Positions 1 to 35,832 of a stretch of DNA of 35,832 bases are shown piece after piece. The translations under genes were made by a program, and so were the position numbers. Origin of the DNA: Candidatus Omnitrophota bacterium (GTDB lineage: Bacteria > Omnitrophota > Gorgyraeia > Duberdicusellales > 4484-171); the NCBI GenBank assembly GCA_023135905.1, contig JAGLSE010000019.1:1-35832 (forward strand), in the 5' to 3' direction. The stretch's first letter is position 1, and each line of letters begins with the position of its first letter. The notes below the pieces were generated by a model. The model was not told the origin of the DNA. It was given only the letters and a program-made list of their open reading frames with translations, and searched no databases.

Positions 1-48
1 AAAAGAGGTATTGATAAAATTAGAGAAAAAATAGGAGGTTTATTATGA
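1..48 (+). CDS. 3' end of an upstream ORF (...KRGIDKIREKIGGLL*), probably an ECF sigma factor tail
   Basis: Open frame from the window edge to TGA at 46-48, overlapping the ATG of the next gene (ATGA). The downstream anti-sigma-like gene suggests a sigma/anti-sigma pair. Confidence 0.45.
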   Translation, partial: KRGIDKIREKIGGLL

Positions 49-509
49 AGTGCCCTTCTAAAAAAGATTTATATCTTTATTATTACAGAGATATTGATGA
101 GGAAAAAATGTTTATTATAGAAAAGCATATGAAGAATTGTATTGTTTGCAATAAAGAGTATGTGAAAATTACAGGTTTTTTGGCAGGCTTTGAAAAAGAG
201 GAAATTAGGATTGAAGAAGGAGAGCTTTTTTCTATAGTTAATCGAGTAAAGAGTAAAGTTTTAGGGAGAATGGGAATAAAAAAAAGATTAGAAGAAAAGG
301 TAAAATATTTTATAGAAGGTTTTAAATGGAGTTTTATTTATCGTCCTAGGTATTTTGTTGCTGCAATAATTATTTTTATAATAGCTGTAGGTATGCCCAT
401 AAGAAATAAGATTGTTTTTCAAGAGGCTATGATGGATATGCAGTTGGATTTAGTATTAGATTTAGATTCGTTTGAAGAAGATATATTATTGGATTTATAT
501 AATTCATAA
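45..509 (+). CDS. putative anti-sigma factor, zinc-finger (HxxxCxxC) plus one TM helix
   Basis: N-terminal EKHMKNCIVCNKEY (H-x3-C-x2-C) and TM segment YFVAAIIIFIIAVGMPI; RBS aggagg upstream. Confidence 0.6.
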   Translation: MKCPSKKDLYLYYYRDIDEEKMFIIEKHMKNCIVCNKEYVKITGFLAGFEKEEIRIEEGELFSIVNRVKSKVLGRMGIKKRLEEKVKYFIEGFKWSFIYRPRYFVAAIIIFIIAVGMPIRNKIVFQEAMMDMQLDLVLDLDSFEEDILLDLYNS

Positions 510-667
510 TAAAGGGTTTGCGAGTTTGCGGGTTAACGGAGGAAGAAGCTCATAGTTCGTAGTACTTAGCTGATAGGACAAAAAACAAAAAATAATTGGT
601 GAATGGTTAATTAGGTTGAAATCTGGATGTACACAGATGAAAAAATGATGCACACGGATGAAAAAAG

Positions 668-703
668 TTTCAGCCAAAGGCTGATCCGCCTCGGGCGGAA
701 ATT
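668..703. repeat. double-hairpin repeat, copy 1
   Basis: TTTCAGCCAAAGGCTGATCCGCCTCGGGCGGAAATT: CAGCC/GGCTG and TCCGCC/GGCGGA stems; second copy at 33510-33543. Confidence 0.85.
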
Positions 704-789
704 GGTGATTGGTTAATGGTTAATTTAGATAAAAGATAATGGTTTGCGGGTTGGCGAGTTGATGAGTTGAAGAAGGGAAAAAAGGGATA

Positions 790-830
790 GAAATTAGTTG
801 AAATTAATTGAAATTTGTGGAAATTTATTG
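790..830. repeat. 10-bp tandem repeat (GAAATTNNTT) x4
   Basis: gaaattagtt gaaattaatt gaaatttgtg gaaatttatt. Confidence 0.75.
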
Positions 831-874
831 TAAAAAAATACGAAAAAATAAAAAAGATAAAAGTAAAAAAGAAT

Positions 875-908
875 TTTCCCCCTTTGAAAAAGGGGGTTAG
901 GGGGATTT
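875..908. repeat. CCCCCTTT-GAA-AAAGGGGG dispersed hairpin
   Basis: 8-bp perfect stem followed by ttagggggattt. Confidence 0.8.
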
Positions 909-1411
909 AGATTAGAAGGAAAAAGGAAAGGATAAAAGAAATAGAAATCCATTGTAAAAGAATAAAAAACAAATAAGGAAAATAAATAAGACAAAAAGAT
1001 ATTTAGTGAAGATGATAACCTATAGGGGTGGCTCCCTGTAGCCGACCGAAACAATATAAAATTATAATTTAGAATTTTTGTTTTAATTTTTTTAGGTCTG
1101 ATGTTTTTTTAATTTGTTTAGAATTTAGGATTTGGTAATAAAACTTGATGCACACAGATAAAAAATGATACACACAGATGGATTGGTTAAATGATTAGGA
1201 TGGATTTGTTGGAATGGATGGATGAAACTCTTCGAGTTTTGGATGGGCAGCTTTTATTGGGGATGGATGATTTTTTTGTTTAGAATTTAATATTTTGGAT
1301 TTTGGATTTGTTTAGAATTTAGGATTTGGTATTTGTGAAATGTGATTGGTTAATTGGGATAAAAACCTAAATAAAAAAAGGAAGACCGTAAAGGTAAAGC
1401 CTTATAAGTTC

Positions 1412-3361
1412 TTATCCTTCTTGAACAATCATTTCGTCGTAAGTGTGTTTAGGTAGTTCATAAAAGAACATTGAAGGTTGGGTGGAAATAATGCCGTTTT
1501 TAAAGGTATATTTTGTTTGAGGATAAGTTATATAAAGTATGGATTTAGCACGAGTTGTGGCAACATAAAATAGTCTTCTTTCTTCTTCTAAAGAATTTTG
1601 GGAAACAAGTGCTTTAGGATGAGGGAAATCAGAGTCACAAAAACCGATAAGAAATACTACTTTCCATTCTAGACCTTTTGATTGATGTATAGTTGAAAGA
1701 ATTAGAGTGTTTTCATGTCCTGTAGGATTATTATTTCTTTCACCTTTAAAATCTTCAAATGCGCCTAAGGCATTTAAAAAATCTAAAATATTTGGATAAT
1801 TAGCACCCATTTTAGCTAGTTCTTCCAGATCAAGAATCCTTTCATTAGGATTATCGAAAGATACCAAAATATAATTTCTATAGAACTTTAATATTCTTTT
1901 TAAAGCTTCTTTAGGATTGATAATTGTTTTTAAAGAATCATAAATATCAGAAAACTCAGCAAAGCCTTCTTGAGGTTTTTTAGGAAGGCTTCTTTCAATT
2001 TCTAGTAAAGATTTTTTTTCTTTATTAAGTTTGTTCCATATTTTATTAGCAAACCCCCGACCGATTCCATTATGTAAACAAATAGCGCGTTTGAAAGATA
2101 TTTCATCTTTAGGGTTACAGGTTATTTTAAGGTAGGAAATGGTATCTTTGATATGTGATTGTTCAAAGAATTTTAAACCTCCACGAATTATGTAAGGCAC
2201 GTCACGTTTTAATAATTCCATTTCCAATTCTAGGGCTTGAAATCTTGAACGGAAAAGAACGGCAATTTCGTTTAAAGGTATCCCTTCCCTGTTGAGTTCT
2301 ATAGATCTTTGGGTAACAAATCTGGCTTGTTGGTAAACATCTTTTGTTTCAACTATATGAGGAATTTCTCCACTATTACATACGGCTTCTAATTGTTTAT
2401 GAAATTGGTTCATATTGTTTTTTATTATTTCATTGGCAAGTGAAAGTATTTCAGGGCTAGAGCGATAATTTGTTTGAAGTTTAAATATTTTTTTATTTTC
2501 AAAGTGTTTAGGGAAATTTAAAAGGTTATTTATATCAGCGGCTCTAAAAGAATAAATAGATTGAGCATCATCGCCTACTGCCAGAATATTTTTATGGCAA
2601 GAAGATAGGAGTTTTATTATTTCAAATTGTAGACGGTTTGTATCTTGGTATTCATCTATTAATACGTATTGGTAAGTTTGAGAATATTTTTCGCAAAGTT
2701 CAGGTATTTGCAGAATTTTTAGCCAGTTAGTTAAAAGATCGGTAAAATCCATGACATTAGTCTCACTTTTTTTAGTGTTATATAAGGATATAACTTGTTT
2801 AATTGGAGAAGTGAATTCTTCAAGATGAACATAAAATTTGAATAAAACTTGGTCTATACTTTGTTGAGAGCTGGCAGCTAAACTATAAATATTATAAATA
2901 ATACCTTTTTTAGGGAACATTTTATTTTTTCTATCTACACCGAGGTCTTCAAAACATTCTGTTATTAGGTTTTTAGCATCTTCAGAATCAACGATTGTGA
3001 AATTAGAAGAATATCCTAAAATATAAGCTTCTTTTCTTAAAACAAGGTGTCCGATATGATGAAATGTTCCGGCACATAGTTCAGAAAGATCTGATTTAAG
3101 TAAAGTTTCAGCCCGATGTATCATTTCTTTTGAAGCTCGATTGGTAAAAGTCGCTAAAAGAATGTTTTTTGGGGAAACTCCCTTTTTAAGAAGATATGCC
3201 AGCCTATATATTAGAACCCGTGTCTTTCCGCTGCCTGCTCCAGCTAAAACTAGACAAGGACCATCAGTTTCATAAATTGCTTGTAATTGTTGAGGATTAA
3301 GGCTTTCTTCGAAATTTATTGTTGAATTAAGAAAAGATGGCTCTAATTTGTAATTTTCCAT
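1412..3361 (-). CDS. UvrD/PcrA/Rep-type superfamily I DNA helicase
   Basis: LNPQQLQAI, AGAGSGKT (Walker A), DEYQDTN, VGDDAQSIYSFRAA, TNYRSS, STIHQSKGLEWKVVFL, EEERRLFYVATTRA. Confidence 0.95.
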   Translation of the reverse strand: MENYKLEPSFLNSTINFEESLNPQQLQAIYETDGPCLVLAGAGSGKTRVLIYRLAYLLKKGVSPKNILLATFTNRASKEMIHRAETLLKSDLSELCAGTFHHIGHLVLRKEAYILGYSSNFTIVDSEDAKNLITECFEDLGVDRKNKMFPKKGIIYNIYSLAASSQQSIDQVLFKFYVHLEEFTSPIKQVISLYNTKKSETNVMDFTDLLTNWLKILQIPELCEKYSQTYQYVLIDEYQDTNRLQFEIIKLLSSCHKNILAVGDDAQSIYSFRAADINNLLNFPKHFENKKIFKLQTNYRSSPEILSLANEIIKNNMNQFHKQLEAVCNSGEIPHIVETKDVYQQARFVTQRSIELNREGIPLNEIAVLFRSRFQALELEMELLKRDVPYIIRGGLKFFEQSHIKDTISYLKITCNPKDEISFKRAICLHNGIGRGFANKIWNKLNKEKKSLLEIERSLPKKPQEGFAEFSDIYDSLKTIINPKEALKRILKFYRNYILVSFDNPNERILDLEELAKMGANYPNILDFLNALGAFEDFKGERNNNPTGHENTLILSTIHQSKGLEWKVVFLIGFCDSDFPHPKALVSQNSLEEERRLFYVATTRAKSILYITYPQTKYTFKNGIISTQPSMFFYELPKHTYDEMIVQEG

Positions 3362-3495
3362 AGGATTTAAATTTTGATATTTTTGATAAATTTTTTAAAT
3401 TGGAGATTTACGAATAATTTAAATTTTTATTATTCTACCATAAACATAAAAGATTCGTTAGTTAAAAAAAGATTATCCGCCCACACATTATTTTC

Positions 3496-3536
3496 CTTAT
3501 CAGACAAAACTGTTGAAACCTATTTTGTTGGATAAG
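3496..3536. repeat. 14-bp inverted repeat in a divergent promoter region
   Basis: CTTATCAGACAAAA (3496-3509) and TTTTGTTGGATAAG (3523-3536), complementary except two central positions; 13-nt loop. Confidence 0.6.
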
Positions 3537-3791
3537 CAGAGTTTTAATGTTTGCGGCTTGTTGGGGAGGGTGGTAATGTCTTTGTTTCATTTCTGAATAA
3601 TTTATTTGAATATATTGCAAATAATCCCTCGAAATGGGATAATGAAATTTAATTTATTGTAAGGTGACGTGGAAAAGTCTTTTTTATAGGATAAATTAAA
3701 AATAAGTTTATGGTATACATGTAGGGTATAATTTTTTATCATAAGGATTATGTTTTTATTGGAATCTAATTTAAACTAATTTAAGGATTTA

Positions 3792-5006
3792 ATGGATATA
3801 AAATTTACGGATTCATTTTTATGGGGAGCTGCAATTTCAAGTTATCAATGTGAAGGGGGCAACTTTAATGCTGATTGGTTTACTTGGGAAAAAAAACAAG
3901 GGTTAGAGGAAGCTTTGCTTGCGTGTGATCATTATAACCTTTTTAATAATGATTTTGAATTAGCAAAGAAAATAAATTTGAATTCTTTGAGAATTTCTAT
4001 TGAGTGGTCTAGGATTTGTCCTGACCAATATACTTTTTTAGAGGAAGAGATTGAACATTATTTGCGAGTAATTGATTCTCTTATAAAAAACAATTTGAAA
4101 CCGGTAGTAACTTTGCATCATTTTACTAACCCTATTTGGTTTGCGGATAAAGGTGGTTGGTCTGATCATAAAAGTATTGATTATTTTATAATTTATTTAC
4201 GAAAAATAACAGAGGCGTTAAAGGGCAAAGTGGATACTTGGCTTATTTTTAATGAACCTTTAGTGTATATTTATAATGGGTATATTCATGGTATTTGGCC
4301 TCCGGGCGAAAAATCTATAAAATTAGCCGTAAAAGCTTTAAATAATATTATAAAAGCATATATGATAGGGTATAAGGAGATAAAAATAATTTATAAAGAT
4401 ACTCTTGTTATACCAAATATTTCTTTAACTAAAAATGTTAGAGTTTTTTCAGGTTGTGATAAAGGCAATTTTGGTTTAAATTCTTTTGCTGCTTTTATAA
4501 GAAGTAATTGTTTTAATTTTTGGTTGTTTGACTATTTAAATAAAAAGAAATGTTTAGATTTTATAGGTTTAAATTTTTATTGTAAAGAATATACAAAATT
4601 TCAATTCCCTTTTGGCCGCGAATGTAAGAATCAACATCATAAAGAAAGACAAAACAGCCTTGACTGGTTTATATCGCCTCAAGGGTTTTATGATGTTCTT
4701 ATAAAATTAAAAAAATATAAGTTACCGGTTATAGTTATGGAAAATGGGACCTCGGAATCTGATGAAAGTTATTATGAGGAGTATTTAACCAAACATCTTA
4801 AGAGTTTGGCACAAGCTATAAATGACGGGGTTGATGTTGTAGGTTATTTTTGGTGGTCATTATTAGATAATTTTGAGTGGGATCAGGGAAGAAAAGGTAG
4901 GTTTGGATTGATTGAAGTGGATTATAATACAATGAAAAGGAAAATTAGGCCGTTTGCGAATATTTATGGTAAAATATGTATCCAAAATAGATTGTCAGTA
5001 AAATAG
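3792..5006 (+). CDS. glycoside hydrolase family 1 (beta-glucosidase/beta-galactosidase-like)
   Basis: FLWGAAISSYQCEGG, NSLRISIEWSRI, TLHHFTNPIWF, FNEP (acid/base), VMENG (nucleophile), GYFWWSLLDNFEWDQGRKGRFGL. Confidence 0.95.
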   Translation: MDIKFTDSFLWGAAISSYQCEGGNFNADWFTWEKKQGLEEALLACDHYNLFNNDFELAKKINLNSLRISIEWSRICPDQYTFLEEEIEHYLRVIDSLIKNNLKPVVTLHHFTNPIWFADKGGWSDHKSIDYFIIYLRKITEALKGKVDTWLIFNEPLVYIYNGYIHGIWPPGEKSIKLAVKALNNIIKAYMIGYKEIKIIYKDTLVIPNISLTKNVRVFSGCDKGNFGLNSFAAFIRSNCFNFWLFDYLNKKKCLDFIGLNFYCKEYTKFQFPFGRECKNQHHKERQNSLDWFISPQGFYDVLIKLKKYKLPVIVMENGTSESDESYYEEYLTKHLKSLAQAINDGVDVVGYFWWSLLDNFEWDQGRKGRFGLIEVDYNTMKRKIRPFANIYGKICIQNRLSVK

Positions 5007-5015
5007 ACATTTATA

Positions 5016-6911
5016 TTGAGATTATTTAGAAGATATAACCAATTAATTGTGGATATCCAGGAAATAAAATTTATTTTTAGCAATACAACTCCTTTTAATA
5101 AGTTAGATAAAAGGCAGATGGATAAGCTTATAAATATTAGTGAAGTGAGAGAATACAAAAATGGTGAAATTATTTATGAGGAAGGAGGGTTGGCTGATTA
5201 TTTATATGTTCTTCTTAAGGGAAGAGTGGCTCTTTTTGCCAAAGTTGATTCTAAAGAATTAATGATAGGTATTATTAAAAGAGGTACATGTTTTGGAATA
5301 ATTTCTATTTTTTCTGAAAGTAAACATTCTGTGACCTCAAGCTCAATTGAATCTTCTTTTGTTTTGAGAATAACAAAAGAACAGTTCAAAGGGTTTTTAA
5401 AAAAGAATCCTTTTATTTTTTTAGATTTTTCTTTGATGCTTTCTCAACGGGTTAAGTCAAGGTATAAGCCGAAAACAATATTTCAGTCGAAAAAAATAGG
5501 GGTTATCGGTAATGTTTTAGAAGCAAAGACGGATTATATTTATAATTTAGGAAGAGAATTAAAAGAACAAACCAAAAAAAAAGTTATTTGTTTGCAAGTT
5601 GTTTTTAATATAGATAAAGATTTTGGGATAAAAAATCAGCCATTTGCTGATTCCAAAGAGAAAATAAAAGTTTTATCTTTAGAATCTTTTCGTGAAGAGG
5701 AAGTTCCTGAATATATAATGAAAAATGAAGTTAATTTATTATATGTTAAGTTAGATGCAAAAGATAATTTTTTAGCTCTTTTAAATTTTCTTTCAGAAAG
5801 CTATCATTTTATTTTATATAGGATTCCTTATGATTCATTGGAGGGTTTTAAAGAAGACTTTATTGATCCCGCGCAGCAATTGCATTTTCTTATGTATCCT
5901 CAAAAAGAGGAGTTAATAAAAAGAGGGTATTTATTACAAAAATTAAAAGATATTAATCCTTTAAATCAGGAAAAAATTAAAGTTATTCTAATGGAAGTTT
6001 CTAGTCATCATAGACTTTATCTTGATAAAAGCCATCGGTTGGTAGGTCATCCGATTTATGCAAGTTTTTCGTCATGTCGGTGTCAGGATAATCCGGAAGT
6101 ATTAACAAGGATTTCTCGTGAAATAGGTGAAGTGTCTTTAGGCTTAGCCTTAGGAAGCGGAGGAGCCTATGGGTTTGCTCATATTGGAGTTCTAAAAATT
6201 TTGGAAAAGAAAGGTGTAATTATAGATATTATATGCGGTTCTAGTATAGGTGCTGTTATAGCAGCTTTGTGGGCTGTTGGTTTTAAGATTTCCGAGATAG
6301 AAAGGTTTGCTAAAGAAATTGGCAAAAAAATAAGTTCGGTTCAAGTAAGGGCGGTTCCTTTAAGAGGTATTATAAGTGCCAAAAAGACAGAGATTGTGTT
6401 TAAAAAAATTTTTAAGAATTTAACATTTGATGATTTGAAATATCCTTTAAAAATAGTTGCTTTTGATTTTCTTAAACGAAAAGCAGTTATTTTTGAAGAG
6501 GGTCCTTTATATAAGGCATTAGCTGCAAGTTGTGCTTTGCCGGGTATTTTTGAGCCGGTAATTTATAAAGATGCCATTCTTTTAGATGGAGGAATTTTAA
6601 ATCCTTTACCTACAAAAGTTCTTTTAAATTATGGTGCCTGTAGGATAATAGCTTCTGATATCAGCCCTTCTCAAGACAATCTTTTAAAAGAATATAAAAG
6701 GAGAGGTGAATTCCATATATTTGATTTTATTTTTGGCAGTATAGAAACAATGCAGCAGCAATTTGTACAGCAAGCATTAGCTGTGGCAGATGTAGCTATT
6801 CACCCTGATTTAGACGGATTAGGTTGGGTTGAGTTCGATAAAATGTCAGAGTTTGTTAAAAGAGGGGAAGCAGCGGCATTAAAAAATATTGATATAATTA
6901 AAAATTTGTAA
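5016..6911 (+). CDS. cyclic-nucleotide-binding domain plus patatin-like phospholipase (NTE/RssA-like)
   Basis: N-terminal cNMP-like EVREYKNGEIIYEEGGLADYLYVLLKGRVAL; C-terminal GLALGSGGAYGFAHIGVL, GSSIG (GxSxG) and LDGG dyad. The TTG start is uncertain. Confidence 0.9.
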   Translation: MRLFRRYNQLIVDIQEIKFIFSNTTPFNKLDKRQMDKLINISEVREYKNGEIIYEEGGLADYLYVLLKGRVALFAKVDSKELMIGIIKRGTCFGIISIFSESKHSVTSSSIESSFVLRITKEQFKGFLKKNPFIFLDFSLMLSQRVKSRYKPKTIFQSKKIGVIGNVLEAKTDYIYNLGRELKEQTKKKVICLQVVFNIDKDFGIKNQPFADSKEKIKVLSLESFREEEVPEYIMKNEVNLLYVKLDAKDNFLALLNFLSESYHFILYRIPYDSLEGFKEDFIDPAQQLHFLMYPQKEELIKRGYLLQKLKDINPLNQEKIKVILMEVSSHHRLYLDKSHRLVGHPIYASFSSCRCQDNPEVLTRISREIGEVSLGLALGSGGAYGFAHIGVLKILEKKGVIIDIICGSSIGAVIAALWAVGFKISEIERFAKEIGKKISSVQVRAVPLRGIISAKKTEIVFKKIFKNLTFDDLKYPLKIVAFDFLKRKAVIFEEGPLYKALAASCALPGIFEPVIYKDAILLDGGILNPLPTKVLLNYGACRIIASDISPSQDNLLKEYKRRGEFHIFDFIFGSIETMQQQFVQQALAVADVAIHPDLDGLGWVEFDKMSEFVKRGEAAALKNIDIIKNL

Positions 6912-6949
6912 CTTTAAAAATCAGTAGAGGATAAAGGAGTTAGGATTAA

Positions 6950-7705
6950 ATGTTTTTTATTAGAAAATTTAAGTATATAATGAATATTAAAATATTTTTT
7001 GTTTATTTTTTGAGATTAATCTTTTTGAGTTTTTTTATGTACAATATTTCTTTAAATATTGTTTTGGGAGAAGATATTGAAGAAAGATTCCAAGGTACAG
7101 ATAAAATGCTTTATAAGGTTTATTTTAACGGTATACCTTCAGGAGTAATAGAGTGGGAATATCTAGGGGTAGAAGCTGTCAAAGGTAAAGATACTCATGT
7201 GTTGTCTTTAGATGCCGATACAAAAATTTTTAAACTTTTAAATTTAACAAGTAATGATAAGGTTTTTTTAGATGTTGAAACATATCTCCCTCTTAGGGTA
7301 GAACGGGATGTTACTTGTTTCGGTAAAAAAGAATTTATAGAAGAAACTTATAATCAGAAAGAAGGGATTGTGAAAATATTAAAAGATAATTCTAAGGAAG
7401 AAGAAATAATATATCAAGATGTTCCTATACAAAATATTTTGGCCTTATTGTATTTTTTTCCGGAAAATATAACTTTAAAACAAGGTGAATGGATGAGTTT
7501 TAATCTTCCAACGCAAATAGTAAAAATGAAGTTGTTAGAAGAAAGAGTTTTGAGTATAGATAAAAAAACTAAAACCGCGTATTTTATTATAGGTAGAGGA
7601 GCAAAGAGATTTAATCTTTGGTTGGATAAAGATGATAGAATGCCTTTACGGTTGGAATTTATTTTACCTGTGGGGAAAGTTATAATTAAAAGAGTTAGTA
7701 GCTAA
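6950..7705 (+). CDS. DUF3108-like secreted/periplasmic protein
   Basis: N-terminal hydrophobic signal segment; MLYKVYFNGIPSGVIEWEY...LPLRVERDV...FNLWLDKDDRMPLRLEFILPVGKVIIKR resembles DUF3108 proteins. Confidence 0.55.
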   Translation: MFFIRKFKYIMNIKIFFVYFLRLIFLSFFMYNISLNIVLGEDIEERFQGTDKMLYKVYFNGIPSGVIEWEYLGVEAVKGKDTHVLSLDADTKIFKLLNLTSNDKVFLDVETYLPLRVERDVTCFGKKEFIEETYNQKEGIVKILKDNSKEEEIIYQDVPIQNILALLYFFPENITLKQGEWMSFNLPTQIVKMKLLEERVLSIDKKTKTAYFIIGRGAKRFNLWLDKDDRMPLRLEFILPVGKVIIKRVSS

Positions 7706-7812
7706 GGTAACCTTGATTTTTTACCCTAACGGGCACAGGGCAAATTTTTCTGTGGAAATTTTAGAGTCGATCTTTCGGGCAAATAAGGCTAACTGCATTA
7801 TTTGGGTTAAGA
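7701..7812 (+). ncRNA. candidate structured RNA / leader element, copy 1 (strand inferred from lpxA)
   Basis: GCTAAGGTAACCTTG..TTTTTACCCTAACGGGC..GAGTCGATCTTTCGGGCAAATAAGGCTAACTGCATTATTTGGGTTAAG. Homologous to 31669-31769; conserved helix CAAATAA/TTATTTG with loop core GCTAACTG. Confidence 0.6.
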
Positions 7813-7873
7813 GAATAATTAAATAGTTAGAGGCTGTTGTTTCTTGCAACAGTTTCAAAGGGGCGTAAATGAA

Positions 7874-8764
7874 ATGATTCATGAAAAAGCAATAATTGAT
7901 AAGGAAGTAATCTTGGGGGAAGGTGCAGAAATTGGGCCTTATTCTGTTATAGAAAAAGGGGTGCAATTAGGTAAAGGTGTGAAAATTTCTCCTTTTGTTC
8001 ATTTGAAATCTAATACTTTTATTGGAGACAATACTTTTATTGGAACAGGGGCAGTGATTGGTGAAATGCCTCAGATGTCAGGGCAGAGAGAGAATTTGGG
8101 AAAAATTCATATAGGGAAAAACAATATTATTAGAGAATATGTAACTATTAATTCTTCGAGTAGCCCTGAGAAATCCACGTCTATGGGAGACGGTAATTTT
8201 TTAATGGCATTTTCTCATATTGCTCATGATTGCAAGTTAGGTAATAATATTGTTATTTGCAATGGTACTATGCTTGCCGGTCATGTGGAGATCCAAGATA
8301 AAGCATTTATATCAGCTGATGTGGGAGTTCAACAATTTATTAGAATAGGAGCTTTAACCATGATAGGAGGTCTTTCTAGAGTTACTCAGGACGTTCCTCC
8401 CTTTATGATGGTAGTTGGCGGTTCTAGGGTAAGAGGATTGAATCTTGTAGGTATGAAACGACATTCTTTCACTAAAGATGATATTAAGGCGATAAAAAAA
8501 GCTTATAGTTTTCTTTATCGTCAAGACTTATCAATCAAAACCGCTTTATCTAAGTTAGAAACTATTGATTCAGAAAAAGTAAAAAAAATTATTGTTTTTA
8601 TAATTGCATCTAAAAAAGGAATTTGTAGTGCCCATAAAAGTAATTTAATAGAAAAAATATTTTTAGATTATCCATATTTATTGAGAACTAGAGTGTCGGG
8701 TTATCATTTATATCTGAAAACAAAAAAAGATATTTATGCCAAACGAATGAAAATTAGAGATTGA
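7874..8764 (+). CDS. lpxA: acyl-[ACP]--UDP-N-acetylglucosamine O-acyltransferase (LpxA family)
   Basis: Hexapeptide repeats; SHIAHDCKLGNNIVICNGTMLAGHV; DVPPFMMVVGGSRVRGLNLVGMKRHSF. ATG at 7874 (MIHEKAIID) with upstream aaagggg preferred over the track's TTG at 7844. Confidence 0.92.
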   Translation: MIHEKAIIDKEVILGEGAEIGPYSVIEKGVQLGKGVKISPFVHLKSNTFIGDNTFIGTGAVIGEMPQMSGQRENLGKIHIGKNNIIREYVTINSSSSPEKSTSMGDGNFLMAFSHIAHDCKLGNNIVICNGTMLAGHVEIQDKAFISADVGVQQFIRIGALTMIGGLSRVTQDVPPFMMVVGGSRVRGLNLVGMKRHSFTKDDIKAIKKAYSFLYRQDLSIKTALSKLETIDSEKVKKIIVFIIASKKGICSAHKSNLIEKIFLDYPYLLRTRVSGYHLYLKTKKDIYAKRMKIRD

Positions 8765-8879
8765 TTTGTTTTTCAAAACTTCAGTATATAGCCACTGCTT
8801 ATTTCTTGGTTTCCAGTATCCGGTTTTCTTCATCCGATTTTCTGACCTCTTTAGCATTTAGCCTATGGATTGCAAGAAT

Positions 8880-9746
8880 TTATGTCTGTTCTTTAAACAA
8901 TGAACTGCCATCACACTTGGCAGTATTTAAATCATTAAAGCCTTCTCTGCAGGATGAGAATAGTATGTTTTCTTTTGAAGAAATATCTCTTATTTGGTCA
9001 ATTATTTTTTTTCTTAATATTTCAGATAAATAAATAGAATTATTTATTCTTTGTCCTTCCTTGTAGTACAGTTTATGCCAAATTTTTTGGTGATTAGGAA
9101 AAACGTTGATCATCCTTTTGAAATTATCGGGTTTGATTTTATAGGTTGAAGTTATAATTTGTTTTACGCCGCATTGTTTCAACTTTTTTATCATATACGG
9201 TATTTCAGTATTATTTATATTGTAAATTATAGGGTCAAAACGGCAAACTACCGGAAGGTAATAAGAAATTTTTTTTATTGCAAGTAACCTTTCATGAGGG
9301 GAGGAAACATTAGGCTCTAGTTTTTTTGATAATTGTTCATTTAAGGTGGTTAATGATATGCTTACTACCAATGATTTGAAGGTTTTTAATAAATCTAAGT
9401 CAGATAATATAAGAGAAGATTTTGTTATTAAATTAATTTTTAATTTATAGGATGTTAGTATTTCTAATAATTGTCTAGTTATTTTTAGTTTTTTTTCTAA
9501 AGGGATATAAGGGTCTGAGGAATTTGAAATGGCAATTATTGAATTTTCTGGTATTTTTTTTATTTCTCGTTGGAGTTTATTTAAGAAATCTTTTTTTTCT
9601 CGAGGTTTAGAGAAATCTCTTATATATGATGAGGCGTAACAATAGAGACAATTATGACTACATCCTGTATATGGAGATAAACTGTATTTTTTAGGGCAGC
9701 TGCATATTTTATTTTCCCAAGGATCAAAGGGAGTTATTAACGGCAT
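8880..9746 (-). CDS. radical SAM protein, spore-photoproduct-lyase-like/Rv2578c-like family
   Basis: SPYTGCSHNCLYCYASSYIRD (CxxxCxxC), ISNSSDPYIPLEKKLKITRQLLEIL, LITKSSLILSDLDLL, VSISLTTLNEQLSKKLEP. Confidence 0.9.
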   Translation of the reverse strand: MPLITPFDPWENKICSCPKKYSLSPYTGCSHNCLYCYASSYIRDFSKPREKKDFLNKLQREIKKIPENSIIAISNSSDPYIPLEKKLKITRQLLEILTSYKLKINLITKSSLILSDLDLLKTFKSLVVSISLTTLNEQLSKKLEPNVSSPHERLLAIKKISYYLPVVCRFDPIIYNINNTEIPYMIKKLKQCGVKQIITSTYKIKPDNFKRMINVFPNHQKIWHKLYYKEGQRINNSIYLSEILRKKIIDQIRDISSKENILFSSCREGFNDLNTAKCDGSSLFKEQT

Positions 9747-10011
9747 AAATAATATTTTAAATATTAGGGAGTTGAAGTCAACATTTTTTTATTTAAAGTT
9801 GTTTGTTTCAGCAAGATGGGGCTTAATTTGTTTACCAAATATATTATTACGATTATTCAAATAAAAGATAATAAAATCTGCCGCATCATCAAAAATTTTA
9901 TTATTCAAAATACATGAATAGAAAAAGATACTCTTTGTGATATAATAAAATTCGAAAAATATATTAGTCAATATAAATATTATTTGAACAATTTTAGGAG
10001 GTGTAGAGATT

Positions 10012-10647
10012 ATGGTAGATATTAAAAAAGGTAACAAGGAATTGTTTAGAGAAATTTTGAAAAAAATACTTTCACCGTCTTTAGTTTTGGTAATATTTCT
10101 AATGCTGCATAATTTTTATAAAACAAATATTCATTTTTATCTATCTAAGCGAGGGAGTTTTAGTCTTAACGAATGCTTTATCATAGCTAACATTATTTTA
10201 ATAGGAATTATTTTTCATAAAGCAGTTGTAGCGTTTTTTTTAGGGTATAAAGGAAAAATACCGTCTAACGGTTTATCTGCTTTGAATAAAGAGTTTGTGC
10301 CTGTTATTTCCTATGGTTGTAAACTTCTTATCAAAATTTTTGTTTTTTTAGGTATAATATCGGTTTTTGAAATACGTTCAGCTTATTTAATAAATGTGTT
10401 AACTGTGGTTTTGGTAACAGCAGTTTTATTATTCAAGGACAATCTACTCAATATCATTGCAGGATTTATGATTTTTATTGATAAACCTTTTGTAGTAGGA
10501 GATATGATTGAAATATATTCCGGAGAAATAGTAGAGGTTTTAGAAGTTGGAATTCGACGGTCAAAATTTTTATCTGAAAAGAATGCTATTGTAAATATGC
10601 CTAACCAGTTGTTAAGTAAAATTAAAATTGTTAATTATCGTTCATAG
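10012..10647 (+). CDS. short MscS-family mechanosensitive channel-like protein
   Basis: LFKDNLLNIIAGFMIFIDKPFVVGDMIEIYSGEIVEVLEVGIRRSKFLSEKNAIVNMPNQLLSKIKIVNYRS; ends right after the beta domain. RBS aggagg upstream. Confidence 0.85.
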   Translation: MVDIKKGNKELFREILKKILSPSLVLVIFLMLHNFYKTNIHFYLSKRGSFSLNECFIIANIILIGIIFHKAVVAFFLGYKGKIPSNGLSALNKEFVPVISYGCKLLIKIFVFLGIISVFEIRSAYLINVLTVVLVTAVLLFKDNLLNIIAGFMIFIDKPFVVGDMIEIYSGEIVEVLEVGIRRSKFLSEKNAIVNMPNQLLSKIKIVNYRS

Positions 10648-10761
10648 GAAAGTTTATAGAGATATTCATAATATATTTCTTAATTTTATTTAAATAATTT
10701 ATGTCAGAAATTTGGGATAAAAATCAGTTTTAGGTTTAGTAAGGAATAAATTTCAGAATAT

Positions 10762-10821
10762 ACTTTTGTAGCAGCTTCGAATCGTCAGCCGTATATCCAT
10801 AAAATATCAAGAGGAAAATAG
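10762..10821 (+). pseudogene. remnant of an OtsA-like (GT20) N-terminus
   Basis: Frame at 10762: TFVAASNRQPYIHKISRGK*; resembles the VSNRQPYIH...GK start of trehalose-6-phosphate synthase-like proteins. Short match. Confidence 0.45.
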
Positions 10822-10837
10822 AGCGTATTCGAGGGTC

Positions 10838-11038
10838 GAGAGGAGTAATCACGGCTTTGGTTCATATAATACGAGAGTTGCGAAGGCGATTTGGAAAGGT
10901 AAACCGGTTATTGGGGGAGCTGTATGAGGTATAAATGCTCAATCGGTATATGTCTCAACAGAAGTTACATTTAATTCTATTGAAGGTTGTGCTTATCGGA
11001 TACGTTATCTTTTGAATAATCCCACAGTTTCAGCGTAG
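10838..11038 (+). pseudogene. remnant of a trehalose-synthase-like (TreT-type GT4) glycosyltransferase C-terminal domain
   Basis: Frame at 10886: SNHGFGSYNTRVAKAIWKGKPVIGGAV*GINAQSVYVSTEVTFNSIEGCAYRIRYLLNNPTVSA*. Matches EGFG..EALWKGKPVIGG..GG...EGxAYRIRYLLNNP, with in-frame TGA at 10925-10927. Confidence 0.8.
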
Positions 11039-11087
11039 GTTGTTTTATAAAATAGGTTATATATTTAGTTTAAAGAAAAAAGTTGAA

Positions 11088-11153
11088 ATGGTATATTGGG
11101 CTCCTTTTTTACATTTTTATCAAGCATCCATTCAGTCATATTCGGTACTTTAA
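11088..11153 (+). pseudogene. remnant of a GH57 N-terminus
   Basis: MVYWAPFLHFYQASIQSYSVL*: resembles the YWAxxLHxYQPPxQ start of one GH57 subgroup, terminated by TAA at 11151-11153. Confidence 0.6.
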
Positions 11154-11195
11154 AAAGTATGTAATAAAATTAGGGTTACTTTATTAGGGTAAAAA

Positions 11196-13232
11196 ATGAA
11201 TAAAATATATTTTGGATTAGCCTTGCATTTCCATCAGCCAATAGGGAATTTTGATAATATTTTTAAAAGAGCTTGTGATAATTGTTATAGACCTTTTTTA
11301 GAACTTTTATCTGCATATCCTAACTTGAAAATGACTTTTCATATTTCAGGTTGTTTATGGGATTATTTGGATAAAAATGAACCGAATATAATAAAACTTT
11401 TAGAAAATATGGTTTCTCGTCATCAGATAGAGATAATGGGGGGAGGCTATTATGAGCCGATTTTTACTTCTATATCCGAAAAAGACAGAATAGGTCAAAT
11501 GGACTTAATGTCTAAATATATTAAAAACAAATTTGGAGTTATACCTAAAGGTATGTGGTTGCCGGAGCGTGTTTGGGATTTAGGATTAGTAAAGAGTATC
11601 AGAGAAGTAGGATTGCGTTATTTAATTTTAGATGATGAACATTTAAAAAGTTCAGGTGTTAATGAGGAAGATATTTATGGTTATTTTTTAACTGGTGAGA
11701 GGAAAGGAAAATTAGCAGTTTTTCCTTCAGACAAAAACTTAAGATATATGATACCGTTTAAGATGCCTCACGAGATAAGAGATTATATGAAGTCGGTTAG
11801 TGAAAAGAAGGGAGATGTCCTGTTGACTTATGGGGATGATGGTGAGAAATTTGGAGAATGGCCGGGAACTCATAAATGGGTTTTTGAAGACAAATGGTTG
11901 AGCAATTTCTTTAATATGCTTCAGGAAAATTCAGAATGGATTAAATTGGTTCATCTTTCCGAATATTTAGAAAAAAATGAATCCAGGGGATTTATAAATA
12001 TAAAACAAGGTTCATATAAAGAAATGATGGAATGGTCTGATGGGAATTGGCTTAATTTTTTTTCCAAATATCCTGAATCTAATCAAATGAATAAAAGAAT
12101 GTATTATATCAGTACAAAATTAGAACAAATAGAGAAACAAGTTAAAGTAAAGATAAATGAAAATATAGAAAAGGCAAAAATCCAATTGTATATGGGGCAG
12201 TGTAATTGTGCGTATTGGCATGGTGTATTTGGGGGTCTTTATCTTTATCATTTAAGAAGTGCAGTCTATAATCATTTAATTGAAGCCGATAAAATGTTAG
12301 ATTCTATCAACCATAAAAATAAAAGTAATTGGTTAGATATCAAAGATTATGATTTCGATTTAGATGGTAAAGATGAAATTATTATGGAAAATAATAATTT
12401 TTCTATTTATATTGATCCTTTTGAAGGAGGGGTTATAAAGGAACTTGATTATAAATCTCTTTCTTTTAATTTTATAAATACTTTATCAAGGAAGAAAGAG
12501 ATTTATCATGAAAAGATATTAACCTTTGTTCCTCAACATGATGATTCAAAAGTCGCAACAATACACGATGATTGTAGGGAAGTCGATCCCGCTTTAAAAG
12601 AAGCGCTTGTTTACGATAAATATCCAAGAATGTTTTTTAGAACATATTTTGTAAAAAAAGATATTAATTTGGAAGAGCTTATAAACTCTGATTATGAAGA
12701 ACTGGGAGATTTTTCAACAGGAAAGTATGAGACAGTAATTAAAGCTAAGGGAATTAATTTAAAAAGAAAATCATTTTTTTTGGACGGATCAGTGCTGTTA
12801 AATAAACAGATACAAATAAATTCAAAAAGTGGAATAGAATTTATTTGCAATGTAAAAAAAATAAATGGTAAATATAGTGATTTATTGATAGGTGCGGAAT
12901 TTAATTTTACTATGCCTTATTTGAATTCCGATAGATATTGTTATAAAGCTGAAGGTCAAATTTTAGGAGGGGTAGAAGAAAAAGGATGCGCCAATAATAC
13001 AGCGAATTTTAATATAGTGGATTCTGTTGGGGGAGGTAAAATTAGTTTTGAATTGATTGATAAACCCAAATATTTGTTTTATTTTCCAATTAAAACTGTA
13101 TCTCAGTCAGAAAAAGCTTATGAGTTAAATTACCAGGGTTCATGTATATTTCCGGTTTGGAAAGTAAATTTTAATACAAAGAATGAATTTAAATTTAAAG
13201 TTAAGTTAGGGTTTAAATTTTTGAAACCTTAA
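11196..13232 (+). CDS. GH57 alpha-amylase / 4-alpha-glucanotransferase type (C-terminal DUF1925/DUF1926-like region)
   Basis: ALHFHQPIGNF, GMWLPERVWD (nucleophile motif), LLTYGDDGEKFGEWPGTHKWV (acid/base motif), long beta-rich C-terminus. Confidence 0.93.
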   Translation: MNKIYFGLALHFHQPIGNFDNIFKRACDNCYRPFLELLSAYPNLKMTFHISGCLWDYLDKNEPNIIKLLENMVSRHQIEIMGGGYYEPIFTSISEKDRIGQMDLMSKYIKNKFGVIPKGMWLPERVWDLGLVKSIREVGLRYLILDDEHLKSSGVNEEDIYGYFLTGERKGKLAVFPSDKNLRYMIPFKMPHEIRDYMKSVSEKKGDVLLTYGDDGEKFGEWPGTHKWVFEDKWLSNFFNMLQENSEWIKLVHLSEYLEKNESRGFINIKQGSYKEMMEWSDGNWLNFFSKYPESNQMNKRMYYISTKLEQIEKQVKVKINENIEKAKIQLYMGQCNCAYWHGVFGGLYLYHLRSAVYNHLIEADKMLDSINHKNKSNWLDIKDYDFDLDGKDEIIMENNNFSIYIDPFEGGVIKELDYKSLSFNFINTLSRKKEIYHEKILTFVPQHDDSKVATIHDDCREVDPALKEALVYDKYPRMFFRTYFVKKDINLEELINSDYEELGDFSTGKYETVIKAKGINLKRKSFFLDGSVLLNKQIQINSKSGIEFICNVKKINGKYSDLLIGAEFNFTMPYLNSDRYCYKAEGQILGGVEEKGCANNTANFNIVDSVGGGKISFELIDKPKYLFYFPIKTVSQSEKAYELNYQGSCIFPVWKVNFNTKNEFKFKVKLGFKFLKP

Positions 13233-13360
13233 ACGTAAAAATAATTAAAATTTAATAATTATTATTAATAAAATAGTTAAATTTCTGTATTTACATTTTA
13301 GGATTATGGTGATATAGTTTTTATGTTTTTAATATACATGTTTTTAAAAAGGAGGTCGAA

Positions 13361-13654
13361 ATGGCAAAGAAGGTAGAAACAAAAATTAAAAAGACGGCAG
13401 CTAAGAAAGTTATGTTTAGTTTGAAAGTTTCTAATGCTAATTCAGTAAGCATCGCTGGTGATTTTAATGGTTGGGATGCGAATTCTGTGGCTCTTAAAAA
13501 GGTGCGTGGGGATATGTGGAAGAAAGATTTGCAGCTTGAGTCGGGTACATATCAATATAAATTTGTTGTGGATGGTCAATGGATTCTTGATCCAGATAAT
13601 AACCAAATAATTGCTAATGCTTTCGGCTCAGAAAATTCTGTGTTTAAGGTTTAG
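13361..13654 (+). CDS. stand-alone CBM48 / AMPK-beta-like glycogen-binding domain protein with basic N-terminal tail
   Basis: VSNANSVSIAGDFNGWDANSVALKKVRGDMWKKDLQLESGTYQYKFVVDGQWILDPDN; Lys-rich MAKKVETKIKKTAAKK start; strong RBS aaaggagg. Confidence 0.93.
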   Translation: MAKKVETKIKKTAAKKVMFSLKVSNANSVSIAGDFNGWDANSVALKKVRGDMWKKDLQLESGTYQYKFVVDGQWILDPDNNQIIANAFGSENSVFKV

Positions 13655-13681
13655 TCATTTGGGAGGGGTAATTTAAAATTA

Positions 13682-14842
13682 ATGAGAATAGCCCTTTTTT
13701 CTTGGGAAAGTTTGCATTCTATAAGTGTGGGAGGAGTTGCCTTTCACGTGACGGAATTGGCCTGCGCGCTTGAGCGTAAAGGTCATGAGGTACATGTTTT
13801 TACGCGTATAGGCAAAGAAGGACAATCGTGGTATGAACATATACACGGTGTTCATTACCATAGATGTCCGTTCCCTTCTGATAGCGATTTTGTGAAAGAG
13901 ATTGATAATATGTGCCTTTCATTTGTTAAATGTTTTTTCCAAACGGAAGATCACATTGGTAAGTTTGATATTATTCATGCGCATGATTGGCTTGTAGCTA
14001 ACGCAATTAAATGGATAAAGGAAACAAGGAATCATAAATCTATTTTTACTGTTCATTCTACAGAGTATGGCAGGTGTGGTAATAATTTTTTTGAAGGTCA
14101 TTCTGGTAGAATAAGAGATTATGAAAGAAGCGCAATCCATTTTGCTGATAGTGTTATCGCGGTATCTAATTATTTAAGAAGCGAAGTTTCATGGATGTAT
14201 GAGATGGCGGAAGATAGAATACATTCTATTTACAATGGTATTGATTGTAGTAAATTTGAGGGTTGGATAGACCCAAAAGCAGTCCGAAGACTATATGGAA
14301 TCAATCCTGAAGATGTTATTGTTTTGTTTGTAGGACGGATGGTTTATCAAAAAGGTCCGGACTTGCTCGTTGAAGCTATTCCTCATATTTTGAAGTACCA
14401 TACAAATGTTAAGTTTATATTTGTGGGTGATGGTGAGATGAAATGGAGTGTAGAGGAGAAAGCTTATTCTTTGGGAGTAAGCCAGTTTGCAAATTTTTTG
14501 GGATATCATAATGGATGGCGTTTAATAGATTTGTATAAGGCTTCCGATATTGTATGTATTCCAAGCAGGAATGAACCCTTCGGTATAGTAACTCTTGAAG
14601 CATGGAGTGCGGGTAAACCGGTTGTTGCTAGTGTTAATGGAGGACCGGGTGAGATAGTTTGGCATGATGTTAATGGATTGAAGATATATCCTACACCTGA
14701 TTCTGTTGCTTGGGGCCTTGGAACGATGTTGGAAGATTTAGGTCATGCAAGATGGATGGGTAAAAATGGGAGGATAGCTGTTGAGTCAGCATTTTCTTGG
14801 GATTCTATTTCAGATCAAGTGTTGGAAGCTTATTGTAGTTAA
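13682..14842 (+). CDS. GT4 family glycosyltransferase, glycogen-synthase-like
   Basis: VGGVAFHVTELACALERKGHEVHVFTR, DIIHAHDWL, SIYNGID, VLFVGRMVYQKGPDLLVEA, PSRNEPFGIVTLEAWSAGKPVVASVNGGPGEIV. Confidence 0.92.
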   Translation: MRIALFSWESLHSISVGGVAFHVTELACALERKGHEVHVFTRIGKEGQSWYEHIHGVHYHRCPFPSDSDFVKEIDNMCLSFVKCFFQTEDHIGKFDIIHAHDWLVANAIKWIKETRNHKSIFTVHSTEYGRCGNNFFEGHSGRIRDYERSAIHFADSVIAVSNYLRSEVSWMYEMAEDRIHSIYNGIDCSKFEGWIDPKAVRRLYGINPEDVIVLFVGRMVYQKGPDLLVEAIPHILKYHTNVKFIFVGDGEMKWSVEEKAYSLGVSQFANFLGYHNGWRLIDLYKASDIVCIPSRNEPFGIVTLEAWSAGKPVVASVNGGPGEIVWHDVNGLKIYPTPDSVAWGLGTMLEDLGHARWMGKNGRIAVESAFSWDSISDQVLEAYCS

Positions 14843-14862
14843 TTTATTTAAAAGGAGAAGGC

Positions 14863-16188
14863 TTGAATAAGAAGCTGAAAGCTAATAAAAGCATTCCTCG
14901 TGTTAAGAAAGTTATTAGTCCCGCTAAACAAAGAGAAAATATTACGGCAGGTAAGAGTTTAGTTTCTGCAACTTTACGTAAGAAGAAAAATAAGCCGGCT
15001 TTAACTAAAGTTTTAAAAAAAATAACCAAAACAAATAAGTCGGCAAAAGGTAATTCTAAATTAATTAAAGCAAAAAAAAAGTTGGTCTCCGCAACTTTAA
15101 GTAAGAAGAAAAATAAGCCGGCTTTAACTAAAGGTTTAAAAAAAATAACCAAAACAAATAAGCCGGTAAAAGGTAAGTCTAAATTAATTAAAGTAAAAAA
15201 AAAATTGGTCTCCAAAAATAATAGTATCGAAAATGAAATTATTGCCGGTTATAAAAATGAATCGGATTTTTTGGAAAAATCAGTGAATACGGATAGTTCC
15301 ACAAAAGTTAATCCTCAATCAGAATCAAAAAAAAACATTCAGAAATCCATATCTTTTTCAGATGAACAGGAATTACCCTCTCATTATGGCACCACATATC
15401 TAAAATTGTTGGTAAGAGATCCTTTTTGGATTTATGCTTATTGGGAAATATCTGAAACTGCATGGAAAAGTTTAAATGAAAAATTTAGTTCTAATGAAAT
15501 ATCAGGGGCTCAAACAATATTGCGGTTGTATGAAGTTTCGTTAGTTGATTTTAATGGGAAAAATGCTAATCATTATTTTGATATTGGTGTAGGCGCGTAT
15601 ATAAATAATTGGCATATTAATTTGTGGACAGATAATGTATCTTATGTTGGTGAAATAGGAATTCGGGTTCAATCCGGCGAATTTTTTGCTTTAAGCAGAT
15701 CAAATTGTGTTAATACCCCTAGAATAGGATATTCTCCGAGAACAGAACAAATGTGGATGAAATTTATAGATGAAAAAGAACATTCACGTTATATTATGGC
15801 TAGGATAAAGACAGATAAAAAGAATAATGAATTAGGGCATAAATCTTCGAATAAGAAGTATACAAAAACCATTTATCTTACTGAAGAAGATATAAGGAAT
15901 TATTATAAAGAATGGCACCCTTCTTTAAAAGATGTATTGTTAAAAAAAGATTTGGCTAAAAATTATAAACCGTATTTATTGTTTTTGAAAGGGGCAAGTG
16001 ACGAAGAAAGGGAAAAGATTCTTTCAAAACTGTCTAAAGGGTATTATAGTAAAAATAGGATAAAAGGCTCATCTGAGGAGAGGGCTTTTATAGGTGACAG
16101 TGAGTCAACTACCGTCGTTTTTCCCGGCGCAAGTGAGTCTTTCTCTGTGAATTTTATGGGAGCTAGCGAAGCTTTTATCCAAGATTGA
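14863..16188 (+). CDS. DUF4912 domain protein with Lys-rich tandem-repeat N-terminus
   Basis: DUF4912-like YLKLLVRDPFWIYAYWEIS...TILRLYEV...YINNWHINLW...YVGEIGIR...FALSRSNCVNTPR. TTG start after RBS aaaggagaagg. Confidence 0.85.
   Translation: MNKKLKANKSIPRVKKVISPAKQRENITAGKSLVSATLRKKKNKPALTKVLKKITKTNKSAKGNSKLIKAKKKLVSATLSKKKNKPALTKGLKKITKTNKPVKGKSKLIKVKKKLVSKNNSIENEIIAGYKNESDFLEKSVNTDSSTKVNPQSESKKNIQKSISFSDEQELPSHYGTTYLKLLVRDPFWIYAYWEISETAWKSLNEKFSSNEISGAQTILRLYEVSLVDFNGKNANHYFDIGVGAYINNWHINLWTDNVSYVGEIGIRVQSGEFFALSRSNCVNTPRIGYSPRTEQMWMKFIDEKEHSRYIMARIKTDKKNNELGHKSSNKKYTKTIYLTEEDIRNYYKEWHPSLKDVLLKKDLAKNYKPYLLFLKGASDEEREKILSKLSKGYYSKNRIKGSSEERAFIGDSESTTVVFPGASESFSVNFMGASEAFIQD
14959..15213 (+). 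repeat. two 123-bp (41-aa) tandem repeats plus the start of a third, inside the DUF4912 gene
   Basis: LVSATLRKKKNKPALTKVLKKITKTNKSAKGNSKLIKAKKK / LVSATLSKKKNKPALTKGLKKITKTNKPVKGKSKLIKVKKK / LVS; unit starts 14959, 15082, 15205. Confidence 0.95.
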
Positions 16189-16232
16189 TAGATTTAGAAA
16201 AATACAATATTTTGTTATAAAGGAGTTTTTAA

Positions 16233-17879
16233 ATGTTTAAAGGTTATCTTTCTCTTGTACTGCATGCACATTTACCATATGTTCGTCATCCGGAGCATGA
16301 GAATTTTCTTGAAGAAAATTGGCTGTATGAAGCTATAACAGAAACCTATATACCTTTAATAAAAGTTTATGAAAAGCTGATTAAAGATGGGGTTGGTTTT
16401 AGAGTTACAATGTCTATGACTCCTACTTTGATTTCAATGTTAGAAGATCCTTTACTTCAAGACCGATATGTTAGACATTTAGATAAAATGATCGAACTTT
16501 CCGAGAAAGAAATGGATAGAACTGGGGATGATCCTAATTTTCACGGTTTAGCTTTGATGTATAATAGAAAGTTAAATGAGGCCAAAGAAACTTTTTTACA
16601 TAGATATAATAGAAATATTGTAAATGCTTTTAAAGAATTTCAGAATAAAGGTTACTTAGAGATTATAGGTTGTTGTGCTACCCATGGATTTTTGCCTTTG
16701 CTTAATGTTAATTCTTCAGATGTAAGAGCTCAAGTGCATATAGGGGTTGAACATTATACTAAAACTTTTGACAGGCTACCTCGCGGGATTTGGCTTCCTG
16801 AATGCGGATATTTTCCTGGAGTAGATAAAGTGTTGAAGGATGCGGGTATTAAATATTTTTTTATTGATTCTCATGGTATTTTGAATGCTGATCCTGTACC
16901 GAAATATGGAGTTTATGCTCCTTTATATTGTCCGAGTGGAGTAGCCGTGTTTGGGCGAGATATTGAGTCTTCAAAACAAGTATGGAGTTCAAAAGAAGGT
17001 TACCCTGGTGATGTCGATTATAGGGAATATTATAAGGATATAGGTTATGAATTAGATTATAATTATATTAAACCGTATATACATCCTTCGGGGTTACGAA
17101 TAAATACTGGGCTGAAATATTGGAGAATAACCGGTAAATCATCTTATAAGGAAGCTTACCAACCGGATTGGGCTCGCGATAAGGCTGCCATTCACGCAGG
17201 TAATTTTATGTATAACCGGCAAAAACAGGTGGAACATCTATCCAGTTTTATGGATAGAAAACCGATTATTGTTGCTCCGTATGATGCTGAATTATTCGGT
17301 CATTGGTGGTTTGAAGGCCCTATGTGGATAGATTTTCTTGCTCGCAAAATTTTTTACGATCAAGATACTATACAAATGATTACGCCTTATGAATATCTTT
17401 TTGAGTATCCTATAAATCAAATAAGTATGCCGTCGGCTTCCAGTTGGGGGTATAAAGGATATAACGAATTTTGGGTTGAAGGGAGTAACGATTGGTTATA
17501 TAGGCATATTCATAAAGCTGGAGAAAGAATGAACGAATTGGCTGATAAATTTTCCGGATATATGAATGAATGTAATGATAATTTATTTAAACGAGCACTT
17601 AATCAAGCAGGGAGAGAAATTGTGTTGGCTCAGTCTAGCGATTGGGCATTCATTATGAAAACTGGAACTATGGTTCCTTATGCCCATAAAAGAGTAAAAA
17701 CACATATTAACAGATTTACCAGGATATATCATGATATGTTAAACAATACTATAGATGAAGAATGGTTGAAAGAAATTGAGTATAAAGACAATATATATTC
17801 ACAAATTGATTGCGGTAAATTTTTTGTCTCATCTTTAGATTTATTGAAACAAAAAAAAGAAAAAGTAAGGAGTCTTTAA
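16233..17879 (+). CDS. GH57 1,4-alpha-glucan branching enzyme-like (DUF1957 C-terminal region)
   Basis: LVLHAHLPYVRHPE, RGIWLPECGYFPGVDKVL (nucleophile), APYDAELFGHWWFEG (acid/base), C-terminal AQSSDWAFIMKTG. Confidence 0.93.
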   Translation: MFKGYLSLVLHAHLPYVRHPEHENFLEENWLYEAITETYIPLIKVYEKLIKDGVGFRVTMSMTPTLISMLEDPLLQDRYVRHLDKMIELSEKEMDRTGDDPNFHGLALMYNRKLNEAKETFLHRYNRNIVNAFKEFQNKGYLEIIGCCATHGFLPLLNVNSSDVRAQVHIGVEHYTKTFDRLPRGIWLPECGYFPGVDKVLKDAGIKYFFIDSHGILNADPVPKYGVYAPLYCPSGVAVFGRDIESSKQVWSSKEGYPGDVDYREYYKDIGYELDYNYIKPYIHPSGLRINTGLKYWRITGKSSYKEAYQPDWARDKAAIHAGNFMYNRQKQVEHLSSFMDRKPIIVAPYDAELFGHWWFEGPMWIDFLARKIFYDQDTIQMITPYEYLFEYPINQISMPSASSWGYKGYNEFWVEGSNDWLYRHIHKAGERMNELADKFSGYMNECNDNLFKRALNQAGREIVLAQSSDWAFIMKTGTMVPYAHKRVKTHINRFTRIYHDMLNNTIDEEWLKEIEYKDNIYSQIDCGKFFVSSLDLLKQKKEKVRSL

Positions 17880-17880
17880 A

Positions 17881-19314
17881 ATGGTTAATTACCCTGAAAT
17901 AACTGGAAAGGAAAAAAAAATACAAGAGATAAGCCGTCTTAAAAAAGATGATTATGCTTCAATCTCTAATATTAATATCGATAAGGTGATTTCTACGTTT
18001 GGTCTAGCTCTTCATATGCATCAGCCTACCATTTTATCTGATAGTCCTGACCTTAAAAACGCGGATTTAATAAATAACATTCAGTATATGCTTGATCATC
18101 CGGATATAGGAGATAATCATAATGCATCTGTTTTCCTTTCGTGTTATTCCAGGATGTCGAATTTTATAAGAGATCTTGTCAGTGAAGGGAAAAATCCTAG
18201 AGTAATGTTAGACTATTCAGGTAATCTCTTTTGGGGGTTGGAGCAGTTGAAGGATAGAAAAGTTTTGGATAATTTAAAATTAATAACTTGTGATTCAAAT
18301 TATTATCGGTATGTTGAGTGGTTAGGAACAATGTGGTCTCATTCGGTTGTTCCATCTACGCCTATACCGGATATAAAACTGCATATATTAGCTTGGCAGC
18401 AGCATTTTTCCTCTATATTCGGGGTTGAAGCTCTTAAACGCGTAAAAGGATTTTCTCCTCCTGAGATGCATCTTCCTATACATCCTGATACATGTTATGA
18501 ATATGTAAAAGCTTTAAAAGAATGCGGCTATGAATGGGTAATGGTTCAAGAACATACTATAGAAAATCTTGACGGAACAGGTATAAGGAATCCGTATATA
18601 CCTCATAAACTTATAGCTAAGAATTCTTTAGGTGATGTTGAGACAATTGCGGTACTCATTAAAACACAAGGTTCTGATACTAAGCTTGTTGGTCAAATGC
18701 AGCCTTATTATGAAGCTAAATCTAAACATAGGGAGGATTTTTGTGGTAAAACTATACCGCCGTTTGTCTTGCAAATTAGTGACGGGGAGAATGGCGGGGT
18801 AATAATGAATGAATTTCCCCCCAAATATAATAGTGTTTATTCAGAGATAACTACCGAAGGTGTAGTTGGTATGAATGGCTCGGAATATTTAGAATTTATA
18901 AAAAAAATTGGAATTGAATTAAAAGATTTTATTCCGGTTCAGCCGATATCTCAAAATAAAATATGGAAATTTTTTGATAAGTTTTATCCCGGAGCAGCTG
19001 ATAAAGCTATTGAGAAAGCAAAAGATAAATATCCAGGGTTTAATTTGGATAAAGCCTCATGGACAAGTGATAAAAATTGGGTGCACGGGTATCAAGATGT
19101 ATTAGACCCTATAAACAAATTAAGTGCTGAGTTTCATGAGAGGTTTGATAAAGATGAGGTCAACACAACAGATGCGGTTTATAGAGAAGCTTTGCTTTAT
19201 TTGCTTCTTTCTCAGACCAGTTGTTTTCGTTATTGGGGGTCCGGAATATGGACTGACTATGCTAAGGAAATTTGCCGAAGAGGCAAGGAAATAATTCAGA
19301 GACGAAAAGGCTAA
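17881..19314 (+). CDS. GH57 family glycosidase, third paralogous type
   Basis: TFGLALHMHQPTIL, KGFSPPEMHLPIHPD (nucleophile-like E), LQISDGENGGVIMNEFPPKY (acid/base-like D), FRYWGSGIWTDYAKEICRRG. Confidence 0.88.
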   Translation: MVNYPEITGKEKKIQEISRLKKDDYASISNINIDKVISTFGLALHMHQPTILSDSPDLKNADLINNIQYMLDHPDIGDNHNASVFLSCYSRMSNFIRDLVSEGKNPRVMLDYSGNLFWGLEQLKDRKVLDNLKLITCDSNYYRYVEWLGTMWSHSVVPSTPIPDIKLHILAWQQHFSSIFGVEALKRVKGFSPPEMHLPIHPDTCYEYVKALKECGYEWVMVQEHTIENLDGTGIRNPYIPHKLIAKNSLGDVETIAVLIKTQGSDTKLVGQMQPYYEAKSKHREDFCGKTIPPFVLQISDGENGGVIMNEFPPKYNSVYSEITTEGVVGMNGSEYLEFIKKIGIELKDFIPVQPISQNKIWKFFDKFYPGAADKAIEKAKDKYPGFNLDKASWTSDKNWVHGYQDVLDPINKLSAEFHERFDKDEVNTTDAVYREALLYLLLSQTSCFRYWGSGIWTDYAKEICRRGKEIIQRRKG

Positions 19315-19423
19315 TAGACTAGGGCTTTAGTAGAAGCTCTTAGCTGTTAGTACTCAGCTCATAGGAAAAAGAAGAATATAATAAAGAGATTTGGTTGAGG
19401 GTTGGGGTGTAGGATTTTTCTAT

Positions 19424-19510
19424 AGCAAGAAATCATAAGTTTCGCTGCGCGAAACGTCATATGTTTATTACATTCGCGTCATAAATTCTGCTAACGCAGA
19501 ATGTCATAAA
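19424..19510. repeat. two hairpins of shared design, each followed by GTCAT
   Basis: GTTTCGC-TGC-GCGAAAC+GTCAT and ATTCTGC-TAAC-GCAGAAT+GTCAT. Confidence 0.75.
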
Positions 19511-19637
19511 ATTGTTTAGAAAAAAATATTAATAATATATTAAAAATGTACAGGTGAAACCATGTTTTCGCCTGTAATAAATTTTTTTTGTTTTGTGTTT
19601 TTGTTATTTGAATTTATAATTTAGTTAGTATTAATCT

Positions 19638-19662
19638 GTAGGACAGGTTGTGACCTGTCCGA
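19638..19662. repeat. GTAGGACAGGT..ACCTGTCC hairpin repeat
   Basis: GGACAGGT/ACCTGTCC perfect 8-bp stem just upstream of glgC. Confidence 0.75.
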
Positions 19663-19682
19663 AATAGAAAATGAGGTGAAGT

Positions 19683-20933
19683 GTGGCGGAAGTGTTATGT
19701 TTAGTGTTAGGCGGAGGTAGAGGGAGTAGACTTTCTCCTCTTACAAAAGATAGGTCAAAACCGGCAGTACCTTTTGCCGGAAAGTATAGATTAGTAGATA
19801 TACCTATCAGTAATTCTTTGAATTCCGGTTTTAATCAAATATATGTTTTAACGCAATTTAATTCAGAGTCACTTAATAAACATATAGCAAGGACTTATAA
19901 GTTAGATAGTTTTTCAAAAGGGTTTGTAGAAATAATGGCAGCTGAACAATCTAAAGATAGCGCGGATTGGTTTCAAGGTAGTGCTGATGCTGTGCGTAGA
20001 TGCTTAAAACATTTTAATGATCCCAAGATAAAGTATGTTTTAGTCCTTTCGGGTGATCAATTATATAAAATGGATTTTAGAAATTTGTTAAAATTTCATT
20101 TGGAAAAAAAATCTCAAATAACTATAGCTTGTAATCCTGTTTTTTCTGATCAAATAAAAGAGTTTGGAATAATGTGTGCCGATTCTCAATTTAGAATTAA
20201 AAATTTTATTGAAAAACCTCAAAATGAGAGTGCTGTTAAAGGTATGTCTATAGAAATTGAGGATAAAGAGTTTTATTTGGCTTCAATGGGCATATATCTT
20301 TTTGATAAGAATATTTTGGATAAGATATTAGATAATAAGAAGACTGATTTTGGTAAAGAAATTATTCCTGATTCTTTTCCAAATCATTCTACTTTTGCTT
20401 ATGTGCATAAAGGGTATTGGAAAGATATAGGAACGATTAAATCATTTTTTAGAGAAAACATTGTTTTTACAAATTCTTTACCTCCTTTGGATTTATTTAA
20501 TGAACAATGGCAATTTTTTACTAGACCCCGTTATTTGCCTCCGGCTAAAATAGAAAATTCTCATATTGAAAATGCTATTTTGGGAGACGGGTCAATATTG
20601 CTTAATTGTCATATAAAACATTCAGTTATTGGGTTGAGAAGCCGAATTTTAGAATCTGTAAAAATTGAAGATTCAATAATAATGGGCGGAGATTTTTATC
20701 AATCGATTGAGGATATTGAAAAAGATAAAAAAAGAGGAATACCTCCTATCGGTATAGGAAAGGGAAGTGTTATAAAAAAAGCTATTATTGATAAAAATGC
20801 TCGTATTGGAGCAAAAGTAAAAATATTAAACGAAAAAAATATTGATTACTTTGAATCGGAAATGTATTCAATAAGGGATGGAATTGTTATTATACCAAAA
20901 AATATAATAGTTCCTTCGGGTACTGTGATTTAG
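19683..20933 (+). CDS. glgC: glucose-1-phosphate adenylyltransferase
   Basis: CLVLGGGRGSRLSPLTKDRSKPAVPFAGKYRLVDIPISNSLNSG, WFQGSADAVRR, VLVLSGDQLYKMD, SGIVVI-like C-term (RDGIVIIPKNIIVPSGTVI). GTG start. Confidence 0.97.
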   Translation: MAEVLCLVLGGGRGSRLSPLTKDRSKPAVPFAGKYRLVDIPISNSLNSGFNQIYVLTQFNSESLNKHIARTYKLDSFSKGFVEIMAAEQSKDSADWFQGSADAVRRCLKHFNDPKIKYVLVLSGDQLYKMDFRNLLKFHLEKKSQITIACNPVFSDQIKEFGIMCADSQFRIKNFIEKPQNESAVKGMSIEIEDKEFYLASMGIYLFDKNILDKILDNKKTDFGKEIIPDSFPNHSTFAYVHKGYWKDIGTIKSFFRENIVFTNSLPPLDLFNEQWQFFTRPRYLPPAKIENSHIENAILGDGSILLNCHIKHSVIGLRSRILESVKIEDSIIMGGDFYQSIEDIEKDKKRGIPPIGIGKGSVIKKAIIDKNARIGAKVKILNEKNIDYFESEMYSIRDGIVIIPKNIIVPSGTVI

Positions 20934-20942
20934 TTGATCAAA

Positions 20943-20970
20943 TTTTATAAACTTTAAAGTTTATAAAATA
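20943..20970. promoter_or_regulatory. perfect 28-bp palindrome between glgC and glgP (operator or hairpin candidate)
   Basis: ATTTTATAAACTTTAAAGTTTATAAAAT, fully self-complementary, 22 nt upstream of the glgP ATG. Confidence 0.6.
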
Positions 20971-20992
20971 ATTTAAAAACCAGGGGTGTAAT

Positions 20993-23458
20993 ATGTGTGG
21001 TAAGAAAAAAGCTGTAAATTGGGAAATTGTTTATAGAGATATGACTAAAGAGGGGATTAAACGTTCGTTTCTTTCTAAACGGCAGTATTCATTGGCTAAG
21101 GATGAGCATAGTGCCACCTGGGACGATAATTTTATGGCTTTAGCTATTACGATTAGAGATAGAATAATTGAAAGATGGATTGCTACTCAACAGAGGTATC
21201 ATAAACAAAATTTAAAGAGAGTATATTATCTGTCTTTGGAGTTTTTGATAGGCCGTTTGTTGGGCACAAATATAGCTAATTTAGATATTGAAAATGAAGT
21301 TAAAATTGCTATGGAAGATTTAGGTATTGATTTGAAAATCATGCATGATTGTGAGACTGATGCCGGTTTAGGTAATGGCGGATTAGGTAGATTGGCGGCT
21401 TGTTTTTTAGATTCAATGGCAACTTTAGGGATACCGGCTAATGGCTATGGTATTAGGTACGATTACGGTATTTTTAATCAAAGAATTAAGAATGGTTATC
21501 AGGTAGAATCTCCGGATAAATGGCTTAGTAAAGGTAATCCTTGGGAGTTTTCTCGATTAGAGTATATGGCTAAAGTGCAGTTTTATGGGCACACTCATAT
21601 GTTTCAGGATTCAAAAGGGAAGTTAAGAGTTAAGTGGGTAGATACAGAAGATGTTTTAGCTGTACCTTTTGATACACCTATATCGGGTTATAAAACCGAT
21701 GTTGTAAATACTTTGAGGTTATGGTCAGCTAAAAGTAGTGATGAATTTGATCTTAAATATTTTAATGAAGGGGATTATGAAGGCGCGGTTTATAATAAGG
21801 TTTCTTCGGAAAGTATATCTAAGGTTCTGTATCCTAATGATAACATTAGTCAAGGAAAAGAATTGCGTTTAAAACAAGAGTATTTTTTTACAGCAGCATC
21901 TATTTCAGATATTATTCGGCGGTTTAAAGTGGGGAACATTGATTTTAAAGAGTTCCCTAACAAGGTCGCGATTCAGCTTAATGATACTCATCCTGCTCTT
22001 GCAGTTATTGAGTTAATGCGTATTTTAATTGATGAAGAAAATTATGATTGGGATACTGCTTGGGATATAACAGTAAATACTTTTGCTTATACAAACCATA
22101 CGGTTATGCCTGAGGCCTTAGAAAGATGGTCGGTTACTGTTTTAGGAGAAATTCTTCCCAGGCATTTAGAGCTTATATATGAAATGAATTTACGTTTTTT
22201 AAAAGAGGTATCTATTAATTATCCCGGAGATAATGATAGATTAAGAAGAATGTCTATAATTGAAGAGGGTCATTGCAAGAAAGTACGTATGGAAGTTATT
22301 AGTATAATAGGTTCTCATTCCGTTAACGGAGTTTCAAAATTGCATTCTGAACTTATAAAAAATCAGCTTTTTAAAGATTTTTATGATTTATATCCGGAAA
22401 GATTTAATAATAAAACTAATGGTATAACTCAACGTAGATGGCTTCAAAAATCGAATACAAATCTTTCTAATTTAATTACTGAGGTAATTGGTGATACCTG
22501 GACTACAAATTCTTTAGATTTAGAAAAACTTTATCCTTTCAGTAAAGATAGTTCGTTTTGCCTGAAATGGCAGGAGATAAAAAAAAACAATAAGATTGAG
22601 CTTTCAGATTATATTCGGAAGACAACCGGTATTATTGTAAATCCGGAATCTATGTTTGATGTTCAAGTTAAACGGATACATGAGTATAAAAGACAGTTGA
22701 TGTTTGGATTGTTTATTATTTCGGAATATCTTAAAATAAAAAAGGATCCAAAAGCAGAGTTTGTTCCAAAAACTTTTATTGTGTCAGGCAAGGCAGCTCC
22801 AGGTTATACTATGGCAAAATTGATTATTAAATTTATAAACAATATAGCAGAAGTAGTAAATAAAGATAAAACTATTAGGAATAGACTAAAAATTTTATTT
22901 TTGGAAAATTATAGAGTTTCTTTAGCTGAAAATATTTTTCCGGCAAGTGATTTATCAGAGCAGATATCTACGGCAGGTATGGAAGCTTCAGGTACCGGAT
23001 GTATGAAATTTATGATGAATGGAGCTTTAACTGTAGGTACCTATGATGGTGCTACCATAGAGATGTGTGAAGCTGTAGGGAAAGATAATATGTTTATGTT
23101 TGGGTTAAAGGTAAATGAAATTCAGGAATTAAAGGAAAAAGGATATAACCCGCAACAATATATAAATAGATCGGAGATGTTAAGGGAAATTATTCATCTT
23201 ATTAGAAACAATTTTTTTTCGACAGGTGAAGAGGGCATATTTAATCTAATTCTTGATAATTTGATGACTTACGATCCATTTTTTATTTGTGCTGATTTTG
23301 ATAGTTATTGTGGGGTTCAGGATAAAATTTCAGAACTTTATAAGAATAAGAAACTTTGGACAGAGAAATCGATAATAAATGTAGCGAAATCAGGGATATT
23401 TTCAAGCGATAGAACTATTAAAAATTATGCCCAAGATATATGGGGAGTGCCTTGTTAA
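20993..23458 (+). CDS. glgP: glycogen/starch/alpha-glucan phosphorylase (GT35)
   Basis: VYYLSLEFLIGRLLG, GLGNGGLGRLAACFLDSMATL, YGIRYDYGIF, NDTHPALAVIELMRIL, VQVKRIHEYKRQL, EASGTGCMKFMMNGALTVGTYDGATIEM. Confidence 0.98.
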   Translation: MCGKKKAVNWEIVYRDMTKEGIKRSFLSKRQYSLAKDEHSATWDDNFMALAITIRDRIIERWIATQQRYHKQNLKRVYYLSLEFLIGRLLGTNIANLDIENEVKIAMEDLGIDLKIMHDCETDAGLGNGGLGRLAACFLDSMATLGIPANGYGIRYDYGIFNQRIKNGYQVESPDKWLSKGNPWEFSRLEYMAKVQFYGHTHMFQDSKGKLRVKWVDTEDVLAVPFDTPISGYKTDVVNTLRLWSAKSSDEFDLKYFNEGDYEGAVYNKVSSESISKVLYPNDNISQGKELRLKQEYFFTAASISDIIRRFKVGNIDFKEFPNKVAIQLNDTHPALAVIELMRILIDEENYDWDTAWDITVNTFAYTNHTVMPEALERWSVTVLGEILPRHLELIYEMNLRFLKEVSINYPGDNDRLRRMSIIEEGHCKKVRMEVISIIGSHSVNGVSKLHSELIKNQLFKDFYDLYPERFNNKTNGITQRRWLQKSNTNLSNLITEVIGDTWTTNSLDLEKLYPFSKDSSFCLKWQEIKKNNKIELSDYIRKTTGIIVNPESMFDVQVKRIHEYKRQLMFGLFIISEYLKIKKDPKAEFVPKTFIVSGKAAPGYTMAKLIIKFINNIAEVVNKDKTIRNRLKILFLENYRVSLAENIFPASDLSEQISTAGMEASGTGCMKFMMNGALTVGTYDGATIEMCEAVGKDNMFMFGLKVNEIQELKEKGYNPQQYINRSEMLREIIHLIRNNFFSTGEEGIFNLILDNLMTYDPFFICADFDSYCGVQDKISELYKNKKLWTEKSIINVAKSGIFSSDRTIKNYAQDIWGVPC

Positions 23459-23788
23459 GAATAGGAATAGGCCTAAAAGTAGGTTAGCTTTATAAAATAC
23501 AATTAAATTTTTAATATTATTTTGAATAGATGAGGACGAAATAGTAAAAATATAAAATTTTGCCTTTTGTTTTGCGATAATCTATTTTATTTGCAATGAG
23601 TTTAAAAATAAAGAACTTTAGACATAATTTTTATATATTCTAAGATATTTTGGGTGTTTAATAAATATGTTCTTAGATTTCTTAAAATCCTTGCCAATAT
23701 TCTGATGTTATGGTAAATTAAGCTTCTTAAGAAAAATATTAGTAAATTAAAATAAGAATATTGTTCAATTGATAAGAGGGGAATATTA

Positions 23789-24034
23789 ATGAAAGAGGCA
23801 ATTATTAATAAAGATTAATTGGGACTTTTAAAGTCTAAACAGGATAAAGAAAATTTTGAAAAATTATCTTGTTTAGTAAATAATGATTTAATGAATTTTT
23901 CAAGCGAATGGTTTCCTGGGAAGACTGGCCATGAGGGCGAAGAAATTTCTCCTTCACATAAAAATGCTAGGTATCCTTTAAGGTTAAAAAATTTAGAAAA
24001 CGTAGATGAGAATTTTATAGAGGAGGGTAATTAG
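23789..24034 (+). pseudogene. small hypothetical ORF with an in-frame TAA after codon 9 (track ORF 23819-24034 starts at TTG just after it)
   Basis: RBS-like agagggg then ATG 23789: MKEAIINKD*LGLLKSKQDKENFEKLSCLVNNDLMNFSSEWFPGKTGHEGEE... in one frame; ends overlapping the purC GTG. Confidence 0.5.
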
Positions 24035-24918
24035 TGGTTGTAGATAGTGCTTTGAATCAATTAAATATTTACAAAAAAGGCAAGGTAAGAGATGTCTATG
24101 ATTTGGGAGATAACCTTTTAATTGTAGCAACTGACAGAATATCTTGTTTTGATTATATTTTACCTACACCTATTCCTGAAAAAGGTAAAATATTAACCAG
24201 GATTTCATTGTTTTGGTTTGATCTTCTAAAGGGTGTGACAGAAAACCATTTTATATCTGCGGATTTGGATAGATTACCGGCAGTACTGCAAAATCCTCAA
24301 GATAAAGATATTCTTAAAGATAGGTTTATGATAACCAAAAAATGTAAAGTTGTTCCTTTTGAATGTGTGGTAAGAGGATATATTTCAGGTTCTGGTTGGA
24401 AAGAGTATAAAAATAATAGAAAAGTCTGCGGTATAGATTTACCGGCTGATTTAAAAGAATCGGACAAATTGGCAGAACCTATATTTACTCCCGCGACTAA
24501 GGCCGAAACAGGGCATGATGAAAATGTTAGTTTTGAATATATGAAACAATCCATTGGCGAAGAATTATCTAATCAGTTGAGGGATGTCAGTATTGCTATT
24601 TATAAAAAAGCTGATCAGTATGCTGATGAAAAAGGTGTTATTATTGCTGATACAAAATTTGAATTTGGAATTTTAGATAATAAAATAGTTTTAATTGATG
24701 AGGTTTTAACTCCGGATTCGTCTAGGTTTTGGCCGAAAAATAGTTATAAGCGAGGTAAACCACAATCAAGTTTTGATAAACAATTTGTTAGAGATTATTT
24801 AGAATTATCAGGATGGGATAAGAATTCTGCTGCGCCTATTTTACCTCAAGATATTGTTTTAAAAACACAAGATAAATATAGACAAGTTTATAAACAAATT
24901 ACTGGAATTGATTTTTAG
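24034..24918 (+). CDS. purC: phosphoribosylaminoimidazole-succinocarboxamide synthase
   Basis: GKVRDVYDLGDNLLIVATDRISCFDYILP, FECVVRGYISGSGWKEY, FTPATKAETGHDENVSF, DEVLTPDSSRFWP. Confidence 0.97.
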   Translation: MVVDSALNQLNIYKKGKVRDVYDLGDNLLIVATDRISCFDYILPTPIPEKGKILTRISLFWFDLLKGVTENHFISADLDRLPAVLQNPQDKDILKDRFMITKKCKVVPFECVVRGYISGSGWKEYKNNRKVCGIDLPADLKESDKLAEPIFTPATKAETGHDENVSFEYMKQSIGEELSNQLRDVSIAIYKKADQYADEKGVIIADTKFEFGILDNKIVLIDEVLTPDSSRFWPKNSYKRGKPQSSFDKQFVRDYLELSGWDKNSAAPILPQDIVLKTQDKYRQVYKQITGIDF

Positions 24919-24961
24919 TTGGAAACTGTTTTCTTTTTTAAAAATTTAAGAGGAGAAGGTT

Positions 24962-25753
24962 ATGAATATAATTGTATGTATAAAACAAGTTCCCGATACA
25001 ACTGATGTAAAAATAAATCCTGAAACGAATACGTTAATTAGAGAAGGAGTTGATTCTATAATAAATCCTTTTGATATGTATGCAATAGAGGAAGCTGTAA
25101 GATTAAAAGAACGTTTTGGGGGGACTACTACAGTATTAACAATGGGGCCGCCACAAGCACAAGATGTTTTAAGGGAAGCTATTTCTTTAGGTATAGATAA
25201 AGCTATCCATTTATCAGATAGAGTTTTTGCCGGGTCAGATACATGGGGTACGAGTTTGATTTTATCGAAAGCTATAGAAAAAATAAAAGATTATGATTTG
25301 ATAATTTGCGGAAAACAAGCATCTGATGGTGATACTGCACAGGTAGGTCCTGGTATTGCAACGCATCTGGATTTGCCGCAGGCAACTTATGTTAGGAAAA
25401 TAGATACAGTTCATTTAGATACAAAACCTAATGTTATTATTGTTGAAAGACTTTTAGAAGAAGGTTATGAAATTTTAGAATTGCAGCTGCCTGCGCTTAT
25501 TACTGTAGTGAAAGAGATTAATGAACCTCGGATGCCTTCGCTTCGAGGTAAAATGAAAGCAAGGGGAGCAGAAATAATTTCATGGAATAATAAGGATATA
25601 GATTTAGAGGAAGATAGAATTGGGTTGAATGGTTCGCCTACTCAAGTGATTAAAATTTTTACTCCGCCGCATAAGGAAGGAGGAAAAATTTTTAAAGGAG
25701 AACCAGAAGAAATAGTGAATGAACTGGTAAAAGAAATAAAGGATTTATTATGA
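24962..25753 (+). CDS. etfB: electron transfer flavoprotein beta subunit
   Basis: MNIIVCIKQVPDTTDVKINPETNTLIREGVDSIINPFDMYAIEEA; CGKQASDGDTAQVGPGIATHL. Confidence 0.97.
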   Translation: MNIIVCIKQVPDTTDVKINPETNTLIREGVDSIINPFDMYAIEEAVRLKERFGGTTTVLTMGPPQAQDVLREAISLGIDKAIHLSDRVFAGSDTWGTSLILSKAIEKIKDYDLIICGKQASDGDTAQVGPGIATHLDLPQATYVRKIDTVHLDTKPNVIIVERLLEEGYEILELQLPALITVVKEINEPRMPSLRGKMKARGAEIISWNNKDIDLEEDRIGLNGSPTQVIKIFTPPHKEGGKIFKGEPEEIVNELVKEIKDLL

Positions 25754-26958
25754 GTGGTATAAGAATTGTATTAGAAAAATGTGTTGGTTGTGGTTTGTGT
25801 TTGAAGGTTTGTCCAGTTAATGCTTTAATCATTGATAAGAATAAGGCTGTTATTGATTATGATAAGTGTACTCTTTGCGGGAGTTGTGTGGATAGCTGTA
25901 AGTTTGAAGCAATCAAAATATTAAGAAAAACAATTACAGATAATGATCTTTCAAATTATAAAGGTGTATGGGTTTTTGCCGAACAAAGGGATGGGGAAAT
26001 TTCATCAGTAGTTTTTGAACTTTTAGCTAAAGCCAGAGAATTAGCGAAAGATCTGGATACTTATGTAGGTGCAGTTTTATTGGGAAAAGGTATAGCTGAT
26101 CGAGCTCAAAGTTTGATTCATCGGGGTGCAGATAAAGTATTTGTTGCTGATTCAGATAATTTAGAACATTATATTTCCGAAAATTATACAAAAGCTATTG
26201 TAAGTTTGGTGGATAAATATAAACCGGAAATTATTCTAGCAGGAGCAACTACTACAGGAAGAAGTTTGGTTTCACGAATAGCTGTAAATTTGTATGCCGG
26301 TTTGACTGCTGATTGTACAGGTTTGGATATAGATAAAGACAAGAAAATTTTGATACAAACTCGCCCTGCTTTTGGCGGTAATATTATGGCACAGATAGTT
26401 TCTCCAAATTTTAGGCCGCAAATGGCTACAGTTCGGCATAAAGTTATGCCGGAATCAGAAAATAATATTTCTAGAGTTGGTGAAATAATAAAAGAAAATT
26501 TTAATGAGAACGATTTAGACGGAAGAATAAAATTTTTAGATTTTATAAAAGAAGCAATCGCTACAGTCAATTTGTCTGAAGCAAATATTATTGTATCCGG
26601 TGGCAGAGGATTGCAGGAATTAAAGAATTTTAAACTGGTAGAAGATCTTGCGGAAGTATTGGGTGCGGCAGTAGGTTCATCAAGAGCTTGTGTTGATGCC
26701 GGATGGATTCCCTATTCTCATCAGGTAGGGCAAACAGGAAGAACTGTCTGTCCTAAAATATATATTGCTTGCGGGATATCAGGACAAATTCAGCATTTGG
26801 TGGGTATGCAGTCTTCAAAGACCATAATAGCTATAAATAAAGATCCTGATGCCCCAATATTTAAGGTAGCTAATTTTGGAATAGTGGGAGATTTATTTAA
26901 AATTATTCCTTTGTTGATTCAGAAATTGAAAGAAAAACCTAAATGTTTAGCTGTTTAG
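25750..26958 (+). CDS. etfA: electron transfer flavoprotein alpha subunit with N-terminal 2x[4Fe-4S] ferredoxin domain
   Basis: CVGCGLCLKVCP and CTLCGSCVDSCK clusters; EtfA domain with GGRGLQELKNFKLVEDLAEVLGAAVGSSRACVDAGW, AINKDPDAPIFKVANFGIVGDLF. Confidence 0.97.
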   Translation: MSGIRIVLEKCVGCGLCLKVCPVNALIIDKNKAVIDYDKCTLCGSCVDSCKFEAIKILRKTITDNDLSNYKGVWVFAEQRDGEISSVVFELLAKARELAKDLDTYVGAVLLGKGIADRAQSLIHRGADKVFVADSDNLEHYISENYTKAIVSLVDKYKPEIILAGATTTGRSLVSRIAVNLYAGLTADCTGLDIDKDKKILIQTRPAFGGNIMAQIVSPNFRPQMATVRHKVMPESENNISRVGEIIKENFNENDLDGRIKFLDFIKEAIATVNLSEANIIVSGGRGLQELKNFKLVEDLAEVLGAAVGSSRACVDAGWIPYSHQVGQTGRTVCPKIYIACGISGQIQHLVGMQSSKTIIAINKDPDAPIFKVANFGIVGDLFKIIPLLIQKLKEKPKCLAV

Positions 26959-26986
26959 CTAAATAATAGATTATTAAAAAGTTATT

Positions 26987-29900
26987 ATGTATTTAAAAGA
27001 ATTAGTCATATTTGGTTTTAAATCATTCCCCGAAAAAACTTCTCTTAAATTTGAATCAGGTATAACAGTAGTTGTTGGGCCAAACGGATGTGGTAAGTCT
27101 AATGTTTTTGATGCTATTAAATGGGCATTAGGAGAACAAAGTCCTAAGTCTTTAAGAGGCTCTAAGATGGAAGATATCATCTTTAACGGTACTGAACGTC
27201 ATTCTCCTTTAAATTATGCTGAAGTTACTTTAAATTTTTTTAATGAAGATAAGTATTTACCAATAGATTATAATGAAGTATCCATAACAAGGCGTCTGTA
27301 TCGTTCCGGCGAAAGTCAGTATTCACTGAATAAAAATATTGTAAGGCTGCGAGATCTTCAGGAATTGTTTATGGGAACAGGTGTAGGTGAGTCAACTTAT
27401 TCTTTTATTGAACAAGGTAAGATAGAGATATTTTTAAGTTATAAACCAGAGGATAAGCGAGCAATTTTTGATGAAGCTAGCGGCATAGTAAAGTATAAAG
27501 AAAGAAAAAAAGAAGCATTAAGAAGACTAAAAGAGACTGATGATAATTTGTTACGTTTAGAGGATATATTAACTGAAGTAAGGAGGCAAACTCGTTATTT
27601 AGAAAGACAGGTTTCAAAAGCTAAGAAATATAAAATAGTTTATTCAGAACTTATAGAGGTTGAACAAAAAATAGCTGGTTTGAAGGTTTTTGATTTAGAG
27701 AAAGATATTGGTAAATTATTGGAAGAATTAGATATTTTTAAAAATAACGAACAAGAAAAATCTAACCAATTAAATGAAGTTAATGAAAAATGGGAAAGCT
27801 TGAACAGTCAGCTAAAGGTTATAAGAGTTAGATTAGAAGAAGCGACCACTGCGATAGTATCTTTAAGCGCGCAAATTGAAAATTTTACAAGTCATATAGA
27901 AGTTAATAATCAGAGGATAAAAGAGTTAGAAGGGAGAAATGAAACTCTTAAGCAATCAAAAATTAATCTTAATCAGAGGCTTGATTTACAAGAAAAACGA
28001 AATCAAGAGGAAAAAGAAAGGATGTTAGTTATAGAAAAGAGTGTTTTGGAATTAGATGATAAGGTTAAAATTTTACAATCAGAAAAGGAAGCTCTTAAAA
28101 TTGAAATAGAAAGGGAAAAGAAAGAAACAGTCAACGATAAAATGAAAATAGTTGATTTAGAAGAGGAAAAAGCTCAGTGTCATAATACGTTGATAGAAAT
28201 ACAAGCTAAACTATCATCTTTAATCAATAGGAAAAAAAGATTAATAATAGATAATGCTAAATTAGATACACTTTTAACCGATAATAAAGAAAGTCTAACA
28301 GTATCTCAGGAAGATGTTTTAATTACTCAAGAGTCTTTGAGACTTCTGCAAGATAAGAAAATTAATTTAATAATAAAGGAAAAAGAAGTAAATGTTAGTA
28401 TAGAAAAGCTTAAAGGTGAACTTGTTGAAAAAGAAAAAGAATTGTTAGAATTAAAAGCTTCATATGAGTTTTTAAAAGATTTTAGTACTAAATTTGAAAC
28501 TTTTTCTAATACAACAAATATCACTGTTATTTTTAAAGAAGAACCTAAAAATATTAATAAAGTAGTGGCTTCATTAAAGGATGTAGTATTTAGTCAAGAC
28601 GGCTGCCAATATAAAGCCCAAATAGAAGCGAAAGTACTTTCTTTTGATGAAAAACAATTAGAAGAAAAGATAAGTGCAACCCAGAGAGAAATAAATGATC
28701 ACATAAGCCGGTTGCAGGATTTGGATAAAATAAAAACTCAGGTTATAGAAGAATTAGAATTTGAAAATACTAAAATAGATGATTTAAAAGAGCAATTACA
28801 AGAAAAATTACAAGAGAAAGATGTCCTTACTAGGGAGGTGGATAGATTAGAAGAGGAATTTGAATTATTGAATCAAGAGGTAAAGTCTACCTTAGAGGAC
28901 ATAGAGGTTTCGGAAGAAAGAAAACTTTTAATAGAACAGGAATTAGTTATTTGTGACACCCATTTAAATAATGCCAATAATGACTTTATAACCAGCCAGG
29001 ATATTGTGTCTAAAGACAGAGAGAAGGTGAACGAGATTGAAATTGATATTAATCGTAGTCAAGCTGAAAAAAATTCTCTTTATAAAGAAAAAGATGCTTT
29101 GAGCGCTAAAATTTTATTTTTTCAGGATGAAATGAATAATATTCGAAATAATTTAAGTCAAATTGATAAAGAAATAGAAGATAATAGTTTAAAAATAGGG
29201 ACATTTAATGAACAAATTCAAGGTTTTGAATTAAAGATTATTCAGTATAAAGAAGAAATTAATAACTATGCGCAGAAAAAACAAAAAGTAGAACAGTCAG
29301 AGTTGTTATTAAACGGAGAGATTGAAGATTCAAAAATACTTACCCATAAGTTAGATAAAGAAAATCAAGAGGTAAGAGCAGCTGCATATAGTAAAAAGAT
29401 GGAGATACAAAATTTAGAATATGAAAAAGAGAAAATTAAAAATTATCTTAAACAGGTTTATGAATTAGAATTTAATTCGGGAACAATGGGTGAGATAACA
29501 GAAGCTAAGGATAACCTGTTAGTATTGAAAGAAAAATTGCAAAAAAATGTTAAATCTTTAGGGGAAGTTAATTTAGTAGCCATTGAAGAGTTTCAAGAAT
29601 TAAAGAAACGGGAAGATTTTCTTGATGCGCAAAAACTGGATTTAGTCACATCAAAAGATAAATTAATGAAGGCTATATATAAAATAAATAAAACATCAAA
29701 AGAACTTTTTTTAGAAACATTTAGAAAGATAGAAGTAGAATTTAAGAAAAATTTTAAGTTTTTATTTAACGGAGGAAACGCACGGTTAATTCTTTTGGAT
29801 CCAAATAATATTTTAGAATCAGGAGTGGAAATAGAGGTCCAGCCGCCCGGAAAAAAATCTCAAAATATTTCTTTGCTTTCCGGTGGAGAAAAGGCTTTGA

Positions 29901-30199
29901 CTTCAATAGCTTTAATATTCGCTATTTTTCAAGTTAGACCATCACCCTTATGTGTTCTAGATGAAATAGATGCGCCTTTAGATGAAGCCAATGTCGATAG
30001 ATTTAATCATCTTTTGAAAAAGTTTTCAAGGGAATCTCAATTTATAGTTATTACCCACAATAAAAAAACAATGAGCAATGCAGATGTTTTGTATGGAGTA
30101 ACTATGCAGGAGAAAGGGATATCCAAAATGGTTTCGGTAAAATTTGCTTCAGAACAAGTTGATTCGGAACAGCTAGCTTCAGAACAAGTTCCTTCCTAG
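26987..30199 (+). CDS. smc: chromosome segregation protein SMC
   Basis: GFKSFPEKTSLKF, VGPNGCGKSNVFDAIKWALGEQSPKSLRG, long coiled coils, LLSGGEKALTSIALIFAIF, PLCVLDEIDAPLDEANVDRF. Confidence 0.95.
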   Translation: MYLKELVIFGFKSFPEKTSLKFESGITVVVGPNGCGKSNVFDAIKWALGEQSPKSLRGSKMEDIIFNGTERHSPLNYAEVTLNFFNEDKYLPIDYNEVSITRRLYRSGESQYSLNKNIVRLRDLQELFMGTGVGESTYSFIEQGKIEIFLSYKPEDKRAIFDEASGIVKYKERKKEALRRLKETDDNLLRLEDILTEVRRQTRYLERQVSKAKKYKIVYSELIEVEQKIAGLKVFDLEKDIGKLLEELDIFKNNEQEKSNQLNEVNEKWESLNSQLKVIRVRLEEATTAIVSLSAQIENFTSHIEVNNQRIKELEGRNETLKQSKINLNQRLDLQEKRNQEEKERMLVIEKSVLELDDKVKILQSEKEALKIEIEREKKETVNDKMKIVDLEEEKAQCHNTLIEIQAKLSSLINRKKRLIIDNAKLDTLLTDNKESLTVSQEDVLITQESLRLLQDKKINLIIKEKEVNVSIEKLKGELVEKEKELLELKASYEFLKDFSTKFETFSNTTNITVIFKEEPKNINKVVASLKDVVFSQDGCQYKAQIEAKVLSFDEKQLEEKISATQREINDHISRLQDLDKIKTQVIEELEFENTKIDDLKEQLQEKLQEKDVLTREVDRLEEEFELLNQEVKSTLEDIEVSEERKLLIEQELVICDTHLNNANNDFITSQDIVSKDREKVNEIEIDINRSQAEKNSLYKEKDALSAKILFFQDEMNNIRNNLSQIDKEIEDNSLKIGTFNEQIQGFELKIIQYKEEINNYAQKKQKVEQSELLLNGEIEDSKILTHKLDKENQEVRAAAYSKKMEIQNLEYEKEKIKNYLKQVYELEFNSGTMGEITEAKDNLLVLKEKLQKNVKSLGEVNLVAIEEFQELKKREDFLDAQKLDLVTSKDKLMKAIYKINKTSKELFLETFRKIEVEFKKNFKFLFNGGNARLILLDPNNILESGVEIEVQPPGKKSQNISLLSGGEKALTSIALIFAIFQVRPSPLCVLDEIDAPLDEANVDRFNHLLKKFSRESQFIVITHNKKTMSNADVLYGVTMQEKGISKMVSVKFASEQVDSEQLASEQVPS

Positions 30200-30310
30200 A
30201 GTAAAAAAATATTCAGATTTATAGATAACACAGAAAAGCAACCATGATATGTTTTATACATAAAAGAAATTTTCAATAATAAAAAGCTAATATTTTCAAT
30301 CTGTGTAATC

Positions 30311-30343
30311 AGGGATTGTTGCGTTTAGAAACAGTCCCTTTTT
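30311..30343 (+). terminator. Rho-independent terminator downstream of smc
   Basis: AGGGATTGTT-gcgtttaga-AACAGTCCCT (10-bp stem, one G-U) then TTTTT; touches the 3' end of the convergent GGDEF gene. Confidence 0.8.
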
Positions 30344-31496
30344 AGGTGAGAACTACTTGGTTTTTACCGTTTCGTTTAGCTTGATATAAGGATTTATCAG
30401 CTTGATTAATAATTGTTAGTTTATTTAATCCATCTTCAGGATAAGAAGAAATACCTATGCTTACGGTAAAATTATAGGATATTATTTCTTTTTGTTCAAT
30501 TGATTTACGAATCCTTTCTCCGAGTAAATTAGCATCCTGTTTATTGTTATTAGGCAGTATTAAAGAGAACTCTTCACCGCCATAACGGCATAAAATATCT
30601 ATTTTACGGCAATTTTCTTTAATTATTGCGCTTAATTCTTTTAAGGCATTGTCTCCTTGAATGTGGCCATAAGCATCGTTAAATTTTTTAAAATCATCAA
30701 CATCTATCATCATTACTGAAAGGGGTAACTTTATAGAATTAGCTTTTATTAATTCTTCATCTAATTTATATTGAAAATAGCCATAATTCCATAGGGAAGT
30801 TAATGAATCAGTATGAGCTTTAGTGAGAGTGCTTTCAAAAGATTGAGAGTTTTCTATCGCCCCGGAAGCTTGTTCAATAAACATATTAAAAATTTTGATA
30901 TCATCGGGCTCAATAGGTTTTTTAGTGACACAATTATCGACTATTATTATACCTTTTGCTTGGTTTTTTATCCATAAAGAGCAAATAAGAAATTCTTCTA
31001 GATTTAATTTTTGAATTAAAGGATCATCTTGAAATTCACTGCTGCTTAATTTTTTAAAATGGAAGGTATTGTTTGTTTGAAGCGAATCAAATAATATTTT
31101 GTTTTCAGAACAATATTCAAAAGTAAGAGATCTTATAAATTCAATAAACAGGTAAGCCATGTTTTTGGAAGTTTTAATGAAGTTATAATTATCAATAAGA
31201 TCGTATAAATTTTTTTTATCTTTTTCTATGCTATGCCATATAGCTCCGGATTCCTTGCTGTCCATGGGACCTATGCCCATAAATCCTTGAACATTTTTTT
31301 TATCATTATCTAAGAATAATAGAACAGCTCGATTGAATCCCAGGCCTGCATGAGCAGTAATGCCAGTCAAAATAATATAGGTTATTTCATCAAGCCGAAG
31401 AGTTGTTCTCATGGCCTTGTTTAATTCATAGAAAATGTATAACTGTGAGCGAACTTTATCTAATTCTTTTTGTAACCTTTGAATTATATCATTCAT
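30342..31496 (-). CDS. GAF-like sensor plus GGDEF diguanylate cyclase
   Basis: MMIDVDDFKKFNDAYGHIQGDNALKEL, CRYGGEEFSLILPN; RKID five residues upstream of GGEEF fits an RxxD I-site. Confidence 0.93.
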   Translation of the reverse strand: MNDIIQRLQKELDKVRSQLYIFYELNKAMRTTLRLDEITYIILTGITAHAGLGFNRAVLLFLDNDKKNVQGFMGIGPMDSKESGAIWHSIEKDKKNLYDLIDNYNFIKTSKNMAYLFIEFIRSLTFEYCSENKILFDSLQTNNTFHFKKLSSSEFQDDPLIQKLNLEEFLICSLWIKNQAKGIIIVDNCVTKKPIEPDDIKIFNMFIEQASGAIENSQSFESTLTKAHTDSLTSLWNYGYFQYKLDEELIKANSIKLPLSVMMIDVDDFKKFNDAYGHIQGDNALKELSAIIKENCRKIDILCRYGGEEFSLILPNNNKQDANLLGERIRKSIEQKEIISYNFTVSIGISSYPEDGLNKLTIINQADKSLYQAKRNGKNQVVLT

Positions 31497-31668
31497 ATAA
31501 AATAATTAATAACATATTTGCTATAAAAAGTCAATGGTATAAGGAAGTAAGGTTATTGAAAACAATTAACCCGGAAAATGCATTTGAAAAAAACCTTTAT
31601 ACGCAATGAATAATAAACGAAATGCTTATGTGAAAACTGCGATGTACAAAATAATACCTTTACATTTT

Positions 31669-31769
31669 GCTAAGGTAACTTTGTCTTTTTACCCTAACGG
31701 GCTTTCCCCTGAAAATTTTGGAGTCGACCCTCCGGGCAAATAATGCTAACTGAATTGTTTGGGTTAAGG
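31669..31769 (+). ncRNA. candidate structured RNA / leader element, copy 2 (strand inferred)
   Basis: GCTAAGGTAACTTTGTCTTTTTACCCTAACGGGC..GGAGTCGACCCTCCGGGCAAATAATGCTAACTGAATTGTTTGGGTTAAGG; homologous to 7701-7812. Confidence 0.6.
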
Positions 31770-31965
31770 CTAAAGATGACAACTGGTGTTTATAATTAAA
31801 TTGGGGAAATTTAATATTATTGATAGAAAATATGTTTAATTATTTTAGCATAATGATGGACTTTTAAGAGTTGTTAAGCCCATGTATCAAAGCTAAAATA
31901 TATAGTTTATCTATCTAATATATGATATTATAAGTAAGTTAAATAGAAAATATTGTAATAAATAT

Positions 31966-33105
31966 ATGAAGAATAAAATTAATCATATGAGAATAAAAAT
32001 CTATGCATTTTTATATTTGCAGATGTTGAGTGCTGTCTTCTTTTATGATTGCGCGTTCGCGGATTTGGTTTTATTGAAAAATGGACAGAATATTGAAGGA
32101 ATAGTGGAGGATGAGAGCAGTGAGACCTGTACAGTAAATATAGGGTCAGGTAAAGTTATTTTGCAGAAGATAGATATATATAAAATTGAAAAATATTCTT
32201 TTCGCGATCAATCTAAACTTAGAGAAAAATGGAAAAGCGAGCATTTTCGTCAACCGGAATATATTCCGCAGAGTTTGAAAAGTATGATTGAAAGTTTTGA
32301 AAAGTTAGAAGATTTAAGAAGCGAAGCTATAAAGAATAAAAAAAATAAGGATTTGGCAAAAAATGAGATTGATAAATATGAAAAGGAAATCACGGAGCTT
32401 AATGATGATTTGACTGAAGCTAGTCAAAAACTTAGTATTTTTAGACCGGAAGACAATATGAATGATTATAATGTTTTGGTAAAAAAATTTAATTCATTGC
32501 AGGCAAAAATAAAATTTAGAGAAAATAAGAAAGATGTCTTAGTGAAAAGTACACAAATTTTGGATAAAAATATAGCTAATTATATTAATGAATTGATTTT
32601 TTTTAGTAGGAGATTAGAACAAGAATATGTTTTTAAAAAACATGAAACTGATGAATTGTATTTACTTGAAAAGGTTCAAAATGCTATAAATAAGATGAAA
32701 GATGATTTCACTACTCATACCGTTAGTTTTACTGGTTCAAGTTCGAATATTATGGTAAATGTACTAATAAATGACCTAGTTCGGGCAAATTTTGTTTTAG
32801 ATACTGGGGCAAGCCTGGTTGTAATATCTAGAGATATAGCGAATAAATTAGGAATAGGTATTAGAAGAGAAGAATCTTCTATTTTTATTACTTTAGCTGA
32901 CGGCCGAAAGGTCAATGCTAATATAGTTACAATTAAAAGTTTAAGAATAGGGAGAATAGAAGGTAAAGATATAGAAGCCGCTGTTTTGGATTATGAAGAA
33001 AATTCTGATTTGGAAGGATTATTAGGTATGAGTTTTTTGAAACAGTTTATGATAAACATTGATGCCAAAAATGGAAAACTAATTATTGAGGAATTTACAC
33101 CTTAG
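31966..33105 (+). CDS. retropepsin-like aspartyl protease with signal peptide and coiled-coil
   Basis: ANFVLDTGASLVVISRDIANKLGI...ITLADGRKVNANIVTIKSLRIG...DLEGLLGMSFLKQFMINIDAKNGKLII. Confidence 0.88.
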   Translation: MKNKINHMRIKIYAFLYLQMLSAVFFYDCAFADLVLLKNGQNIEGIVEDESSETCTVNIGSGKVILQKIDIYKIEKYSFRDQSKLREKWKSEHFRQPEYIPQSLKSMIESFEKLEDLRSEAIKNKKNKDLAKNEIDKYEKEITELNDDLTEASQKLSIFRPEDNMNDYNVLVKKFNSLQAKIKFRENKKDVLVKSTQILDKNIANYINELIFFSRRLEQEYVFKKHETDELYLLEKVQNAINKMKDDFTTHTVSFTGSSSNIMVNVLINDLVRANFVLDTGASLVVISRDIANKLGIGIRREESSIFITLADGRKVNANIVTIKSLRIGRIEGKDIEAAVLDYEENSDLEGLLGMSFLKQFMINIDAKNGKLIIEEFTP

Positions 33106-33509
33106 TTTGCTTTGCTCACAGCATATGCCTGATTGTCGATGATCAATGGCCAAAAAATAAAAAAATATATTTTTTGATGTAATACGAATTTAAGGACTGC
33201 GGCTTGTTTCGGCTCGGAATAAAATACAAGTATAAATGAATTATCTAACAAAGGTTCATCCCCCAGATAGCTTTCAAAATCTCAAATATAAATATTAAGT
33301 AAAAAAATCAACCAATATTGTATTAATAGGAGTAATTGCGAGGCCTATATAAGCTATAGGATTTCTAACTCTAACTGTAGCGGGTTTATTCTCTTTACGG
33401 TGCCCCTAGAGGCAGGTAGGTGTATTGGAATAAGGAAGTCAGTGACGCGAATAAGTTAAAATCAAGGAAAAGAAAGGAGAAGACTAAAGAATTAAAATTG
33501 GTTAAAAGG

Positions 33510-33543
33510 TTTCAGCCAAAGGCTGATCCGCCAGGCGGAAATT
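33510..33543. repeat. double-hairpin repeat, copy 2
   Basis: TTTCAGCCAAAGGCTGATCCGCCAGGCGGAAATT. Confidence 0.85.
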
Positions 33544-33790
33544 AATGAATAGTTAATTAGGTTAATACTTAGATGCCTACAGATAAAAAATGATATACAC
33601 AGATGGATTGGTTAAATGGTTTAATGTTTAGCGAGTTGAGAGAGAAAGTCATGACGTGAAGAAGTTAAAACCAAGGAAAAAGGTTGAAGGCAAAAGTATG
33701 GAAAAGAAGAAAAGAATAGAAAGAAATATGCTTCGCGAAATTAATTGAAATTGGTTGAAATTGGTTGAAAAAAAATAAATAAATGAGTAG

Positions 33791-33930
33791 GGGCCGTGCT
33801 TGCCCGGCCCGAGTCAAAAGATAAAATGAAAAAATTATATATTGAATATAAATAACGTAAGGGAGGGTTTGTAACCCTCCCGTTAAAAAAAACAAAAATA
33901 AAAAACGTAGGGGCGAATGGTTGTTCGCCC
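33791..33930. repeat. cluster of three GTAGGG-type hairpins with different stems
   Basis: GGGCCG..CGGCCC (33791-33810); GGGAGGGTT-TGT-AACCCTCCC (33861-33881); GGGCGAA..TTCGCCC (33911-33930). Confidence 0.8.
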
Positions 33931-34172
33931 GAAAATAAAAAACAAATAAGAAAAAATATATATTTATAAATATAATAAAACGTTATGGAAAAATACCTCA
34001 CCATTGTTATCTTGGTGCAGTATCTCATAGATAAGAGATTCCTGTCTGCTTAAAGGCAACATCTTCGGCATATGTAGGAATGACAAAAAAAAATGATATA
34101 TTATTTTTTTTTGAATTTTTGATTTAGAATTCGTTTAGGATTTAGAATTTGTATTTTAAAGGATAAGTCTTT

Positions 34173-35153
34173 CTAAGATAAGGCTATGCCTAGGGCGAGA
34201 ATTAAGTCTTGATAATGATCATCTAGTATCTCAAAGATGTCATCTTTGAGCAGATTAATAAAGGGATTCCAAAGGAAAGATTTTATATTTAGACCATTTT
34301 CAAGAGATTTAACTAATCCTTTAAGCTTTGACGAGCCGCCTGAAATATATATACATTCTAAATCGGCGATAAAGTTATTTTTTTTTGAATAAGCAATAGA
34401 TAATTCGATTTCACTCATTAGAGAGTTTATATCGGGATTTAGAGTGTCTAATAAAGTGGCTTCATCTATTTGACATTTTGTTTGTTCAGCTTTGTTAAGC
34501 GGTATGCTCATTCCTTCTGAAATGGATATGGTAAAGTTTTCTCCGCCAATATTTATATCTCGAGAAAAAACCACATTACCTTTATTAATAATTAATATAT
34601 TTGTAACTGATTTTCCGATATCAAGTAGAACATAAGAATTGTTTTTTGAATAAAAAGGACTTAAAGAAAATATTTCGTAAAGACATAAAGAGTCAATACC
34701 GATATTTATTGGTGAAAGGTTAGCTTTATTTATAAAATTTATTCTTTCAGTAATAAATGATTTTTGGGCTGAGACTATAAGAGTATTTATTCTATTGTTT
34801 GGACCTTTACTTAATATATCTACATCTATAAGACATTGGTCTAAAGGAAAAGGTATGTATTTTTCATGTTCAAACTTTAAAGAATGTATTAGCGTTTTTT
34901 TTGTCATTGAGGGAAAACTATCGTATCTTATGAAGATTTCTTTACCCGAAACAGAAGTGTTTATATTCGTTTTAGAAATATTGAGATCTTTACATAATTC
35001 AGTTAGAAGAGAAACCTTGTCTTCTAAGGAAGCGTCTCTAGGAATAGGTTTGAGTCCGCAAGAAACCAATTTTATTTCTTTTTTTTTCTTAAGGACTTCA
35101 ACTAATTTTATCGAATGGGTACCTATATCAAGACCTGTTAAAATATTAGACAT
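34173..35153 (-). CDS. pilM: type IV pilus assembly protein PilM
   Basis: LTGLDIGTHSIKLVEV, VLLDIGKSVTNILIINKGNVVFSRDINIGGENFT, IYISGGSSKLKGLVKSLENGL. Confidence 0.9.
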   Translation of the reverse strand: MSNILTGLDIGTHSIKLVEVLKKKKEIKLVSCGLKPIPRDASLEDKVSLLTELCKDLNISKTNINTSVSGKEIFIRYDSFPSMTKKTLIHSLKFEHEKYIPFPLDQCLIDVDILSKGPNNRINTLIVSAQKSFITERINFINKANLSPINIGIDSLCLYEIFSLSPFYSKNNSYVLLDIGKSVTNILIINKGNVVFSRDINIGGENFTISISEGMSIPLNKAEQTKCQIDEATLLDTLNPDINSLMSEIELSIAYSKKNNFIADLECIYISGGSSKLKGLVKSLENGLNIKSFLWNPFINLLKDDIFEILDDHYQDLILALGIALS

Positions 35154-35155
35154 AT

Positions 35156-35551
35156 TTATTCAGTTATTTTCATTTGGTTAAACTTTTCATAATAAAAATT
35201 AGCCATGTCAGTGTTTTTGAGATATTTACCGTATATTATTATCAGGTTATATAGCGCGTCTTTTTTTATACTACAATCTCCATTTAGAGCTTCTTTTAGT
35301 TCTTTTATTGCCGAATTATAATCATGATTTTCAGCATAAATAACACCAAGGTTATAATGTATTTTGGAGTTATTAGGATCAATTTCTAATGCTTTTTTGT
35401 ACTCTTTAATTGCTTCAGAAAAATCACCTATAGAGTAAAAATAATAACCTATTACTTCCAGGGTTTTTGGTTTTTTATTTTGTGCATACAAAAGAAATGG
35501 GAACAAAATTATTAATAATAGTAATAGTGTAATAATTTTTTTAATTTTCAT
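35156..35551 (-). CDS. TPR-repeat protein with signal peptide
   Basis: GYYFYSIGDFSEAIKEYKKALEIDPNNSKIHYNLGVIYAENHDYNSAIKELKEAL. Confidence 0.88.
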   Translation of the reverse strand: MKIKKIITLLLLLIILFPFLLYAQNKKPKTLEVIGYYFYSIGDFSEAIKEYKKALEIDPNNSKIHYNLGVIYAENHDYNSAIKELKEALNGDCSIKKDALYNLIIIYGKYLKNTDMANFYYEKFNQMKITE

Positions 35552-35832
35552 TTGGATTTTTAATTGGTAAAAGGTTTAAATTTTCAAAATTAGGTAAATT
35601 ATCTTCGTTATTGGTTTTTATAACCGTAGGTGTAATATTTGATGTATTTTTTTTAATTATTGTATCGAGTGATACTGTTTGTTTGTTTGTTTCTAAAGAT
35701 GCTGGGGTTGGTGTAACTATAATTTCTTCAGCAGTAAAACTTTTTTCTTTAGATATAGGTTCTGTAATGTTTTTAGCAGATTCGGAAATAATAATTGGTT
35801 TTTCAAAAATTTGAGTAGAAATAGGTGTAATA
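35541..35832 (-). CDS. C-terminal part of a Thr/Pro-rich ORF running off the window edge (not in the ORF track)
   Basis: Reverse strand is open from the edge: ITPISTQIFEKPIIISESAKNITEPISKEKSFTAEEIIVTPTPASLETNKQ...NLLPIKNPNEN*; its stop overlaps the TPR gene's ATG. Confidence 0.65.
   Translation of the reverse strand, partial: ITPISTQIFEKPIIISESAKNITEPISKEKSFTAEEIIVTPTPASLETNKQTVSLDTIIKKNTSNITPTVIKTNNEDNLPNFENLNLLPIKNPNEN

Follow-up and report, generated by a model that had tools for sequence, protein, structure and literature searches.

The window analyzed here, the whole 35,832-nucleotide stretch of contig JAGLSE010000019.1 from a Candidatus Omnitrophota bacterium, contains two look-alike stretches in the gaps between protein-coding genes. 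The original prediction placed them at 7701-7812 and 31669-31769 and regarded them as two copies of one structured RNA. The genes around them, and the parts of each copy as we now delimit them, are as follows.

6950..7705, + strand: DUF3108 protein gene, whose stop codon abuts copy 1 (Pfam PF11306, E 2.3e-7)
7706..7810, + strand: copy 1, a 5'-truncated element with the four-way-junction (3') domain only, GGTAACC...GGGTTAA (covariance model R1, 49.8 bits, E 3.3e-8)
7721..7738 (approximate), + strand: optional internal unit of copy 1, ACCCTAACGGGCACAGG
7771..7779, + strand: small hairpin P3 of copy 1, TCT-TTC-GGG, which is the G-U hairpin of the original prediction (from the sequence; family consensus CCC-TNC-GGG)
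7780..7804, + strand: terminal palindrome of copy 1, arm P4, CAAATAAGGC-TAACT-GCATTATTTG, with one G-A mismatch (from the sequence)
7874..8764, + strand: lpxA-like acyltransferase gene, downstream of copy 1 (Pfam PF13720, PF00132)
30342..31496, - strand: GGDEF protein gene, divergent from copy 2 (Pfam PF00990, E 4.2e-44)
31566..31767, + strand: copy 2, a full-length element of 202 bp, TTAACCC...GGGTTAA (full alignment of copies)
31566..31572, + strand: left terminal inverted repeat of copy 2, TTAACCC
31674..31767, + strand: 3' domain of copy 2 (covariance model R1, 54.4 bits, E 2.8e-9)
31761..31767, + strand: right terminal inverted repeat of copy 2, GGGTTAA
31966..33105, + strand: aspartyl-protease domain protein gene, downstream of copy 2 (Pfam PF13975, E 5.3e-20)

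The two stretches are present as described and are homologous: they align over their whole length, share the motifs listed earlier, and copy 1 used as a BLAST query against its own genome recovers copy 2 at E = 1e-20. Given this E value and ~25 further convincing copies, their likeness is far beyond chance. The same search returned 46 places in this genome (G000; 1.66 Mb in 150 contigs), about 25 of them convincing, so that what had been taken for two elements is instead a family scattered through its own genome in at least 25 copies. The element was found where it had been placed, but the span given for it covers the 3' domain only: copy 2 really occupies 31566-31767, while copy 1 is best delimited at 7706-7810. 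The TAA at 7703-7705, which terminates the DUF3108 gene, is host sequence, since it is also present in a relative (G001) that lacks the element at this site. Both window copies have mismatches in their long arms and are partly decayed. The claim that changes between the copies preserve pairing consequently holds only in part, with these mismatches and with single-stranded DNA fold z values of -2.1 for copy 1 and -0.15 for copy 2.

For most copies, homology runs ~100 bases upstream of the start given in the original prediction and has sharp limits on both sides. The complete element in this genome is ~195-213 bp long with the ends TTAACCC...GGGTTAA, near-complete copies measuring 192-219 bp here and 92-396 bp in other genomes. 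It is thus within the size range of a MITE (non-coding and less than about 500 bp), and no conserved reading frame was noted. The terminal inverted repeats, TTAACCC and GGGTTAA, extend imperfectly to ~16 bp, as in a MITE, and TTAA stands at both ends of 28 of the 40 full-length copies, a count that is biased upward because the copies were found via motifs containing those ends. A typical short copy (195 bp) reads TTAACCCGAAAAATGCATTTG ... CAGTTATGTAAAAACTG ... GTACAAAATAGTAC ... GCATTTTTCTAAGGTAACCTCGACTTTTCCAAATTTTCCCGTGGAAATTTTGGAGTCGACCCTCCGGGCAAATAATGCTAACCGCATTATTTGGGTTAA. Long copies (~212 bp) consist of the short form plus an extra ACCCTAACGGGCACAGG, a unit that is missing from short copies and tandemly repeated in copies of G009. 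The complete element contains several palindromic arms, whose tips gain and lose hairpin units (ACCCTAACGGGC and GTGCGAAGCCTNCCCGTCAGGGTA, for example), and internally deleted copies are also found (L019, L041, L053). These features support the earlier description of a non-coding, folding element with length-variable arms.

We scanned 85,462 species genomes for the exact terminal-hairpin pattern, which yielded 65 stretches, all of them in Candidatus Omnitrophota or Omnitrophica MAGs (named RS_11_35, 4484_171, STA_84, CSMAG_794, STD1_205 and GMC4); the pattern was absent from IMG/VR contigs. Covariance model R1, built on the 3' domain, had hits in 13 of the 37 genomes searched within the same family, among them 68 hits in G019 (RS_11_35), 30 in G009 and 25 in the window's own genome. 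The covariance-model search of related genomes that had been proposed earlier also located more distant relatives: a broader model, R2, matched 39 of the 285 Omnitrophota genomes sampled, which belong to many families of the same class plus one genome outside it, usually with 1-14 copies per genome. Both models were run on Omnitrophota genomes, and other phyla were covered by the exact-pattern scan alone. Most copies in G019 lie at contig ends, as expected where near-identical repeats break assembly, and for this reason the element may be partly responsible for how fragmented Omnitrophota metagenome assemblies are. None of the papers searched mentions both Omnitrophica and miniature inverted-repeat, a weak hint that this repeat has yet to be described.

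In the 3' domain, abutting palindromic arms meet in a four-way junction whose sequence is conserved. P1 is formed by TAACC and GGTTA, P2 by CGAC...GTCG plus a long distal hairpin, P3 by CCC-TNC-GGG, and P4 by CAAATAATGC and GCATTATTTG, with compensatory changes. The junction nucleotides CCCCGAC..GTCGGCCC..GGGC are conserved and the order of the four arms is identical across families; the distal P2 hairpins and the P4 arms are plainly palindromic, with sequences unrelated between copies. RNAalifold gives the same four-arm fold. When 20 copies representing several genera were aligned with MAFFT, compensated double changes were present in 8 of 32 pairs and 95.3% of cells paired, compared with 26-54% in slid controls, and none of 500 shuffles reached any of the five measures used. 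A model-fitted alignment of 32 copies from many families showed double changes in 25 of 32 pairs (0 of 500 shuffles), with 131 double-change cells versus 33.6 in shuffles and a covariation score of 0.399 versus 0.125, figures to be read with the bias of such an alignment towards structure and with shuffles that ignore relatedness. Within the genus, covariation was weak (21 copies; 25 of 500 shuffles equalled the double-change cell count), and it is therefore the cross-genus sets that carry the claim of covariation. For two copies belonging to other families, the DNA-fold z values were -6.7 and -7.1. The covariation anticipated by the original prediction was thus found once copies from many genera were compared, and the fold is real and old, a single fold having persisted across many families of this uncultured phylum despite replacement of its arm sequences. 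Although the copies are placed in a dispersed manner, this covariation means that they do not form the plain dispersed repeat that had been named as the alternative to an RNA.

We compared the insertion sites with those of G001, a member of the same genus, and found that insertions differ between close relatives. The genes flanking copy 1 are present in G001 at 83% identity, separated by a 91-base gap versus 151 bases in the window, and the element is absent; the same holds for copy 2, whose flanks occur in G001 without it. Orthologous flanks without the element were also found for L003, L005, L012 and L016, so that at least six copies are absent at orthologous sites in G001, the pattern of dispersed presence and absence that characterizes MITEs. 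The one clean empty site, at L016, reads AAATTAAATG in G001 versus AAATTAA-ACCC...GGG-TTAAATG in G000, which fits a duplication of either 4 bp (TTAA) or 2 bp (TA), the two being inseparable here and the other sites too diverged. Other copies are common to both genomes (L008/L033, downstream of a gspF-like gene, and L018/L041). Since some copies are shared and others absent, the insertions are of different ages, and insertion has continued over time.

Taken together, these data indicate that both stretches probably belong to a single family of small, mobile and non-coding MITE-like palindromic repeats (probability roughly 0.78). The element has the size, inverted ends, copy number and presence/absence pattern of a MITE, and it is best read as an undescribed, class-wide, cruciform-prone MITE-like repeat that is moved in trans. 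A transposase supplied in trans would recognize the element ends and insert copies at AT-rich TTAA/TA sites. The palindromes would matter as DNA, with extruded arms or ends recognized as structured DNA; alternatively or additionally, template switching during replication may keep the arms matched. Hairpins arising at the arm tips would make arm length variable, old copies would decay, and any effects on the stability or processing of neighbouring mRNAs would be incidental. Against the MITE-like reading, the putative target duplication is represented by a single clean empty site that fits TTAA and TA alike, and the depth of the fold across families is unusual for MITEs, so that an added function is conceivable. 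In most descriptions, the MITE-like repeats of bacteria are confined to a species or genus.

The original prediction had instead proposed a riboswitch-like leader or small RNA; such an RNA, or a 3' UTR element, would act on the adjacent mRNA, with the copies forming a regulon. The strong covariation of the four-way junction and the location of most copies in short intergenic gaps favour this reading, as does the orientation of the copies in the window's own genome, where ten of the 14 copies between co-directional genes are in sense (+E+ 10, -E- 4, others mixed), a one-sided lean that also counts against the MITE-like reading. Across 41 loci of other genomes, in which genes were called by simple ORF length, the split is 13 sense to 14 antisense (+E+ 13, -E- 14). 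The copies lie next to unrelated genes (lpxA, uppS-like, yebC/ruvC and gcvPA/gcvPB, among others, named by eye except for the four window genes assigned by Pfam), and the same genes occur in the sister species without the element. The fixed sense orientation and related gene set of a riboswitch are therefore not seen among these loci. The inverted terminal repeats and precise ends also speak against an RNA. The Rfam search suggested earlier found no family matching the element in the window at the gathering threshold and chance matches only at relaxed thresholds, and in ten loci with distant copies only nearby RNase P and tRNA genes matched. A likeness of CACAGGGCAAA to the c-di-GMP-I motif was dropped because of this lack of an Rfam match and because the segment lies in the optional internal unit.

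On its own strand, a folded RNA can accommodate G-U pairs but not A-C pairs. Departures from standard pairing in the element were nearly balanced between G-U and A-C, at 18:15 across families and 64:48 within the genus, neither ratio being significantly unequal, whereas a tRNA control (acceptor and T stems from the same loci) gave 11:0 (Fisher p = 0.008 for the difference). G-U pairs made up 1.9% of standard pairs in the element versus 5.4% in the control. Although this control is small and an RNA signal would be weakened by the inclusion of decayed copies, the one-strand wobble tolerance typical of an RNA was not observed, even though pairing is conserved; the slight, non-significant excess of G-U over A-C and the blurring expected from decay are points against the MITE-like reading. 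The occurrence of both orientations, the differing genes and the near equality of G-U and A-C argue that the palindromes are kept at the level of DNA rather than RNA. The inverted-end, dispersed copies, missing from orthologous sites in a sister species and showing no strand preference in wobble, thus make a structured RNA very unlikely. The element is also a warning that convincing covariation in a covariance model does not prove an RNA, and the symmetry of G-U and A-C departures offers a cheap check.

An autonomous element with the same ends is expected for a MITE, and such elements are often lost. No partner of this kind accompanied the transposases examined (IS1380-type, DDE_Tnp_1 and Y1), which weighs against the MITE-like reading, and no longer element with a transposase between its ends was present in the loci examined. 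TTAA had suggested an IS1380/piggyBac-type partner, but the only clear match, in G001, was broken and lacked the element ends. DDE_Tnp_1 (PF01609) genes were few and their ends did not match. Y1/RAYT genes occur in 8 of the 9 element-bearing genomes checked; among 30 Y1-transposase loci, however, no clear element stood beside the gene, in contrast with the adjacency of REPs and RAYT genes. At one locus of 4484_171 (L073, MVCW01000044; G009), a terminal hairpin lies inside a RAYT-like ORF ~40 bases from the contig end, which could be either an insertion into that ORF or an assembly join.

The element could also move as folded single-stranded DNA, with its hairpins as the enzyme substrate, in the manner of integron attC sites, IS200/IS605 ends or REP/RAYT systems. 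This route would account for the terminal palindromes at both ends, for pairing that is conserved while sequence varies around a conserved junction, and for the variable terminal arms, and it is consistent with the frequency of RAYT-type transposases in element-bearing genomes and with the element end in a RAYT-like frame in G009. IS200/IS605 elements lack inverted-repeat ends, however, whereas this element has them, and the RAYT genes are not flanked by it; we consider the single-stranded route unlikely. It is rather doubtful, too, that the four-way-junction fold is the substrate of an unknown, phylum-wide mobility system that reads it as extruded or single-stranded folded DNA, but if this were true, the element would represent a novel type of structured mobile DNA, unlike MITEs with their ordinary double-stranded ends. 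A different proposal is that no structural selection acts and that the arms stay paired only via replication template switching between them, which concerns the cause of the covariation and not mobility and is thus compatible with the MITE-like reading. The double changes with few wobble intermediates fit this proposal, as does a paired one-base gain (A-T) in both arms of the terminal palindrome of L022 (G000:C116; CAAAATAATGC/GCATTATTTTG). There is a published precedent (PMC8794818), in which template switching is described as creating and maintaining hairpins with compensatory changes. The conserved junction bases and the same order of arms across families would nevertheless require selection or recent shared ancestry, and we consider template switching as the sole cause possible but not likely. 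Whether covariation in repeats results from structural selection or from template switching is a question for which the element provides a natural test.

Several known repeats resemble the MITE-like element in part. ERIC sequences, 127-bp intergenic palindromic MITEs of enterobacteria (PMC10969869), are similarly short, non-coding, dispersed between genes, imperfectly palindromic and present in tens to hundreds of copies, but they differ in length and host (compared here by description), and the Omnitrophota element is distinguished by TTAACCC ends and a four-way junction that covaries across families of the phylum. BOX elements of Streptococcus (PMC3049150) share conserved end modules, repeated internal modules that vary in number, a folded structure tolerating arm variation and a wide length range; their modules and host are different, and the Omnitrophota element has hairpins (for example ACCCTAACGGGC) as its internal units, with TTAACCC/GGGTTAA at its ends. 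RUP and Correia elements (PMC3049150, PMC10969869) are also non-autonomous MITEs with inverted ends and many copies, but an IS630-like partner has been proposed for RUP by end similarity, whereas none was found here among the transposases examined. The BrickBuilt MITE of Porphyromonas gingivalis (PMC4596501) is likewise intergenic and host-restricted with an internal short tandem repeat (minisatellite), although it is described in one species, and its abstract mentions no comparable multi-arm covarying fold. REP/BIME repeats and their RAYTs (PMC3733652 for REPs) provide another parallel, as extragenic palindromic DNA repeats with related Y1 transposases in element-bearing genomes, but REPs are 20-40 bp long, while this element is 195-213 bp, has inverted ends and does not lie beside RAYT genes. 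Judged by eye, the element ends fit the RYYYAAC...GTTRRRY boxes of integron attC sites inconsistently. Compared with textbook MITEs, the element is set apart by the depth of fold conservation and its covarying four-way junction.

Several copies showed further rearrangements. Direct repeats of the element ~120-130 bp apart were observed in L055/L063 (RS_11_35, JAGLUN010000012) and in the tandem copies L014/L020 (G000:C103), the second copy of the latter pair being internally deleted. Solo 36-bp perfect palindromes, TTAACCCAAATAATGCnnnnnGCATTATTTGGGTTAA, comprise the terminal hairpin and both inverted ends only (L065:324-359, L091:5811-5845, L101:4048-4083) and are apparently minimal derivatives. 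In L023 (G000:C105), the P3 hairpin of the element contains a nested palindrome, GCGCGAAGCCTCCCCTTGGGGGATC, and G019 copies carry related units in tandem arrays (GTGCGAAGCCTNCCCGTCAGGGTA). Another short palindrome, CTTCGTCCTTCGGACTACGGCGGGCAAG, which may be an independent repeat family, occurs in tandem inside and near elements in G009 and at other Omnitrophota loci (e.g. L034, L078). Finally, L211 (G240:C157:3373-3600) carries near-identical tandem four-way-junction domains with similar spacers, suggesting tandem amplification rather than fresh insertion.
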